Positions 1 to 64,000 of a stretch of DNA of 64,000 nt are shown in pieces; the stretch's first letter is position 1; each line of letters opens with the position of its first letter. The position numbers were made by a program, and so were the translations under genes. The notes below the pieces were generated by a model, which did not search any database, was not told the origin of the DNA, and saw nothing but the letters and a program-made list of their open reading frames with translations. The DNA comes from Blastococcus sp. CT_GayMR19 (lineage in GTDB: Bacteria; Actinomycetota; Actinomycetes; Mycobacteriales; Geodermatophilaceae), in contig NZ_SPQL01000002.1 of NCBI RefSeq assembly GCF_004570385.1, forward strand, positions 186,001 through 250,000, given 5' to 3'.

Positions 1-311
<311 letters not shown>

Positions 312-407
312 ACGAAAGAGCACCTCAGGGATTTCGGGGATTCGGCGCTCTGGTGCGCCGACATCTGGTAACGGTCGCCGGCCCGGCGACCTTCCCAGGC
401 TACGCGC

Positions 408-752
408 TCAGCGCGCGGCCACCGCCGTCCGCGGCCGGTCGGCCACCCCGTAGGTGGCCGCCGCGGCAGCGATCGTGACCAGACTCACCGCGAGCCAGCC
501 CGGCAGTCCGACGCCGATCGCCAGGACATGGGCGAGGACGAAGGCGCCGACGTACAGCGCCCCGAGGCCCAGGGCGACCGCCCAGCCACGGCGCTGCACC
601 CACAGCCACGCGGCCGCCAGCCCGGCGACGGCGAAGACCGCACCACCCAGGGCGCGGACGCCGGTGCCCTGCGCGATGCCGAAGCCGGCGGCGAGCCCGG
701 CAGCGACGAGGACGGACGACGGGAAGCGGCGGGTGAGGGTCGCGGTCGACAT
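408..752 (-). CDS. Small integral membrane protein, unknown function
   Basis: A 114-residue protein beginning [13 protein letters not shown] and rich in Ala, Gly, Val and Leu, with about four hydrophobic segments, so probably a four-helix inner-membrane protein. No catalytic motif is visible and I do not recognise the family. The frame stays open upstream to 905, but the region before 752 is arginine-rich and overlaps palindromic repeats, so I prefer the ATG at 750-752; a second ATG at 774-776 is possible. It lies downstream of typA's start on the same strand, with about 100 bp between them. Confidence 0.6.
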
Positions 753-844
753 GTCGCCCAGTCTCCCCGACGACATGTCGCCCGACCGCCGCTCGAGCGC
801 ACCGAGATCCGGGACGACATGTCGCTCGAGCGCACCGAGATCCG
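747..844. repeat. Three CGACATGTCG palindromes with a direct repeat
   Basis: The perfect 10-bp palindrome CGACATGTCG occurs at 747-756, 771-780 and 815-824. A 21-bp unit (gctcgagcgcaccgagatcc plus g) is repeated exactly at 791-811 and 824-844, a 33-bp period. The block overlaps the start codon of the small membrane protein gene. It could be an array of operator sites or a short repetitive element; nothing in the sequence decides between them. Confidence 0.8.
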
Positions 845-920
845 CCCGAGGGCGGTCTCGCGGGTCCCGGACACCGCGCTGAGGCGGATCTCGGCGACCG
901 ACCACACCCCGAAGACGCGA

Positions 921-952
921 CGAGGGCCCCGGGCGACTGCCCGGGGCCCTCG
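921..952. terminator. Strong GC-rich hairpin terminator after yceI
   Basis: Perfect 14-bp stem (921-934 and 939-952) with a 4-nt loop. It lies 18 bp beyond the yceI stop codon on the minus strand. There is no T-run, as is usual for intrinsic terminators of high-GC actinobacteria. Confidence 0.8.
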
Positions 953-970
953 TTCGGAGGTGCGGATCGA

Positions 971-1534
971 TCAGGCGGTGCGGAGCACGGCCTCGATCTC
1001 GAGCTCGACGTTGATCTTGTCGCCGACGACCACGCCGCCGCCGTCCATCGGCATGGCGATGTCGACACCGAACGCGTTGCGGGAGATCTCGGTCTTGGCC
1101 GAGAAGCCGGCGCGCGTGCCGCCGTAGGCGTCGGGACCGAAGCCGTTGAGCTCCAGCGCCAGGGTGACCGGCTTGGTGATGCCCTTGATCGTGAGGTCGC
1201 CTTCGACGGTCCAGTCGGCACCATCGGTGCGGACGCCGGTGGAGACGAACGTCATCTCGGTGTAGTTGCCCACGTCGAAGAAGTCGGCCGAGCGGATGTG
1301 CGCGTCGCGCTGCTCCTGGCGGGTGTCGATCGAGTCCATGTTGATGCGCGCGGTGACGGTCGACTGGGCCGGGTCCTCCGCGGTCACGAGCTCGCCGGAG
1401 AAGTCACGGAAGTAGCCACGGACCTTGCTGACCATCATGTGGCGGACGGAGAAACCGACCGTCGAGTGCGTGGCGTCGATGTCCCACGTGCCGACGACGT
1501 AGCCGGGGATCTGGATAGCGGTGGAGCTGGTCAT
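971..1534 (-). CDS. YceI family protein
   Basis: A 187-residue protein with the YceI lipocalin-like signature: an N-terminal GTWDIDATHSTVGFSVRHMMVSKVRG, then FDVGNYTEMTFVSTGV, a GDLTIKGITKPVTL stretch and a C-terminal DKINVELEIEA. Family knowledge: YceI proteins fold as a barrel that binds polyisoprenoid or other long-chain lipids. No signal peptide is visible, so it is probably cytoplasmic, as in many actinobacterial homologues. GGAGG lies 8 nt before the ATG. It is divergent from a MarR regulator whose likely operator sits between them, so it is probably the regulator's target. Confidence 0.92.
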   Translation of the reverse strand: MTSSTAIQIPGYVVGTWDIDATHSTVGFSVRHMMVSKVRGYFRDFSGELVTAEDPAQSTVTARINMDSIDTRQEQRDAHIRSADFFDVGNYTEMTFVSTGVRTDGADWTVEGDLTIKGITKPVTLALELNGFGPDAYGGTRAGFSAKTEISRNAFGVDIAMPMDGGGVVVGDKINVELEIEAVLRTA

Positions 1535-1585
1535 GTCGAATGCCTCCGAGTAGTTGAGCGCTTGACCTTCTGCTCGACCGTAGCG

Positions 1586-1603
1586 TAGTTGAAGACTGAA
1601 CTA
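1586..1603. promoter_or_regulatory. Candidate MarR operator between yceI and marR
   Basis: The inverted repeat TAGTT-N8-AACTA lies in the 90-bp divergent intergenic region, 22 bp before the marR start. It is the only clear dyad there and has the size of a MarR-dimer site. Assignment is by position and symmetry only. Confidence 0.5.
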
Positions 1604-1624
1604 TTCCGCCAGTAGTCTGGAGGC

Positions 1625-2119
1625 ATGTCCTCGCCGGTGTCGTCTGCATCACAGCCCACCCGTGCGCCGCGCTGGCTCGACGCCGACGAGCAGAAGGCGT
1701 GGCGCGCGTGGCTCTACAGCGCGCAGCTGCTCATGGACCGGCTCGACCGGGACCTGACGCACGAGACGGGGATCTCGCACGCGTACTACGAGATCCTTGT
1801 CGCTCTGTCGGAAACGCCCGGCCGGAAGCTGCGCATGAGCGAGCTGGCCGATCGGCTCCTCTCCTCGCGCAGTCGCCTCTCGCACGCGGTCTCCCGGCTG
1901 GAGGAGCGCGGCTGGGTGGTCCGGGAGCTCTGCCAGGACGACGGCCGGGGCCAGCTCGCCGTCCTGACCGACAACGGCTTCGCGGCACTGGAGGCGGCGG
2001 CGCCGATCCATGTGGAGAGCGTGCGCACCCACCTGTTCGACCAGCTCTCCCCCGCTCAGGTCGAGGCCATGCGCGACCTCGGCGAGACCCTCCTGCGGCA
2101 CCTCGACCCGCCGCGCTGA
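1625..2119 (+). CDS. MarR family transcriptional regulator
   Basis: A 164-residue winged-helix protein. Helices before the DNA-binding domain (RAWLYSAQLLMDRLDRDL) resemble MarR dimer helices. The HTH and wing follow as LRMSELADRLLSSRSRLSHAVSRLEERGWV and then a D-D-G-R-G wing tip. Family knowledge: MarR proteins bind palindromes as dimers and release DNA on binding a small ligand. It diverges from yceI with a TAGTT/AACTA dyad between the genes, suggesting autoregulation and control of yceI. No ligand can be inferred. Confidence 0.92.
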   Translation: MSSPVSSASQPTRAPRWLDADEQKAWRAWLYSAQLLMDRLDRDLTHETGISHAYYEILVALSETPGRKLRMSELADRLLSSRSRLSHAVSRLEERGWVVRELCQDDGRGQLAVLTDNGFAALEAAAPIHVESVRTHLFDQLSPAQVEAMRDLGETLLRHLDPPR

Positions 2120-2126
2120 CCTCGGC

Positions 2127-2819
2127 TCAGGCCGACTCGCGGGGTTCCATGGCGACCAGCCCGCTCCGGAAGGCGACGATCACCGCCTGCACCCGGTCGC
2201 GGACGCCGAGCTTCAGGAGCACCCGTGCCACGTGGGTCTTGACCGTCGCCTCTCCGACGAACAACCGGCCGGCGATCTCGGCGTTCGACAAGCCCTCGGC
2301 GAGCAGGACGAGGACCTCGCGCTCCCTCGCGGTCAGGTCCTCTAGCCCGGCCGGACGGACCGCCCCGGGCGGCGGAGGTCGCGCCGACGGTGCACCGGTG
2401 AACGCCGCGATCAGTCGCCGGGTGACCGACGGCGCCAGGAGCGCCTCCCCCGCGGCTGCCACCCGGATGGCGTGCGCGAGCTGGTCTGCCGGGACGTCCT
2501 TGAGCAGGAAGCCGCTGGCTCCCGCGCGGAGTGCCTCGTAGACGTGCTCGTCCACGTCGAAGGTGGTCAGGATGACGACCTTGCAGGCGGCCGGGTCGGG
2601 CCCGGTCAGCAGCTGCCGGGTGGCGGCCAATCCGTCGAGGCGGGGCATGCGGATGTCCATCAGGACGACGTCGGGCCGCAGCCGCCGGGCCTCCGTCAGC
2701 GCCTGCACCCCGTCGACCGCCGTGCCGACGACGGTGAGGTCGGGTTCGGCGTCCAGGATCATGCGCAGGCCGGTACGCACCAGCTCCTCGTCGTCCACCA
2801 CCAGCACGCGGATCGTCAT
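2127..2819 (-). CDS. NarL/FixJ-family response regulator
   Basis: A 230-residue protein with a receiver domain (D10 acidic pocket, phospho-acceptor D55 in VVLMDIRMPRLDG, conserved Lys in GFLLKDVP) and a C-terminal LuxR-type HTH around residues 165-225 (LTAREREVLVLLAEGLSNAEIAGRL... VKTHV). The ATG at 2817-2819 overlaps the end of the histidine kinase gene by 4 nt, so the pair is translationally coupled. Family knowledge: phosphorylation by the cognate DesK-like kinase activates DNA binding. The target genes are unknown; the neighbouring membrane protein at 4.1 kb is a candidate. Confidence 0.95.
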   Translation of the reverse strand: MTIRVLVVDDEELVRTGLRMILDAEPDLTVVGTAVDGVQALTEARRLRPDVVLMDIRMPRLDGLAATRQLLTGPDPAACKVVILTTFDVDEHVYEALRAGASGFLLKDVPADQLAHAIRVAAAGEALLAPSVTRRLIAAFTGAPSARPPPPGAVRPAGLEDLTAREREVLVLLAEGLSNAEIAGRLFVGEATVKTHVARVLLKLGVRDRVQAVIVAFRSGLVAMEPRESA

Positions 2820-3958
2820 ACCGGGACGCCGTCCACCGCGAGCCGCGCCCGCACCCGGTACCCGCCGCCGGGCAGGTTCCCGGTCTCGATCTCGCCGCCG
2901 TAGAGCGCCACCCGCTCGCGCATCCCTGCCTGACCGCGTCCCGGCTGCGGATCGCGCGCGCCGCGGCCGTCGTCGCAGACCTCCACCTCCAGCAGTCCTC
3001 GGGCGTGCCGCACGTGCACCCGTGCCGTCGCGGGCCCGGCGTGCTTGAGGATGTTGGTCAGCGCCTCCTGCACGATGCGGTACGCCGCGAGGTCGACCCC
3101 AGCCGGCAGGCCGGTCAGCTCTCCGACGGTCTCGAGCTCGACCGGCAGGCCGGCCGACCGGACGGCGGACACCAGGTCGTCGAGCCCGCGCAGGCTCGGC
3201 TGGGGCGTGACCGACCCGTCCTCCGGGCTGGTCAGCAGACCGAGCAGCCGGCGCATCTCGGCGAGGCCCTGTCGGCCGGAGCTCTCGATGGCCGACAGAG
3301 CCGCGCGCGCGGAGTCGGGCTCGTCGTCCACGGCCCGCCGGCCGGCCTGGGACTGGATGACGATCACGCCCATGCTGTGCGCGACCAGGTCGTGCAGCTC
3401 CCTGGCGATACGGGCACGCTCGTCCGCCACGGCCTGCGCGGCGTGCGCGGCGCGGTCCCGCTCGGCCCGGGCGGCCCGCGCGGCGAGGTCGGCGGTCTCC
3501 CGCCGCCGCGACCGGATCCAGCGCCCCAGCCCCCAGATTCCGGCGAGCACGAACCAGGCCGGCACCACGTCCTCGACGCGGTCCCCGGCGAGCAGCCTCG
3601 GGATGTCGCCGGACAGCACGGCCACGGCCGTCGCCACCGCACCGATCACGGCCGACCGGCGGTCGGCGTGCGCACCCACGGCGTAGAGCGCCAGGAGGAC
3701 GGCGAACCACGGCTGGAACGCCTCCCCGCCCAGCTCGAACTGCACCCAGGAGGCGCCGAGCGCGAGCAGCAGCACGAGGAGGGGGCGCTGCCGCCGCACG
3801 AACAACGGCACCGTGGCCACTGCCAGGAGCAGCGCGTGGACGGGACGGTCCCCGGCGAGGGCGCCCGACTCCGCCGTCCAGACCGAGACCTGCCCCGACA
3901 CCACCAGGACGGCGACCACGACGGCGGCCGCCGTCCCGCCGATCCTCGGCCAGTCCAT
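2816..3958 (-). CDS. DesK-type sensor histidine kinase (HisKA_3)
   Basis: A 380-residue membrane kinase. Residues 1 to about 150 hold five or so hydrophobic segments with almost no extracellular domain. A short coiled region leads to the dimerisation and phospho-acceptor motif RARIARELHDLVAHSMGV (His189). The HATPase domain shows the N-box-like AYRIVQEALTNILKHA and the G-box CDDGRGARDP...GMRERV. It overlaps the response regulator gene by 4 nt. With no periplasmic sensor domain, it probably senses a membrane or intramembrane state, as DesK-like kinases do. The signal is unknown. Confidence 0.95.
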   Translation of the reverse strand: MDWPRIGGTAAAVVVAVLVVSGQVSVWTAESGALAGDRPVHALLLAVATVPLFVRRQRPLLVLLLALGASWVQFELGGEAFQPWFAVLLALYAVGAHADRRSAVIGAVATAVAVLSGDIPRLLAGDRVEDVVPAWFVLAGIWGLGRWIRSRRRETADLAARAARAERDRAAHAAQAVADERARIARELHDLVAHSMGVIVIQSQAGRRAVDDEPDSARAALSAIESSGRQGLAEMRRLLGLLTSPEDGSVTPQPSLRGLDDLVSAVRSAGLPVELETVGELTGLPAGVDLAAYRIVQEALTNILKHAGPATARVHVRHARGLLEVEVCDDGRGARDPQPGRGQAGMRERVALYGGEIETGNLPGGGYRVRARLAVDGVPV

Positions 3959-4125
3959 GGCCGAACCGTAGCCAGCTCCCGCCTGTCCGGGATCCCCCTC
4001 ACGGCGGACTGTTCGCCCTGGAATCCCCCGGACGGTGGACGGTGGGGATCACTCTCGGGCCGGACGACGGCGTGCTGCCGGTCGACCACGCTTCTTCCCA
4101 GTTCGCCGCGACCGAGGAGACCGCC

Positions 4126-4758
4126 ATGACCGACCCCACCACCGCCGCCCGACGCCGCACGGGAGCTGCGGCCGTCGCCGCCGGGTTTCTGCTGGCTGCG
4201 TCCGTGGCCGCCGAACTCGTCCGGTCGGTGCAGACGTCCGACGGGAGCGTGACCGATCTGCCGGCCTTCGCCCTGATCCTGACCACCTGGGTCGCCGGTG
4301 CAGGGGCGCTGATCCTGGCACTGCTCGGCCTCGGCGGATCGCGGTCCGCGGCAGGTCCACTACCTCGTGCCGGCCGCATCGGCCGGGGATTCGCCCTCAC
4401 CGGAGCGGGCCTGCTGGCCGCCTTCGGCGTGTCCGGACTCGTCTCCGGCGTGCTCGCCGGCGCGCCCGCCGAGTGGACCTTCCTGCTCTTCGCGGTCGGC
4501 CTGCTCCTGTTCCTGGTGGCGTCCGTCCCGCTGGCGCTCGGGCTCCGGCGGGCCGGCGGCCTCGGCGGCTGGTGGGTCACCGCCCTGGTCGCCGGGGCCG
4601 GCGTGCTCGTCGGCCTGGGCGCCACGGCCGACCCGTGGCACGACCTCGGCCTGTTCGTCTTCTTCGCCGCCTGGGTCGCGCTGGGCCTGAGGCTGCTGAG
4701 GCGGCGGTCCGTTCCCGGGTCGGCTCCGCGCAGCCGGACGGGCGCGCGAGCCGTCTGA
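4126..4758 (+). CDS. Multi-pass membrane protein, unknown function
   Basis: A 210-residue protein starting MTDPTTAARRRTG, with about six hydrophobic segments and short loops. The ATG at 4126 has GAGGAG about 7 nt upstream, so it is preferred over the in-frame ATG at 4042. It diverges from the two-component system, with about 170 bp between the starts, a common arrangement for a sensor's target gene. No motifs indicate transport or catalysis. The gene ends at a perfect bidirectional hairpin. Confidence 0.75.
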   Translation: MTDPTTAARRRTGAAAVAAGFLLAASVAAELVRSVQTSDGSVTDLPAFALILTTWVAGAGALILALLGLGGSRSAAGPLPRAGRIGRGFALTGAGLLAAFGVSGLVSGVLAGAPAEWTFLLFAVGLLLFLVASVPLALGLRRAGGLGGWWVTALVAGAGVLVGLGATADPWHDLGLFVFFAAWVALGLRLLRRRSVPGSAPRSRTGARAV

Positions 4759-4764
4759 TCCGTC

Positions 4765-4803
4765 GGAGGTCGGGCGTGCAGAAGCCCTGGGCGCCCGACC
4801 TCC
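4765..4803. terminator. Bidirectional terminator between convergent genes
   Basis: A perfect 12-bp inverted repeat (4765-4776 and 4792-4803) separated by 15 nt, placed between two convergent stop codons about 47 bp apart. Confidence 0.75.
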
Positions 4804-4805
4804 GT

Positions 4806-5657
4806 TCAGGCGGTCCAGACCTCGGCGATGCGCACCGCGACCGAGGCGGCCTGCGCGCGGCCGGCCTCCGCCGACGGGGCACGCGCGGCGGGGTCGAGCA
4901 CGTTCCGGCCGATCGCCGTCCGGCTGCCCTGGTCGGGGGTGACGACGGCGACCCGGCTGACCATCCCGCTGACCTGGGCGTCGACGCTGGCCATCGGGCC
5001 GAATCCCCGCGGGATGGGGGCCAGGACGACGAGCCGGTCGTACCCCTGCGCGAGGTCGGCGTTGGCGGCCGACCGCATGCCGCCGTCGACGTAGCGGCGT
5101 CCGTCGATGGTGACCGGCGGGTAGACCCCCGGTACCGCGCAGCTCGCCGCCACAGCCGCGAGGAGGGGGACGCCGGAGTCGCGGTCGAAGGTGCGGAACT
5201 CGCCGGTGTGCGCGTCGACGGCCGTGACGACGAGCGCCCGCTCCGGCCAGTCCGTGCTGACCAGCCGCTCGCCGATCACGTCCAGCCGCTCCTGCTCGGG
5301 CGGGGTGAGGCCGGCCTTCTCCGCGGCGAGGGCGAGCGCACCGATCCGGCGGCGGAACTCGACGTCCTTCCCGCGGCTGCGGAGCATCGCCCAGCCGAAC
5401 TGGGCCAGGGTGGCCCGGTTGAGCCGGGCGGCCTTCTCGGCGGTCGCCGGCTCCAGCTGGCGCGCGTAGAGGGCGCCGAGTTCGGCCCCGCAGGTCAGTT
5501 GGGCACCCACCACCGAGCCCGCCGAGGTGCCGACCACCAGATCGGCGCCGGAGAGGTCCAGCCCGAGCTCCGCCAGACCGGCCACGAGGCCGATCTCCCA
5601 CGCGATGCCGGTGATACCACCGCCACCGAGGACGAGGGCGGTGCGCTGGTCGCTCAT
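4806..5657 (-). CDS. Patatin-like phospholipase
   Basis: A 283-residue protein with the patatin Ser-Asp dyad. The oxyanion glycine loop LGGGGITGIAWEIG is at residues 10-23, the nucleophile elbow G-T-S-A-G-S has Ser45, and a later DGGMRS supplies the catalytic Asp. There is no signal peptide or membrane anchor, so it is probably cytosolic or peripheral. Family knowledge: bacterial patatins hydrolyse phospholipid or acylglycerol esters; some are secreted effectors, but nothing here suggests that. It stands alone on the minus strand, with a hairpin just beyond its stop. Confidence 0.92.
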   Translation of the reverse strand: MSDQRTALVLGGGGITGIAWEIGLVAGLAELGLDLSGADLVVGTSAGSVVGAQLTCGAELGALYARQLEPATAEKAARLNRATLAQFGWAMLRSRGKDVEFRRRIGALALAAEKAGLTPPEQERLDVIGERLVSTDWPERALVVTAVDAHTGEFRTFDRDSGVPLLAAVAASCAVPGVYPPVTIDGRRYVDGGMRSAANADLAQGYDRLVVLAPIPRGFGPMASVDAQVSGMVSRVAVVTPDQGSRTAIGRNVLDPAARAPSAEAGRAQAASVAVRIAEVWTA

Positions 5658-5764
5658 CCGGCCATCCTCACACCCCGGCCTGGACCGATCGCGGAGGTCG
5701 GGCGGGTGACCCGAACGGGTGCGGCGCCGCGCAGCGGCCGGTTTCGCTCACTATCGTCCGCGGG

Positions 5765-6790
5765 GTGGGCAGCGAGTGGACCGGCATGGAGAACGAGCAC
5801 ACCGGCGTCGCGCTGGCCCACGTGGAGGAGTCACCGGTCCGGCAGGTCTACCGCCGGGTCGTCTTCGCGGCCGGCGTCCTCCTGCTCACGGTCGGGGTCA
5901 TCTACCTGGACCGGGACGGCTACCGGGACGGCGACGACGTCGGGCTGACGCTGCTCGACTCCTTCTACTACGCCACCGTCACCCTCTCGACCACCGGCTA
6001 CGGCGACATCACCCCGATCACCCCGACCGCGCGCCTGGTGAACATCCTGCTCATCACGCCGCTGCGCATCACCTTCCTTCTCATCCTCATCGGGACCACC
6101 CTCGAGGCGCTCACCGCGCGCTCGCGGGAGGAGTTCCGCATCCGTCGCTGGAGGTCCCGCGTGCGCCAGCACGTCATCGTGTGCGGCTACGGCACCAAGG
6201 GGCGCAGCGCCATCCGCTCCCTGCAGGCCAACGGCACACCGCTCGAGCAGATCGTCGTCGTCGACCCGGAGGCCCGGGCGATCGAGGAGGCGAACTCGCT
6301 CGGACTGCACGGCATCGTGGGGGACGCCGGGCGCACCGAGGTGCTCCGCCGGGCCCACGTCGAGCGGGCCCGCGCGGTGATCGTCGCCGCGAACCGGGAC
6401 GACGCCGCCGTGCTGATCACCCTCACGGTGCGGCAGCTCAACCCGAGCGTGCCGATCACCACCAGTGTCCGCGAGGAGGAGAACGCCAACCTGCTGCGGC
6501 AGTCGGGCGCCAACATGGTCATCACCACGTCGGCGACGTCCGGGCGGCTGCTGGGTCTGTCCACCGACGCACCGCGAGTGGTGGCCGTCGTCGAGGACCT
6601 GGTGACCGGCGGTCAGGGGCTGGACCTGCACCAGCGCACGGTGACCTCCAGCGAGGTGGGGCTCGGCCCCCGTTCGTTGCGCGACATCGTCCTGTCGGTC
6701 ACCCGTGGTGGGCGCACCCTGCGCTTCGACGACCCGCTGATCGGCACGCTGCAGCCCGAGGACGTCCTGGTCGTCGTCCGCTCGCACTGA
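5765..6790 (+). CDS. Two-TM potassium channel with RCK (TrkA-N/C) domain
   Basis: A 341-residue channel subunit. TM1 spans about residues 32-48, the pore helix and selectivity filter are YYATVTLSTTGYGD (T76-D81), and TM2 spans about 92-110. A cytosolic RCK domain follows, with a Rossmann start HVIVCGYGTKGRSAI, and a TrkA-C-like lobe ends the protein. This matches MthK/Kch-like channels gated by a cytosolic ligand. The GTG at 5765 is used; an in-frame ATG at 5786 would remove seven residues without affecting any domain. It is transcribed alone. Confidence 0.94.
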   Translation: MGSEWTGMENEHTGVALAHVEESPVRQVYRRVVFAAGVLLLTVGVIYLDRDGYRDGDDVGLTLLDSFYYATVTLSTTGYGDITPITPTARLVNILLITPLRITFLLILIGTTLEALTARSREEFRIRRWRSRVRQHVIVCGYGTKGRSAIRSLQANGTPLEQIVVVDPEARAIEEANSLGLHGIVGDAGRTEVLRRAHVERARAVIVAANRDDAAVLITLTVRQLNPSVPITTSVREEENANLLRQSGANMVITTSATSGRLLGLSTDAPRVVAVVEDLVTGGQGLDLHQRTVTSSEVGLGPRSLRDIVLSVTRGGRTLRFDDPLIGTLQPEDVLVVVRSH

Positions 6791-6915
6791 GCACATCGTC
6801 GGCCTACCGGCCGACACCGCGGCCATGAGCCGTTCCCCAGCTCCGGGGAGCCGCTGCGTCCTGCCTGCGCGGAACCCTCCGGGCCCCACTCGGCACGACA
6901 GTCCTCCGGACTTCC

Positions 6916-8433
6916 CTAGGGCCTCCGGACCCAGGTCACGGTGGGCTCGCCGCGGCCGCGCAGGACGACCTCCCCGTCGCGGGCCCAGTGCGCGCGCTCG
7001 GCGGGGGTCGTGGCGAGCACCGTCGGCTCGCTGGCCAGCGCCCGGCCGGGGTGCTCCTTGGCGAGGTCGGTGAGCCGCGCGGCCTCGTTCACCGGGTCGC
7101 CGATCACGGTGTACTCCAGCCGGCTGGCCGCGCCCACCTGACCGGCCCACGCCCGCCCGCACGCCACACCGACGCCGACGTCGACCTCGCCCGCGGCGGC
7201 GACCGCCTCGCAGATGCGCCGCGCCGCCCGCAGCGCGGCACCGGCCGGATCGTCGTGGTCGGTGGGCGCGCCGAACACGCACAGCGCCGCGTCGCCCTCG
7301 AACTTGTTCACCAGTCCCCCCTCGTCCTCGATCGTCTCGACGACCACCTGGAAGAAGCGGTTGAGCAGGCCCACCATCTCCTCCGGCCCGGTGCGCCGGA
7401 CGAGCGAGGTGGAGCCGGCGATGTCGACGAACAGGGCGGCGACCGTGCGCTCCTCACCGCCCAGCGACACCCCGGTGACCAGGGCCCGCTGGGCGACCGT
7501 CGTCCCGACGTGCCGGCCGAAGAGGTCGCGGAGCCGCTCCCGCTCGGCCAACCCGGCGGCCATCCGGTTGACGCCCTCCTGGAGCAGGCCGATCTCGCCG
7601 GCGTCGTCCACCACGACCGCGACGTCGTAGTCGCCCTCCCCCACCCGCGCGACCGCCCGCCGGAGATCCCGTAGCGGCTGACCCACGGCCCGGGCGGTGA
7701 GCAGCGTCGCCAGCACCCCGACGAGCAGGGCCACGATCACGAGGAAGACGACGGGAAGCTCGCCCGGCCCGCCGGGATTGCTGGGGTCGAGGTAGAGCAG
7801 GACGATCCCGAGCATCGGGACGCCGCTGGTCAGGCCCCAGGTGAGCAGCAGGCGCGGGCGGACCCCGAGCGTGAGGGTCCCGGCCGGGGGGTGCGCGGCG
7901 AGGGCGATCGCCGTGACGGACCGCGCGGCCCGCGCGACGAGCAGGTAGGTGACGCCGGCCGTGACGAGGCCGCCGAGCACCGTGGCGACCCCCGTGCGCA
8001 GCCCGACCCTCGGGTCGGGGAAGGAGAGTGCGGCGACGCTCCCCACGAGCACCGCGCCGACGAGCCAGATCAGCCCGGCGATGAGGGCGGTGTCCACCGG
8101 CAGGCGGAGGGCGAGCCCCGCCTCGTCGCTCGAGGGTTCGCGACCGGTCATCAGCCACCGGTTGGTGGCCCGCTGCCGCCGCAGACCGGCGACCGTCCCG
8201 GCGGGGAACGCGACGAGGAGGTAGGCGGCGACGGCGAGCAGGACGGGTGCGCGGCCGGTGTCCCCGCCGTCGTCCTCGACACCGAGCAGCAGGAGGACGA
8301 CGGTGATGACGCCAACCAGGTTGGCGACGACGACCAGGCCGACGATCGCCGGGACCGCGCTGCGTCCGCTGGGAGCCCAGGACGCGAGGACGCCGTCGCG
8401 GGGAACCGTCCGGGGCCCGCTCCCTGTCTCCAC
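6916..8433 (-). CDS. Membrane adenylate/guanylate cyclase with HAMP domain
   Basis: A 505-residue class III cyclase. The N-terminal half (about residues 25-260) carries several transmembrane helices. A HAMP domain with the VGQPLRDLRRAVARVGEGDYDV pattern leads into a catalytic domain. That domain contains TVAALFVDIAGSTSLVRRTGPEE (metal-binding Asp), VNKFEGDAALCVFGAP (second Asp) and a C-terminal VIGDPVNEAARLTDLAKEHPG. It resembles the mycobacterial Rv1318c/Rv3645-type HAMP cyclases. Family knowledge: it makes cAMP from ATP, with activity tuned by HAMP. It is monocistronic. Confidence 0.93.
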   Translation of the reverse strand: METGSGPRTVPRDGVLASWAPSGRSAVPAIVGLVVVANLVGVITVVLLLLGVEDDGGDTGRAPVLLAVAAYLLVAFPAGTVAGLRRQRATNRWLMTGREPSSDEAGLALRLPVDTALIAGLIWLVGAVLVGSVAALSFPDPRVGLRTGVATVLGGLVTAGVTYLLVARAARSVTAIALAAHPPAGTLTLGVRPRLLLTWGLTSGVPMLGIVLLYLDPSNPGGPGELPVVFLVIVALLVGVLATLLTARAVGQPLRDLRRAVARVGEGDYDVAVVVDDAGEIGLLQEGVNRMAAGLAERERLRDLFGRHVGTTVAQRALVTGVSLGGEERTVAALFVDIAGSTSLVRRTGPEEMVGLLNRFFQVVVETIEDEGGLVNKFEGDAALCVFGAPTDHDDPAGAALRAARRICEAVAAAGEVDVGVGVACGRAWAGQVGAASRLEYTVIGDPVNEAARLTDLAKEHPGRALASEPTVLATTPAERAHWARDGEVVLRGRGEPTVTWVRRP

Positions 8434-8440
8434 GCTCAGC

Positions 8441-8467
8441 GCGACGACCGCGACGACCGCGACGACC
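8441..8467. repeat. Tandem 9-bp repeat, three copies
   Basis: The unit gcgacgacc is repeated exactly three times, followed by a degenerate fourth copy, in the region just upstream of the cyclase start. It is probably simple-sequence slippage; no function is implied. Confidence 0.8.
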
Positions 8468-8579
8468 GCGGCGAGCCGGTCACGGCCGGGGTGCGCTGCG
8501 CTGTCACCCGTTCATGATCGCGGTTGGCCCGAGCGCCCGCCGTCCCTGTCCCCCGGGCGGGCGACGGTGCCCCGGCCGT

Positions 8580-9026
8580 TCACTGCCGTTCGAGCAGGGT
8601 CCGGAGCCTGGCCAGGTCGGCACGGTTCGCCCGCCGGACCGCTGCCGCCATGAACGGCGCGACGAGCCGCGAGAAGCCGGCCGGCCGCCCGCGGTTGCGC
8701 AGGGTCATCCGGGTGGTCTCCGGGTCCAGGGACTGCCAGGTGTACGTCGTCTCCATGGGGAACGGACCCTGCGCCGTCCGCATGACCAGCCGCTCGCCGG
8801 GGACCAGGTCGGTGACCTCGTAGGTGTAGGCCAGCCGCCGGCCGAGGAAGTTCGCGACGAAGTCCATCCGGGAGCCGACGGCGATCGGCGGCGGGGTCTG
8901 CCACTCGACGGAGGCGATGTTCGCGTACCACTCGGGGGCGTTCGTCGGGTCGCCCGCGTAGGCGGCGACCTCCGTCCGGGGACGGCGGATCGCCGTCTCG
9001 GTCACGACGTCGACGTCCCTGCTCAT
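8580..9026 (-). CDS. SRPBCC (START-like) family protein
   Basis: A 148-residue protein beginning MSRDVDVVTETAIRRPRTEV, with the usual SRPBCC pattern: DPTNAPEWYANIASVEW, then VGSRMDFVANFLGRRLAYTYEVTDLVPGERLVMRT and a strand-rich middle ending in a long C-terminal helix. Family knowledge: these helix-grip proteins bind hydrophobic ligands, and many are stress or polyketide-related. No catalytic residue is evident. The ATG at 9024-9026 has GGGAGAG just upstream, so the longer open frame is not used. Confidence 0.88.
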   Translation of the reverse strand: MSRDVDVVTETAIRRPRTEVAAYAGDPTNAPEWYANIASVEWQTPPPIAVGSRMDFVANFLGRRLAYTYEVTDLVPGERLVMRTAQGPFPMETTYTWQSLDPETTRMTLRNRGRPAGFSRLVAPFMAAAVRRANRADLARLRTLLERQ

Positions 9027-9225
9027 GCCTCTCCCGCCTGCACCTGGCGATTCTGCTCCCTGATCAGGACCGGACGAGGACCCCACACCCGATCCGGCGA
9101 ACGGTCGCGGCCAGGCCCGAGGATCCGGTCCCCGGGCTGACACCATCCGTGCAGACGGATCGCGCCATGCCTGCGCCCGCGAGGCTGCGAGGCGGGCTCG
9201 ACCTACGACGGGGAAGGACGGCCGA

Positions 9226-9909
9226 ATGGTCGACGTGAAGGCTGGACGGACACGACGGGTGCACCTCCGCAACGGGGCGCACGGGTACGGCGTCGTCACC
9301 AAGTCGCTGCACTGGCTGACGGTCCTCGCCATCCTCGCCCAGTTCGTCGTGGGCTACGCCATGGACTTCGACGCGTCGCACGACCGTCAGGAGGACCAGC
9401 TCAAAGCCGAGTCCGACCGACTGGAGGAAGAAGCCGAGGGCCAGGGAGAGGCCGCCGAGGAGCGGGTCGAGGCCGAGACCGAGCAGCGCGAGGACCTGCT
9501 GGACGCCGGGAAGGACGACCAGGCCTCCGCCGTCTTCTCCGACGTCATCAGCGGGAACGCGTTCGGGGACGGGCTGTCCCTCCCCGAGGTCCATGTGAGC
9601 CTCGGGCTGCTCGTCATCGCCCTCGCCGTCGTCCGGATGCTCTGGCGGCGGACCACTCCGCTGCCCCCGTGGGCCGAGCACCTCAGCAACCGGGAGCGGC
9701 GGCTGGAGGGCGGGCTGGAGAAGCTCCTCCTGGCTCTGCTCGTCGTCGTGCCCGCGACCGGGTTGCTGCTCGTGGCGACGAGCGACGGCTGGCTGCCGGT
9801 GCACGTCGCGGCTCAGGTGCTCTTCCTCGTCGCGATCGCGGCCCACGTGGGGCTCGTGCTCAAGCACACCGTCGTCCACCGCAACCGCCACCTGGCCCGC
9901 ATGCTGTGA
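9226..9909 (+). CDS. Cytochrome b561-type membrane protein with charged insert
   Basis: A 227-residue four-helix membrane protein. Likely haem-ligand histidines occur in TM1 (KSLHWLTVLAIL), near TM2 (EVHVSLGLLVIAL) and in the last helix pair (VHVAAQVLFLVAIAAHVGLVLKHTVVHR). Between TM1 and TM2 lies an unusual stretch of about 50 residues, rich in Glu, Asp, Lys, Arg and Gln and predicted to be a coiled coil. AAGGA precedes the ATG. Family knowledge: these di-haem proteins pass electrons from membrane quinol or dehydrogenases to periplasmic acceptors. The extended charged loop is not typical. Confidence 0.88.
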   Translation: MVDVKAGRTRRVHLRNGAHGYGVVTKSLHWLTVLAILAQFVVGYAMDFDASHDRQEDQLKAESDRLEEEAEGQGEAAEERVEAETEQREDLLDAGKDDQASAVFSDVISGNAFGDGLSLPEVHVSLGLLVIALAVVRMLWRRTTPLPPWAEHLSNRERRLEGGLEKLLLALLVVVPATGLLLVATSDGWLPVHVAAQVLFLVAIAAHVGLVLKHTVVHRNRHLARML

Positions 9910-10088
9910 GTCCGGCTCGCCGCTTGCGCGTTACCGCGGTCGACGTCGCGTCCGGCTGATGCCGCTCAGCCGCGGCGCATCGATGCAACTGCCCTGCTCA
10001 GGCGCGTCTTGGAGGCAGTGACCGGGGTCACACCGGTGCTAGCGTTCCTGACGATCCGAACCGGCGCCCGACTCCGGAGGTTCATCAG

Positions 10089-11150
10089 ATGCGACAGGAC
10101 CATGCGAACGAGGACCTCGCCCGGCCGGCCGGCCCCGTCGGCCGTGTCCGGCTGTGCGCCGGCCTGGCCGCCGCCTCACTCGTCCTGGCCGCGTGCGGCG
10201 GTGACGGCGGCGGCGGTGGGGGTGGCGGCGGCGGGGCTGCGGAGGGGTATCCGGACGGCGACATCACGTTCGTCGTGCCGTTCTCGGCCGGCGGCCCCAC
10301 GGACACGGTGACCCGGCTCATCGCGGAGCCGATGGGCGAGGAACTCGGCGCGTCGATCGTCGTCCAGAACGTCGAGGGTGCCGGCGGCACCGTCGCGGCC
10401 GGAGAGGTCTCCGCGGCCAACCCGGACGGGTACACCGTGCTGATGCATCACATCGGCATGTCGACGGCGCCCTCGCTCTACGCCGACCTGGCGTACGACC
10501 CGCTGGTCGACTTCAAGACCGTCGGGCTGGTCACCGAGGTGCCGATGACGATCGTCGCGCGGAGCGACTTCGAGCCCGGGACGATGGCGGAGTTCGTCGA
10601 CTACGTCACGGAGAACTCCGACACCGTCACCCTGGCCAACGCGGGTATTGGCGCCGCCTCGCACCTGTGCGGGCTGCTCCTCCAGGAGGCCCTCGGTGTG
10701 AAGCTCACCGAGGTGCCCTACGAGGGAACCGGCCCCGCCCTGACCGACCTCGTCGGTGGCCAGGTCGACATCATGTGCGACCAGACCACGAACACCACCG
10801 GGCAGATCCAGGGCGGCGAGATCAAGGCCTACGCCGTGACCACCCCGGAGCGGGTCGAGAGCCTGCCCGATCTGCCCACCACCACGGAGGAGGGTCTGGA
10901 CGACCTCCAGGTCGGCGTGTGGCACGGCCTCTACGTCCCGGCCGAGACGCCGGACGAGATCGTGCAGAAGCTCTCGGATGCCCTCAAGGTGGCCCTGGCC
11001 GACCAGAACGTGGTCGATGAGCTGGCCAAGCTCGGCAGCACGCCGTCCTCCGAGGACGACGCGACGCCGGAGGCGCACACCCAGCGGCTCGAGGAGCAGA
11101 TCGAACTCTGGCGCCCGATCATCGAGGACGCCGGCGTCGCGCCGAACTGA
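10089..11150 (+). CDS. tctC: Tripartite tricarboxylate transporter substrate-binding lipoprotein (Bug/TctC)
   Basis: A 353-residue lipoprotein. The signal segment ends in a lipobox LVLAAC with the lipidated Cys36, followed by a poly-Gly linker. The mature domain starts YPDGDITFVVPFSAGGPTDTV and continues with GAGGTVAAGEVS and YEGTGPALTDLVGGQVDIMCD, the usual Bug signatures. Family knowledge: the periplasmic-type receptor delivers carboxylates such as citrate or aromatic acids to the TctAB membrane pair. It is the first gene of tctC-tctB-tctA. CGGAGG stands before the ATG. The substrate cannot be told from sequence. Confidence 0.94.
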   Translation: MRQDHANEDLARPAGPVGRVRLCAGLAAASLVLAACGGDGGGGGGGGGGAAEGYPDGDITFVVPFSAGGPTDTVTRLIAEPMGEELGASIVVQNVEGAGGTVAAGEVSAANPDGYTVLMHHIGMSTAPSLYADLAYDPLVDFKTVGLVTEVPMTIVARSDFEPGTMAEFVDYVTENSDTVTLANAGIGAASHLCGLLLQEALGVKLTEVPYEGTGPALTDLVGGQVDIMCDQTTNTTGQIQGGEIKAYAVTTPERVESLPDLPTTTEEGLDDLQVGVWHGLYVPAETPDEIVQKLSDALKVALADQNVVDELAKLGSTPSSEDDATPEAHTQRLEEQIELWRPIIEDAGVAPN

Positions 11151-11216
11151 CCATCAGCAGCGGTGCGGCGGCGGGGTCGCCCCACTGTCGTGCCCGAACC
11201 GTGGGGGTCGTGACCG

Positions 11217-11678
11217 GTGAATCTGCACGATGCCCGCAAGGACCTGCTCGCGGGCGCGACGTTCGTGGGCTTCGGGCTGGCGTTCGCCATCACGTCGTCG
11301 ACCTACGAGGTCGGTACCCCGCTGCGGATGGGGCCGGGGTTCTTCCCGCTGGTCCTGGGCAGCCTGCTCGTCGTCCTCGGCATCCTCATCGCCGTCAAGG
11401 GCTTCGTCGCGGCGGACAGTGACGAGATCGGGCCGGTCCCGTGGAAGGCGCTCGCGCTGCTCGTGGTGGCGTTCCTCTTCTTCGGCTTCACGGTCCGGGG
11501 ACTGGGGCTGGTGCCGGCCCTGCTCGTGACGGTGTTCCTGTCCGCGATGGCGGGAACGCGGGCCCGCGTCATCCCCGCTGTCGTGATCGCCGCCTCCCTC
11601 ACCGCGCTCTGCGCGCTGATCTTCGTGGTCGCGCTACAGCTCCGGCTGCCGTACTTCGGCCCCTGGCTGCAGGGATAG
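11217..11678 (+). CDS. tctB: Tripartite tricarboxylate transporter small membrane subunit TctB
   Basis: A 153-residue protein with four transmembrane helices and the family pattern SSTYEVGTPLRMGPGFFPLVLG near the first loop. The GTG start at 11217 is preferred because it gives a standard N-terminus (MNLHDARKDLLAGATFVGFGLAF). It lies between the receptor (tctC, 66 bp upstream) and the large permease (tctA, 7 bp downstream), the standard order of this secondary uptake system. Confidence 0.93.
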   Translation: MNLHDARKDLLAGATFVGFGLAFAITSSTYEVGTPLRMGPGFFPLVLGSLLVVLGILIAVKGFVAADSDEIGPVPWKALALLVVAFLFFGFTVRGLGLVPALLVTVFLSAMAGTRARVIPAVVIAASLTALCALIFVVALQLRLPYFGPWLQG

Positions 11679-11685
11679 CGCGCCG

Positions 11686-13191
11686 ATGGGGGTGTTCGAG
11701 AGTCTCGCGCTCGGCTTCGAGACGGCCTTCACGCCGACGAACCTGCTCTTCTGCCTGATCGGCGTCGCCCTCGGGACGTCGGTGGGCGTGCTGCCGGGGA
11801 TCGGGCCGACGGCCACCATCGCCATGCTCCTGCCGATCACCTTCGGCTTCGAGCCGGTCACGTCGCTGATCATGCTGGCGGGCATCTACTACGGGGCGCA
11901 GTACGGCGGGTCGACCACCGCGATCCTGATCAACCTCCCGGGCGAGTCGTCGGCGGCCGTGACGGCGATCGACGGACACGAGATGGCCAAACGCGGTCGC
12001 GCTGGGCCGGCGCTGGCCACGGCCGCCATCGGCTCGTTCTTCGCCGGCACGGTCGGCACGATCGTCCTGGCCCTTTTCGCCATGCCGCTCGCCCGCCTGG
12101 CGCTCGAGTTCGGGCCCGCGGAGTACTTCTCGCTCGTCGTCCTGGGCCTCGTCGCCTCGATCACCCTGGCGAGCGGCTCGACGCTGAAGGCGCTGGCCAT
12201 GATCGTCCTCGGCCTTCTGCTCGGCACGGTCGGTCAGGACCTCACCTCCGGCACGCCGCGCTTCACGTTCGGGCAGCGCGAGCTCTACAGCGGCCTGAAC
12301 TTCGTCTCCCTGGCCGTCGGGTTGTTCGGCGTCGCCGAGATCCTCCGCAATCTCGAGAGCGAGACGAAGCGAACGGTCATGGTGAAGAAGGTCAAGAATC
12401 TGTGGCTCAGCAAGGAGGACTTCCGAAGGATCACCCCGCCCGTCCTGCGCGGTACCGGGCTCGGCTCGGCACTGGGCGTGCTCCCCGGGGCCGGGCACGT
12501 GCTCGCCTCGTTCGTGTCCTACTCGGTCGAGAAGCGCGCCTCGAAGCATCCCGAGGAGTTCGGGAAAGGCGCGATCGAAGGCGTCGCCGGACCTGAGTCG
12601 GCCAACAACGCGGCCGCCCAGACGTCGTTCATCCCGCTGCTCACCCTGGGCCTGCCCTCGAACTCGATCATGGCCCTGCTCGCCGGCGCCTTCATCATCC
12701 AGGGGATCACGCCGGGTCCGAACGTCATCAACGACGAACCCGCCCTCGTCTGGGGCCTCATCGTGTCGATGTGGATCGGCAACCTGTTCCTGGTGATGCT
12801 CAATCTTCCGCTCATCGGCCTGTGGGTGAGGATGCTGACCATCCCGTACCGGGTGCTGTTCCCGGCGATCATCGCCTTCGCGTCCATCGGCACCTTTTCG
12901 CTGAACCTCAATGCGTTCCACGTGTACGCGATCGCGTTCTTCGGGGTCCTGGGCTATGTCCTGATCAAGCTGGGCTGCGAGCCGGCGCCGTTGCTGCTGG
13001 GCTTCATCCTGGGTCCGCTGCTCGAGGAGTACCTCCGCCGCGCCTTGATCATTTCCCGCGGTGACCCGACGGTCTTCCTGACACGACCGGTCTCGTTGGG
13101 CCTGCTCATCCTGGCGGTGATCGCGTTCGTGGTCGCGGTGCTGCCGACGGTCCGCCGCAAGCGCGAAGCCGTGTTCGAGGAGGAGATCTAG
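11686..13191 (+). CDS. tctA: Tripartite tricarboxylate transporter large membrane subunit TctA
   Basis: A 501-residue permease with about 12 helices. It has the TctA hallmark GTSVGVLPGIGPTATIAMLLP near residue 30 and its repeat GSALGVLPGAGHVLASFVSY near residue 265, plus GIYYGAQYGGSTTAILINLPGE. Family knowledge: TctA forms the ion-coupled transport path with TctB. It is the last gene of the operon, starting 7 bp after tctB. Nearby unrelated genes (cupin, FAD monooxygenase) give only weak hints about substrate. Confidence 0.95.
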   Translation: MGVFESLALGFETAFTPTNLLFCLIGVALGTSVGVLPGIGPTATIAMLLPITFGFEPVTSLIMLAGIYYGAQYGGSTTAILINLPGESSAAVTAIDGHEMAKRGRAGPALATAAIGSFFAGTVGTIVLALFAMPLARLALEFGPAEYFSLVVLGLVASITLASGSTLKALAMIVLGLLLGTVGQDLTSGTPRFTFGQRELYSGLNFVSLAVGLFGVAEILRNLESETKRTVMVKKVKNLWLSKEDFRRITPPVLRGTGLGSALGVLPGAGHVLASFVSYSVEKRASKHPEEFGKGAIEGVAGPESANNAAAQTSFIPLLTLGLPSNSIMALLAGAFIIQGITPGPNVINDEPALVWGLIVSMWIGNLFLVMLNLPLIGLWVRMLTIPYRVLFPAIIAFASIGTFSLNLNAFHVYAIAFFGVLGYVLIKLGCEPAPLLLGFILGPLLEEYLRRALIISRGDPTVFLTRPVSLGLLILAVIAFVVAVLPTVRRKREAVFEEEI

Positions 13192-13275
13192 CCAGGTCCG
13201 CCGGCGCACCGGGTGTCTTCCGGCTCGAACGGGTAGGAAACGCCACGTCCGGACCCCGACTCAGGCAGGTGTGGA

Positions 13276-13491
13276 ATGCAGGAACGACAGAGTGCCGTCG
13301 ACCACCCGCGCAGCGACGACGTGAAGGGGCGGGACCGGCACGACGGCGAGGACCAGGGCGGGGTTGGCGACCGTGGCGACTTCGGCGATCAGGGGATCGA
13401 CCAGAAGGACCGGGAGGGCGCGGTGAACCAGGGGGCCACCGGGGCCGGTCCGGAGTCCACGCGTTCGGAGGGCGGCAGCCAGGCCGGCTGA
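13276..13491 (+). CDS. Small hydrophilic protein, unknown function
   Basis: A possible 71-residue protein, acidic and rich in Gly, Asp, Gln and Arg, with GGVGDRGDFGDQGID in the middle and no hydrophobic segment, so probably disordered. Support is a strong G/C preference at third codon positions and its position 31 bp before the cupin gene on the same strand. No clear ribosome-binding site precedes the ATG. I do not recognise a family. Confidence 0.45.
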   Translation: MQERQSAVDHPRSDDVKGRDRHDGEDQGGVGDRGDFGDQGIDQKDREGAVNQGATGAGPESTRSEGGSQAG

Positions 13492-13522
13492 CCGGCACCA
13501 CGGACCGTGGCGAGGAGGCGGC

Positions 13523-13867
13523 GTGGCCCTGCACATCCAGAACACGGACCTTCCGGGGGACGGCGCCTCGCGTACGTTCCTCGGTCGCGACCACGGTGGG
13601 GTGCCGGTCTCGTTCTTCGTCCAGGCCAGCCCGCCGGGACACGGACCGGGGCCGCACCGCCAGCCGTACGCCGAGGTCTTCGTCCTGCACGAGGGATCGG
13701 GCTCGTTCCTGGCCGGGGACGAGATCATCGAGGCCGCCGGTGGTTCGGTCGTGGTCGTGCCGGCGGGCGAGGTCCACGGCTTCACTGCCTCGCCCGGCGG
13801 CCCGCTGCGGATGACGTGCCTCCACCTGCACGACCGGATGATCACCGAATGGGTGGAGCCCGGCTGA
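13523..13867 (+). CDS. Cupin domain protein
   Basis: A 114-residue single-domain cupin. Motif 1 is visible as PGHGPGPHRQPYAEVFVLHEGSG (two His, one Glu) and motif 2 as GGSVVVVPAGEVHGF (the final His), supplying a typical 3-His/1-Glu metal site. The GTG start is preceded by GAGGAGG. Family knowledge: small cupins act as dioxygenases, isomerases or ligand sensors; this one cannot be assigned. It converges with the FAD monooxygenase gene, 21 bp away. Confidence 0.9.
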   Translation: MALHIQNTDLPGDGASRTFLGRDHGGVPVSFFVQASPPGHGPGPHRQPYAEVFVLHEGSGSFLAGDEIIEAAGGSVVVVPAGEVHGFTASPGGPLRMTCLHLHDRMITEWVEPG

Positions 13868-13888
13868 CGGCTGAAGGGCCGGACGGAC

Positions 13889-15460
13889 TCAGGCCGACAG
13901 GTCGGCGAGGTCGGTTGCCTCCGCCCGACCCGTGACCAGCTCGACCGCGTCCCGGAGCAGCACCGCCCGATCGCCCGAGGGGCGCTGGGCCTGCCACGCC
14001 ACGAACCCGTCGGGACGCACCAGCACCGCCCCCCGCGGCCCGACGCCGTACCGGATGGCCAGCGAGCCGTCGGGGTCGGGCACGTCCAGCCCGAAGCGGA
14101 GCACCGCGAGCGGCAGGTCGCCCACCCTCAGCCGGTCCGCGGCCGCGCACCAGTCGCCGCCCTCGCGGCCGGCGAGCAGCGTCAGCCGGCCGTCGAACAG
14201 GTCGAGCGTGGAGACCCGGCGACCGGTCAGGTCCAGCCAGGCGTGCGGTGCGCGGCGTCCGGGGGCAGCCCGCTCGCCGACGGTCGCCGGCGGCTCGACG
14301 TGCTGCGTCGGCGCGATGGCCGCCGACTCGTAGGTGACGCCGAAGTCCTCGAGGCCCGACGCCTCCTGCGGATCCTCGCGCAGCTGCAGCGACCGCAGCG
14401 CGTTCGCCAGCCCCACCGGGCGCCGCTCCTCCTCGTAGGTGTCGAGGAGTGCCTCGTCGGCCCACCCGCGCAGGACCCACGCGAGCTTCCATGCCAGGTT
14501 GTGCGCCGCCGCGATGCCCGTGTTCATGCCGGTGGCCCGTCGCGGCGTCGTCCGGGTGGCCGCGTCGCCGACGAGGAGGACCGGGCCATGACGGAACCGG
14601 GCGGCGATCTCGGCGCCGAACGTCCACTCGAACTCGCCCTGCAGCTCGACGTCGAGCTCCGGGAGGCCGGCGGAGGCCCGGATGCGCGCGACCACCTGCT
14701 CGGGCGTGGGGACGGCGGGGTCGCCGTCCCCCGGCTCCCAGCCGTATCCCCATCGGTGCCGTCCCGACGAGACGAACAACGCCTCCGCTCCCGGCGCGGT
14801 GACCCAGTGCAGGGCGAACGGTGGGTCGGACACCACGCGGTCGAGGTCGGCGCCGAAGAGGTACGTCAGGTGCCGCCCCTCGGAACCCAGGTGCTCCATC
14901 TCGATACCGAGCGCCCGCCGGACGGTGCTTCGCGGGCCGTCCGCGCCGACGAGGTACCGGGCGCGGACGTCGTACTCCCCCGACCCCGACCGCGGGCGGA
15001 GCGTCGCCCGCACTCCGTCGCCGTCGACCTCGAAGCCCACCAGCTCGGTCCGGAAACGCACCTGCCCGCCGCGGTCCTGCACGTGCTCGAGCAGCACCGG
15101 TTCGAGGTGGTCCTGCGGGACGAACGCGAACGGTGCCGGGCTCATGCTCGAGACGTACTGGGCGACGGGCGCGCCCAGCGACTCCACGGCGACCACGGGA
15201 GCGGCCAGCACGGGGGAAATACCCAGCTCCAGCCGGACATCCTGCCCGGCCGCGTACACGCGCTGGTCCAGGCCCCAGGACCGGAAGATCTCCATGGTCC
15301 GCGGCCGGACGCCGGCCGCCTTCGGGAAGATCGACGTCCCGGCGTGCTTCTCGACGACCAGGACGCGGACGCCGGCGCGGGCCAGGCCGGCGGCGGTGGT
15401 GAGGCCGGCCGGGCCGGCGCCGACGACGAGGACGTCATAGCTCTCGGGCTGTGCGAACAC
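13889..15460 (-). CDS. FAD-dependent aromatic-ring monooxygenase (PheA/TfdB type)
   Basis: A 523-residue flavoprotein hydroxylase. The N-terminal ADP-binding fold is VLVVGAGPAGLTTAAGLARAGVRVLVVEK. A mid-protein DG motif (YLVGADGPRSTVRRALGI) and the FAD/ribityl GD motif (VLLVGDAATRTTPRRATGMNTG) follow, with a C-terminal thioredoxin-like domain. GD-A-A-T replaces the usual GD-A-A-H. Family knowledge: NAD(P)H-dependent hydroxylation of phenolic or polyketide substrates. The GTG at 15458-15460 follows GAGAGAG. The LAL regulator gene begins upstream on the same strand, so the two may be co-expressed. Confidence 0.9.
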   Translation of the reverse strand: MFAQPESYDVLVVGAGPAGLTTAAGLARAGVRVLVVEKHAGTSIFPKAAGVRPRTMEIFRSWGLDQRVYAAGQDVRLELGISPVLAAPVVAVESLGAPVAQYVSSMSPAPFAFVPQDHLEPVLLEHVQDRGGQVRFRTELVGFEVDGDGVRATLRPRSGSGEYDVRARYLVGADGPRSTVRRALGIEMEHLGSEGRHLTYLFGADLDRVVSDPPFALHWVTAPGAEALFVSSGRHRWGYGWEPGDGDPAVPTPEQVVARIRASAGLPELDVELQGEFEWTFGAEIAARFRHGPVLLVGDAATRTTPRRATGMNTGIAAAHNLAWKLAWVLRGWADEALLDTYEEERRPVGLANALRSLQLREDPQEASGLEDFGVTYESAAIAPTQHVEPPATVGERAAPGRRAPHAWLDLTGRRVSTLDLFDGRLTLLAGREGGDWCAAADRLRVGDLPLAVLRFGLDVPDPDGSLAIRYGVGPRGAVLVRPDGFVAWQAQRPSGDRAVLLRDAVELVTGRAEATDLADLSA

Positions 15461-15538
15461 GACATCGCTCTCTCTGTCCGTGGGGGGATGTGGTCCTCCC
15501 ACGGTCGCCGCCGGGACCCGCCGTCGGATCCGTACCGG

Positions 15539-18313
15539 CTACGGAGTTAGCGCCGCGACCCGGCTACGGAGCTGGCCGCGGTCGGCGGCACCCAGCTTGG
15601 CCAGCAGGCTCGCCACGTGGGTCTCGACCGTGCGCGGCGAGAGGTAGAGCCGGCCGGCGATATCGGCGTTGGTGAGGCCCGCGGACACCAGGCCGAGGAC
15701 GTCCATCTCGCGGCTGGTGACGCCGGCGGCGCGCAGGGCACCGGGCACGGGCGAGTCGCCACGGCCGCGCCGCGTCGGAGCCCCGGCGCGCTTCAGCAGG
15801 TCGCGGCAGATGCGGGCCAGCGAGGAGTCGCCGGCCCGCTCGTGCTCGGCGAGGTCGCGGCGCAGCAGCGGCACCGGGTCGCCCCAGCCGTCGGCGACCG
15901 CGGCCTCGAGGACCAGGAGGCGGAGCAACCGGTGCAGCCAGGGCACCGGGTCGAGGTCGGCCTCTCCCTCGGCGAACAGCGCCGCGGCCTCGTCGCACCG
16001 GCCCGCGCGTCCGGCGGCGACGGCATCGGCGTAGTGCAGTGCCCCACGGTTGGCCCGACGCAGCACCACGGGCAGTCCGCGCAGCACCTCCCGGGCCTCG
16101 GCACCGCGGTCGCCGACCACAGTGCGGAGCAGCGCCCACAACCCGAACTGGTGCAGCGGGGCGGCCACGCGATGTGCCACGAGACGGGTCACGCCCGCGT
16201 CGAGCGCAGCGTTGGCACCGGCAAGGTCGTGCGCCAGGAGCAGGGGCATGGCGCGGACGGACGCCTCGAGTGGTCCCGCGTCCGGCCACACCTCGGTGTC
16301 GGCGAGCGCGGCCAGCGCCGCCTCCGTGCCGGCCGGGTCCCCCGAGGCGGCCCGGGCGAGCGCGACCCCGTACGCGCTGGCGGCCTGCACCTCCGGCATG
16401 TGCAGCCACGCCGCCCGCTCGAGGAGCACCCGCGCCCGCGGCTCCACCGCTCGGGGGCCGTCCGTCACGGCGATCGCGTCGAACAGGATCACCTCGGCGT
16501 TGCTGGCCGAGCCGAGCAGTCCCGCCGCCGCGGCCATCGCCCGGGCCCGGGGCAGCGCTTCGGAGGTCTCGGTCTCCTGCAGCTCCACCGTCCCCAGTCC
16601 GATGAGCGCCGTGACCTGTTCCGGCACGAGCCGGTGCTCGGCGGCCACCTGCGCGGCGCGGGCGAAGGCGGCCCGCGCCTCCTTGGGGCTACTCAGGCGC
16701 GCCACCCGGCCGGCGGCGTCCAGGGCCTCGCACAGCACGGCCGGATCCCCCCAGTGCTCGGCGCCGGTCACCGCCGCGGCGGCCATCGAGGCCGCGCGCT
16801 CCACGTCGCCCACGCCGAACGCGGCGTCGGCCGCCAGCAGCACGGAGCGTGGGTCGTCGGGGCGGCCGGCCTGCTGGACATAGGCCGCGACGTCGCTCCA
16901 CCGCCGGGCGGTCACCGCCGTGCGAGCCAGGCGGAGGCACAGCTCCGCGTGCTGCTCGCCGGTCGCAGTGGGAAGAGCCAGCGTTCCGGCGTCCAGGGCG
17001 TCGCCGACCCGGCCGGTGGCCGTCAGCACGCTGACCCGCTCGATGGCCACCGCCGCCGGGGCGGCGCCCGTGCGTGCCGCCTGGTCGAGCAGCTGCTCGG
17101 CGCGGCGGAGCGCGCCGGCCGCCCGATCCTGCCGCGCCAGCTCCAGGAAGAGCGCCGCGGCACGGTCCTGCTCGTCGCCCGCGGCGAGCAGCTCGGCGGC
17201 GCGGGCGACGTCGTCCCGCCGGCCGCGAGCCAGCAGCGCCTCGGCAACCCTCCGCGCCAGGGCCGCTCGCTCGGGCGGGAGCAGGTCCGCGACCACGGCC
17301 TCCCGCATCAGCGCGTGCCGCCACCGCAGCCGACCGGCGTCCTCGCGGAGCAGATGGGCCTCCGCGGCGGCCCGGGCGGCGGCGAGCACGACGTCCTCCG
17401 GCTGACCGACCACCGCCGGGAGCAACTCCCAGTCGGGGTCCGTCCCCGCCACAGCGGCCGCGCGCAGGCAGCTCTGCGCGACGCGGTCGAGCAGGGAGAG
17501 CCGCCGGCGCACCAGGGCGCTCATCGTCCGGGGGACGGGGGACGCCGTCGAGGCGGTCGCCGTGCGCACCGCTTCGTCGACGAGCTCCTCGGCCAGCAGC
17601 GGCAGGCCGTCGGCCCGCGCGACGAGTACAGCGAGCTCGTCCGCACCCAACCGACCGGTCGCCCGCGAACCGGCGAGGGCCGCGACCTCCGCCGGACTCA
17701 ACCGGGACAGCGTCACCGTGTGGACACCGGGCCTGCCGGCCAGCCGGTCCACCACGGCAGACCCCGGCTCGTCGTCGCGCGCGGACGCCGCCACGAGCAC
17801 GGGCCGATCGGCCAGGCGGCCGGCGAGGTACTCCAGCAGCGCGATCGTGTCGGCGTCGGCCCAGTGCAGGTCCTCCAGGACGAGGAGGCAGGGCCCCCCG
17901 ACCAGCGCGTCCAGCACGCGGACGACGGCCTCCCCCAGGACGAGCACCGGGTCGACGCCGATTTCCGTCGCAGTGCCACCGCCGGCCGACCAGCTGGGCA
18001 GGAGGCGGCCGAGCGCCGCCCGGTAGGGCGCCGGCACCGTTTCCGGATCGAGGTCGTCGGCGCCGCCCCGCACCAGCGCCTCGACCAGCGGCCGGTAGGC
18101 ACCCCCGGACTCCGTGGCCCGGCCGCACAGGACCGGCACCCCGTCGGTGCGCGCCAGCCGGACCGCCTCGGAGAGCAGCCGGGACTTCCCGACCCCGGCC
18201 TCACCGAGGACCAGCAGCACCCCGCCGCTCCCCGCCCCGGCGCGGGTGACGGCGGATCGAAGGGCGGCCCAGGGCCCGGCCCGGCCGATCAGTGGCGCGG
18301 CGTCCACCGCCAC
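15539..18313 (-). CDS. LAL-family LuxR transcriptional regulator with AAA ATPase
   Basis: A 924-residue STAND-type activator. Walker A is GEAGVGKS (residues 37-44) and Walker B LLVLEDLHWADADT is near residue 130. A long helical TPR-like middle region follows. The C-terminal LuxR HTH occupies about residues 860-920 (VTSREMDVLGLVSAGLTNADIAGRLYLSPRTVETHV). Family knowledge: these large ATPases act as ligand-responsive activators of catabolic or secondary-metabolite genes, as MalT does. The FAD monooxygenase lies just downstream on the same strand and is the most obvious target. Confidence 0.94.
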   Translation of the reverse strand: MAVDAAPLIGRAGPWAALRSAVTRAGAGSGGVLLVLGEAGVGKSRLLSEAVRLARTDGVPVLCGRATESGGAYRPLVEALVRGGADDLDPETVPAPYRAALGRLLPSWSAGGGTATEIGVDPVLVLGEAVVRVLDALVGGPCLLVLEDLHWADADTIALLEYLAGRLADRPVLVAASARDDEPGSAVVDRLAGRPGVHTVTLSRLSPAEVAALAGSRATGRLGADELAVLVARADGLPLLAEELVDEAVRTATASTASPVPRTMSALVRRRLSLLDRVAQSCLRAAAVAGTDPDWELLPAVVGQPEDVVLAAARAAAEAHLLREDAGRLRWRHALMREAVVADLLPPERAALARRVAEALLARGRRDDVARAAELLAAGDEQDRAAALFLELARQDRAAGALRRAEQLLDQAARTGAAPAAVAIERVSVLTATGRVGDALDAGTLALPTATGEQHAELCLRLARTAVTARRWSDVAAYVQQAGRPDDPRSVLLAADAAFGVGDVERAASMAAAAVTGAEHWGDPAVLCEALDAAGRVARLSSPKEARAAFARAAQVAAEHRLVPEQVTALIGLGTVELQETETSEALPRARAMAAAAGLLGSASNAEVILFDAIAVTDGPRAVEPRARVLLERAAWLHMPEVQAASAYGVALARAASGDPAGTEAALAALADTEVWPDAGPLEASVRAMPLLLAHDLAGANAALDAGVTRLVAHRVAAPLHQFGLWALLRTVVGDRGAEAREVLRGLPVVLRRANRGALHYADAVAAGRAGRCDEAAALFAEGEADLDPVPWLHRLLRLLVLEAAVADGWGDPVPLLRRDLAEHERAGDSSLARICRDLLKRAGAPTRRGRGDSPVPGALRAAGVTSREMDVLGLVSAGLTNADIAGRLYLSPRTVETHVASLLAKLGAADRGQLRSRVAALTP

Positions 18314-18448
18314 GTCCTACCGCCCGCCCGACCGCGTGTCACTGCCTCCTCGCCCGCCGGTTCGTTCCGACCGACCGGATCACCGCAAAGCGCCTCGCGC
18401 GCCCGCGGTGGTACCTGGAGCGGGAAGTGGCCCAGGAGCAGACCGTGA

Positions 18449-18493
18449 CCCGGACCGACCGCCCGCGCTCGCACGTCGGGCGGTCGGTCCGGG
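18449..18493. terminator. Terminator after the transketolase/SDR operon
   Basis: A perfect 17-bp stem (18449-18465 and 18477-18493) with an 11-nt loop, 38 bp beyond the SDR stop codon on the minus strand. It marks the end of the permease-transketolase-SDR transcript. Confidence 0.85.
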
Positions 18494-18530
18494 ATTGCGT
18501 GATCGCGACGACGCCGGAGCGCCGCGACGC

Positions 18531-19292
18531 TCAGTGGATGTGCGCGCCGCCGTTGACGTCGTAGGTGGCTCCGCTGATGTAGCCGGACTCCTCCCGGCAC
18601 AGGTAGGTGATCAGGTCGGCCACGTCGGCGACGTTCCCGTTGCGGCCCACGGGGATCCCTGCCACGAGCTGCACCTTGCGCTCACCCTCGAGCGCGCCGC
18701 CGGTGATGTCGGTGTCGATCAGGCCGGGGGCGACGGCGTTCACGGTCACACCCTTGGGCCCCAGCTCGCGGGCCAGCGCGCGGGTGAACCCGAGTTCAGC
18801 GGCCTTCGCCGCGGAGTACGCGACGCCGCCGAAGACGCCGCCGCCCCGTTCCGCCGAGACCGAGGACAGGAAGACGATCCGGCCGAAACCGAGCTCGGCC
18901 ATACCGGGCGCGATGCGTCGGGTGACGTTGAAGGCCCCGCGCACGTTGACGGCGAAGATGCGGTCCCACTCCTCTCCGGTGACCTCCAGGAACGGGGTGG
19001 GCGAGGTGATGCCGGCATTGTTGACGAGGGCGCCGACGGGAGGCAGTGCACCGGCGAGGACGGCGAGCGCGGACTCGACGGAGGTCTCGTCGGTGATGTC
19101 GCAGCCGATGCCCACGGCCCGCACGCCGTGCTGTTCCTCGATCTCGTGGGCGGCGTCCTTCGCGCTGGCCTCGTCCAGATCGAGGATGGCGATGTTCCAG
19201 CCGGCCGCGGCCAGGGTGTGCGCGGTGGCGCGGCCGATGCCCCGCTTGGAGCCGGCTCCGGTGATGAGGGCGGTCTTGTCCGAGACGGACAT
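18531..19292 (-). CDS. SDR family NAD(P)-dependent oxidoreductase
   Basis: A 253-residue classical short-chain dehydrogenase: TGAGSKRGIG cofactor loop (residues 11-20), NNAG at 91-94, catalytic Ser near 143-144, Y159 and K163 in YSAAK, and a C-terminal SGATYDVNGGAHIH. D38 after the second strand (ILDLDE) suggests NAD(H) rather than NADP(H). Family knowledge: it oxidises an alcohol of a sugar, polyol or hydroxy acid. It is the last gene of an operon with a split transketolase and an MHS permease, so it probably acts on the imported compound or an intermediate from it. Confidence 0.93.
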   Translation of the reverse strand: MSVSDKTALITGAGSKRGIGRATAHTLAAAGWNIAILDLDEASAKDAAHEIEEQHGVRAVGIGCDITDETSVESALAVLAGALPPVGALVNNAGITSPTPFLEVTGEEWDRIFAVNVRGAFNVTRRIAPGMAELGFGRIVFLSSVSAERGGGVFGGVAYSAAKAAELGFTRALARELGPKGVTVNAVAPGLIDTDITGGALEGERKVQLVAGIPVGRNGNVADVADLITYLCREESGYISGATYDVNGGAHIH

Positions 19293-19410
19293 GGGGTTCC
19301 TCCGAGAGGTGTCTGTTGTCGGGTGTGCGAAATTCAGGAGTGCGGCCGGGGCGTCGAGCGGGCCACGACCGATCGGTCACCGATGGCCGGTGCCGGGTGG
19401 GAGTGGGGCG

Positions 19411-20463
19411 TCAGGCAGTGGCCGGGGCCGGGTCGGCGGCCCAGGGGCCACGTTCCGCCGGTGCGGCGTTCCCGAGTTCGGTCCTGACCCTCGCGACGAT
19501 GGCGTCCGTCGACAGGCCGTAGCGGTCGTGCAGCGTGGGCAGGGCGCCGGCGGCGAGGAACTCGTCGGGCAGCGCGATGGGGACCACCCGGTTGCCCACG
19601 CCGGCGTAGGCCAGCGTGGATGCGACCGACTCGCTCAGCCCGCCGATCACCGTGTGGTTCTCCAGAGTGACCACGAGCCGGTCGGTGCGCGCCGCGCGCA
19701 GGATCGCCTCGGTGTCCAGCGGCTTGATCGTGGGCACGTGGAGCACGGCGACGTCCACGTGGTCGGCCTCCAGCCGGGCCGCGGCCTGCAGCGCCCGCAT
19801 GGTCATCAGCCCGGTGGAGATGAGGACGACGTCGCGGCCGGTGCGCAGCTCGGCGGCCTTGCCGAGCTCGAACCGGTAGTCGTACTCGTCGAGCACAGTG
19901 GGCACCGCCCCGCGCAGCAGCCGCAGGTAGGTGGGTCCGGGTGCTGCCGCGAGTGCGGGCACGGCCTGCTCGATGTCGACCGAGTCGCAGGGGTCGACGA
20001 TCGTCAGGTTCGGGCAGCCGCGGAGGATGGCCAGGTCCTCGGTCGCCTGGTGGCTGGGGCCGTACCCGGTGGTGAGCCCGGGCAGGGCGCCGACGACGTT
20101 GACGTTGAGGTTCGGTTCGGCGATGTCCAGGCAGAGGAAGTCGTACGCGCGCCGGGTGGCGAACACCGAATAGGTGGACGCGAACGGGACGAGGCCCACC
20201 TCGGCCATTCCGGCGGCGGCCCCGAGCATCACCTGCTCGGCCATGCCCATCTGGAAGAAGCGGTCCGGGTGGGCCTCGCGGAACACGTGCATGTCGGTGT
20301 ACTTGGCCAGGTCGGCCGAGAGCCCGACGATCTCCGGACGCTCCTGCGCCAGACGGGCCAGCGCGTGGCCGAACGGGGCACTGGTGGTGCGCTGGCCGGG
20401 GTCGGCGAACGAGGCGATCATGGCCGAGGTGGTGAGCCTCTTCCGGGGGGCGGTGGTGGTCAT
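19411..20463 (-). CDS. Transketolase-like protein, C-terminal subunit
   Basis: A 350-residue protein equal to the pyrimidine-binding and C-terminal domains of transketolase. It carries the catalytic-Glu region FFQMGMAEQVMLGAAAGMAEVG, then FATRRAYDFLCLDIAEPNLNVNVVG and a C-terminal domain with DVVLISTGLMTMRAL. Its ATG overlaps the N-terminal-subunit gene by 4 nt (ATGA), so the halves are translationally coupled and should form one thiamine-diphosphate enzyme. Family knowledge: split transketolases move two-carbon units between sugar phosphates or take part in special sugar pathways. The substrate is not determinable here. Confidence 0.93.
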   Translation of the reverse strand: MTTTAPRKRLTTSAMIASFADPGQRTTSAPFGHALARLAQERPEIVGLSADLAKYTDMHVFREAHPDRFFQMGMAEQVMLGAAAGMAEVGLVPFASTYSVFATRRAYDFLCLDIAEPNLNVNVVGALPGLTTGYGPSHQATEDLAILRGCPNLTIVDPCDSVDIEQAVPALAAAPGPTYLRLLRGAVPTVLDEYDYRFELGKAAELRTGRDVVLISTGLMTMRALQAAARLEADHVDVAVLHVPTIKPLDTEAILRAARTDRLVVTLENHTVIGGLSESVASTLAYAGVGNRVVPIALPDEFLAAGALPTLHDRYGLSTDAIVARVRTELGNAAPAERGPWAADPAPATA

Positions 20464-21332
20464 CGGGCCAGTCCTTCCTCGAGCTGGGTGCGGGCGAGGT
20501 GCCATTCCTGTTCCTCGACCCGCATGAAGTGGGCTTTCTCGCGGTTCTCGAGCAGGGGCACGCCGGAGCCGATCCGGGTGTCGCAGATCAGCACCGACGG
20601 CGTGCCGCGGTGCCGGCGCAGCTCGTCGAAGGCGGCGACGAGAGCAGCGATGTCGTTGCCGTCGACCCGCAGCGCGTGCCAGCCGAAGGCCTGCCACTTC
20701 TCGGTGACCGGCTCGGTCCGCAGCACGCCGGCGGTGGGGCCGTCGGCCTGCAGGGCGTTGACGTCGACGATCGCGGTGACGTTGTCCAGGCCGTGGTGCG
20801 CACAGGACATCGCCGCCTCCCACGTGGAGCCCTCGTCCAGCTCCCCGTCGGAGAGCAGGTTGAACACCCGTGCCGGGTTGCCGAGGTGGCGCAGCCCCAG
20901 GGCCATCCCGGTCGCCACGCCGAGCCCGTGACCGAGCGAGCCGCCGGAGATCTCCATGCCCGGGGTGTAGGACGCCATCCCGGACATGGGCAGCCGGGAG
21001 TCGTCGGATCCGTAGGTCTCCAGCTCGTCGACCGGGATGATCCCGGCTTCGGCGAGCGCTGCGTACAGCGCGATGGCGTAGTGGCCGATCGAGAGCAGGA
21101 ACCGGTCGCGGTCGGGCCAGTGCGGGTCCTCCGGCCGGAAGCGCAACTGGTCGGCGTAGACCACGGCGAGGACGTCGGCGACACCGAGTGCCTGGCCGAT
21201 GTAGCCCTGCCCCTGCACCTCCCCCATGTCCAGTGCATTGCGACGGATCCGATAGGCGGCCCGGCGGATCCGCTCGATCCGTTCCTTCTGGTCCACGGTG
21301 CCCGCCGCGGCGAGCGTGCTGAGCGAAGTCAT
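20460..21332 (-). CDS. Transketolase-like protein, N-terminal (ThDP-binding) subunit
   Basis: A 290-residue protein equal to the pyrophosphate-binding half of transketolase. It contains the GHYAIALYAALAEAG region, a GGSLGHGLGVATGMA loop, and the ThDP/Mg motif beginning SDGELDEGSTWEAAMSCAHH and ending DVNALQADG. The first Gly of the usual GDG is Ser here. It precedes and overlaps the C-terminal-subunit gene by 4 nt and lies 26 bp after the MHS permease. Together the two subunits make a full-length transketolase equivalent, about 640 residues. Confidence 0.93.
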   Translation of the reverse strand: MTSLSTLAAAGTVDQKERIERIRRAAYRIRRNALDMGEVQGQGYIGQALGVADVLAVVYADQLRFRPEDPHWPDRDRFLLSIGHYAIALYAALAEAGIIPVDELETYGSDDSRLPMSGMASYTPGMEISGGSLGHGLGVATGMALGLRHLGNPARVFNLLSDGELDEGSTWEAAMSCAHHGLDNVTAIVDVNALQADGPTAGVLRTEPVTEKWQAFGWHALRVDGNDIAALVAAFDELRRHRGTPSVLICDTRIGSGVPLLENREKAHFMRVEEQEWHLARTQLEEGLAR

Positions 21333-21358
21333 GACGTGCTCCTTCTCGTTCGTGGGAA

Positions 21359-22792
21359 TCAGTCGCTCGCCGAGTCGGCCAGCTGCCGCTGCTCGGACTG
21401 GGTGCGCGGGGCGGGCGCCGGGGCGCCGGCCTCGGTCGGCACGATGAAGTTCCGCTGCAGGGCCTCGACCTCGTCGCGCTCGGTCCGGCCCCAGGTCTCC
21501 GGGGTCACCAGGGCAGCAGCGAGGCCGAGCAGCCCGTACGCGCCGAAGAGCAGCGCCGGGCCGGTCCAGCCGAAGCCGGCGTAGAGCCCGGTGGCGACCA
21601 GCGGGGTGAAGCCGGAGACGACGGCGGAGAGCTGGTAGGCCAGGGAGGCGCCGCTGGTGCGGGTCTTGGCCGCGAACAGCTCCGGGAACCAGGCCCCCTG
21701 CACGCCGGCCAGGGAGTTCTGGCAGACGGCGTAGCTGACGACGAAGGCGAGCACGATCGCCGTCGCCGCACCGGTGTTGATCAGCAGGAAGAGCGGGATC
21801 GCCCACAGCACCATCACCGCGGTGCCGATCAGGTACACCGGCCGCCGCCCGATCCGGTCGGTGAGCGCGCCGAAGAAGACCGTGGCGAAGATGCCGATCC
21901 CGGCCGCGACCATGAGCGCGGTCAGGGAGACCGGACGTTCGGCGAGGTCCTCGCTCACCAGGTAGGACAGCATGAAGGTGACGGACACGGCGTAGCCGGC
22001 GGTCTCCGCGATCCGCAGGCAGAACGCCCGCAGCACGTTGCGCCAGTCGGTGCGGAGCACCTCGAGCATCGGGTTCTTGAGGACCTCACCCTCCTCCTTG
22101 AGCTCCTCGAACTCGGGGGACTCCTCGAGCTTGAGCCGGATGAGGATGCCGACGACGATCAGGACGGCGCTGAGCAGGAACGGCACCCGCCACGCCCACG
22201 AGCCGCCCAGCGGCACGCTGGCCAGGAAGGCCAGGTTCGCCAGCAGGAGCCCGACCGGGAAACCGGCCTGGGTGATCCCCGTGTACAGGCCCTTCTTGCG
22301 CCAGGGGGCGTGCTCGAAGCACATCAGGATCGCGCCGCCCCATTCGGCACCGAACGCGAGTCCCTGCACGACCCGGACGGCGACGAGCAGGATGGGAGCC
22401 AGGACACCGACCTGCGCGTACGTGGGCAGGAGGCCGATGAGGACGGTCGCGATGCCCATGAGCAGCAGGGATCCGACGAGGACGGGCTTGCGGCCGATCC
22501 GGTCACCGAGGTGGCCGCCGATGATGCCGCCCAGCGGGCGCACCGCGAAGCCGACGCCCAGCGTCGCGAACGACAGCAACGTGCCCGACAGCGGGTCGTT
22601 CGCCGGGAAGAAGGCGTCGTTGAAGTAGAGGGCCGCGGCGGTGCCGAAGCCGATGAAGTCGTAGGTCTCGATGGTCGCGCCGATGGAACAGCCGACGGCG
22701 ACCTTCTTCTTGGTCGGCGTGCCGTCGATCGGGTGCCATTGGGCGACGTCCGCGAGATGCGGGTCTCGAAGCGCTGGGGGCCGCTCGGTCAT
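21359..22792 (-). CDS. MFS transporter, metabolite:H+ symporter (MHS) family
   Basis: A 477-residue 12-TM permease. The opening GCSIGATIETYDFIGFGTAAALYFN, the A-loop GGHLGDRIGRKPVLV between TM2 and TM3, and RVVQGLAFGAEWGGAILM identify the MHS family (ShiA, KgtP, ProP relatives). Family knowledge: proton-driven uptake of organic acids, osmolytes or shikimate-like compounds. It is the first structural gene of an operon with split transketolase and SDR. A 20-bp GntR-type palindrome lies 49 bp before the ATG, and GGAG sits 6 nt before it. Confidence 0.94.
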   Translation of the reverse strand: MTERPPALRDPHLADVAQWHPIDGTPTKKKVAVGCSIGATIETYDFIGFGTAAALYFNDAFFPANDPLSGTLLSFATLGVGFAVRPLGGIIGGHLGDRIGRKPVLVGSLLLMGIATVLIGLLPTYAQVGVLAPILLVAVRVVQGLAFGAEWGGAILMCFEHAPWRKKGLYTGITQAGFPVGLLLANLAFLASVPLGGSWAWRVPFLLSAVLIVVGILIRLKLEESPEFEELKEEGEVLKNPMLEVLRTDWRNVLRAFCLRIAETAGYAVSVTFMLSYLVSEDLAERPVSLTALMVAAGIGIFATVFFGALTDRIGRRPVYLIGTAVMVLWAIPLFLLINTGAATAIVLAFVVSYAVCQNSLAGVQGAWFPELFAAKTRTSGASLAYQLSAVVSGFTPLVATGLYAGFGWTGPALLFGAYGLLGLAAALVTPETWGRTERDEVEALQRNFIVPTEAGAPAPAPRTQSEQRQLADSASD

Positions 22793-22840
22793 GGTGGTCT
22801 CCGGGGTCGGGAGGAGAGGAGGTTCCAGTGGCCGCTGGGG

Positions 22841-22860
22841 GTTGACTGTTGACAGTCAAC
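22841..22860. promoter_or_regulatory. GntR-type operator in front of the MHS permease
   Basis: An imperfectly spaced palindrome with perfect 8-bp arms (GTTGACTG and CAGTCAAC) around a 4-nt centre. It shares the core TGT(T/C)GACA with the dyads in front of the gntR gene. Its place between the likely promoter and the start codon suggests repression of the operon. Confidence 0.65.
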
Positions 22861-22868
22861 TGGCAACG

Positions 22869-22897
22869 AGTGTGAATCGCCCGCGTCACAGTGTCAA
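22869..22897 (-). promoter_or_regulatory. Candidate promoter of the permease/transketolase operon
   Basis: On the minus strand a consensus -35 TTGACA (22892-22897) is followed after 17 nt by CACACT, a weak -10 match, placing transcription start just upstream of the operator. Inferred from position and the good -35 only. Confidence 0.4.
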
Positions 22898-22949
22898 GAG
22901 TCACTCCGTCGGCGCTCCACGACAGGCGCCGCAGGCGGCAGAGCGGCGG

Positions 22950-22995
<46 letters not shown>

Positions 22996-23074
22996 GAACG
23001 CCACGGCAACCGCCGCGACAACTGGAGGAAGCGGGGTCGCGCCGGCAGCGCTGCGGTCGATCGCCCCGCGGGGG

Positions 23075-23740
23075 TCAGGCCTGGCGAGGAGCCTCGGTGA
23101 AGCGCTCCGCGGCTGAGGCCATGTGCTCGTCGACGACCCGCAGGGCCGTGCTCACGTCGGCGCGCTCGATGGCATCGACGATGGGGGCGTGCCGGTCCCG
23201 CGCCATCATCGGCGCCTGCCATGCCGCACCGTTCAGGATCGCGATCCTCATCCTGCCTTCGAGGTGCTGCCACGCCTCGACGAGCATCGAGTTGCCCGCA
23301 AGTCGACACAGCTCCAGATGGAACGCCAGGTCCGCCTCGATCCGGGCGGGAAAATCCTCGCCCTCGTCGCTGAGGTGTTCGAGCGCCGCGCGGAGCGCTC
23401 CGACCGCAGCCTCCCGTCGGGGGGAGGCGATGATCTCGCGGACCGCCATCCCCTCCAGGGCTGCTCGGACCTGGAACAGCTCGCGGACCTCCGTCGGCGT
23501 CAGGCTGCTGACCCGCAGCATTCCGCGGTTGCCGGCGGTGACCAGCCCCTCCTGCTGGAGATGCCGCAACGCCTCGCGCACCGTGCCACGGCTGACCCCG
23601 AGGGAAGTGGCCAGCTCCACTTCGCTGAGGTGGTCTCCGGGGCGGTATTGACCGGAGATGATCGCCGATCGGAGCGACTCCAACGCACGTTCCCGCAGCG
23701 TGCTGCGGTCCAGACTGGTCAGTGGCTCAACCATTCCCAT
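23075..23740 (-). CDS. GntR family transcriptional regulator, FadR subfamily
   Basis: A 221-residue regulator. The N-terminal winged HTH is ALESLRSAIISGQYRPGDHLSEVELATSLGVSRGTVREALRHLQQEGLV, and the C-terminal all-helical FCD domain carries metal-ligand-like residues (EADLAFHLELCRLAGN, D and H). A second in-frame ATG at 23734 has better spacing from GAGGAGG, so the protein may be two residues shorter. Family knowledge: FCD-domain GntR proteins repress catabolic genes until an acid or sugar acid binds. Matching dyads in front of this gene and the permease indicate autoregulation and control of the downstream operon. Confidence 0.94.
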   Translation of the reverse strand: MGMVEPLTSLDRSTLRERALESLRSAIISGQYRPGDHLSEVELATSLGVSRGTVREALRHLQQEGLVTAGNRGMLRVSSLTPTEVRELFQVRAALEGMAVREIIASPRREAAVGALRAALEHLSDEGEDFPARIEADLAFHLELCRLAGNSMLVEAWQHLEGRMRIAILNGAAWQAPMMARDRHAPIVDAIERADVSTALRVVDEHMASAAERFTEAPRQA

Positions 23741-23772
23741 CCACCTCCTCGTTGCCGACCATCGTAGGCATT

Positions 23773-23804
23773 AACTGTCGACAACCGACGACAACAGTCG
23801 ACTG
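23773..23804. promoter_or_regulatory. Paired GntR operator sites in front of gntR
   Basis: Two palindromes 19 bp apart: TGTCGACA (23776-23783) and CAGTCGACTG (23795-23804), both close to the core of the permease operator at 22841-22860. They start about 35 bp before the gntR start codon, consistent with autorepression. Confidence 0.55.
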
Positions 23805-24134
23805 ACGACCCCGAGGGAGTGATGGGCGCGCAGGTCGCGCGGTGCGAACTTCGCCCTCGGGGCGTCGACAACCGACCTGCCGCTGCGCGGCCCCGCGGCG
23901 ATCATTCGGGTTTCCCCACCACCGGCACATCGCACCGCGGGGCGCACCGTGTCCGAGCGCCTGGCCCGCGCCGGCTCGGCCCGCCCTTTCAGCCGGAGAC
24001 ACGCCGTCGGCGCCGCGCCGACCTCCGCGTGGGAAGCCTCTTGAACTCATAGAGTGTGGCGCTGGACACACTCCGTATACGGACCGTCGGCACGGTACAG
24101 GCGAGCGCACGCTCATGACGAGGGACGGCAGTAG
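23805..24134. other. Intergenic region before the Cys-rich microprotein
   Basis: About 330 bp without a convincing gene. Near its end is an inverted repeat GAGTGTG-N8-CACACTC (24052-24058 and 24067-24073), followed by GTATAC, some 60 bp before the microprotein ATG. This could be an operator with its promoter. Nothing else stands out. Confidence 0.4.
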
Positions 24135-24215
24135 ATGAACGAATCACCCTGCGACTACGGGAACCACGTCTTCTGCGCGAGCGACTGCGCCTGCACCTGT
24201 CACGAGGACCACTGA
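24135..24215 (+). CDS. Candidate Cys-rich microprotein (26 residues)
   Basis: A short frame MNESPCDYGNHVFCASDC... ending CTCHEDH. It has five Cys (6, 14, 18, 20, 22), His11, a C-terminal His-Glu-Asp-His and four Asp in 26 residues. The composition suggests metal binding or disulfides rather than chance. An inverted repeat and GTATAC lie upstream, but no strong ribosome-binding site is visible. It converges with the large LQR-x-x-GN gene. I know of no family; the short length keeps confidence low. Confidence 0.35.
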   Translation: MNESPCDYGNHVFCASDCACTCHEDH

Positions 24216-24293
24216 GGGCCGCCGGGGTTCGGTAGCGCCGTCCCCCGGTCGGATGTCGTCCGCGGGGTCGCCCCTCCCCCGGCTCGCCGTCCT

Positions 24294-26237
24294 TCAGTAG
24301 ACGAGGATCTCCGGGGGCGCCGTGAGCACCGCCCAGTCCTCCTGCGGTGCGGGGGTGGCCGGCTGCGCCGTCGCCATCTGACCGTTCCCGGTGGTGAGGC
24401 CGAACGGGTCGTTCTGCGCCTGCTGCTTACCCAGCTGGTCGGCCGTGGCGCCGCCGATCGCGGAGCCTGCCATCCCGCCGAGCAGCCCGCCGGCCATCCC
24501 GCAGAGCAGCAGCCCCACCCCACCGGTGGCGATGCCGAGACCGACGCAGGCCGCACCGGCGAGGACGGCCCCGCCGATGCCGAACAGCTGTGCTCCGGCC
24601 TCCTCGCCGACCACCCTCGCGCGGCCGGCCTCGTCGGCCGTGGCTATCCGGTAGCCGGAGATCGCGAACGACACGACGATCATCCCCCGCCCGGCCCATC
24701 GCAGCTGGGTGGCGTTACGGGCCATCCAGGCGGTGCTGCCTGCCACCAGCTCGCCTTTCACGGCACCGCTGAGCGGTTGCACGGTGAGCACGCGGGCCTT
24801 GCTCTCCGCGGTCGCGAGATACTCGGCCTCGTCCGGGTTGAGCCCGGCCTCGAAGTTGGCGTCCGCCGGGGCGAGGGTGTTCGCGGCGCTCGCCTTCGTG
24901 TTGTCGAGGACGGCGGACTTCTGGAAGTCCGCCTTCACCCGGAACCGGCGGTCCCCCGACCACGTGACCGGCTCCGGCTTCCCCTTCTCGGGCGGCACGC
25001 TCCACGAGGACCAGGGTGATCCGCCCTGGTGCGCCCCGCCGACGTGCAGCGACACCGTCCGGCTCATGAGCTGGGCCTCGGCCGGCGTGAGCGAGTTCCG
25101 GTTGGCGTTGAACTTGCGCACCAGCGACGGGATCGACTGGAGCTCCGCCACGGTGAACGGCCGGTCCATCTGCCCGACCTGCTGGCTGACCCACGGGAAC
25201 TTCGGATCCTGCCCCGGAGGGGTCCCCTTGAGATGGGTGGCCAGCCACGGGTCGAGGTCGCGCGGCAGCTCGTTCAGGATCCGCTGCAGCTCCACCGCAC
25301 GCGCCTCGGGGATGAAGGCCCGCCAGTACCGGGTGCCGACCATCCGCATCCCGCTCGCCGCGTTCGTCTGCGCGACCGAGTGCGCGCCCTGGCTGCCCAT
25401 GTAGGACGCCGGTCCACCCGCCGTGAGCGTCCGTTGGGGAAGCTCGTCGGCCACCCACACGACCGGGAAGTCGACGCGCCGGACCGCCGGGACGCTCTCG
25501 GGATCGACCGCGGCCAGCTGGCGCTCGAGGCGCGGCCGGTCGATCGGGGCGGAGGCGAGCCCCTGCTGGAGGATGCGGCGCTCCTGCTCGACGAGCTGGT
25601 TGAGGACGGCGAGCTGGTCGGTGTCGCTGAGCCCGTTGATGACGCCGTAGGCCCCCCACGGCCCGCGGGGCTCGTTCATCCGCTTGGCGGCCATCAGGGA
25701 CCGGACCGCGTAGGTGCGCGCCTGGGTGGAGACGGTCTGGATGATCACGTGCCAGGTGGTGTCGTCGCGGCGGTCGAGGCAGTACCGCACCCAGGCCAGC
25801 TGCTGCCCGGGGTTGAGTGCCCTCACGGTGTCCCGCTTGTCCCCTTCCGGCAGCCGGTCGAAGACCTCGACGACGTTGAGCAGCGGGGGGTGCGCGGCCG
25901 GCGTCCCGGGGAACCGGCCGGCGTCGATGGCCTGCCCCATGGCCGCGTCGACCGAGCGCTGGACGGGTGGCGCCTGCTCCTCGGTGCCCGCCTCGGTGTC
26001 GACGCAGCCGTCGCCGCAGGCGCCGCCCGGGCAGCGCTGGAGCGACCGCGGCTCGGGCGCCGAGCCCCACCGGGACGGCCGATCGGCGAGCAGCGCGGCC
26101 GTGGCACGGTTGCCGGCCGAACGCTGGAGGAGCAGCAGCCGGGCGGTCTCGCCGGACGGCGCGAAGCGGTCCGGCCGGGTGCGCGGCGGATGTCCGGCCC
26201 GGTCCACCGGCGCCGGGGTCCGGGCGAAAGCGGTCAC
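24294..26237 (-). CDS. Large LQRxxGN-motif protein, candidate contractile-injection-system cargo
   Basis: A 647-residue protein starting at GTG (GGAGG just upstream). An Arg/Pro-rich N-terminus leads to LLLLQRSAGNRATAALL (LQR-S-A-G-N at 37-43), then a QRCPGGACGDGC cluster (Cys69, 74, 78), then a long middle domain I cannot assign. Near the C-terminus, about residues 515-615, is a very hydrophobic Gly/Ala-rich glycine-zipper-like region (IGGAVLAGAACVGLGIATGG). The N-terminal motif and Cys cluster are known from proteins associated with extracellular contractile injection systems, often beside DUF4157. DUF4157's HExxH is absent, and no tail-sheath genes lie in the window. Function as a membrane-active cargo is an inference. 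Confidence 0.6.
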   Translation of the reverse strand: MTAFARTPAPVDRAGHPPRTRPDRFAPSGETARLLLLQRSAGNRATAALLADRPSRWGSAPEPRSLQRCPGGACGDGCVDTEAGTEEQAPPVQRSVDAAMGQAIDAGRFPGTPAAHPPLLNVVEVFDRLPEGDKRDTVRALNPGQQLAWVRYCLDRRDDTTWHVIIQTVSTQARTYAVRSLMAAKRMNEPRGPWGAYGVINGLSDTDQLAVLNQLVEQERRILQQGLASAPIDRPRLERQLAAVDPESVPAVRRVDFPVVWVADELPQRTLTAGGPASYMGSQGAHSVAQTNAASGMRMVGTRYWRAFIPEARAVELQRILNELPRDLDPWLATHLKGTPPGQDPKFPWVSQQVGQMDRPFTVAELQSIPSLVRKFNANRNSLTPAEAQLMSRTVSLHVGGAHQGGSPWSSWSVPPEKGKPEPVTWSGDRRFRVKADFQKSAVLDNTKASAANTLAPADANFEAGLNPDEAEYLATAESKARVLTVQPLSGAVKGELVAGSTAWMARNATQLRWAGRGMIVVSFAISGYRIATADEAGRARVVGEEAGAQLFGIGGAVLAGAACVGLGIATGGVGLLLCGMAGGLLGGMAGSAIGGATADQLGKQQAQNDPFGLTTGNGQMATAQPATPAPQEDWAVLTAPPEILVY

Positions 26238-26585
26238 CGGCGCCTCCGTTGTCGAACCCCGCCAGTGTCGGCCCGCCTCTCGGAGGCGCCCTGCCCTTTC
26301 GGGTAGACGGTGGGGCACAGCCTGGGGACGACGGGCCGGAGGTCGGTGGCAGCCGGCCACCCGCACCGACCGGCTGCGCGCCCTGATCCGCGGCGGGTGG
26401 CAACAACAGGGGCGGCGGTCGGGTGAGGTGCGGCCCGGCGGCGGTCCTCGCATCGGACCGGCCGGGCCGGCTGACCGGTCCTCACCCTGATGGGGGGCAG
26501 ACAACTCAACCGCCCGCCCGGATCGGCCGACTGTGGTGTACATGACAAGCAGTCGAGGGCGTCGGACCGTCGTCCGGGCTGCAGC
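26238..26585. other. Divergent intergenic region without a clear gene
   Basis: About 350 bp between two divergent starts. The cyclase frame extends upstream to 26490, so its true start could lie inside this region. No hairpin, repeat or other gene is supported; it presumably holds both promoters. Confidence 0.4.
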
Positions 26586-28733
26586 GTGACCGGGCAGGGC
26601 GTCGAGGCCGAGCCCCGGGAGACCTCCGGCGCCGTGACCTCCAGCCTGCTCCGCTACGTGCGGGCCCAGGGTGGCGAGGACGCCGTCACGGAGGTCCTCC
26701 GCCGGGCGGACGTGCGGCACGACGTCGAGGAACTCGAGAACCCCTCCAGGTGGTGGAGCTACGAGACCCGCCGTCGGTTGTACTCGGCAGCGACCGAGGT
26801 GCTCGCCGACCCGGAGACGCTGTTCAAGGTCGGCTGCGCGGCCGTCACGAACGGCCTGGCACCGTCGCTGATCCTCGTCCTGCGGGCGGTCGGTTCACCG
26901 CGGCAGGTGTACCGGCGGGTTCCGCAGGTCATGGCCAAGTTCACCACCACGTCCACGATGGAGATCCTGGACGTGGAGGCGACGTCGGCCACCATCGTCT
27001 ACCGCGCACAGCCGGGGCACACCCACTCGCGGATGGACTGCAAGTACGCCCGGGGACTGCTGACCACGGTGCCGACGCTCTTCGGCCTGCCGCCCGCCCA
27101 GATCGAGCATTCCCACTGCGAGCCCGAGGGGCACCCGGACTGCACCTACCACCTCAGCTGGCAGCAACGGTCCTGGCTGGGGCGGCGCCGGACCGATCGC
27201 TCGTCCAAGGACCTGGACGTCGCCTCCCTGCAGGGTCAGCTGCGGGCACTGCAGTCGGCGGCCGCCGAGCTCGTGTCCAGCGACGACCTCGAGACCGTCC
27301 TCCCGCGGATCGTGGCCCGCGCCGGAGAAGCCGTCCTCGCGCCCGCCCACCTCCTGGCCGTCTCGGCCCCCGCTGGTGGTCCACCGCTCGTGCACAGCGT
27401 CGGGCTCGCACCGGAGGACGCGGAGAGGCTCGCCGCCGCCCTCCTCGCGGGGGAGGACCTCGATGTCCCGGCCGTGGTGGTGGACGTCGCCTCCACGCGT
27501 CACCGGCACGGCCGTCTGGCCGCCATCTACCCGCCCGGGTACGGAGTGGTCGGTGCCGAGCGCTCCGTGCTCGCGGCGTACGCCGACCACACCGCCGCGG
27601 CGCTCGACCTCCTGATCGCCCTCAAGGACGCGAAGGTCGACGCCGACCGGGTCGGCGCGGCGCTCCACCTCGCGCACGAGCTGGCCACGGCCGTCGACGT
27701 CGCGACCGTCTGCGACGTGGTCACCGATGCGCTGCCGCGCATGGTCGGCTGCACGAGTGCCTCTCTCATGCTGTGGGATTCGGCGTCACGCCGGCTGCGG
27801 ACACAGGCGGCCGCCGGGCTGGACCCGGCCGGCACCCGGCGCCTGCTGGGCGCCGCGTTCGACCCGGACGACGTGCCGGAGCTGGCCGGGATCCTCACCG
27901 ACGGCGAGCCACGCATCCTCGCCTCGCACGGGAACAGTCCGGCGGTGGAGGGCCTCCTGCGCGACCTGCGGTTGGCCGACGCGGTGGTCATGCCGCTGGT
28001 GGCCGACGGCGGAATCCTCGGCGTCGCCACGGCGAGCTGGGAAGCCGGGGAGAGCCCGGCCCTGCTGGGCGACGTGCTGGCCCGGCTCCGTGGTGTCGCC
28101 GACCAGGCCTCCACGGCGTTGCAGAAGGCACGACTGCTCGAGGCCGTGCGTCACCAGGCCTCGCACGACGCGCTGACCGGGCTGCCGAACCGGGTGCTGT
28201 TCCTCGAGCAGCTGGAGGCAGCGCTGGCCAGGACGGAGGCCGGGGAGCACGTGGCCGTCCTCTTCTGCGACCTCGACGGGTTCAAGGAGGTCAACGACAC
28301 CGTGGGACACGCGGCGGGCGACGAGCTGTTGCAGCAGGTGGCGGAGCGGCTGCGGGCCTCGGTCCGCCCCGACGACACCGTCGGCCGGCTCAGCGGGGAC
28401 GAGTTCGCCGTCATCCTCCCGGGCGTGGCGGGCGACGACGACGCAGCGGCACTGGCCGGCCGGCTGCTCGGGTGCTTCGACGAGCCCTTCCCGCTCGAGG
28501 CGGGCGACGTCCGCATCGGGAGCAGTGTGGGCGTGGCCGTGCATGCCGGCGGCGATGTCGTGGCCGAACAGCTGCTGCGCACTGCCGATGCGGCCATGTA
28601 CCGGGACAAGAACGTGCGGCGAGCACGACGCGCGTCCGAACACGGTCGCGGGGGCGGTCACGGCGTGACCGGGCCTCGGAACCGGTCGAGGGTGTCGACG
28701 ACCGCCACTCCGATGCACCGGCTGCACGACTGA
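26586..28733 (+). CDS. V4R/GAF-containing diguanylate cyclase (GGDEF)
   Basis: A soluble protein of about 715 residues. The N-terminal domain (to about 195) ends in a HCEPEGHPDCTYHLSW motif like V4R/haem-NO-binding-associated domains, with Cys and His that could bind metal or haem. Two GAF-like regions follow (about 220-330 and 350-510), then GGDEF (DALTGLPNRVLF, CDLDGFKEVNDTVGHAAGD, signature S-G-D-E-F, and a late ADAAMYRDKN). The S-for-G change in the signature is tolerated in active cyclases. The start is uncertain: GTG codons at 26586 and 26634 and an ATG at 26490 are all possible. It ends at a strong terminator. Confidence 0.85.
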   Translation: MTGQGVEAEPRETSGAVTSSLLRYVRAQGGEDAVTEVLRRADVRHDVEELENPSRWWSYETRRRLYSAATEVLADPETLFKVGCAAVTNGLAPSLILVLRAVGSPRQVYRRVPQVMAKFTTTSTMEILDVEATSATIVYRAQPGHTHSRMDCKYARGLLTTVPTLFGLPPAQIEHSHCEPEGHPDCTYHLSWQQRSWLGRRRTDRSSKDLDVASLQGQLRALQSAAAELVSSDDLETVLPRIVARAGEAVLAPAHLLAVSAPAGGPPLVHSVGLAPEDAERLAAALLAGEDLDVPAVVVDVASTRHRHGRLAAIYPPGYGVVGAERSVLAAYADHTAAALDLLIALKDAKVDADRVGAALHLAHELATAVDVATVCDVVTDALPRMVGCTSASLMLWDSASRRLRTQAAAGLDPAGTRRLLGAAFDPDDVPELAGILTDGEPRILASHGNSPAVEGLLRDLRLADAVVMPLVADGGILGVATASWEAGESPALLGDVLARLRGVADQASTALQKARLLEAVRHQASHDALTGLPNRVLFLEQLEAALARTEAGEHVAVLFCDLDGFKEVNDTVGHAAGDELLQQVAERLRASVRPDDTVGRLSGDEFAVILPGVAGDDDAAALAGRLLGCFDEPFPLEAGDVRIGSSVGVAVHAGGDVVAEQLLRTADAAMYRDKNVRRARRASEHGRGGGHGVTGPRNRSRVSTTATPMHRLHD

Positions 28734-28749
28734 GGAGACGGCAACGAGG

Positions 28750-28792
28750 AAAGGCCGGGGGCCACCGCTGTCCGCGGTGGCCCCCGGCCTTT
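28750..28792. terminator. Bidirectional terminator between the diguanylate cyclase and ssrA
   Basis: A perfect 19-bp stem (28750-28768 and 28774-28792) with a 5-nt loop, followed by T residues on the plus strand and a short T-run on the minus strand. It serves both the cyclase gene and the tmRNA. Confidence 0.92.
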
Positions 28793-28829
28793 TCGCCAAC
28801 TGGCGTCCCGGCGTTTTGCCAGGACGCCG

Positions 28830-29204
28830 TGGTGGAGGTGGCGGGAATCGAACCCGCGTCCTTCGATGCATCACCAGGGCTTCTCCGAGCGCAGTTCGCG
28901 GTGCCTCTACTCGGCCCCACCGTTCATGCGAACGAGTCGGTGTGGCGGGCCCAGTCGCTGTTTGGTGTCCCACGCGTACCCGCGACCGGTACGCGCAGTG
29001 AGTCATCTAGCTGATGCCAGGATCCGGGCCGATGACGAACCCGGGCTGACAGACTCGCCTAGCTGCTGTCAGGCAGCGAGAGCGAAGTCGTGCTGCTTAG
29101 GAGCGGCACTTGTTGGTTTGCAACGGATGGTTAACGAGATCATCGTTGCCTTCCTCGGCTCGCTTCCCCTGGTCACACGACCGAAGTCGAGACCAATCAC
29201 CCCC
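28830..29204 (-). ncRNA. ssrA: Transfer-messenger RNA (tmRNA)
   Basis: About 375 nt. The 5' end GGGGGTG pairs with CACCTCC at the 3' end (one G-U), followed by A and the encoded CCA at 28830-28832. The T-arm reads GGTTCGATTCCC. The tag frame ends FALAA then TGA (stop at 29069-29071). By alignment with mycobacterial tmRNA, the resume codon is probably the GCC at 29105-29107, giving AAPKQHDFALAA. Family knowledge: with SmpB (39.6 kb here) it rescues stalled ribosomes and tags the nascent peptide for proteolysis. A TAGGCT box (29222-29227) is a plausible -10. Confidence 0.95.
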
Positions 29205-29274
29205 TGTGCAGTTGTACGGACAGCCTAACGGTCCTGGGCCCCGGCGTGTTCCCCCGGACGGGGGTGTCCCGCGG

Positions 29275-29700
29275 TCAGCGGACCCGGCGGAGCCACCATC
29301 GCTGCCACGGCGTCTCGACGGCGCGCGGGTGGTACTCGCGGCGCACCCAGCGCACGGCCTCCTCCGGTGTCAGCCCGTCGAGGACCGCGAGAGCCGCGAG
29401 CGCCGTTCCGGTACGGCCGACGCCGCCCCGGCAGGTGACCTCCACCCGGTCACCGTCGAGCGCCCGCCGGTGGGCGTCCCGGAGCGCCTCCAGTGCGTCG
29501 TCGCCGTCGAGCGGGATCCAGAAGTCGGGCCAGCGCACCCGCCGGTGCGGCCACGCGGGCGCCGGCCCCGGCGTCAGCACCAGCGCGAAGTCGGCGGGCG
29601 GGACGACGTCCTCGAGCCGCCGTCCGCGCACCAGCGTTCCGCCGGGCAGCCGGACGACGCCCCGCTCCCCCGCCCAGAGCGCACCCCCCACGCGCACCAC
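29275..29700 (-). CDS. Protein tyrosine/dual-specificity phosphatase-like protein
   Basis: A 141-residue protein with the Cys-x5-Arg phosphatase loop C-R-G-G-V-G-R-T-G (Cys90, Arg96) after the strand VEVTC. A probable general-acid Asp lies in the FWIPLDGDDAL region, and a C-terminal helix EEAVRWVRREYHPRAVET follows. Family knowledge: compact DSP-type enzymes remove phosphate from Tyr or Ser/Thr, or act on inositol or nucleotide phosphates. It sits alone next to the tmRNA gene. The substrate is unknown. Confidence 0.85.
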   Translation of the reverse strand: MVRVGGALWAGERGVVRLPGGTLVRGRRLEDVVPPADFALVLTPGPAPAWPHRRVRWPDFWIPLDGDDALEALRDAHRRALDGDRVEVTCRGGVGRTGTALAALAVLDGLTPEEAVRWVRREYHPRAVETPWQRWWLRRVR

Positions 29701-29722
29701 CTTCTTCGGGCCCCCTCGCGGT

Positions 29723-29795
29723 GTTGATCATCGGATTCCTGCCGCGCGACACGCCGTCGACCGGCGTGTCGTCGTGCGCAGATCCGATGATCAAC
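29723..29795. repeat. Large nested palindrome (REP-like element)
   Basis: The outer arms gttgatcatcggat (29723-29736) and atccgatgatcaac (29782-29795) are perfect 14-bp complements. An inner perfect 10-bp stem (29747-29756 and 29762-29771) has loop TCGAC. The 73-bp element sits between corA's stop and the phosphatase start. It is longer and more structured than the other terminators here, with an AT-richer outer arm, so it looks like a mobile or REP-type palindrome that could also end corA transcription. Confidence 0.8.
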
Positions 29796-29808
29796 TGACG
29801 AGGAGGGG

Positions 29809-30936
29809 TCAGATCCAGTCGCGTCGCTTGAAGACGGCGTACAGCGTCAGGCTGACCCCGAGCATCAGCAGCAGCGCGAACGGATAGCCGAACACCCAGT
29901 TCAGCTCCGGCATGACGGCGAAGTTCATCCCGTAGACCGTGCCCACGAGGGTGGGGGCGAACAGGATGGCCGCCCAGGCAGAGATCTTCTTGACCTCCTC
30001 CCCCTGGGCGATCGAGGCCTCGGTCAGCTCCCGGATCTCCTCGTTCTGCCGCTGCGCGACGAGGGTCGCGTTGACGGTGAGGATGTCCCGCAGCTGCAGC
30101 CGGAAGCCCTCCGCCCGCTCGTTGACCTGGACGACGTGGTCGGCGACGTCCCGCAGGTAGCTGCGCAGCTCCTCGTCGACGCCGTACTTGTCGAATCCCG
30201 CCGTGATGGCGGCGAGGATGCCGGTCAGAGGCACTGAGGCCCGCTGGAAGTCGAGCACCTCCTGCGACAGCTCGTAGATGCGGCGCGACACCGCCGGGTC
30301 GCCGCGGAAGACCTCGGTCTCGATCTCGTCGATGTCGTTGGCCAGTCCGGCGACCACCGGCCGGTACCCGTCGACGACGGCGTCCAGGGTCGCGTACAGC
30401 ACCGCCTCGCTCCCCTTCGCCAGCAGCGCGGGGTCGCTCTCCAGCCGCCGGCGCACCCGGGAGAGGTCGGGCGACTCGCTGTGCCGCACGGTGATGACGA
30501 AGTCGGCGCCGAGGAACAGGTGCAGCTCGCCGAACTCGACCTCCTCGGCCTCGTCCCGGTACCGCGCGGCCTTGAGGACGACGAACAGCGTGTTGCCGTA
30601 GCGCTCGAACTTCGGGCGCTGGTGGGCCTTGATCGCGTCCTCGACGGCGAGTTCGGGGAGGTCGTAGAGCTCGGCCAGCTCACCGAGTTCAGGAGCCTCC
30701 GGCCGGTAGAGCCCGATCCAGGCCAGCCGGCCCTCGCCCTCCGCCAGCTCCTGCCGGCTCTCGGCGGCCGACGCGGGCGTGGCCACCCGGCGGCCCCCCG
30801 AGTAGACGGCGTTGTCCACCATCCTCGAGCGAGGGGCGGCCACGGGAGTGGCGGCGGGGGTGCCCGTCTGCACCCGCGGCGGACGACGGGTGAGCGTGCT
30901 GAGTGCGGTCAGGGGCGCGAGGCGACGGTCGGTCAT
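29809..30936 (-). CDS. corA: CorA family magnesium/divalent metal transporter
   Basis: A 375-residue protein with a long cytosolic alpha/beta and helical domain and two C-terminal transmembrane helices. The signature Y-G-M-N-F follows TM1, then FAVMPELNWVFGYPFALLLMLGVSL and a short positively charged tail. Family knowledge: a pentameric channel-like Mg2+ (or Co2+/Ni2+) uptake system gated by cytosolic metal. It is monocistronic, with a large palindrome just past the stop. The N-terminal 40 residues are variable and Arg-rich, so the true start could be a little downstream. Confidence 0.94.
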   Translation of the reverse strand: MTDRRLAPLTALSTLTRRPPRVQTGTPAATPVAAPRSRMVDNAVYSGGRRVATPASAAESRQELAEGEGRLAWIGLYRPEAPELGELAELYDLPELAVEDAIKAHQRPKFERYGNTLFVVLKAARYRDEAEEVEFGELHLFLGADFVITVRHSESPDLSRVRRRLESDPALLAKGSEAVLYATLDAVVDGYRPVVAGLANDIDEIETEVFRGDPAVSRRIYELSQEVLDFQRASVPLTGILAAITAGFDKYGVDEELRSYLRDVADHVVQVNERAEGFRLQLRDILTVNATLVAQRQNEEIRELTEASIAQGEEVKKISAWAAILFAPTLVGTVYGMNFAVMPELNWVFGYPFALLLMLGVSLTLYAVFKRRDWI

Positions 30937-31335
30937 GACGGACTCCCGGGAACGGGGACGACGGCGGACACCGGGAGGTCCTCCGCGCGCGCCGTCCGTC
31001 CGTTCGACGGCCGGGAATCAGGCGGGGAGGACCTCGGGATCGGGACTGGGCGGCTCGGTGCGCATCGCTCGCCGCCCTTCCGGTCGTTCCCCGCGACGGT
31101 CGCCGGGCCGTCGTCCATCGTGACATGTCCTGTCCAGTCCCCCGGACAGGTGAACGCCAGGGTGGCTTGACCGGAGCCCGTTCCGGCCTGGCACAACTAG
31201 ACCTGACGCTGCTCGCTCTGCGCTAGCGTCCCCGCATCGTCGGCATCGGGGCCACCGTGGAGGTGCCACCTTCGTGCCGCGAGCGCGGTGGTGCAGCGGC
31301 TCCGGCGCGCCCCTTCGAGATCGACGGAGATCCGG
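30937..31335. other. Divergent intergenic region between corA and the serine hydrolase
   Basis: About 400 bp. The only structure I see is a 7-bp inverted repeat CCTGTCC-N8-GGACAGG at 31129-31135 and 31144-31150, which could be an operator. Presumably both promoters lie here. A weak TTGACC near 31164 could serve the hydrolase. Confidence 0.35.
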
Positions 31336-32511
31336 ATGAGCACGGCACTCGACGGCGCGGCACTCGACCAGGTTCTGCAGGACGCGGTGGACAGCGGGGC
31401 GGTGCCTCATGTGGCCGCCATCGCGGCAGACCGCGACGGCGTCGTCTACGAGGGCGGCGCCGGCGTGCGCATCGCCGGTCAGAGCGACGATCCGGTCGGC
31501 ACGTCCACCCAGTTCCGGATCATGTCCATGACCAAGATGGTGGCGACGACGGCGGCGCTGCAGCAGATGGAGCGCGGCGAGCTCGACATCGACGCCCCGG
31601 TGGAGAGCTACCGCCCCGAGTTCGCCGACGTCCAGGTGCTCGACGGGTTCGACGGGGCCACCCCGCGGCTGCGCGCGCCGGCCAGCAAGGCCACGGTCCG
31701 GCAGCTCATCACCCACACCTCGGGTCTGGGTTACTGGTTCTGGAACGCCGACCTCAAGAAGTACGAGGAGGCCACCGGCCTGCCCAACGTGGTGCCCGGC
31801 GTGATGGAGGCGTTCAAGGCGCCGCTCGTCGCCGACCCCGGCACCCGGTACGTCTACGGGATCAACACCGACTGGCTCGGCCTCGTGGTCGAGACCGTCG
31901 CAGGCACAACGCTCGACGTCGTCGTCAAGGAGCACATCGCCGGCCCGCTCGCGATGGACGACACGATGTTCGCGCTCGACGAGGGTCGCAAGCAGAACGT
32001 GGTCGACGTCCACGTGCGCGGTGAGGACGGCGCATGGACGGCGGCCGGCGGCATCCTCAACGAGTCGCCGGAGTGGTGGCCCGGAGGGCACGGCCTGTAC
32101 TCGACACCGCGCGACTACATCCGCTTCCAGCGCGCCCTGCTCCGCGGCGGTGAGCTCGACGGGCAGCGCATCCTCCAGGCGTCGACGGTCGACGCGGCCT
32201 TCAGCAACCAGATCGGGAACCTGGACTTCCCCGAGGTGATCGAGACCGCCGATCCACCGATCACCGACAGCCTGCGCGTCGGCCCCGGCTACAAGTGGGG
32301 CTACGGGCTGCTGCTGAACACGAGAGACGTCCCCGGCCGCCGGCGGGCCGGCACCGGTGCGTGGGCCGGGCTGTTCAACACCCACTTCTTCGTGGACCGG
32401 ACGACCGGCATCTGCGCCTCGATCTACACCAACTCGCTGCCGTTCATCGAGAAGGACGGCGCGTGGAAGCTCTACGGCGACTTCGAGGAGGCCCTGTACT
32501 CGGCGCTGTGA
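31336..32511 (+). CDS. Serine hydrolase, beta-lactamase/esterase family (class C-like)
   Basis: A 391-residue penicillin-binding-like hydrolase. The nucleophile motif S-M-T-K (Ser64, Lys67) is followed by a Tyr-containing YVYGINTDW motif, typical of class C beta-lactamase-fold esterases (EstB-like family VIII). There is no signal peptide, so it is probably cytosolic and an esterase or peptidase rather than a secreted beta-lactamase. The ATG at 31336 has GGAG 8 nt upstream and is preferred over an in-frame ATG 48 nt earlier. Confidence 0.92.
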   Translation: MSTALDGAALDQVLQDAVDSGAVPHVAAIAADRDGVVYEGGAGVRIAGQSDDPVGTSTQFRIMSMTKMVATTAALQQMERGELDIDAPVESYRPEFADVQVLDGFDGATPRLRAPASKATVRQLITHTSGLGYWFWNADLKKYEEATGLPNVVPGVMEAFKAPLVADPGTRYVYGINTDWLGLVVETVAGTTLDVVVKEHIAGPLAMDDTMFALDEGRKQNVVDVHVRGEDGAWTAAGGILNESPEWWPGGHGLYSTPRDYIRFQRALLRGGELDGQRILQASTVDAAFSNQIGNLDFPEVIETADPPITDSLRVGPGYKWGYGLLLNTRDVPGRRRAGTGAWAGLFNTHFFVDRTTGICASIYTNSLPFIEKDGAWKLYGDFEEALYSAL

Positions 32512-32612
32512 CGAGCGTGCGGGGTCGGTCCCTTCAGGACGGGCCCGTGTCGTTCGACCCGCGACGTCGCGAGCTCGGCGGCGGCACCGGCGGCCGTGCC
32601 GCGCCGGTGCGG

Positions 32613-33488
32613 TCAGCCGCGGGCGAAGATCCCGGTACCGAAGGCGCCGTTGCCGACCAGCACGCGGGCGAATCCCTTCCCCAGCTCGGTGGCCCGTGCG
32701 GTGCGCTCGGCGCCGAGGTGCTCCCAGGGCGCGGCCGAGAGGGCGTCGGTCTCCGCCTCGACGCGGGCCCGCAGGTCCTCGCCCTCGGCGGAGAGCCCGC
32801 CGTCATCGAGCAGCCCACGCTCGGCCAGCGCGGCGCAGCAGGCGGCCCACTCCTCGTCGCGCCACCCGCGGCTGGCCTTGGCCGCCGCCTCGGTGAAGCC
32901 CCGGCCGGTGGCGGTGTGGGTGACCAGCGCCTCCAGCCCGCTGAGCCCGGAACGGAGGAGCGCGGCCACGTGCCCGTCACCGCGGTACTCACGCAGCAGC
33001 GTGACGCCGTGCCACACCTGCAGGAGCGGCTCGTGGGGCCACGGCAGGTCGGCGTGCCCGGCGTAGAGCGCGCGGCCCTCCGGCGTCAGGACGGTGCACG
33101 CCTCCCTGAGCAGCGCGGCCAGCTCCGGCACCGCGACCGCATCCGGACCACCCAGCAGCCGGGTGAGCGACGCACGCGCCGCGTCCAGGCGGGCCGCGAG
33201 CACCTGCTCGGGCGAGGCGATCGTCCACGCGCGCGGGATCATGTGCGCGACCAGGGACGGCGAGAAGTTGTAGAACGTCGCCGTCACGACGCCGGCGCCC
33301 ACCGGACCCATCGCGGCCGCACGGCCGGCGAAGTAGGACATGCGGCCGGCCTTCAGACCCAGCCCGGACAGCCGCTCATCGAGCTCGGGCGCGAAGTAGA
33401 TCTGCGCGTGCAGCGGCTCGACGGCGCGGTGCGCGCGGGCGACCACGGCGAGATCGAGAGCGGACGCGGGTCGATCGACGCTGACCAT
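32613..33488 (-). CDS. SCO6745-like actinobacterial protein
   Basis: A 291-residue, mostly helical protein beginning MVSVDRPASALDLAVVARAHRAVEPLHAQIYFAPELDE, with YFAGRAAAMGPVGAGVVTATFYNFSPSLVAHMIPRAW, a combination I associate with the SCO6745 family of uncharacterised actinobacterial proteins. The C-terminal half has a winged-helix-like stretch (AALAERGLLDDGGLSAEGEDLRARVEAETD). No catalytic residues are known. It diverges from kaiC with about 110 bp between the starts, so the two could share regulation, but no functional link is established. Confidence 0.8.
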   Translation of the reverse strand: MVSVDRPASALDLAVVARAHRAVEPLHAQIYFAPELDERLSGLGLKAGRMSYFAGRAAAMGPVGAGVVTATFYNFSPSLVAHMIPRAWTIASPEQVLAARLDAARASLTRLLGGPDAVAVPELAALLREACTVLTPEGRALYAGHADLPWPHEPLLQVWHGVTLLREYRGDGHVAALLRSGLSGLEALVTHTATGRGFTEAAAKASRGWRDEEWAACCAALAERGLLDDGGLSAEGEDLRARVEAETDALSAAPWEHLGAERTARATELGKGFARVLVGNGAFGTGIFARG

Positions 33489-33596
33489 GCGCCGCACCCT
33501 AGCGATGCGTGGCAGGACGCCGTCGGCGGCGGCGTTGATCCCTTCCCCGGCCCCGGTTCCCGCGACTAGCTTGATCGAAGCCAAGCGGGAGGACCT

Positions 33597-35342
33597 ATGG
33601 CGGCGACGATCCACCCGCCCAGAACGGCGCCGTCCACCAGGTCCGCGCTGGTCAAAGCACCGACGGGCATCCGCGGGTTCGACGAGCTCACCGGCGGTGG
33701 GCTGCCCCACGGCCGGGCGACCCTGGTCACCGGAGGCCCGGGCTCGTGCAAGACGTTGTTCGGGCTGGAGTTCCTGGTGCGCGGTGCAGAGGAATTCGAC
33801 GAGCCGGGCGTCCTCCTGGCGTTCGAGGAGTCGGCCACCGACCTGACGGAGAACGTCGCCTCGCTCGGCTTCGACCTGGCCGGACTCGAGGCCGACGGGC
33901 GCCTGGTCATCGATGCGGTCCGGATCGATGCGTCCGAGATCGTGACCACGGGGGAGTTCGACCTCGACGGCCTGTTCATCCGCTTGGCCGCGGCAGTGCA
34001 GTCGGTGGGGGCCCGGCGGGTGGTCCTGGACACGATCGAGGTGCTGTTCGGCGCGCTGGGCGACGAGGCGATCGTGCGGAACGAGTTCAGCCGGCTGCTG
34101 CGGTGGCTCAAGGACCACGAGCTCACCACCGTGATCACCGGTGAGCGTGGCCCGGAAGGGCAGCTGACGCGGTTCGGCATCGAGGAGTACGCCTCCGACT
34201 GTGTGCTCGTCCTCGATCACCGGATGCGCGACGAGATCGCCACCCGGCGGCTGCGGGTGGTGAAGTACCGCGGATCGGCGCACGGCACGAACGAGTATCC
34301 GTTCCTGGTCACCGACCGTGGCCTGCGGGTCTGGCCCATCACCTCGACCGCGCTCACCTACGCGGTCTCCACCGAACGCGTGTCGCTGGGCGTGCCGCAA
34401 CTGGACGAGATGCTGGGCGGCGGCGTCTACCGCGGCTCCACCGTCCTGATCACCGGCACCGCCGGCACGGGGAAGACGACGCTGGCGGCGTCCGCGGTCG
34501 ACGCGGCCTGTGCCCGCGGGGAATCGGCCCTGTTCGTGTCCTTCGAGGAGTCCCCGGACCAGATCATCCGCAACCTGAGGTCGGTCGGGATCGACCTGGG
34601 CCGGTGGGTGGACGACGGGCTGCTGCGGTTGTGGGGCGAGCGGGCGACCGCCTTCGGCCTGGAGGCACACCTGTCGGCGATCGAGCGGCTGCTGGAGGAG
34701 TCCGAACCGGCCGTCGCCGTCCTGGACGCGGTCGGCAGTCTCAGCAACGTCGGCGCGGAGGCGGAAGTGACGTCGGCCGTCGTCCGCGAGGTGGACATGA
34801 TGAAGTCGCGCGGTGTCACCGCGATCCTGACCAGCCTGAACCACGACGCGCAGCGGGAGTCCAGCTCAGTTGCGGTCTCGTCCGTGGTCGACACCTGGCT
34901 GCTGCTGCGCAACGTGGAGAGCGACGGCGAACGCAACCGGCTGTTGTTCGTGATGAAGAGCAGGGGGACGGCGCACTCGAACCAGGTGCGCGAGTTCCTC
35001 CTCACCGACCACGGCGCCGAACTGCTGGACGTCACCGTCGGCGCCCGTGGTGTCCTGACCGGCTCGGCCCGGCTGGCACAGGCCGCCGAGGAGCGCGCGG
35101 CCGCGGCCGACCGGAGCGCCGAACTGGAGCGGCGACGCCTGGCACTCGAGCGGCGCACCGCCGAGGTCGACGCCCAGGTCGCCGCCCTCCACGCGCAACT
35201 GGCGACCGAGAGCGCCGAGCTCGATCGGCTGGCGGCCGAGGAGACCCGTGGCGCGGACGCTCGCGCGGCGGACCGGGAACGCCTCGCCCGCCGACGCGAG
35301 AGCGGACCCGCCGACGGTCGATCCGAAGCTCGGGATGGGTGA
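33597..35342 (+). CDS. kaiC: KaiC-like double-domain RecA-family ATPase
   Basis: A 581-residue protein of two KaiC domains. CI: Walker A GGPGSCKT at 46-53 and catalytic E77-E78. CII: Walker A GTAGTGKT at 287-294 and E317-E318. These positions match Synechococcus KaiC within one residue. Aligning VVDTWLLLR with cyanobacterial ITDTIILLQ places the phospho-acceptor pair at S428-S429 (Ser-Thr in cyanobacteria). Cys51 replaces the last Gly of the CI P-loop. About 75-100 extra C-terminal residues form an Ala/Glu/Arg-rich coiled coil. Family knowledge: a hexameric autokinase/phosphatase ATPase of the circadian oscillator or, in non-cyanobacteria, stress and daily timing. GGGAGGA precedes the ATG. 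First gene of the kai operon. Confidence 0.95.
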
Positions 35343-35343
35343 C

Positions 35344-35673
35344 ATGGACGCCAACGGCCCGGCCCACGACGACGGGTCCGACTCGTCACCGATGTACGAA
35401 CTGCGCCTCTATCTCGCCGGGCACAGCCCCAAGTCCGTGCGGGCGGTGGAGAACCTGCGCCGCACGTGCGAGGAGTACCTCCCGGGGCGCTACCGGATCG
35501 AGCTGGTCGACCTCCTCGAGAACCCGCAGCTCGCCCGTGGTGACGAGATCATCGCCGTCCCGACGCTGGTCCGGAAGCTCCCCGAGCCCGTCCGCAAGAT
35601 CATCGGCGACCTGTCGGACACCGAGAAGCTGCTGGTCGGCTTGCAGCTGCGCAGCGCCGGCGGCCGGCAGTGA
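35344..35673 (+). CDS. kaiB: KaiB domain protein, first copy
   Basis: A 109-residue thioredoxin-like protein. The KaiB core is [33 protein letters not shown]..., then [28 protein letters not shown] and [15 protein letters not shown], containing the G-D-L-S-D element where cyanobacterial KaiB has fold-switch residues. Its ATG is 1 nt after the kaiC stop, and its stop overlaps the second kaiB by 4 nt. Family knowledge: fold-switched KaiB binds the KaiC CI ring. An in-frame ATG at 35335 would overlap kaiC. Confidence in the family is high. Confidence 0.94.
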
Positions 35674-35996
35674 CGGCCCCGGACGACGACTCCCCCCACT
35701 GGTCGCTGAGGCTGTACGTCAGCGGCGCCTCCCCCCACTCCGCGCAGGCCCTCGAGACGGTCCGGCGCCTCTGCGACGAGGAACTCGCGGGGCAGGTCGA
35801 GCTCGAGGTGGTCGACGTCGCCGACGAACCCGACCTCGCCGCCCGGGACCGGATCGTGGCCGTACCCACCCTGGTCAGGCGGCTGCCCCCGCCGCCGCGT
35901 CAACTCGTGGGGGACCTGGCCGACGTCGACCGGGTCCGCGCCGGGCTCGACCTGGGTCCCCCGCCGTCGCAGCCACCCGTTCCGGGCGCGCCATGA
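35670..35996 (+). CDS. KaiB domain protein, second copy
   Basis: A 108-residue second KaiB domain, beginning (GTG) [31 protein letters not shown] and sharing the core [42 protein letters not shown] with the first copy; the C-terminus is Pro-rich. It is clearly diverged from the first KaiB, so this is an old duplication. Start and stop overlap the flanking genes by 4 nt each (GTGA and ATGA), giving strict translational coupling. It could compete with or replace the first KaiB on KaiC, or bind the phosphatase; no evidence decides. Confidence 0.92.
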
Positions 35997-37696
35997 CCCA
36001 CCCGCCGGAGAACGCCGTCGACGAGCTGGGCCGGCTCCGTTCCCAGATCCAGGACCTGGACAGGGCGCTCACCGCGATCCGGGCGGGGGACGTCGACGCG
36101 GTGGTGCTGGGCGGTCCGCACGGTTCCCAGCTGTACACGCTGGTCAGCGCCGACCGGCCGTACCGGGTGATCGTCGAGGGGATGGGCGACGGCGCCGTCA
36201 CCGTCTCCGAGCGCGGGATCATCCTGTACGCCAACCTGCGGCTGGCCGATCTGGTCGGAGCCGACCGCGCCGCGCTCCTCGGCCGGGAGGTCACCGAGCT
36301 CGTCGACGCGTCCGCGGCCGGAACGCTCTCGTCCCTGCTGGCCGCCACCGACCCCGGCACCACCCACCAGGCGGAGCTCGAGCTCGTCCACGCGGAAGGC
36401 TCCGCCGTGCCGGTGCTCGCCTCGGTGACCGGCCTGGACATCGAGGGCGTCATCGTCCGGTGCCTCGTCCTCGCCGACCTCACCGACCGGCGCCGCGGCG
36501 AAGAGCAACTGGCCGGCGCCTACGCAGAGCTGAGCCGGTCGGCGCACGAGCTGGAGGAGGCGCAGCGGATCGGCCGGATCGGCAGCTGGTTCTGGGATCC
36601 GGCCACCGACGAGATCACCTGCTCCACCCAGATCTTCCGCATCCTCGGCATCGAACCCACGCCGAGCGAAACTTTGCTGCGGCCCACCCTGGCCGGCTTC
36701 TTCCACCCCGAGGACGCGTCGCTGGCCACCACGGCGCGCGAACGCGCGCTCGCCGACCGCCGGCCGTTCGTCATCGAGCAGCGGGTCGTCCAGGCCGACG
36801 GGGACGTGCGACAGACCGTGACCCGGGGGGAGGTCGTCGCCGATGCCGACGGCGCGGTGGCCGGGATGCGTGGCACGACGCAGGACGTGACGGAGCAGCG
36901 CCGGGCGGCGACGGCCGTCCTCGAGGCCCGCGCGGCACTGATGAGCCAGACGATGGAGCTGGCCGAGGAGCACCGGGTGAAGGAGTCGCTGCAGCGCGCG
37001 GTCCTGCCGGCCCGGCTGCCCTCCGTCGCGGGAGTGGAACTCGCCGCGCGGTATCTGCCCGCCGACATGCCGTCCCTGGTCGGCGGCGACTGGTACGACG
37101 CCTTCTGCCTGCCGGACGGCGGCCTGGCCGTCGCCACGGGGGACGTCGTCGGTCACGACCTGGACGCGGCGGCCACGATGGGCCAGGTACGCAACGCCCT
37201 GCGGGCCTACGCGTTCAGCGACGATCCCCCGGCCGGGGTCCTCGCGCGGCTCAACGGGCTGATCACCGGTCTGGGCGACAACGGCCTGGCCACCGCGCTG
37301 TTCGGGCGCATCGACCCCGCGCAGCGCATGTTCCGGTGGTCGTCCGGGGGGCATCCGCCGCCGCTGCTGATCGGCGCGGCCGGCGTCCGCCTCCTGTCCT
37401 GCCCGGCGGGAGTGATGCTGGGCGCCGTCCCGGCGGCCCACTACGCCGACGCGCACGCGGCGGTCGAGCCGGACGACCTGCTCGTGCTCTACACGGACGG
37501 CCTGATCGAGCGGCGGGACCGTGACCTGGACGAGGGGTTCGCCGCCCTCGCCCGAGCAGCGGGGGACCTCCACGGCGAGCCCGCCGAGGCCGTCTGCGCG
37601 GCCCTGATGGAGCGCCTGCTGCCTGGCGAGGAGCACGAGGACGACGTCTGTCTCCTCGTGCTCCGCGTCCTGCCGCCCGACAGTCCACGGCAGTAG
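35993..37696 (+). CDS. PAS-PAS-PP2C (RsbU/SpoIIE-type) phosphatase, last gene of the kai operon
   Basis: A 567-residue protein. An N-terminal helix and conserved segment (ALTAIRAGDVDAVVLGG) precedes one PAS domain (about 60-165), then a second, PAC-linked one (about 190-305), a coiled linker, and a SpoIIE phosphatase from about residue 325. Metal-binding acidic residues are visible in GGDWYDAF (364-371), TGDVVGHDLDAA, YTDGLIE and HEDDVCLLVL. Family knowledge: such enzymes dephosphorylate anti-sigma antagonists and switch on alternative sigma factors. Its ATG overlaps the second kaiB by 4 nt, suggesting it is the output of, or an input to, the KaiC/KaiB switch. Confidence 0.93.
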   Translation: MTHPPENAVDELGRLRSQIQDLDRALTAIRAGDVDAVVLGGPHGSQLYTLVSADRPYRVIVEGMGDGAVTVSERGIILYANLRLADLVGADRAALLGREVTELVDASAAGTLSSLLAATDPGTTHQAELELVHAEGSAVPVLASVTGLDIEGVIVRCLVLADLTDRRRGEEQLAGAYAELSRSAHELEEAQRIGRIGSWFWDPATDEITCSTQIFRILGIEPTPSETLLRPTLAGFFHPEDASLATTARERALADRRPFVIEQRVVQADGDVRQTVTRGEVVADADGAVAGMRGTTQDVTEQRRAATAVLEARAALMSQTMELAEEHRVKESLQRAVLPARLPSVAGVELAARYLPADMPSLVGGDWYDAFCLPDGGLAVATGDVVGHDLDAAATMGQVRNALRAYAFSDDPPAGVLARLNGLITGLGDNGLATALFGRIDPAQRMFRWSSGGHPPPLLIGAAGVRLLSCPAGVMLGAVPAAHYADAHAAVEPDDLLVLYTDGLIERRDRDLDEGFAALARAAGDLHGEPAEAVCAALMERLLPGEEHEDDVCLLVLRVLPPDSPRQ

Positions 37697-37828
37697 CCGA
37701 CCGGCGCACGCTCGCCCGGCCGGGGTCGTCGGAACCCAGCGGCCGGCCGAGCAGGCGCTGTCAGAAGCGCGCGGGCCCGCGGAGGTCAGGGTGCCCAGCA
37801 CCGCGGGGGTCGGCCCGAGCCTGCGGTG

Positions 37829-38728
37829 TCATCTTGCTTCCAGTCCGAACAGGCGAGCCCCGTTGCGCCACAGGACGGCGCGCAGCCACTCCTCCCCCAG
37901 CTCCAGCCGGTGCAGCGCCTGGAGCTGGTGCGCGTAGGCGTACGGGATGCTCGGGAAGTCGCTGCCGAGGAGGACCTTGTCCCGGAGCGCTCGCAGCCGT
38001 GGCCGCAGGGCCGGGTCGAAGGGCATCAGCCGCTCGATGAAGTCGGTGGCGAACATGGTGGTGTCCAGGTGCACGAGCTCGTGGTGCTCGGCGAGGTCCA
38101 GGAACTCGGCGTACTCCGGCATGCCGAGATGGGCGATGACGAGCTGCAGCCGCGGGTACCGCTGCAGCAGCCCGGTCACCGGCGCCGGCCCGGTGTGCTC
38201 CCCCACCAGCGGGCCCGATCCGCAGTGGATGACCACCGGCGTCCCGCTGTCCTCGAGCTGCGCCCACACGTCGTCGAGGAGCGGGTCGCGCGGGTCGAAC
38301 CGGCCCACCTGCACGTGCACCTTGAAAACCCGAGCGCCGCGGTCGAGGGCCTGCCCGACGTAGCCCGCGGCCTCCGGTTCGGGGTAGAAGGTCGCGGAGG
38401 AGAGCACCTGCGGGCGGGCCCGCGCGAACTCCGCCGACCACTCGTTCAGCCACGCGGCCATCCCCGGCTTGTGCGGGTACGGCAGCGTCGGGAACGCGCG
38501 TACACCCAGCCGGTCGAGGACGGCGAGCCGGTCCTCCACCGGCACCGGGTACTCGACCGGCCACGGAGCGCCGTAGTGCGTGACCGCCTCGGCGAAGTAC
38601 TGCCAGACCTTGGCCTGCACCGGGTCGGGGAGGAAGTGCACGTGCGCGTCGACCAGCCCGGGCAGGCCGAGCTCCCGCCAGTACCGGGGGACGTCGGCGT
38701 CGTCGGCCGGCGGGAGCACCAGGGTCAT
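37829..38728 (-). CDS. Metal-dependent amidohydrolase (ACMSD-like)
   Basis: A 299-residue TIM-barrel hydrolase of the amidohydrolase-2 family. The metal motif LVDAHVHFLPD (H-x-H) is near residue 28. A His follows in PVVIHCGSGP, another in LVIAHLGMPEY, and the catalytic Asp is in VLLGSDFPSIPYAY. Family knowledge: these enzymes decarboxylate or hydrolyse small carboxylates. It overlaps the oxidoreductase gene by 4 nt, which in turn overlaps smpB, so all three are co-translated; the link to ribosome rescue may be only positional. Confidence 0.9.
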   Translation of the reverse strand: MTLVLPPADDADVPRYWRELGLPGLVDAHVHFLPDPVQAKVWQYFAEAVTHYGAPWPVEYPVPVEDRLAVLDRLGVRAFPTLPYPHKPGMAAWLNEWSAEFARARPQVLSSATFYPEPEAAGYVGQALDRGARVFKVHVQVGRFDPRDPLLDDVWAQLEDSGTPVVIHCGSGPLVGEHTGPAPVTGLLQRYPRLQLVIAHLGMPEYAEFLDLAEHHELVHLDTTMFATDFIERLMPFDPALRPRLRALRDKVLLGSDFPSIPYAYAHQLQALHRLELGEEWLRAVLWRNGARLFGLEAR

Positions 38729-39648
38729 CGAAGCGTGACGACGACCTTGCCGCGCACGTGCCCGCCCGCGACCAGGCGCTGGGCCTCGGCGGTCCGCTCC
38801 AGCGGGAACGCCTTGGCGATCGGCACGCGCAGCTGGCCGGCGTCGGCCATGCGGCCCAGTTCCTCCAGGTCGTGCTGCTCGGGGCGGACGAACACGTAGC
38901 GGCCACCCATGTCGTTCACGGCCGGATCGACCACCGAGACGATGCGGGAGACGTCGCGCACCTGCTTGGGCGCGTCGGCCAGGACATCGCCGCCGACCAG
39001 GTCGAGGACGGCGTCCACCGGCTCGGACAGCTGCTCGCTGGTCGGGCCGGCCGAGTAGTCGAGCACCTCCGCGGCACCCGCGTCGCGCAGGAAGCCGTGG
39101 TTCCTCGGGCTCGCGGTGCCGATGACGTGCGCGCCGAGCGCGACTGCGATCTGCACGGCGTTGAAGCCCACGCCGCCGGCGGCCCGGTGCACGAGCACCC
39201 GGTCACCCTCGCCCACGTCGAGCGCCTCGGTGAGCGCCTGGTACGCGGTCAGCCCGGCCAGCGGCAGGGCGCCGGCCTCGGCGAAGGACAGCGACTCCGG
39301 CTTGTGCGCCAGGCACCGCTGCGGGGCGGGCACGAACTCGGCCGTCGTCCCCCACCGGACGTCGTCCCGGCGGACGTAGCCGAACACCTCGTCACCGGGC
39401 GCGAAGTGCACGACGGCAGAGCCGAAGGCCTCGACGACGCCGGCGACATCCCAGCCCGGCGTGATCGGGAAGGAGTGCGGATAGGCACCGGCGAGGTAGC
39501 CCTCGCGGATCGCCATGTCGACCGGGTTGACCCCGGCCGCGTGCACGCGGACCAGCACCGTGTCCGGGCCGACCGGCGGATCGGGGAGATCGTTCCGCAG
39601 TTGCAGGACGTCCTCGCCGCCGAAGCGGTCGTAGGCGATGCCCCTCAT
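38725..39648 (-). CDS. NADP-dependent quinone-oxidoreductase-like MDR protein
   Basis: A 307-residue zinc-free medium-chain dehydrogenase/reductase. N-terminal GroES-like fold ([43 protein letters not shown]), nucleotide-binding loop [27 protein letters not shown], and a C-terminal [18 protein letters not shown]. The absence of structural and catalytic Cys-zinc ligands places it with quinone reductases (QOR-like). The ATG at 39646-39648 was chosen because it overlaps the smpB stop by 4 nt and starts the conserved [11 protein letters not shown]. Substrate unknown. Confidence 0.92.
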
Positions 39649-40121
39649 CGACGGCCCTTGAGGTGCCGGCCGAAGGCCTTCTGGATCTCGCGGCGGGAGT
39701 CGCGCTCGGCCATGTCGTGCCGCTTGTCGTAGGACTTCTTGCCCTTGGCGAGCGCGAGGGTGGCCTTGACCCGGCCGTCCTTGAAGTACAGGTCCAGCGG
39801 GACGAGCGTCAGCCCGCCCTCCTTGATCTTCCCGATCAGCTTGTCGATCTCGCCGCGGTGCATCAGGATCTTGCGCTTCCGGCGCGGGGCGTGGTTGGTC
39901 CAGGTGCCCTGCGTGTACTCGGGGATGTGCACGTGCTGCAGCCACACCTCGCCGTCGTCGATGGAGGCGAAGCCGTCGACGAGTGAGGCGCGGCCGGCGC
40001 GGAGGCTCTTCACCTCGGTACCGGTCAGCGACAGGCCGACCTCGTAGGTGTCGAGGATCGAGTAGTCGTGCCGCGCCTTCTTGTTCTGGGCGATGAGCTT
40101 TCGCCCGGTCTCACGCGGCAT
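39645..40121 (-). CDS. smpB: SsrA-binding protein SmpB
   Basis: A 158-residue protein with the SmpB signature: [45 protein letters not shown], then [22 protein letters not shown] and the basic C-terminal tail [22 protein letters not shown]. Family knowledge: it binds the tRNA-like domain of tmRNA and is needed for trans-translation. The tmRNA gene is on the same strand about 10 kb away. It is the first gene of an overlapping three-gene operon. Confidence 0.97.
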
Positions 40122-40515
40122 GTGCCCAGGTTACTTCCCGGGCCGAAGGCGCCCCGGCCGCAGCGGCGTGCGCGACGACGGGCAGCGCTGCGACCGGACG
40201 TACGACCCCGCCCGGCCCGACCAGCCGGGGGGTGCCGGAGAGGCTTTACCGGCCCCCATACCGGGCCTGACCTGCAAGAACGCACGATCGCTCTTCACAA
40301 CGGACTTCCGGTTCCGGACCGTCTGGAGAAGCTGATGGCCGCATCCGCCGGCATCGACGTCACCGGTCCCGCGCGCGATCAGGTCGACCAGGCGCTCACC
40401 CCCGAGGCGGGACCCGCAGGCGGATCCGGCGGGAGACCGCCCTCCCCGCCGCGGAGATCCTCGACGCCTCGATTCGTGGAGCCCCCAGTCGGAGGGCTCC
40501 CAGTCCGCTAGGAGA
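40122..40515. other. Divergent intergenic region between smpB and the Nramp-like gene
   Basis: About 395 bp with no supported gene. Just upstream of the Nramp-like start is an inverted repeat GGAGCCC-N9-GGGCTCC (40478-40484 and 40494-40500), overlapped by a direct repeat of CCCAGTC. It could be a leader hairpin or operator regulating the transporter. No known metal riboswitch (such as yybP or M-box) is recognisable. Confidence 0.4.
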
Positions 40516-41985
40516 ATGACCGTGGCCGAATCTCGCCCTGACACAGCGGGTGGCCCGAACATCGCCACCGAGATCCCCAGCAGGTACGTGGCGCCGGTGG
40601 AGTACGCCGACCTGCCCGAGCCGCTGCCCATGAAGAAGGTGCTCGGTCCCAGCGTGCTCCTGCTCGCCGGCGCGATCGGCTCGGGCGAGTACGTGCTCTG
40701 GCCCTACATCACCTCGCAGGTCGGGCTCGCCCTGGTCTGGCTCGTGCTCGTCGGCGTCGGGACGCAGTACTTCCTCAACATGGAGATCGAGCGGTACACG
40801 CTCGCGACCGGGGAGACCGCCGTCACCGGCTTCACCCGGTTGTGGAGGCCGTGGGGCGCGCTGTTCATCGTGATGACCATCGTCCCGTGGGCGTGGCCGG
40901 GCTGGGCCACCGGCGGGACGACGACGCTCAGCTTCGCGATGGGCTTCAGCGAGGGCGCCGTCCCCTACATCACCATCGGGGTGCTGCTGCTCATCGGCGC
41001 CGTCCTGACCGTGTCGCCGGTCGTGTACCAGACCGTCGAGAAGGTCCAGTTCTTCTTCGTCGGCCTGATCGTGCTGTTCATGATCTACGCGATCGTCGCC
41101 CTGCTCGGCTTCGACGGGTACGCCGCGCTCGGCGAGGGTTTCGTGAACGTCGGTGAGATACCCGACGCGATCGGCTCCATCGGTGCGGCAACGCTGCTGG
41201 GTGCCATCGCGTTCGCGGGCGCGGGCGGCTCGCTCAACCTCGTGCAGTCCAACTGGGTGCGCGACAAGAACCTGGGGATGGGCGCGCGACTGCCCCGGAT
41301 CGTCTCGCCGATCACCGGAGAGGAGATGGCCGCTCCCACGACCGGCTTCTTCTTCCGCCGGGACGAGGCGAACCTGCGCCGGTGGCACGGCTGGTGGCGG
41401 GTCGCCGACCGCGAGCAGTTCTTCACGTTCTTCGTCATCGGCGCGATCGCGTTGCTCACCTTCATGACGCTGACCTACGTCACCGTCGGCACCGGCGCGA
41501 CGGCGGAGAGCTTCGACTTCATCCGCGTGCAGGGTGAGTCGCTGCAGGCGTCGGAGGGGGCGTGGCTGGGGACGACGTTCTGGCTGATCGGCACCGTCGT
41601 CCTCTACTCCACGAACCTCGCCGTGCTGGACATGGTGGGGCGGGTGACCGCCGACGTGCTCAAGACCGGGCCGCTCGCGAACAGCACCACCTGGACCGAG
41701 AGCCGGCTCTACTTCGCCACCGTGTGGGCCGAGATCGTCTTCGGCTCGGTCATCCTGCTCTCCGGTGTCACCCAGCCGCTGGTGCTGCTGGTCATCGCGT
41801 CGTCCCTGAACGGGCTGGTGATGTTCGTGTACTCGTGCCTGCTGATCCAGCTCAACAAGCGGACGCTGCCGCGCGAGATCGGCCTGCGGGGCGGACGCCT
41901 GGTCGCCATCGGCTGGGCCGTCCTGTTCTACGGCTTCTTCTCGGCGATCCTGCTGTGGGACCAGTTCTCGCAGCTGTTCGGCTGA
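40516..41985 (+). CDS. Nramp-like divalent metal/APC-superfamily transporter
   Basis: A 489-residue membrane protein with about 11 helices. TM1 region VLGPSVLLLAGAIGSGEYVLWPYITSQVGLALVW resembles the Nramp unwound-helix pattern, but the classic D-P-G-N metal motif of MntH is replaced by G-S-G-E-Y. This places it in the broader actinobacterial Nramp-related group, whose substrates may not be Mn2+. A soluble loop around residues 255-300 (RDEANLRRWHGWWRVADREQ) is unusual. It converges with ftsX across a strong terminator. Confidence 0.82.
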   Translation: MTVAESRPDTAGGPNIATEIPSRYVAPVEYADLPEPLPMKKVLGPSVLLLAGAIGSGEYVLWPYITSQVGLALVWLVLVGVGTQYFLNMEIERYTLATGETAVTGFTRLWRPWGALFIVMTIVPWAWPGWATGGTTTLSFAMGFSEGAVPYITIGVLLLIGAVLTVSPVVYQTVEKVQFFFVGLIVLFMIYAIVALLGFDGYAALGEGFVNVGEIPDAIGSIGAATLLGAIAFAGAGGSLNLVQSNWVRDKNLGMGARLPRIVSPITGEEMAAPTTGFFFRRDEANLRRWHGWWRVADREQFFTFFVIGAIALLTFMTLTYVTVGTGATAESFDFIRVQGESLQASEGAWLGTTFWLIGTVVLYSTNLAVLDMVGRVTADVLKTGPLANSTTWTESRLYFATVWAEIVFGSVILLSGVTQPLVLLVIASSLNGLVMFVYSCLLIQLNKRTLPREIGLRGGRLVAIGWAVLFYGFFSAILLWDQFSQLFG

Positions 41986-42007
41986 TCCGCAGGAACGGGC
42001 CGGATCG

Positions 42008-42049
42008 GCACAGTGGGCCCCCATCAGGCGTTGATGGGGGCCACTGTGC
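42008..42049. terminator. Bidirectional terminator between the Nramp-like gene and ftsX
   Basis: An 18-bp stem with a single bulged G (42008-42026 and 42032-42049) and a 5-nt loop, placed between the two convergent stop codons. Confidence 0.88.
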
Positions 42050-42064
42050 AGAGCCCGCGGGGAA

Positions 42065-42949
42065 CTACAGCCGGACGTAGAGCCGCAGGGTGACGTAGGC
42101 GGCGGTACCGGCCAGACCGACGCCGGCGGCGGCGATGATCGGGCTGATGAAGGCGATCTCGCCCCAGTCGACCGGCGGGATGATGCCCGCCTTGATCGGT
42201 CCGGCCAGCGTCCGGTCGACGAAGAGCACCTTCGTCAGGATGAGCCCGCCGATGGCCAGCAGCGCGCCGATCAGGCCGGCGAGGGCGGCCTCGAGGATGA
42301 ACGGCAGCTGGGTGTACCAGCGCGAGGCGCCGACCAGCCGCATGATGTTCGTCTCGTTGCGCCGGTTGAACGCCGCCAGCTGGATGGTGTTCGAGATCAG
42401 CAGCAGCGCCGCCAGCGCCTGGACCACCGCCACGGCGATCGTCGCGTTGCGGGCGCCGTTGAGCAGGCTGAACAGCCGGTCGAGGAAGTCGCCCTCGTCG
42501 CGCACCTGGTCGACGCCGTTCTGCCCGCTGGGGAACTCCGCGGCGATGACCTCGTAGCGCTCGGGGTTGACCATCTCGACGCGGAAGCTCTCCGGCAGGG
42601 CGTCGGGCGGAGTGTTCTCGACGAGCTCCGGCTGCTGGCTGAACTGCTGCTGGAAGCGCTCGTAGGCCTCTTCCTTGGACTCGTAGAGGTAGGCCTTGAC
42701 CTCCGGCGACTCGGTCAGCCGCGACTCGATGTCGGCGCGCTGCTCGTCGGTGACGTCCTCGGCCAGGAAGATGGAGACCTGCACCTTGTCGTAGTAGATC
42801 TCCTTCATGTCGGAGATCATCCCGGCGATCAGCAGACCGGTGCCCATGAGTCCGAGCGAGATGGCCGTGGTCAGGATCATCGCGACCGTCATGGTCAGGT
42901 TGCGACGCAGCCCGGTGGCCACCTCGGAGAGCACGAAGTTGACGCGCAT
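42065..42949 (-). CDS. ftsX: Cell-division permease-like protein FtsX
   Basis: A 294-residue four-TM protein. After a short cytosolic start (MRVNFVLSEVATGLRRNLTMTVAMILTTAISLGLMGTGLLI, TM1) comes a large extracellular loop of about 125 residues, then three C-terminal helices with an INTIQLAAFNRRNETNIMRLVGAS coupling region. Family knowledge: with FtsE it forms an ABC-like complex that activates peptidoglycan hydrolases such as RipC during division. It lies 77 bp after ftsE, rather than overlapping it as in many bacteria. The stop is followed by a terminator. Confidence 0.96.
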   Translation of the reverse strand: MRVNFVLSEVATGLRRNLTMTVAMILTTAISLGLMGTGLLIAGMISDMKEIYYDKVQVSIFLAEDVTDEQRADIESRLTESPEVKAYLYESKEEAYERFQQQFSQQPELVENTPPDALPESFRVEMVNPERYEVIAAEFPSGQNGVDQVRDEGDFLDRLFSLLNGARNATIAVAVVQALAALLLISNTIQLAAFNRRNETNIMRLVGASRWYTQLPFILEAALAGLIGALLAIGGLILTKVLFVDRTLAGPIKAGIIPPVDWGEIAFISPIIAAAGVGLAGTAAYVTLRLYVRL

Positions 42950-43026
42950 GGATTCCCTATCTGGATCTCTGCCCGGGGCGAGACGATCGCCTGGACGTCA
43001 GCTGCACGTGGTCAGGAAGTAGCGCG

Positions 43027-43716
43027 TCAGCGCCCGACCCCGTAGACACCACGCGACTGGTCGCGGGTGATGACTCCCCCGTTGAGCTCGATCACGCGCC
43101 GGCGCATGGAGTCGACGATGTGGTAGTCGTGCGTCGCCATGATCACCGTGGTGCCGGTGCGGTTGATCCGCTCCAGCAGCAGCATGATGCCCTCGCTCGT
43201 CTCCGGGTCGAGGTTGCCGGTGGGCTCGTCGGCCAGCAGCACGAGCGGCCGGTTGACGAACGCGCGGGCGATGGCCACCCGCTGCTGCTCGCCGCCGGAC
43301 AGCTCGCCGGGCAGCCGGTGGGCCTTGCCCTCCAGGCCGACCATCTCCAGCACCTCGGGGACGACGCGCTTGATCGTCTTGCTCGGCTTGTTGATCACCT
43401 CGAGCGCGAAGGCGACGTTCTGCGCGACGGTGCGGTCACGGAGCAGCCGGAAGTCCTGGAAGACGCACCCCATGGTGCGGCGCAGCTTGGGCACCTTCCA
43501 CTTGCTCAGGGTGTTGAGCGTCTGGCCGTTCACCGTGACCGTGCCCGAGGTCGGGGTGTCCTCCTTGAGCAGGAGGCGCAGGAACGTCGACTTGCCCGAA
43601 CCGGAGGACCCGATGAGGAAGACGAACTCACCCTTGTCGATCTCGGTGGACACGTCGTCGAGGGCCGGCCGGCCGCTGGCCGGATAGAGCTTGGTGACGT
43701 GTTGCATTTCGATCAC
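43027..43716 (-). CDS. ftsE: Cell-division ATP-binding protein FtsE
   Basis: A 229-residue ABC ATPase: Walker A GSSGSGKS near 36-43, Q-loop [12 protein letters not shown] signature [14 protein letters not shown], Walker [12 protein letters not shown], and H-loop [10 protein letters not shown]. Using the GTG at 43714-43716 ([22 protein letters not shown]) gives exactly the length and N-terminus of mycobacterial FtsE. It is upstream of ftsX and downstream of prfB, the standard actinobacterial order prfB-ftsE-ftsX-(smpB); here smpB has moved a few kb away beyond an inserted transporter gene. Confidence 0.96.
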
Positions 43717-43822
43717 GAGGCGCCACGGTACCTGCACCGGACCCCATCACCGAGGCACCGCCACGGAACTCCCCGGACTCGTTCCCAGGGGCCCCAACCA
43801 CCTGCGCGTGGGCTGGGAGCGG

Positions 43823-44935
43823 TCAGTTCCCCTCGCCGTTCTCCTGCTGCTTGCGCCACCGGATCCCGGCCTCGATGAACGTGTCGATGTCGCCGTCGAG
43901 GACCGCCGTCGTGTTCCCGGTCTCGTACTCGGTGCGCAGGTCCTTGACCATCTGGTACGGGTGCAGGACGTAGGAGCGCATCTGGTTTCCCCAGCTGCTG
44001 CCCTCCCCCTTGAGCGCGTCCATCTCCGCGCGCTGCTCCTGCTGGCGGACGACGAGCAGCCGCGCCTGGAGCACCCGCAGCGCCGCGGCACGGTTCTGGA
44101 TCTGGCTCTTCTCGTTCTGGCAGGACACCACGATGCCGGTCGGGATGTGCGTCATCCGGACGGCGGAGTCGGTGGTGTTGACGCTCTGCCCACCGGGCCC
44201 GGAGGAGCGGAAGACGTCGACCCGGATCTCGTTCTCCGGGATCTCGACGTGGTCGGTCTGCTCGACCACCGGCAGCACCTCGACCCCGGCGAAGGACGTC
44301 TGGCGACGGCCCTGGTTGTCGAACGGCGAGATCCGCACCAGCCGGTGGGTGCCCTGCTCGACCGAAAGCGTGCCGTAGGCGTAGGGCTGCTTGACGGCGA
44401 ACGTGGCCGACTTGATGCCGGCCTCCTCCGCGTAGCTGACGTCGTAGACCTCGGTCGGGTACTTGTGCCGCTCCGCCCAGCGCAGGTACATGCGCATGAG
44501 CATCTCGGCCCAGTCGGCGGCGTCGACCCCGCCGGCCTCCGAGCGGATGGTGACCAGCGCCTCGCGGGCGTCGTACTCGCCGGAGAGCAGGGTGCGCACC
44601 TCGAGCTCCTCGATCGCGGTCCGGATGCTCGTCAGCTCGCGCTCGGTCTCGGCCGTGGTGGCCTCGTCGCCCTCCTCCTCGGCCATCTCGTGCATGAGGC
44701 CGACGTCGTCGAGCCGGCTGCGCAGGTCCTCCACCCGCCGCAGGTCTCCCTGCAGGTAGGAGAGCCGGGAGGTCAGGGCCTGGGCGGCCTCGACGTCGTT
44801 CCAGAGGTCCGGCGCGGCGGCCTGCTGTTCCAGATCGGCGATCTCCTGGCGCAGGTCGTCGACCTTCAGCACGGCCTCGATCGACTTCAGGGTCGTGTTC
44901 AGTTCGTCCAGGACGACGGAGAAGTCAGCAGCCAC
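43823..44935 (-). CDS. prfB: Peptide chain release factor 2
   Basis: A 370-residue RF2. It has the S-P-F stop-codon recognition motif ([16 protein letters not shown]) and the GGQ peptidyl-tRNA hydrolysis motif ([16 protein letters not shown]). The GTG at 44933-44935 ([23 protein letters not shown]) matches actinobacterial RF2 starts better than the upstream ATG. No in-frame UGA or frameshift is present early in the gene, so autoregulatory frameshifting as in E. coli is absent, as expected for the phylum. Function: release at UGA and UAA. Confidence 0.96.
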
Positions 44936-44981
44936 GTTCTCCGAGGGTAGTGCGCCCGCCGCCGGGGTATCCGGGAACGGC

Positions 44982-45269
44982 ATGACGGAGCCTCGCGGGC
45001 ACCGTTCCCGTACGGACTACGAGCAGGGTCTGCCCGACCACCACGACCCGACGGCGGGCTTCGCGGGCGCTCCTCCCGCACGGTCGGCGCTCACGCTCCG
45101 GTTGGTGCTCGCCGTCTTCGGGCTGGTCGTCTGTGCCGCCGCAGGCATCGGCTTCCTGGCAGCCGGCCTGCCGGTCTGGACGGCCGTGATCCTGTTCGTC
45201 CTGGCGGCGACGGCGCTGGTCGACATCGGTGTGATCGTCCGGCGCAAGGCCCGGGGCGAGCCCGGCTGA
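44982..45269 (+). CDS. Small membrane protein, DUF6343-like
   Basis: A 95-residue protein starting [23 protein letters not shown]. The basic/polar N-terminus is followed by [43 protein letters not shown], two transmembrane helices of the DUF6343 pattern, and a basic C-terminal tail. Function unknown. It is divergent from prfB with about 45 bp between the starts and converges on the GGDEF-EAL gene. Confidence 0.75.
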
Positions 45270-45301
45270 GACCTACCGGTCGGGACGCACGAGGCGGTGG
45301 G

Positions 45302-47167
45302 TCAGGCGGGTGCGGACACCTGGGCCGGCTCCGCGGCTCCAGGAAGGACGGCCCTCCCCGACGACGCGGGCCCCCGGGCGATCAGCCACGGGGTGAGCTC
45401 CTCGGCCGGCATGGGCCGGGCCAGGTGGTAGCCCTGCGCGAACGTGCACCCGAGCTCGGTCGTGACCGCAAGCTGCGCGGCGGTCTCCACTCCTTCGGCG
45501 ACGGTCCGCATCCCGAACGCGCGCGCCAGGGCGACGACGGCCGCGACGGCGGCGGCGGCCTGGCTGTTCGGGCCGTCGGCGCCCGCGACCAGGCTCCGGT
45601 CGATCTTGAGCACGCCGGCCGGCAGAGCGACGAGCTGGCTCAGCGAGGAGAAGCCGCTGCCGAAGTCGTCGATCGACACCTCGACGCCGGAGACGCGCAG
45701 GGCCGCCAGCTGCTCGGCGGCGCGCTGCGGGTCCTCCGCGAGGCTCGTCTCGGTCAGTTCGACGACGAGCCGCCCGGGTGCGAGGCCGGAGGCGGCCAGG
45801 GCGTCGGCGACGTCCTGGACCAGGGTGCCGGTCGCGAAGTGATCGGCGCTCACGTTGACGTTCATCACCAGCGGCAGGCCGGCGAGGTCCCAGGCGACGG
45901 CCTGCCGGGTGGCCTCGGCCAGCACCCAGCGGGTCAGCGGCGCGATCAGCTCGTACTGCTCGGCGAGCGCGATGAACTCCGACGGCGGCAGGAGGCCGCG
46001 CTCGGGGTGCTGCCAGCGGATGAGGGCCTCGACGCCGGTCATCCCGCCGGTGCGCAGGTTCATCACCGGCTGGTAGTGCAGCACCATCTGGCCACTCGTG
46101 ATCGCGTCCCGGAGCTCGCCGGCCAGCTGGAGCCGCTGCTGCACGGCCGCGCGCAGGTCCGGTGTGAAGACGCGGAACCGATTGCGACCCGCGGCCTTGG
46201 CCGCATACATCGCGAGGTCGGCATCGCGCACGAGGTCGGGCGATCGGGTTCCGGGGCGATCCGTCGGGCCGACCCCCGCGATGCCGATGCTGGCACTGAG
46301 CCGCAGGGCGCGGCCACCGACCTCGAAGGGCCGCTCGAAGGCGCTCTGGCACCGGCGGGCGAGGAGCTCGGCGCCGTCGGTGTCGCAGTTGCGGCAGAGC
46401 ACGACGAACTCGTCGCCACCGAGGCGGCCGACGGTGTCCTCCGAGCGGACGCCGGCCCGCAGCCGCGCGGCCAGTTCCCGCAGCAGTTCGTCGCCCACCT
46501 CGTGGCCGAGGGAGTCGTTGACGTCCTTGAAGCCGTCGACGTCGAGGAACAGCACGGCCACGGCCGGGTGGTCGGGGTGCTGCAGTTCGGCGTCGATGAT
46601 GTCGTGCAGGTGCGCCCTGTTGGGCAGACCGGTCAGTGAGTCGTGCCGGGCCTGCCAGGCCGACGCCTTCTCCGCGACGACTCGCGACGTGACGTCGGTG
46701 TGCGTCACGACGACGTGCCCGTCCTCCCCCACGCGCGTGGCCTGCAGGTGGAACCAGAGGACCCCCGCACGGTGCGGCAGCGCGTAGTCCAGGGAGACCG
46801 TCCGGCGCTGCCCACGGGCCAGCTCCTGGAGCGAGCTGATCATCGTCCGGTTGGTGTCGTCGTCCGCGAGACGCAGGGCGAGCTCGAAGTAGTTGCCGCC
46901 GACGCCCACCCGGACCCGGTCGTCGTCGAGCAGCTCCGCGGCGGCGACCCACGCGGAGTTGGCGATCAGCACGGTGCCGTCTGCGGCGACCAGCAACGTG
47001 GGGGACGGCAGTGCGTCGAGCATCGCCTCCATGAGGTCGACGTGGGCCGGGGCGAGCCGGCGTCCGGGCACAGCGACGGGGCGTTCGTGCCGACCCTGTG
47101 GTGCCGCCATGAGTGCCGCCCGCTGCCCGAGGACGGCCGACGTCGGCGTCCTGTCTCCTTTCTCCAT
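45302..47167 (-). CDS. PAS-GGDEF-EAL bifunctional c-di-GMP protein
   Basis: A 621-residue soluble protein. A PAS-like domain (about 35-150, AMLDALPSPTLLVAADGTVLIANSAW) precedes GGDEF (HDSLTGLPNRAHLHD, DVDGFKDVNDSLGHEVGD, intact G-G-D-E-F) and a complete EAL domain. EAL shows E-A-L-I-R-W, NVNVSADHF, the metal Glu in ELTETSL, the Asp pair in DDFGSGFSSL, LKIDRSLV and AEGVET. Both halves therefore look active. Family knowledge: it synthesises and/or degrades c-di-GMP. No TM segments. A second possible ATG lies at 47110. Confidence 0.93.
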   Translation of the reverse strand: MEKGDRTPTSAVLGQRAALMAAPQGRHERPVAVPGRRLAPAHVDLMEAMLDALPSPTLLVAADGTVLIANSAWVAAAELLDDDRVRVGVGGNYFELALRLADDDTNRTMISSLQELARGQRRTVSLDYALPHRAGVLWFHLQATRVGEDGHVVVTHTDVTSRVVAEKASAWQARHDSLTGLPNRAHLHDIIDAELQHPDHPAVAVLFLDVDGFKDVNDSLGHEVGDELLRELAARLRAGVRSEDTVGRLGGDEFVVLCRNCDTDGAELLARRCQSAFERPFEVGGRALRLSASIGIAGVGPTDRPGTRSPDLVRDADLAMYAAKAAGRNRFRVFTPDLRAAVQQRLQLAGELRDAITSGQMVLHYQPVMNLRTGGMTGVEALIRWQHPERGLLPPSEFIALAEQYELIAPLTRWVLAEATRQAVAWDLAGLPLVMNVNVSADHFATGTLVQDVADALAASGLAPGRLVVELTETSLAEDPQRAAEQLAALRVSGVEVSIDDFGSGFSSLSQLVALPAGVLKIDRSLVAGADGPNSQAAAAVAAVVALARAFGMRTVAEGVETAAQLAVTTELGCTFAQGYHLARPMPAEELTPWLIARGPASSGRAVLPGAAEPAQVSAPA

Positions 47168-47244
47168 CGGCAGGAGTGACCCGAGCCACAGGGCAGCCGT
47201 GGGTCGTGCTGCCCGAAGGGGTGAGCCGCGTGCCGGCGCGCGCG

Positions 47245-47580
47245 TCAGCCGGTGGCGGGGACCGCGGTCTCCTCGGCGATCCACCGGAGGTAGGCGGGGT
47301 TGCCGCCGACGAGGGGCAGCGCGATCACGCACGGGACGTCGTAGGGGTGCAGCTCCCCCGCCCGCGCGACGATCGCCGGCACGAGGGCCCGCCGGGTGTG
47401 CAGGGCGACGCGGGCCTCCTCCTCGTCGTGGATCGCGCCGGCCCACCGGTACACCGACCGGATCGCCCCGACCCGGTGCCCGCAGGCGGCCAGCCGCTCC
47501 TCCACGAGGGTGCGCGTGAAGCCGGCCAGCCACGCGTCGTCCGCGGCCGTCACGACGACCTCGCAGAACTCCTCGTCCAC
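47245..47580 (-). CDS. cutA: Divalent-cation tolerance protein CutA
   Basis: A 111-residue CutA1 protein: start VDEEFCEVVVTAADDAWLAGFTRTLVEERLAACGHRV, then SVYRWAGAIHDEEEARVALHTRRALV and HPYDVPCVIALPLVGGNPAYLRWI. It matches the trimeric ferredoxin-like CutA fold with conserved Cys and Trp. Family knowledge: CutA is implicated in copper and metal tolerance and signalling, but its exact role is unclear. The GTG at 47578-47580 gives the standard N-terminus. Confidence 0.93.
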   Translation of the reverse strand: MDEEFCEVVVTAADDAWLAGFTRTLVEERLAACGHRVGAIRSVYRWAGAIHDEEEARVALHTRRALVPAIVARAGELHPYDVPCVIALPLVGGNPAYLRWIAEETAVPATG

Positions 47581-47653
47581 CCGACCATCCTGTCGCCCCT
47601 CGGCCGGGGACGCCCAGCGTGCAACCACTGTCCCCGCGGGTAGTGCGAGCGGC

Positions 47654-47890
47654 ATGACCGACGACATGACGATCCAGCTCGACAGCGACGAGTACGTGGT
47701 GCGCCGGGAGGGTGCCGGCCTCCGGCTCGGGCGCCGGGTCGGCGAGGAGCTGACCTGGCTGGAGACCGTGGACCTCGACCTGCTCCCGGCGCCGGCCCGG
47801 GAGGCCCTCGACCGCGGGGACGCCTCCGACGAGGCGCTGCTGACCGCGCTGCGGGGGGTGGCCCAGGCCGAGGTCGAGCGCGGCGGCTGA
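47654..47890 (+). CDS. Small acidic protein, unknown function
   Basis: A 78-residue protein (MTDDMTIQLDSDEYVVRREGAGLRLGRRVGEELTWLETVDLDLL...) with a predicted beta-rich first half and a helical, acidic second half. High third-position GC and position between cutA and the small membrane protein support it as real. There is no recognised domain. Confidence 0.6.
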   Translation: MTDDMTIQLDSDEYVVRREGAGLRLGRRVGEELTWLETVDLDLLPAPAREALDRGDASDEALLTALRGVAQAEVERGG

Positions 47891-47993
47891 CGGCCACGTT
47901 CGGGTGTACCTGCCCGTACGAGGGGTGCGTCCGCTCAGGGGTGGGCAGATGATCTTGGGTGATCGATCGCCCTGTCAACCTCCGGAGGTACTC

Positions 47994-48149
47994 GTGATCA
48001 TCCTCGGTCTCATCCTGCTCCTCATCGGCCTCCTCGCCGACATCTCCATCCTGACGACGATCGGCATCATCGTGCTGGTCATCGGGCTCGTCCTCGTGCT
48101 GCTCGGCTCGACCGGGCGCGCGGTGGGCGGACGCAAGCACTTCTTCTGA
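47994..48149 (+). CDS. Short two-helix membrane protein, DUF6131-like
   Basis: A 51-residue protein, essentially two transmembrane helices (IILGLILLLIGLLADISILTTIGIIVLVIGLVLVLLGS) with a short basic tail (TGRAVGGRKHFF). GGAGGT lies 7 nt before the GTG start at 47994, so the longer frame from 47904 is not used. Such short actinobacterial proteins are common but uncharacterised. Confidence 0.75.
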   Translation: MIILGLILLLIGLLADISILTTIGIIVLVIGLVLVLLGSTGRAVGGRKHFF

Positions 48150-48189
48150 TCCACCCGGCGTCGCCTCGCGCGGCTCCGAGGGACGGCTC

Positions 48190-48225
48190 CCGGGCCCCGC
48201 TGTCAGCGCTGACAGCGGGGCCCGG
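48190..48225. terminator. Perfect 36-bp palindrome terminator
   Basis: Eighteen-bp arms (48190-48207 and 48208-48225) with no unpaired centre, between the convergent small membrane protein and alpha/beta hydrolase genes. It probably terminates both transcripts. Confidence 0.88.
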
Positions 48226-48241
48226 TGCCGTCTCGGGGCCG

Positions 48242-49057
48242 TCAGTCCAGCGGGGCGAGCTCGACGACGGCGTCCACCAGCTGGTGCCCGTCGAGGAGCG
48301 AGCGGTCGTTGTGGTCGGCGCCGTCGACCTCGACCGACCGGTGCAGTCGCCCCGCCGCCGCCGCCACCGCGCGGCTCTGACTCGCCGGCACGATCGAATC
48401 GTCGGCGCCGTAGACGACGGTCGTCGGCGCCTCGACCCGGGCGAGCTGCTCGGCCACCGGGAACCGGTCGCGCAGCAGCGCCCGCGCGGGCAGGAACGGA
48501 TAGTGCACGGCCGCGACCGCGGCGAGGTCCACGAACGGTGAGCGCAGGACCAGTGCGGCGGGCGGATGCTCGGTCGCGAGCTCGGTGACCACCGCGGCGC
48601 CGAGGCTCTCCCCGAAGTAGACGAGCCGCTCCGGTGGCACGCCGACGACGTCGACCAGGAACGCGCGGGCCGCCCGCACGTCGAGGGCCAGCCCCGCCTC
48701 GCTGGGACTGCCCGGATTGCCGCCGTAGCCGCGGTAGTCGAAGAGCAGCACCGACAGCCCGGCCTCGTGCAGCGCCTCGGCCAGCGGTGCGCGGTAGCCC
48801 CGGTGGCCGGCGTTGCCGCTCGCCACCAGGACGGCGGGGGCACCGTCGTCCGCGGGGAGGAACCAGCCGCCGAGCTCGAGCCCGTCGGCGGTGGGAAGCA
48901 CGACGTCCCGGGCGCCGGGCAGGCCCGCCGCCGCGGCCGGCACCGGACCGGCGTCGGGCAGGTAGATCAACGACCGCTGGAAGGCCCAGAGCAGTCCGGT
49001 CAGCAGGGCGAGCACGAGGACGACGATGCCCGCCCCCACCAGCGCCGAACGGACCAT
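48242..49057 (-). CDS. Membrane-anchored alpha/beta hydrolase
   Basis: A 271-residue protein with an N-terminal helix (MVRSALVGAGIVVLVLALLTGLLWAF) and an alpha/beta-hydrolase domain. The nucleophile elbow is Y-F-G-E-S-L-G-A, the acid Asp is in VVYGADDSIVPA, and the catalytic His is in GADHNDRS. It resembles the BEM46/YqkD group of lipid-related hydrolases. An alternative ATG at 49123 has a better ribosome-binding site but overlaps the divergent glgC-like start, so I use 49057. Substrate unknown. Confidence 0.85.
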   Translation of the reverse strand: MVRSALVGAGIVVLVLALLTGLLWAFQRSLIYLPDAGPVPAAAAGLPGARDVVLPTADGLELGGWFLPADDGAPAVLVASGNAGHRGYRAPLAEALHEAGLSVLLFDYRGYGGNPGSPSEAGLALDVRAARAFLVDVVGVPPERLVYFGESLGAAVVTELATEHPPAALVLRSPFVDLAAVAAVHYPFLPARALLRDRFPVAEQLARVEAPTTVVYGADDSIVPASQSRAVAAAAGRLHRSVEVDGADHNDRSLLDGHQLVDAVVELAPLD

Positions 49058-49121
49058 GGGCCGATGATGCAGCGTCGGCCGCGACGGGTTCGCGTCCCCG
49101 GCACGGGGTAGCGCGGTCGAC

Positions 49122-50306
49122 ATGGCTCTTCCCCGGATCCTCGTCCTCGTGCTCGCCGGCGGTGCCGGCGGCCGGCTGGAACTGCTCACCGAGAACCGCG
49201 CCAAGCCGGCGGTCCCCTTCGGCGGGGTATACCGGCTGATCGATTTCGCGCTGAGCAACTGCGAGCACTCGCAGATCGCCGACGTGTGGGTCTCGGTGCA
49301 GTTCCACCCGACGTCCCTGTCGGAGCACCTGTCCAACGGACGGCCCTGGGACCTGGACCGCACCTCCGGCGGCCTCATGACACTCCCGCCGTTCCTGGGC
49401 ACCGACCGCGGCGGCTGGGCCACGGGTACGGCGGACTCGCTGTGGCGGCAGGCCGAGCTGGTCCGCGACTTCGACCCGGACGCGCTCGTCGTCGTCAGCT
49501 CGGACGCCGTCTACAAGCTGGACTATCGCGACGTGGTGGACGCCCACCTGGGTTCCGGCGCGGAGGTGACGATGGTGACCACGGAGGTCGCCGAGGACGA
49601 TGCGTCCCGCTACGGCATCGTCCGGGTCGGTACGAACGGGAAGGTCGACGACTACGCCTACAAGCCGGAGGAGCCGGCGACGACCACCGCCACCAACGAG
49701 GTCTTCGTGTTCACGCCGACGCCGACGCTGGATCGGCTGGAGGCGCTCGCGGACGACGCCGGCGACGACGGCCTCGACGACCTCGGCAGCCAGCTGCTGC
49801 CGGCCCAGACCAAGGACGGCCTGGCCCGCGCGTATCCGCTCGAGAGCTACTGGCGGGACGTCGGCACCATCCCGGCCTACTGGGAAGCGCACCGCGACTT
49901 CCTGTCGGCGGAGCCCCCGATCGACCTGGACGACCCGGCCTGGCCGGTGCACACCCGCGGCGGCCGGCGCAGCGCGGCGCGGGTCCTGTCCGGCGCCGTC
50001 GTCGACGGGAGCCTGCTCTCCGGCGGCACCCGCGTGGCCGGCGAGGTGCGCGGCTCGGTTCTCTCGCCGGGCGTGGTCGTCGAGCCGGGGGCGACCGTCG
50101 TGGACTCCGTCCTGCTGCCCGGCGTCCGGGTGCGGTCCGGGGCGACGGTGACCCGCGCGGTGCTGGACGACGGCGTCGACGTGGGCCGGGGCGCCACGGT
50201 GGGCGGGGACGGCGACATCACGCTGGTGGGGCGTCGGGCGAAAGTGGAGCCGGACTCCGAGATCGCCGCCGGCACCCGGTTCCCGGACCCGGATCGGGAC
50301 GGGTGA
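49122..50306 (+). CDS. GlgC-like glucose-1-phosphate adenylyltransferase
   Basis: A 394-residue sugar-nucleotidyltransferase. The nucleotide-binding start is VLVLAGGAGGRLELLTENRAKPAVPFGGVYRLIDFALSNC, with FLGTDRGGWATGTADSLWRQ, a YPLESYWRDVGTIPAYWEAH motif and a C-terminal left-handed beta-helix (GSVLSPGVVVEPGATVVDSVLLPGVRV). These are GlgC features; the first loop reads A-G-G-A-G-G-R instead of the usual A-G-G-E-G-x-R. Family knowledge: makes ADP-glucose for glycogen or related glucans. It stands without other glg genes here. Confidence 0.88.
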   Translation: MALPRILVLVLAGGAGGRLELLTENRAKPAVPFGGVYRLIDFALSNCEHSQIADVWVSVQFHPTSLSEHLSNGRPWDLDRTSGGLMTLPPFLGTDRGGWATGTADSLWRQAELVRDFDPDALVVVSSDAVYKLDYRDVVDAHLGSGAEVTMVTTEVAEDDASRYGIVRVGTNGKVDDYAYKPEEPATTTATNEVFVFTPTPTLDRLEALADDAGDDGLDDLGSQLLPAQTKDGLARAYPLESYWRDVGTIPAYWEAHRDFLSAEPPIDLDDPAWPVHTRGGRRSAARVLSGAVVDGSLLSGGTRVAGEVRGSVLSPGVVVEPGATVVDSVLLPGVRVRSGATVTRAVLDDGVDVGRGATVGGDGDITLVGRRAKVEPDSEIAAGTRFPDPDRDG

Positions 50307-50525
50307 CGGCCTGGCGCCGTCCTTCGACGGCGCCGGTCAGGTGCGAGCACCGGATCTCTCGCGCTGTTTTCCCGGAAGCGCTCACCTTCCGTCGCTGCGA
50401 CGACGGTGACATCGTGTGCGCCGAGATCCGGCTGAGACGAGGCCGTCCGCGTGCACCACCGCGGCCGCACGGACGCTGTGAACGCGATGGCACCGATCTC
50501 ACATCACCGTTCAAGGGAGAACCTG

Positions 50526-51071
50526 ATGCGCCGTATCGCTGTGCTGTCCGCTCTCGTCCTGACCGGCGGCCTGGTCGGCCCGAGCAGTGCACTGGCCGCG
50601 GAGGACAACGAGAACCGCTGGATCGCCGTGGAGGACCACTTCGCCATCGTCCTGCCCGACGGGACGACGTTCACCGAGGACGAGGAAGGCATGCCCGAGG
50701 AGGAGCTTCCTCCGGTCGGGAGCCGCCTGTTCATCAGCGAGGTGCTGCACGAGACGGAGGACGGCGAGACGGCCGGCAGCGAAGTGGGCCGCAGTCACAT
50801 CGAGTGCACCGCGCAGGCCGCCGAGCTGATCTTCTCGTGTGACGCCACCTTCGCCTTCGACTCCGGCTCCCAGCTGCACGGCACCGTCGTCGTCGACTTC
50901 GGCGCCGAGGAGCCCACCGAGGCCTTCCAGCTGGACATCGCGGTGACCGGCGGAAGCGGCGACTTCTTCGGCGCCACCGGAGTGGTGAACCTCCTCGACA
51001 TCACCGACGTCGACGACCCCGACGCCGCCACCACCACCCTGTACGAGGCCGACATCCACCTCGCGGAGTAG
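50526..51071 (+). CDS. Secreted protein with allene-oxide-cyclase-like barrel
   Basis: A 181-residue exported protein. Signal peptide MRRIAVLSALVLTGGLVGPSSALA, then an acidic linker and a beta-rich domain with TFAFDSGSQLHGTVVVDF...FQLDIAVTGGSGDFFGATGVVNLLDI, the pattern of AOC-barrel/dirigent-like proteins. AAGGGAGA precedes the ATG at 50526. Two Cys, both in the mature part (SHIECTAQ and IFSCDAT), could form a disulfide. Function unknown; a hairpin follows. Confidence 0.75.
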   Translation: MRRIAVLSALVLTGGLVGPSSALAAEDNENRWIAVEDHFAIVLPDGTTFTEDEEGMPEEELPPVGSRLFISEVLHETEDGETAGSEVGRSHIECTAQAAELIFSCDATFAFDSGSQLHGTVVVDFGAEEPTEAFQLDIAVTGGSGDFFGATGVVNLLDITDVDDPDAATTTLYEADIHLAE

Positions 51072-51093
51072 GGCCGGGCCGAACCGACGGGAC

Positions 51094-51118
51094 GGGGGCG
51101 GGTCGACGACCCGCCCCC
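51094..51118. terminator. Terminator between the secreted barrel protein and the M28 peptidase
   Basis: An 11-bp GC stem (51094-51104 and 51108-51118) with a 3-nt loop between two convergent stop codons. Confidence 0.75.
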
Positions 51119-51141
51119 TGCCCGTCCTTCTCCGGCCGTGC

Positions 51142-52758
51142 CTACGGCGTTGCGACTGCGAACGTGCCTTCGGGACCGGCCGGCTCGGGCAGCTCGACAG
51201 GCTCCCCCGGGACCTCCTCGCCCGGCACCCCGTTCACGGTCTCCGTGGAGTAGGCGTACGTGAGCATCGCGAACGCGATCAGGTCGCCGTTCACCTCGAG
51301 GGCGTGGTCGTCGTTGTTCTCGAAGGTGTCGCACTCCAGGTGGTAGCACGGGTCGAACTGCTCATCCGCGGTGCCGCCCCAGATCGCCGCCTGCTCCTCG
51401 GTCTTGATCTGCTCGGCACCCGTGAAAAGGCCCCCCGAGGGAATGCCGGCGAGGATGAAGGCCTCGTAGTCGCTCCGCCCGGAGAACGCGGTGTCGTCGT
51501 AGGGCTCCCCGATCGCCGTGTAGTACGACTCGAAGAGGTCCTCGATGGCGACCGATCCCTCCGGGATCTCGAACGGCGCCTCCGCCGGCACCTCGTACGT
51601 CGACTGGTCGGAGTCGTAGACCATGAGCACGTGGTTCGGCGAGCCGACCATGTCGTAGTTCAGATAGAGCGCGATGCGGTCGCGTTCCTCCTGCGACAGC
51701 CCCTCGACGTAGTCCGCGGAGCCGAGCAGACCGAGTTCCTCGGCCGCCCACCAGCCGAACCGCAGCGTGTTCTCCGGCTCCGACTCGGCCATCATCAGCG
51801 CCGTCTCGAGCAGAGCCGCCGAACCGGAGCCGTTGTCGTTGATCCCCGGCCCCTCGGTGACGCTGTCGAGGTGGGCGCCGGCCATGACGACGTTGTCGGT
51901 GTTCCTGCCCGGCAGCTCGGCGATCACGTTGTGGTCGGTGCGGATCTCCGAGGGCTGCACCTCCACGGAGGCGACGGAGCCCTCCTGGGCCAGGGCCACG
52001 CCGTCGTCGAAGCTGGCGCCCACGACGGGGATGTCGTAGACGGCCGGGATCGTGCCCTCGATGTCGAGAGACGTGGCGGACCCGATGACCAGTGCCATGC
52101 GGTCGGGCGCATTGCCCTGGTTGAAGGTGATGACCGCTTCGGCGCCCGCTGTGTCGGCGTTCTGCGCCTTCGTCCCGAACGTGCACGTGCCGCGCTGGAT
52201 CAGCGCGATGTCGGCCGGGCCGCTGAAGTCGAGTCCCGCGAAGTCCTCCGCCTCGCAGCCGCTGGTGGAGGCGCGGTCGCCTGCCAGGTTGATGTCGACG
52301 GGGATCACCGGGCCCTCGACGGTGGCCGAGCCGCTGCCGGTGAGGACGCCGGTCTCGTACTCCACGTCCACCGGCTCCAGCTGGCGGAGCGCGGCGGGGA
52401 ACTCGAACTCGAATTCGACCTCGTCGAGCGTCACCTCGTAGCCGGCCGCCTCGAGCCGCTCGGCGACGTACTCGACGCTCGTCCGGTAGCCCTCCGTGCC
52501 GGCGGCGCGGGTGCCCGGGTAGACCGGGTCCTCGCTCTTGGTGGCGATCTCCTGCAACGCCTCCTGGTGCTGCCGAACGCCCTCGAGGGTGACGCAGTCG
52601 AGGAGTTCCTCGTACGTGTCGTTGGCGCGGTCGCCGCACCCGCCGCCGGCGGTCGCAGCGGATCCGGGCAGCAGGAGCGCCACGAGCATCCCGCCGGTGC
52701 CCACGGCGACGGCGCGTTGCGCCGTCCTCCTCGCCGGCTTCGTCCTCCGTTGCGTCAT
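51142..52758 (-). CDS. Secreted M28-family metallopeptidase with PA domain
   Basis: A 538-residue exported aminopeptidase-like enzyme. Signal peptide about residues 1-37, then an N-terminal region with a PA insert (about 155-270), then the M28 core. Zinc ligands are visible: His and Asp in MAGAHLDSVTEGPGINDNGSG, catalytic Glu-Glu in WWAAEELGLLGSADYV, a later Asp in NYDMVG, and a His in CYHLECDTFEN. It resembles Streptomyces SGAP-type enzymes. Family knowledge: removes N-terminal residues from secreted peptides. The ATG at 52756-52758 has AGGGAG upstream. Confidence 0.93.
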   Translation of the reverse strand: MTQRRTKPARRTAQRAVAVGTGGMLVALLLPGSAATAGGGCGDRANDTYEELLDCVTLEGVRQHQEALQEIATKSEDPVYPGTRAAGTEGYRTSVEYVAERLEAAGYEVTLDEVEFEFEFPAALRQLEPVDVEYETGVLTGSGSATVEGPVIPVDINLAGDRASTSGCEAEDFAGLDFSGPADIALIQRGTCTFGTKAQNADTAGAEAVITFNQGNAPDRMALVIGSATSLDIEGTIPAVYDIPVVGASFDDGVALAQEGSVASVEVQPSEIRTDHNVIAELPGRNTDNVVMAGAHLDSVTEGPGINDNGSGSAALLETALMMAESEPENTLRFGWWAAEELGLLGSADYVEGLSQEERDRIALYLNYDMVGSPNHVLMVYDSDQSTYEVPAEAPFEIPEGSVAIEDLFESYYTAIGEPYDDTAFSGRSDYEAFILAGIPSGGLFTGAEQIKTEEQAAIWGGTADEQFDPCYHLECDTFENNDDHALEVNGDLIAFAMLTYAYSTETVNGVPGEEVPGEPVELPEPAGPEGTFAVATP

Positions 52759-53137
52759 CCGCCACTCCCTGGTCGGCCCCGACCCGCGCGGGGCGCCCGC
52801 CGGCACTCGCCCGGTTCCGGGCACGGGAAGGATCTCTCCGCTGACATCGGACGTACAGGGAGGAGGTCGCGCCCCTGACCGTTCGTGTGCCGGCGGTGAC
52901 GTGGTGCTGAGCCGCCGCGAGTTCGCGAACGACCCGGCGGCCGGTTGCACCACCCACTTCATCGCCGCCCACCCGGCCATGTGGAACGAGGACATCGGCG
53001 AGGACGCGTAGGTCACTCACTCCTGGAGCGTTGGGCGCGCTCCGGGTGCGGCAGGAGTCGAGGAGCACGGTCAACGCCCCGGGAGCGGGTCGCCCGGACC
53101 CTGCCGGATGCCGCGTGGGCCGTTACCGTCCGGAGCC
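52759..53137. other. Divergent intergenic region with a possible small-gene remnant
   Basis: About 380 bp between divergent starts. A plus-strand frame ending at 53011 reads (from about 52901) VVLSRREFANDPAAGCTTHFIAAHPAMWNEDIGEDA, which looks protein-like, but no start or ribosome-binding site fits. It may be the end of a degraded gene or chance. Nothing else is visible. Confidence 0.35.
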
Positions 53138-54760
<1,623 letters not shown>

Positions 54761-54771
54761 GCCCTACGGCG

Positions 54772-54990
54772 TCAGGTCCAGGGCGCGCTGGTGTCCCGGG
54801 CACACACCGGGCAGGCGCGGTCCTCCCCGCCGTCCGGTGGCCAGTCGCCGTCCGTCACGTCCACCTTCGCCCCGCACTCCGCTCGGAACGGTGGCTCCTT
54901 GCGGGTGGCTGTGGCTACCACCGCGTGCCGCTCGCCGACGGGTGAACCGTCCGCGCCGGCACGCCTTCCGACCACGTACTCGCTGCTCAT
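54772..54990 (-). CDS. Small probable zinc-binding protein
   Basis: A 72-residue protein (MSSEYVVGRRAGADGSPVGERHAVVATATRKEPPFRAECGAKVDV...) with one isolated Cys-Gly and a C-terminal C-P-V-C pair, three Cys in all, which could bind metal. It converges with the HerA-like gene. No family is recognised; the clear third-position GC and protein-like composition give moderate confidence. Confidence 0.5.
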   Translation of the reverse strand: MSSEYVVGRRAGADGSPVGERHAVVATATRKEPPFRAECGAKVDVTDGDWPPDGGEDRACPVCARDTSAPWT

Positions 54991-55072
54991 GGCTCAGGAG
55001 ATATCACTTTCCGCCGGTCGACGCCCTGTGAACCCGGTGGGCAGCCGCGACCAACGTCTCGGGTGACAACAG

Positions 55073-56058
55073 CTAGCGGGGCCGGGCCTCCAGCACGTGC
55101 ACCCCGGCGCCGGTCGGGACGTCGGCGGTGAGGTGCAGCCCCGCGGCGTCGAGCAGGGTGGCGTACTCCGCCACGGTCCGCTCGCGACCGTGCAGGAGCA
55201 CCAGCATGTGGAGGTCCATGCGCACCGCGGCGGGGTCGTCGACCGCCCGTTCCGGGACGACCGCCTCGACGACGAGCAGCAGCGAGTCCGGCCGCATCGC
55301 CGCGCGGCACGTGCGCAGCACCCGCAGCGCGTCGGCGTCGTCCCAGTCGTGCAGCACGCGGGAGAGCAGGTAGGCGTCGGCGCCGCCGGGCACGCGGGTG
55401 AAGAAGTCCCCGCCCACCGCCGGCAGGTCGCTGCCGTCGACGACTTCCGGAAGGTCGAACAACGTGAGCTCGGCGTGCGGCGCCCGGTCGCGCACCGCCC
55501 GCAGCAGGGTGCCGCTGCCGCCGCCGACGTCGACCACGGACGCGAAGCGGGACACGTCGTAGACGTCCACGACCGCCCCGGCCTCGCGGGCGGAGCGGTC
55601 CGCCATCGACCCCCGGAAGGCGGCCAGCCGCTCGGGCGCTGCGGACAGGAACGCGCGAAGAAGGCCTGCCCGTGCACCAGCTCGAACGGGGTGCCGCCGG
55701 ATCGGACGGCGTCGAGCAGGCCGACGGCCGCGCGGTAGTAGATGTCGGCCCGGGCAGTGACCGCCGCGCGGAGCGACGACGGGACGTCGGGTAGGAGCAG
55801 TCGCCCTGGACCGCCGAGGGAGAACCGGCCGTCGCCGTCCTCCTCGAGCACCTCCTCGGCGGCCAGACCGCGGAGCACCCGGCGCAGCGGCCCGGGGACG
55901 GCGCCCACCTCGGCGGCCAGATCCTCGGCGGTCCGCGGCCCGCCGGCGAGCGCCTCCGGCACGCCGAGGGCGATCGCGACGTGCAGCAGCTGGGTGACCA
56001 GGTAGCCGTCGGCCAGCCGGGCCAGCCGATCGGCGGCGGAGGCGAGCGCCACGGTCAC
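55073..56058 (-). pseudogene. Methyltransferase (O-methyltransferase family 2), frameshifted
   Basis: The N-terminal half (GTG at 56056-56058) is the winged-helix dimerisation domain of plant-like/actinobacterial O-methyltransferases, up to LVHGQAFFAR. Near 55650-55657 the frame shifts: the SAM-binding domain continues in another frame as FLSAAPERLAAFRGSMADRS, then VVDVGGGSGTLLRAVRDRAPHAELTLFDLPEVV and a catalytic VLHDWDDADALRVLRTC. One missing base in GCGCGTTCC would explain it. It is therefore a recent pseudogene or a sequencing error; an intact version would have about 328 residues. It diverges from the amine oxidase. Confidence 0.85.
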
Positions 56059-56178
56059 GGCGCCGGAGGTTTGCGAACGGGGTCGACAGTCCTTGTCCGA
56101 CCTGCGGGAACCCCGCTACGGTCCGCCGCATCTGGCCGCGCCTTCGCGCCCCCAGCCCGGCCCCACCGAGGAGTCTTC

Positions 56179-58233
56179 GTGGCCGTTCAGCTGCCTGACG
56201 TCGGCACCACGACACGCAACCCGCTCGAGCCGCTCAACGCGGACGAGATCCGGCGAGCGTCCGAGATCCTGCGCGAGCAACGGGACCTCGGCCCGACGGT
56301 CCGGTTCGTCACCGTCGCCCTGCACGAGCCTCCGAAGCAGGAGGTCCTCGACCACGACCGCAACGGCGGGCAGGCGCTCGACCGGGGGGCGTTCGTCGTC
56401 CTCTACGACCGCGGGCACCAGCAGACGGTCGAGGCCGTCGTCTCCCTGTCCAGCGGGATGGTGACCTCCTGGCAGGTCATCGAGGACGTCCAGCCGAGCG
56501 TGATGCTGGAGGAGTTCTTCAGCACGGAGGAGATCACGCGCGCCGATCCACGCTGGCAGGAAGCGATGCGCAAGCGCGGGGTCACCGACTTCTCGCTGGC
56601 GATGATCGACCCGTGGGCCGCGGGCTACGACATCGAGGACCCGCAGGGCCGGCGCCTGATCCGCCCGCTGACGTTCGTCCGCTCCCGGGAGGACGACAAC
56701 GGCTACGCCCGGCCGGTCGAGGGGCTGATCGTGCTCGTCGACCTCGACCTCATGGAGGTCATCGACGTGCGCGACCACGGGGTCGTGCCGCTGCCGCCGA
56801 CGGCCGGCAACTACGTGCCGGAGCTGATGTTCGACGACGACAACCGGCCCGCGCACACCCGCCTGCGCGAGGACGTGCGGCCGATCGAGATCACCCAGCC
56901 CGACGGCCCGAGCTTCACGGTGGACGGCCACGCGGTCAGCTGGCAGAAGTGGCGGCTGCGGGTCGGGTACAGCCCCCGCGAGGGCCTCGTGCTGCACCAG
57001 ATCGGGTACGAGGACCGCGGCCGGCTGCGGCCGGTCATCTACCGCGCCTCGCTGTCGGAGATGTACATCCCCTATGCCGACCCGGCCCCGACGCACCGGA
57101 TCAAGAACGTCTTCGACGAGGGCGAGTACGGGGTCGGGCTGCTGCTCAATCCGCTCGAGCTCGGCTGCGACTGCCTCGGCGAGATCCACTACTTCGACGC
57201 GGTGGCCAACGACCAGGACGGCCAGCCGGTCGTCATCCCCAACGCCATCTGCATGCACGAGGAGGACTTCGGCGTCGGCTGGAAGCACACCGATTTCCGT
57301 ACCGAGAAGGTGGAGGTGCGCCGCTCCCGCCGCCTGGTCATCTCCTGCTTCGCCACCGTCGGCAACTACGAGTACGGCTTCTTCTGGTACCTCTACACCG
57401 ACGGTTCGATCCAGTTCGAGGTGAAGCTCAGCGGCGTCCTCTCGACCGGCGCGATCCCGATCGGTGAGGAGCCGCGGTTCGGCAACCTCGTGGCTCCGGG
57501 GCTGTACGGACCGCACCACCAGCACTTCTTCAACGTCCGGCTGGACATGCAGGTCGACGGCGAGCGGAACTCGGTCTACGAGGTCGACGCCGCCGCCCTG
57601 CCGCCCGGCCCGGACAACCCGTACGACAACGCCTGGGTGACGAACAAGACGTTGCTGGCCCGCGAGAGCGAGGCGCAGCGGCTGATCGACCCGTTCGTCG
57701 CCCGGACCTGGTACGTCGTCAACCCCTCGCAGGTCAACGAGCTCGGCCAGCCGGTCGGCTACAAGCTCATGCCGGGGGACAACGTCCTGCCGCTCCAGCA
57801 GGAGGGCTCGCAGGCCTTCTCCCGGGCCCAGTTCGCCTACAAGCACCTGTGGGTGACGGCGTTCGACGACAACCAGCGGTACGCCGCCGGCGACTACCCC
57901 AACCAGCACGGGTCGCCCGGTGGGCTGGTCGAGTACCAGAAGGCCGACCGCCCGCTCGAGGATCAGGACCTCGTCGTCTGGTACTCCTTCGGCGCGCATC
58001 ACGTGGTCCGCCCGGAGGACTGGCCGGTCATGCCGGTCTCCTACGTCGGGTTCCACCTCAAGCCGGTCGGCTTCTTCGACGGGAACCCGGCCCTGGACAT
58101 GCCGCGGTCGACACCCGCCTGCCACCCGGGCGACGGCCACGAGCACGGCCACGGCAACGGGCACGGAGCCACCGGACAGGCCGCCGCCCACCACGACGCC
58201 GGGCACGGCACCGCCGGACCGGCCGCGCAGTGA
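56179..58233 (+). CDS. Copper-containing primary amine oxidase
   Basis: A 684-residue CAO. The topaquinone-forming tyrosine is Y397 in N-Y-E-Y; copper ligands are the H-Q-H pair in GPHHQHFFN and a later His in GAHHVV. The active-site YIPYADP precedes. The GTG at 56179 has GAGGAG upstream. The C-terminus is a His-rich tail (GHEHGHGNGHG) not usual for the family, perhaps for copper loading. No signal peptide, so cytosolic like Arthrobacter globiformis enzymes. Family knowledge: oxidises primary amines to aldehyde, ammonia and H2O2. The stop overlaps the permease start by 4 nt. Confidence 0.95.
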   Translation: MAVQLPDVGTTTRNPLEPLNADEIRRASEILREQRDLGPTVRFVTVALHEPPKQEVLDHDRNGGQALDRGAFVVLYDRGHQQTVEAVVSLSSGMVTSWQVIEDVQPSVMLEEFFSTEEITRADPRWQEAMRKRGVTDFSLAMIDPWAAGYDIEDPQGRRLIRPLTFVRSREDDNGYARPVEGLIVLVDLDLMEVIDVRDHGVVPLPPTAGNYVPELMFDDDNRPAHTRLREDVRPIEITQPDGPSFTVDGHAVSWQKWRLRVGYSPREGLVLHQIGYEDRGRLRPVIYRASLSEMYIPYADPAPTHRIKNVFDEGEYGVGLLLNPLELGCDCLGEIHYFDAVANDQDGQPVVIPNAICMHEEDFGVGWKHTDFRTEKVEVRRSRRLVISCFATVGNYEYGFFWYLYTDGSIQFEVKLSGVLSTGAIPIGEEPRFGNLVAPGLYGPHHQHFFNVRLDMQVDGERNSVYEVDAAALPPGPDNPYDNAWVTNKTLLARESEAQRLIDPFVARTWYVVNPSQVNELGQPVGYKLMPGDNVLPLQQEGSQAFSRAQFAYKHLWVTAFDDNQRYAAGDYPNQHGSPGGLVEYQKADRPLEDQDLVVWYSFGAHHVVRPEDWPVMPVSYVGFHLKPVGFFDGNPALDMPRSTPACHPGDGHEHGHGNGHGATGQAAAHHDAGHGTAGPAAQ

Positions 58234-59762
58234 GCACCCAGGAGACCGGCCGGCAGCCCGGCGAAGAACAGCCCGTCCGGTCCGACCGCGGACTGGCGCA
58301 CGACTCGATGACCCAGCTGGAGGTCATGGCCCAGTCGGTGGCGGCCATCGCCCCCAGCGCGGTGATGGCCAGCCTGCCGGTGCTGATCGCCCTCTACGCC
58401 GGACCGGCCGCGTGGATGTCGTTCGTGGCCGCGATCGTCGTCGTCGTGCTCGTCGGCCTGTGCGTGGCGCAGTTCGCGCGACGGTTCGCCTCCTCCGGCT
58501 CGCTGTACAGCTACGTCGCCCGGGGCCTCGGCCCCACCGGGGCCTTCGCTGCCGGCTGGGGTCTGGTGATCGGTTACACCTGCATCGCGATGGTCGGCGT
58601 GATCGGCACCGGCCTCTATCTCGGGAACTTCCTCGAGACCCTCGGCCTCCCCGCTACCTCCACCATCGGATACGTCGTCCTGTTCGTGATCGCGGCGGTG
58701 GGCGCGGCCGCCTTCGCGATCATCGGCATCAAGATCTCGACCCGGCTCGGTCTGGTCCTGGAGATCATCTCCGTGACGGCCGTGCTCGTCGTGCTGGTCG
58801 TCGTCCTGGCCCGGAACGGCATCGCCGCCGGCCCCTCCCAGTTCTCCTTCGAGGGCGCGTCCTTCGACGGCGTGACGTTCGGCATCGTCCTCGCCGTGCT
58901 GGGCTTCGTCGGCTTCGAGAGCGCGGCCAGCCTCGGCGCCGAGGCCCGCGACCCGCACCGCACGATCCCCCGGGCGGTCGTGGGCAGCGCGCTGATCGTC
59001 GGTGGGCTCTACGTCTTCGCCACCTACACCTCGGTCCTCGGCTTCGACGGCCCCGAGAACCTCAGCGCCAGTACGGCGCCGATCAGCGACCTCGCCGAGC
59101 AGAACGGCCTCGGTGGCCTCACGTGGATCGTCGACCTCGGGGTCACTGCGTCCTTCTTCGCGGTGATCATCGCCAGCATCAACGCCGCGGCCCGGGTGCT
59201 CTACACGATGGGCGAGGAGGACGTCCTGCCCGCGGCGCTGGGGCAGGCCCACCGCACGCACAAGACCCCGCACGTGGCGATCGCGGTGATCGCGCCGGTG
59301 GTCGGACTGGTGCCGGTCCTCCTCGTCGCCACGGGGACGGCAGCATTCAACGTCATCGGATACGCCGGCACGCTGGGCACCTTCGGCTACATGCTGGCCT
59401 ACCTGCTGATGGCCGCCTCGTTGCCGTTCTTCCTGCGCCGACGCGGCGAGGCGAACCCCCTGTCGACGGTCCTCGCCGTCGTGGTCGTGGTCGCCCTGCT
59501 GTACGTGTTCTTCAAGAACGTGTGGCCCGTGCCGCCCTCGCCGTACAACCTGCTGCCGTGGATCTTCCTGGCAGTCCTCGTCCTCGGTCTGGCGTGGTAC
59601 TTCAGCGTCCGCGTCCGGAACCCGGAGGTGCTCCGGGAGGTGGGCATGATGGAGGAGGAGCCGCTCCCGCCGGGGACCGTGCAGGACGGCGCCCGAGCTC
59701 GGGACGACGGAGCCGGCCCGCTGGGCCGGTCCACCGACCGCGACCCCGACCCGCGCCGCTGA
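58230..59762 (+). CDS. APC-family amino acid/amine permease
   Basis: A 510-residue 12-TM transporter. TM1 region TQLEVMAQSVAAIAPSAVMASLPVLIAL and TM6 region VLGFVGFESAASLGAEARDPHRTIPRAVVGSALI are APC-superfamily signatures. GTG start overlapping the amine oxidase stop by 4 nt (GTGA) means the two are translated together, so this is probably the uptake system for the amine substrate (for instance a monoamine or polyamine). C-terminal 60 residues are polar and likely cytosolic. Nothing after it belongs to the operon. Confidence 0.93.
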   Translation: MSTQETGRQPGEEQPVRSDRGLAHDSMTQLEVMAQSVAAIAPSAVMASLPVLIALYAGPAAWMSFVAAIVVVVLVGLCVAQFARRFASSGSLYSYVARGLGPTGAFAAGWGLVIGYTCIAMVGVIGTGLYLGNFLETLGLPATSTIGYVVLFVIAAVGAAAFAIIGIKISTRLGLVLEIISVTAVLVVLVVVLARNGIAAGPSQFSFEGASFDGVTFGIVLAVLGFVGFESAASLGAEARDPHRTIPRAVVGSALIVGGLYVFATYTSVLGFDGPENLSASTAPISDLAEQNGLGGLTWIVDLGVTASFFAVIIASINAAARVLYTMGEEDVLPAALGQAHRTHKTPHVAIAVIAPVVGLVPVLLVATGTAAFNVIGYAGTLGTFGYMLAYLLMAASLPFFLRRRGEANPLSTVLAVVVVVALLYVFFKNVWPVPPSPYNLLPWIFLAVLVLGLAWYFSVRVRNPEVLREVGMMEEEPLPPGTVQDGARARDDGAGPLGRSTDRDPDPRR

Positions 59763-59886
59763 TCGACGGGGGCCACCTGCCGAGAAGCCGACGCAGGGGT
59801 TGCGGCGAGACGTCGTCGCGGGCTGCGTCGGTACGCCCGTGTCGGGCCGCCCGTAGCGACCGCTCGTCTGGCGTCGGGCCCGACTG

Positions 59887-60909
59887 TCAGCAACCGGCGA
59901 CGTCGTAGCCCTGCACGGCCGGCCAGGCCGACGGTGGCGTCGTCGGCCAGTCCCAGATGGAGATGCCGATGGCCCGCTGCTCGGTGGCGGCACGCGCCAT
60001 GGCCGTGTAGTCCTCGGCGCTCTCCTGGAAGTCGTAGCCACCGATCACCGAGACCACGGCACACGGGTCGGCGAGGTGCCGGCGCACCCGCTCGATGTTC
60101 TCGGTGACGTACCAGTGCGGGTCGGTGAATCCCTCCTCCGACCGGTTCGACCAGTAGGCCATCGGCAGCCAGACGTCGTAGAGCCCGCGCAGCTCCTGCC
60201 ACGGGAACTGCGGCCAGTACGCGGTGTTCAGGACGTCGGTGACGACCGGCGGCAGCACGATGGCGCCGAGTTCGACGTCGGGCAGGGCGGCCCGCAGCTG
60301 CTTCGACAGGTCGATCAGCGCCGCGTTCCGCGGCGCGAGCTCGACCGCATCGGTGAACTCGATGTCGACGGCGATCGCGTCGAACCCGCGCCCGTCGGCG
60401 CGGAAGGCCGCGATCTGCTGCAGCCGCCGCAGGTCACCGGCGATGTCGCCGAAGCGCGGCAGGTACCAGGCGACGACCTGCATGCCTCGTGCGTGCGCCC
60501 GCTCGAGGAAGTCACCGAGGAGGTCGGTGCTCAGCAGCCCGGGGTACCGGGGGTCGTCGGCGGCCGGCTGCAGGTAGATCGTGCGAACCCCCGCGTCGGC
60601 CATGTCGTCGACGGCCGCCGGCGCCACCGGTGGCGCCGCGCCGGCGAACTCGCGGGTGATCCGGTACCTCGACAGCCACGTGCCGACGCCCGCGTACGGC
60701 GAGGAGCCGACCTCTGGCCGGCCCGGGTCCGTTCCGTCCGACTGGTCGGACGGAACGACGACGTCGGCGGCCTCGGACCGCTGATCCGGCGAGTCGCCGG
60801 ATGGCTCGCCCGACGCCAGCACCACGCCGAGGACGGCGACCAGCAGGAGGCCAAGCACCAGTCCGCCGGTACGGCGCTTGGAGCCCCACCCGTGTGCGCC
60901 CCTGCCCAC
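59887..60909 (-). CDS. Exported alpha/beta-barrel protein, possible glycosidase
   Basis: A 340-residue protein with an N-terminal signal/membrane anchor (RTGGLVLGLLLVAVLGVVLASG), a short acidic linker, and a TIM-barrel-like domain: GVRTIYLQPA, AHARGMQVVAWYLP, GFDAIAVDIEFTD (a D-x-E pair resembling retaining glycosidase or GH-like sites), DVWLPMAYW, and IGISIWDWP. No family is certain; it resembles uncharacterised actinobacterial barrels possibly acting on polysaccharides. The GTG at 60907-60909 starts MGRGAHGWGSKRR, placing basic residues before the helix. Confidence 0.7.
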   Translation of the reverse strand: MGRGAHGWGSKRRTGGLVLGLLLVAVLGVVLASGEPSGDSPDQRSEAADVVVPSDQSDGTDPGRPEVGSSPYAGVGTWLSRYRITREFAGAAPPVAPAAVDDMADAGVRTIYLQPAADDPRYPGLLSTDLLGDFLERAHARGMQVVAWYLPRFGDIAGDLRRLQQIAAFRADGRGFDAIAVDIEFTDAVELAPRNAALIDLSKQLRAALPDVELGAIVLPPVVTDVLNTAYWPQFPWQELRGLYDVWLPMAYWSNRSEEGFTDPHWYVTENIERVRRHLADPCAVVSVIGGYDFQESAEDYTAMARAATEQRAIGISIWDWPTTPPSAWPAVQGYDVAGC

Positions 60910-61274
60910 CGCCGCATCATCGCAGGCCGGACGAGCCCTGCCCCCCGGGTCAGCCGTCGACGTATCGGTCTCGCTGGACGACGACCTGGCCGGTGGCGGG
61001 GTCGGGTGCGGTGCCGTCGCCCGGCCGGCCTCGCGGACCGCAGCCGTGGAGGCGAACACGCCACAACGCACCGCGAGAAGCCGGCGAGGGTGCCGCCGAG
61101 AGGCGAAAGCGATCAAGCGCCCGACCGCGCTCGCGGCTCCCCCACCGGCCCGACCGCCGTGCCATATTCCGTCCGTCTGTCCGACCGACCGGACCGCCGA
61201 GCCGCACGGCGGCACGTGGGGACGTCTGCGCTCGACGTCGTCCGAGGGGCAGTACCGCACCAGGGGGAAACACC
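60910..61274. other. Divergent intergenic region
   Basis: About 365 bp between the barrel protein and the GH43-like gene. I see no gene, hairpin or clear promoter. The segment just before 61275 carries GGGGGAAA, the ribosome-binding site of the next gene. Confidence 0.4.
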
Positions 61275-62624
61275 GTGTCGGAAGCGAGCAGCCTCAGCGT
61301 CCACGTTCCCAGGCGCCGGCCCCGCCGGCGCCGGATACCCATGTTGCTCGGCCTGCTCGCCCTACTCCTGCCCCCGGTGGTGGGCCTCGGGGCCGGCACC
61401 GCGCACGCGGACCCCTCGCCGTACGGCCGGACACTCGCGGTCGAGGGACTCGCCGACCCCGACATCTACAAGGTCGACGACAACCTGTACTTCCTGTCCG
61501 GGACGTCGTCCCAGAACTTCCTGCCCATCTACACCTCGACCGACCTGGTGACGTTCAGCTTGCTGCGCCGCTACGACCCGAGCGAGTACGACGACCGCTA
61601 CGACTACTGCAACCAGTGGGCGCCGGAACTGGACAGGCGGAACGACGAGTACGTGCTGTACTTCGTGGCCGCTCGGGTGGACAAGGGGACGCCCTGCCCG
61701 GCGAGCAACAGCGAGCAGACGATCTTCTACGCGACGGCGTCGGACGCGAACAACGACATGCAGTTCGGCACGCCTCGCGAGATCAACGCGGACACCGAGC
61801 ACCCCCGCACCTACGTGACGAAGGGCTGCCCGTCCGACGGATGCGACCGGGCGTTGCGGCTCGACCCGTCGGTGTACTCCGACGGGTCCCGGCGGTGGAT
61901 GCACTACACCTGGTTCGACCCGGTGGCCGGCTCCGTGGTCTCCGCCTTTCCACTCGACGACCCGGCGGACGTGATCCAGGTGGCTCGGCCGACGGCGCCG
62001 GCCGAGCACCGGATCAACGAGGCCCCCACCCTCTTCAGCCGCGACGGCCGGCACTACCTCGTCTACAGCACGGGCCACTATCGGGGCGAGTACGGGATGA
62101 CGTACATGATGGGCGCCCAGGTGAGCGAGCTGACCTGGCAGCACCCGCAGCACTGGTCCTTCTCCTCGCCGCTCAGGGCGCACGACGGTCGGATGATCGA
62201 GAATCATGGACACAACACCGTCACCGATCGTGGCGGCCAGCTCTACACGCTGTACCACGTCGGCAGGTTCACCTCGGCGGGGGTCTTCGCCGGCCGTGAC
62301 GTCTACGTCCAGCCGCTGACCTTCAGGGGCGACGGCTTGCTGAACACCCTCAACACCGTCGCCCTGCGGTGGAGCGCGACAGGTGACAGCACGTATTCGC
62401 TCGACGTGCAGACCAGGGACGGCGCCTGGATCACGAACTGCCTCGCTATCGGCGCCGCGTCCTCGGTGATCTTCAACGAGGTGTGCACGGGCGCCGGCGA
62501 CACGGTCGTGCGCAAGGCCGATGCGGCCGCCTTCCGGATCAACCGTGTCGTGGCCGGCGAGACGGTAGCGACCACGACCCTGGCCTACGACGGCTACAGC
62601 GACAGTCTCGACGCGACCGTCTGA
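61275..62624 (+). CDS. Secreted GH43-like five-bladed propeller protein
   Basis: A 449-residue exported protein. Arg-rich signal peptide (VPRRRPRRRRIPMLLGLLALLLPPVVGLGAGTAHA), then a beta-propeller resembling GH43/DUF377 enzymes: VEGLADPDIYKVDDNLYFLSG (catalytic-type Asp), CNQWAPELDRRNDEYVLYFVA, RLDPSVYSDGSRRWMHYTWF, and a later Glu in NEAPTLFSRDGRHYLVYSTG. A C-terminal beta domain follows. Family knowledge: arabinan, xylan or related oligosaccharide hydrolysis. The GTG start is used because a signal peptide follows directly. The nearby barrel protein may act on the same material. Confidence 0.8.
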   Translation: MSEASSLSVHVPRRRPRRRRIPMLLGLLALLLPPVVGLGAGTAHADPSPYGRTLAVEGLADPDIYKVDDNLYFLSGTSSQNFLPIYTSTDLVTFSLLRRYDPSEYDDRYDYCNQWAPELDRRNDEYVLYFVAARVDKGTPCPASNSEQTIFYATASDANNDMQFGTPREINADTEHPRTYVTKGCPSDGCDRALRLDPSVYSDGSRRWMHYTWFDPVAGSVVSAFPLDDPADVIQVARPTAPAEHRINEAPTLFSRDGRHYLVYSTGHYRGEYGMTYMMGAQVSELTWQHPQHWSFSSPLRAHDGRMIENHGHNTVTDRGGQLYTLYHVGRFTSAGVFAGRDVYVQPLTFRGDGLLNTLNTVALRWSATGDSTYSLDVQTRDGAWITNCLAIGAASSVIFNEVCTGAGDTVVRKADAAAFRINRVVAGETVATTTLAYDGYSDSLDATV

Positions 62625-62809
62625 GCCGGGCAGCGGACGTCCCGCCGAGGGGCGATGCGGTAGGTGCCGACAACTCGACACCTGTGTGAGGTGCCTGGCC
62701 ATTCGGCGCTCTGACACGAACGCCTCTGCACGCAGTCATCCAGCCGTCCATCGAGCGGTCGCGGTCGACGACGAACTCACCGGTGGCGGTCTCGACCGAG
62801 GAAAGGTGC

Positions 62810-63037
62810 TTACTGACTCGGCTGTGGGAGTTGGGGGCACTCGACCTGCGGATTGAGGCCGAGGTAGTTCAGCGGCCCAGCCACCACCGTGACGATCACC
62901 GTGGTCGCGGTCGCGCAACTGGTGTCCCCGCTCGTGAAGTATCCGCGCTGGAAGGCGGCCAATGCGCCGATCACCAGCCAGATCAGCAGCAGGACCGCTC
63001 CGATGCTGCCAGTCCTGCTTCTTCCACGGGTGCGCAT
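62810..63037 (-). CDS. Small single-TM protein of a common actinobacterial type
   Basis: A 75-residue protein: basic N-terminus MRTRGRSRTGS, a transmembrane helix IGAVLLLIWLVIGALAAFQRGYF, then SGDTSCATATTVIVTVVAGPLNYLGLNPQVECPQLPQPS with two Cys outside the helix. This pattern recurs in many actinobacteria but its function is unknown. A TTG start three codons earlier is less likely than the ATG. Confidence 0.8.
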   Translation of the reverse strand: MRTRGRSRTGSIGAVLLLIWLVIGALAAFQRGYFTSGDTSCATATTVIVTVVAGPLNYLGLNPQVECPQLPQPSQ

Positions 63038-63222
63038 ACGTGGCAACTACCCGGGGAGCAGCTCGAGCATGCCGGGCCTTCGATCTTCTGAGCCAGGCCG
63101 ATCAGCACGATGGCGGGGCTCAGTGCTGTGCACCCCGGAGGTATGCCCGGGACCTCACGACGCGAGCAGGCGCCGGTCGGATTGAGGCCACCCCCGTGAA
63201 CGCCGGAGGCTCCAGCGCCGCT

Positions 63223-63579
63223 CTACGCGGCTCGCAACTGTTTGCCTAGGTCGATCCAGTGTCGCTTCTCGACGGCCCCCATGTCCGCCCAATCCCACGG
63301 GATGATCCGGTCGGCCTGCGTGAAGCGCCACCCGTCGAAAGCTCTCCTGCCGGAGAACTCTTCGTCAGGTGTCCAGAGGTTCGCTGCATCGTGGGGGAGC
63401 ACCTCGCCCATGCTTCGTGGCGCGCATCCGCCTGTCGATACTCTTTCGTTACATTTCTGGTCGGCTTTGGGTTCGCTGGGACAGGTGAGGCTCAGTGGGT
63501 CGAAGAGGCTCTTCTCCAGGCACTCACTGATGGCGTCGCTCAGCCAGTGGAGTCCATCGACGTCCGTCCGGCGCCGCAT
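63223..63579 (-). CDS. Hypothetical protein in a lower-GC segment
   Basis: A 118-residue protein ending WRFTQADRIIPWDWADMGAVEKRHWIDLGKQLRAA; its composition (Trp-rich, with Cys and mixed polar residues) is protein-like. The coding region is visibly less GC-rich than the rest of the window. It starts directly after the stop of the upstream frame (TGA then ATG), so the two are probably one operon. No family is recognised; possible link to a mobile element. Confidence 0.55.
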   Translation of the reverse strand: MRRRTDVDGLHWLSDAISECLEKSLFDPLSLTCPSEPKADQKCNERVSTGGCAPRSMGEVLPHDAANLWTPDEEFSGRRAFDGWRFTQADRIIPWDWADMGAVEKRHWIDLGKQLRAA

Positions 63580-63891
63580 TCACTCACGACATGGGGCGTC
63601 GATCCGGCGCATCTGCCGCCGTTGCTCAGCCGGAACGGCGTCGGCGGAGCGGATGTTCTCGAGTTCGGCCCGGTGACTGCCGCCGATCCTGACGCCGTCA
63701 CGGCGGGCGAAGTGAGTCACGTGGCGGACGCGGCGGGGGCTTTGGCAGGACACGATCATGTGCGATCCGGCGACGCGGACAACAAGGCCGAGGGCGGCCG
63801 GGGTCGACTCGATGGTGACCTTGTCACCAGGGCGTAGGCCACTTAGCTCATCCCGGTTGTCGGCGGCCACGCCGATACTCCTTCCCTCCAT
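63580..63891 (-). CDS. Hypothetical protein in a lower-GC segment, upstream partner
   Basis: A 103-residue protein (MEGRSIGVAADNRDELSGLRPGDKVTIESTPAALGLVVRVAGSHMIVSCQSPRRVRHVTHFARRDGVRIGG...). The first half resembles a small beta-barrel (KOW/SH3-like) with a GDKV turn; the second half is basic. It is followed without a gap by the 118-residue frame. Start and family are uncertain. Confidence 0.5.
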   Translation of the reverse strand: MEGRSIGVAADNRDELSGLRPGDKVTIESTPAALGLVVRVAGSHMIVSCQSPRRVRHVTHFARRDGVRIGGSHRAELENIRSADAVPAEQRRQMRRIDAPCRE

Positions 63892-64000
63892 GGTCGGGGC
63901 CCGGAGGAAGGCGCCCTGCGATATGCGTACGCCACCTGCCCGGATGGGTTCCGACGTCTGAGCCCCTGGCGGGTGCGATGGGCTCGCCCGGTCGTGTGAC

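Follow-up and report, generated by a model that had tools for sequence, protein, structure and literature searches.

The four-gene operon at positions 33597 to 37696 (forward strand) of the window, i.e. the whole stretch of 64,000 nucleotides of Blastococcus sp. CT_GayMR19 DNA that was analysed, associates a KaiC and two KaiB proteins with a PAS-PAS-SpoIIE/PP2C phosphatase. It can be read, with slightly better than even confidence, as a KaiA-less timer of the hourglass or energy kind, built on KaiB and KaiC2 and equipped with its own output enzyme, which would dock via a module located ahead of the PAS domains. It also seems somewhat probable that this pre-PAS module represents a general docking plug of KaiB-KaiC2 timers, behind which at least five kinds of outputs have been swapped many times, the window harbouring the phosphatase version. 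Both proposals start from what was observed, namely the gene content and order, their conservation, the preserved catalytic motifs, and the association of the module with KaiC2 loci. SasA and CikA are the dedicated output proteins of the cyanobacterial Kai oscillator. Outside cyanobacteria, no output pathway has been recognised for the Kai proteins, and the cyanobacterial output factors are reported as missing in the available text of PMC5520375. If the proposals hold true, the module would explain how KaiBC proteins signal in other organisms without SasA, CikA or RpaA.

The four genes, all on the forward strand, form a single tightly coupled unit. The kaiC gene (33597..35342), which encodes a predicted double-domain KaiC2-type ATPase/autokinase of 581 residues, is separated by a 1-nt gap from the first kaiB (35344..35673, 109 residues; Pfam KaiB, 2e-25). 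The first kaiB overlaps by 4 nt (GTGA) the second one (35670..35996, 108 residues, GTG start; Pfam KaiB, 1e-23), which in turn overlaps by 4 nt (ATGA) the phosphatase gene (35993..37696, 567 residues). On re-reading, the genes, coordinates and translational coupling given by an earlier sequence-only reading proved exact, and the Pfam domains agreed. The same reading had advised a search for this gene order in other actinobacteria, which returned two further genomes with the same order at the same chromosomal place; because the same four genes, order and place recur in these genomes, the cluster is not due to chance. Neither a KaiA gene nor a STAS, anti-sigma or sigma gene occurs within the operon. 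Upstream of kaiC, a conserved box GACTAGCTTG (33564..33573, forward strand), recognised by cross-locus identity (9 of its 10 bases are identical among the window, L047 and L112 loci), may correspond to a -10 region; a promoter and terminator scan returned 0 sites, hence no match to a sigma-70 consensus in the region, and the Rfam search gave 0 matches.

Two KaiC domains were recognised by Pfam in the first protein (E 1.4e-105), the nearest solved chain being the KaiC of Rhodobacter sphaeroides (PDB code 8dba; 565 bits, residues 18-568), with 52% identity over residues 20-490. The catalytic Glu pairs are present in both CI and CII (FEES in each domain), and a putative CII phosphosite pair, Ser428-Ser429 (34878..34883, forward strand), aligns with the Ser-Ser of 8dba and with the Glu-Glu of the phosphomimetic 8fwi. 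The C-terminal tail of about 95 residues matches the R. sphaeroides coiled coil in the alignment, its coiled-coil-like part (approximately residues 487-568; 35055..35300, forward strand) being aligned with the KaiC_RS dodecamer chain up to residue 568. On the KaiC tree, for which many loci were retrieved with peptides of the window KaiC, so that the sample is uneven, the protein sits inside the KaiC2 side of a branch marked 100*. Since the R. sphaeroides KaiC aligns with it through the tail, with the Ser-Ser and EE pairs and the tail in common, and since the tree places it accordingly, the window KaiC is, judging from its sequence, of the KaiC2 type, i.e. the KaiA-less hourglass class. The Walker A motif is intact in CII, whereas that of CI reads GGPGSCKT (33732..33755, forward strand), with a Cys replacing a Gly, as established by a motif comparison across loci which omitted L111, L192, L193 and L195 as copies of L047, L058, L056 and L062. 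The same Cys occurs in L047, L112 possesses an intact GGPGAGKT, and an Ala occupies this position in some other KaiCs of the compared set. In the genus of the window, the CI ATPase may be weak owing to this Cys. The best solved match of the first KaiB is KaiB_RS (PDB code 8fwj, E 1.2e-30). The two KaiBs belong to different lineages, which separate with one change on the tree, and no further KaiB was detected in the genome at E<=0.001.

The fourth protein gave Pfam matches to SpoIIE (1.3e-50) and to two PAS domains, the first extending approximately over residues 57-170 (36161..36502, forward strand; also delineated in the AlphaFold model) and the second, PAS_3, over residues 208-295 (36614..36877, forward strand). 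The SpoIIE/PP2C catalytic domain (residues 374-559; 37112..37669, forward strand) finds its nearest solved chain in Rv1364c (PDB code 3ke6, E 7.4e-25, residues 341-565), and its motifs GGDWYD, GDVVGHD, TDGLIE and HEDDV, which presumably bind metal, are intact in the alignment. The genome contains 16 SpoIIE matches and 16 STAS matches; of the latter, 15 exceed the cut-off, and the one closest to the operon lies on the same contig at a distance of about 134 kb. The phosphatase probably acts on STAS anti-anti-sigma factors, and the operon would in this way be linked to a sigma factor.

Ahead of the first PAS domain, the fourth protein displays a conserved module of about 56 residues (residues 11-66; 36023..36190, forward strand), delineated from a 61-row alignment, genome scans and AlphaFold, and arranged as helix, β-hairpin and helix. 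It includes a VDAxVV strand, and Asp35, Arg58 and Met64 are invariant. Over 52 proteins, the module is better conserved (2.6-2.9 bits) than the PAS domain behind it (2.1 bits). Of 68 KaiC2-type loci for which 1.5 kb or more of downstream sequence is available, 66 have a module protein 3' of kaiC (61 of 63 without the five retrieved with the module itself), versus 1 of 11 other kai loci. The exceptions consist of L116, devoid of the module, and of L098, where KaiB itself is fused to the PAS kinase in a natural KaiB-PAS-GAF-HK protein, in a genome with no module match. Among 396 Actinomycetota genomes, the module was found at E<1e-8 in 10, nine of which possess a strong KaiB, a feature present in 18 genomes altogether (Fisher p 8e-13, the genomes not being independent). 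These module counts are lower bounds, only part of the candidates having been scored in some genomes. Of the 14 module matches at E<1e-6 that did not contribute to the model, 13 adjoin kaiB or kaiC. A match on a Caballeronia plasmid (28.7%) belongs to a GGDEF/EAL-type protein distant from kai genes, and a module kinase occurs in genome G283 (77% complete), where KaiB was not detected and the surrounding 13 kb are free of kai genes. A PDB sequence search with the module gave 13 matches (best E 0.031), with no PAS or Kai protein among them, and ordinary PAS domains were among the 50 Foldseek matches listed for the model. As far as sequence similarity can tell, it is through this shared module that the phosphatase belongs with the other Kai-linked output proteins. 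The sequence-only reading had mentioned neither the module nor the KaiC tail nor the Cys in the CI Walker A.

Depending on the locus, the domains found behind the module are histidine kinases, GGDEF-EAL, HD-GYP, sigma-54 activators or PP2C. The output class, assigned with small HMMs seeded from Pfam boundaries, changes 10 times on the KaiC tree, a count that depends on the choice of rows (73 of 94 used, 21 partial or near-duplicate loci dropped). This distribution suggests that such timers share a single attachment module behind which the output enzymes are swapped. The succession kaiC-kaiB-kaiB-PAS protein recurs in many phyla, the fourth gene usually encoding a histidine kinase. A restriction of the order to actinobacteria was rejected, as it also occurs in Pseudomonadota, Verrucomicrobiota, Bacteroidota, Acidobacteriota, Planctomycetota and methanogens. 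The order is moreover in print for Methylorubrum extorquens AM1 as kaiC1-kaiB2-kaiB1-kaiR1 (PMC8069551), which leaves the earlier statement, that no described system is known with exactly this arrangement, unsupported as far as the order itself is concerned. The unusual part of the operon is the phosphatase, not the gene order. The available text of PMC8069551 does not say what KaiR1 is, nor does it describe it as a PP2C.

Other systems resemble the window in part. KaiBC_RS of R. (Cereibacter) sphaeroides KD131 shares the KaiC2 class, the Ser-Ser pair, the coiled-coil tail, the adjoining KaiB and a PAS kinase comparable to the fourth protein and carrying the module, but possesses one kaiB instead of two, an HWE histidine kinase as output (kaiC-kaiB-HWE kinase) and an intact CI Walker A. 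With a solved KaiBC structure and a module of its own, R. sphaeroides makes the docking testable in an existing laboratory system. A kaiC-B-PAS/HK organization has been described in R. palustris and R. sphaeroides (PMC4794148). Genes for HK or GGDEF/EAL proteins adjoining kaiC-kaiB were noted as early as 2011 (PMC3164672); the PAS/PAC GGDEF-EAL and HK genes resemble the window in placing a signalling gene directly 3' of kaiC-kaiB, although PP2C, HD-GYP and sigma-54 outputs are not named in the available text, where a shared N-terminal consensus is given solely for another group of kinases, one without kaiB. Exchangeable N-terminal sensors joined via coiled-coil linkers are described for PP2C, HK and GGDEF proteins in PMC12143880. 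The partner-switching phosphatases of the RsbU, RsbP and Rv1364c type similarly carry a SpoIIE/PP2C domain behind a PAS or helical sensor. To our knowledge, none of them has a Kai partner and RsbP is devoid of the Kai-linked module. SasA docks by a KaiB-like domain, whereas the combination of a KaiB-like or pseudo-receiver docking domain with a histidine kinase, typical of SasA and CikA, is lacking in the fourth protein, for which Pfam gives only PAS and SpoIIE.

With respect to docking, signal direction, substrate, timing and phosphatase activity, we infer the following scheme. KaiC2 would autophosphorylate on Ser428/429 at high ATP and become dephosphorylated as ATP/ADP falls; both KaiB paralogues would bind KaiC, and the fourth protein would dock on the KaiB-KaiC complex by its pre-PAS module. 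Docking would alter the PAS dimer, and the change would pass along the helical linker to activate or inactivate the PP2C domain. Its substrates would then be phosphorylated STAS anti-anti-sigma factors encoded elsewhere in the genome, the state of the timer thereby setting an alternative sigma factor. If true, a Kai timer would here be coupled directly to the control of sigma factors. As a mark of KaiC2 operons across bacteria and methanogens, the module would provide a physical connection between timer and cell that experiments can probe, and the processes governed by each kai system could be predicted from it.

The same physical coupling might belong to a stress switch in which KaiBC2 senses energy charge or stress instead of measuring the day, a possibility only somewhat below even. 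In this respect, the reset of KaiC_RS, whose hourglass biochemistry is described in PMC10076222, requires a change in ATP/ADP, and kaiC mutants of M. extorquens are altered in UV and heat resistance (PMC8069551); however, the kaiC of R. palustris affects fitness in 24-h cycles (PMC4794148), and the sequence gives no separation between such a sensor and a daily timer. It is improbable that the PAS protein works as an input, sensing redox, light or a ligand and feeding KaiBC, with the PP2C dephosphorylating KaiC at Ser428/429 to reset the timer. Sensing is a known role of PAS domains, phospho-Ser on KaiC is a possible PP2C substrate, and transfer of a redox signal to KaiBC has been proposed for a histidine kinase of the R. 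sphaeroides kaiBC operon (PMC5520375, PMC10931921). But the outputs of the module also include GGDEF-EAL and HD-GYP domains as well as a sigma-54 activator bearing a DNA-binding HTH, which make poor sense as KaiC resetters, and KaiC_RS self-dephosphorylates by an ATP-synthase route (PMC10076222).

It is rather unlikely, too, that the module is a mere dimerisation or capping element conserved in one PAS family, travelling with the operon without contacting KaiB or KaiC. N-terminal helices are indeed common in PAS proteins, and the AlphaFold monomer displays a helix and a hairpin with moderate confidence (approximately 71-90 by blocks, residues 11-60). The partial-correlation test of co-evolution gives no clear signal either way: in the full set the module leans to KaiB more than the PAS domain does and shows no lean to KaiC, and in the two-kaiB subset the lean to KaiB is not clear. 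Against such a passive element, the module accompanies KaiC2 loci almost exclusively even though the catalytic domain behind it has been exchanged repeatedly, and it is lost in one case where KaiB is fused to PAS. The KaiC coiled-coil tail was rejected as the site where the module would dock, the L114 and L120 KaiCs being devoid of the tail yet keeping the module.

The sequence-only reading is partly supported: its proposal of a KaiBC system that is KaiA-less and partnered by a PP2C agrees with the results, and literature searches gave no kai operon with a PP2C/SpoIIE gene. The phosphatase version would join a Kai timer to serine-phosphatase and sigma-factor signalling, a pairing not encountered in these searches. 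The kai-PP2C operon occupies the same chromosomal site in three genomes of Geodermatophilaceae, the two genomes other than that of the window belonging to the same genus and to another one, and a KaiB over the cut-off was found in only 3 of 112 genomes of the family. A PP2C behind the module also occurs in one distant relative, with a separate origin. A single inheritance of the window and L114 phosphatases was discarded, the two lying apart on the KaiC tree (two changes, both forced by starred branches, on a quick tree with SH-aLRT support only); they also lie apart on the PP2C tree, the best identity being 30%. When further PP2C cases were sought in the family of G282, the module was found in 2 of 19 genomes, and in one of these, G887, the sequence ends ahead of the output domain. 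A recent plasmid-borne arrival of the operon was likewise rejected, its GC and third-position GC contents matching those of the neighbouring genes and its site being common to two genera; given the patchy presence in 3 of 112 genomes, an older transfer or loss may have occurred.

The operon kaiC-kaiB-kaiB-PAS-PAS-SpoIIE/PP2C occupies positions 33597-37696 of the forward strand in the window, where gene calls and Pfam domains bear out the four coupled genes of the sequence-only reading, separated by one 1-nt gap and two 4-nt overlaps. Since the upstream HTH_67 gene (32613-33488) is divergent and the downstream amidohydrolase gene (37829-38728) convergent, the kai operon forms a stand-alone unit. 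The box GACTAGCTTG (33564-33573) upstream of kaiC, near-identical in three genomes with differing flanks, is a possible -10 element. Searches of the genome (4.57 Mb in 42 contigs) returned no further KaiB at E<=0.001 and no second strong KaiC-domain pair. A GAF-GGDEF protein encoded further upstream (26490-28733), possibly a c-di-GMP enzyme, has no link to the kai operon.

The top solved matches of the window KaiC are those of R. sphaeroides KaiC (8dba, 565 bits; 8fwi, 562 bits), with an alignment spanning residues 18-568, coiled-coil tail included. The catalytic Glu pairs are retained, Ser428-Ser429 aligns with two positions that are Glu-Glu in 8fwi, and the Walker A of the CI domain, GGPGSCKT (33732-33755), has a Cys replacing the usual Gly, as in the nearest named genome, Geodermatophilaceae bacterium URHB0062 (L047, KaiC 91% identical); this Cys is absent from L112, another locus of the family. 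R. sphaeroides KaiC is described as a KaiC2-group kinase forming a dodecamer through its tail, with KaiA-independent autophosphorylation, KaiB-stimulated ATPase and resetting by the ATP/ADP ratio (PMC10076222).

Of the 396 Actinomycetota genomes sampled, 22 encode a KaiB above the Pfam cut-off (18 with a strong match, E<1e-11); within the family Geodermatophilaceae the figure is 3 of 112. Searching other actinobacterial genomes for the four-gene order, as had been suggested, recovered it with the same flanking neighbours in all three KaiB-bearing family genomes (the window, L112 and L111, a copy of L047). A contig scan gave 64 kai loci, chiefly outside the Actinomycetota; most of the sufficiently long ones repeat the order kaiC-kaiB(-kaiB)-PAS protein. 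The earlier claim of an undescribed gene order is not supported for the order itself, the unusual part being the phosphatase: kaiC1-kaiB2-kaiB1-kaiR1 (PMC8069551), kaiC-B-PAS/HK operons (PMC4794148) and HK or GGDEF/EAL genes adjoining kaiC-kaiB (PMC3164672) are already in print, whereas searches of open-licence papers, judged mostly by title and abstract, yielded no PP2C, HD-GYP or sigma-54 Kai output and no shared pre-PAS module. The window operon is a variant of this known arrangement, and the more general finding that it led to, the shared module, merits a test.

This module, residues 11-66 of the window's fourth protein (the gene product following the kaiB genes), emerged from an alignment of 61 N-terminal starts as a conserved stretch ahead of the first PAS, with the consensus ExxxLRxRLxEAEETLxAIRxGEVDAxVVxGxxGxQxxTLxGADxPYRVLIExMxE and three invariant columns. 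Among 52 proteins it is more conserved per column (2.6-2.9 bits) than the PAS core (2.1 bits). No named Pfam family covered it in the fourth proteins scanned, and a PDB profile search gave no convincing match. AlphaFold models residues 1-180 (mean pLDDT 88.5, with block values of about 71-77 across residues 21-60) as a helix (6-31), a hairpin (36-41/44-49) and a helix (55-63), then PAS. In R. sphaeroides KD131, the HWE kinase following kaiC-kaiB retains the helix and VDALVV (51.5 bits in a search with two sequences) but not the conserved end, so that the likely contact would lie in the helix and the first strand.

The module lies downstream of kaiC in 66 of 68 KaiC2-type loci, five of which were originally picked up through the module itself, but in 1 of 11 kai loci of other types. 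At E<1e-8 it occurs in 10 of 396 Actinomycetota genomes, nine with a strong KaiB, and 10 of its 11 places adjoin kai genes, genome G283 supplying the exception; in 299 Pseudomonadota genomes all nine places at E<1e-6 adjoin kaiB, beside three weaker, partial matches. Outside the model rows, 13 of 14 matches at E<1e-6 adjoin kaiB or kaiC, and 18 of 20 genomes with known kai loci possess the module. Two loci are exceptions. The module-less KaiC2-type locus L116 belongs to a genome (G349) holding a second, module-bearing kai locus, L115. In the other, L098 (9689-11596), KaiB is fused in frame to a PAS-GAF-histidine kinase, the helix-hairpin is absent, and a genome search found no other module copy; a single fusion of this kind hints, without proving it, that the module's job is holding on to KaiB. 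In a Methanosarcina locus (L202, 4949-6977) a module protein is clustered with two KaiBs, and the 11 kb examined there contain no kaiC.

Depending on the locus, the module precedes distinct outputs, assigned by small models: 68 fourth proteins comprise 48 histidine kinases (15 of which have a receiver domain; the total takes in the KaiB fusion as well as a second copy from L101), 7 GGDEF-EAL, 4 PP2C, 2 HD-GYP, 1 GGDEF-HD-GYP and 6 uncalled. Among the latter, two from Candidate division WOR-3 (L067, 6715-8361; L070, 4732-6366), standing after kaiC-kaiB, combine module, PAS, sigma-54 activator and Fis-type HTH, L058 shows PAS and GAF only, and those of L056, L057 and L065 end at or near contig ends. 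On the KaiC tree (73 rows), output type needs 10 changes, of which well-supported branches (SH-aLRT only) force two for PP2C and five for GGDEF-EAL. The window PP2C, placed by supports near phosphatases of its own genome with no well-supported sister, stands apart from the PP2C of locus L114 (identity 30% at best); taken with the forced changes, a phosphatase output seems to have been recruited twice. L114 (5819-11337) carries an HD-GYP-type module protein upstream and a PP2C-type one downstream of a single kaiC-kaiB-kaiB set, and its KaiC is devoid of the coiled-coil tail.

The simplest account of these sequences would have the module dock on KaiB-KaiC and the PAS dimer and helical linker relay the change to whichever catalytic domain comes next, in the window a putative phosphatase. 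Against docking speak a co-evolution test in which the module leaned towards KaiB more than the PAS did over the full set, yet not towards KaiC and not clearly among two-kaiB loci, a weak module in L119, accompanying a KaiC of another class, and an orphan module histidine kinase (L204, 5233-6873) in genome G283, 77% complete, with no kai gene within 13 kb. A study arguing from RsbU holds that common dimeric linkers make sensors exchangeable among PP2C phosphatases, histidine kinases and diguanylate cyclases (PMC12143880), and the Kai-linked fourth proteins look like a case of such exchange. For the docking account in the window, the PP2C substrates are likely, by family, STAS anti-anti-sigma factors; the genome gave 16 SpoIIE and 16 STAS matches (15 above cut-off), none of the latter inside the kai operon. 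The operon fits a switch driven solely by energy or stress no less well than a daily timer.

Among the 68 KaiC2-type loci that extend far enough downstream, kaiC is followed by one kaiB gene in 26, by two in 41 and by three in 1. A tree of 87 KaiB domains, resting on 88 alignment columns so that single forks are weak, needs a single change to separate first from second KaiBs (29 each, from two-kaiB loci), where shuffled controls average about 24 per group. This suggests that the two represent an old pair and not a local duplication.
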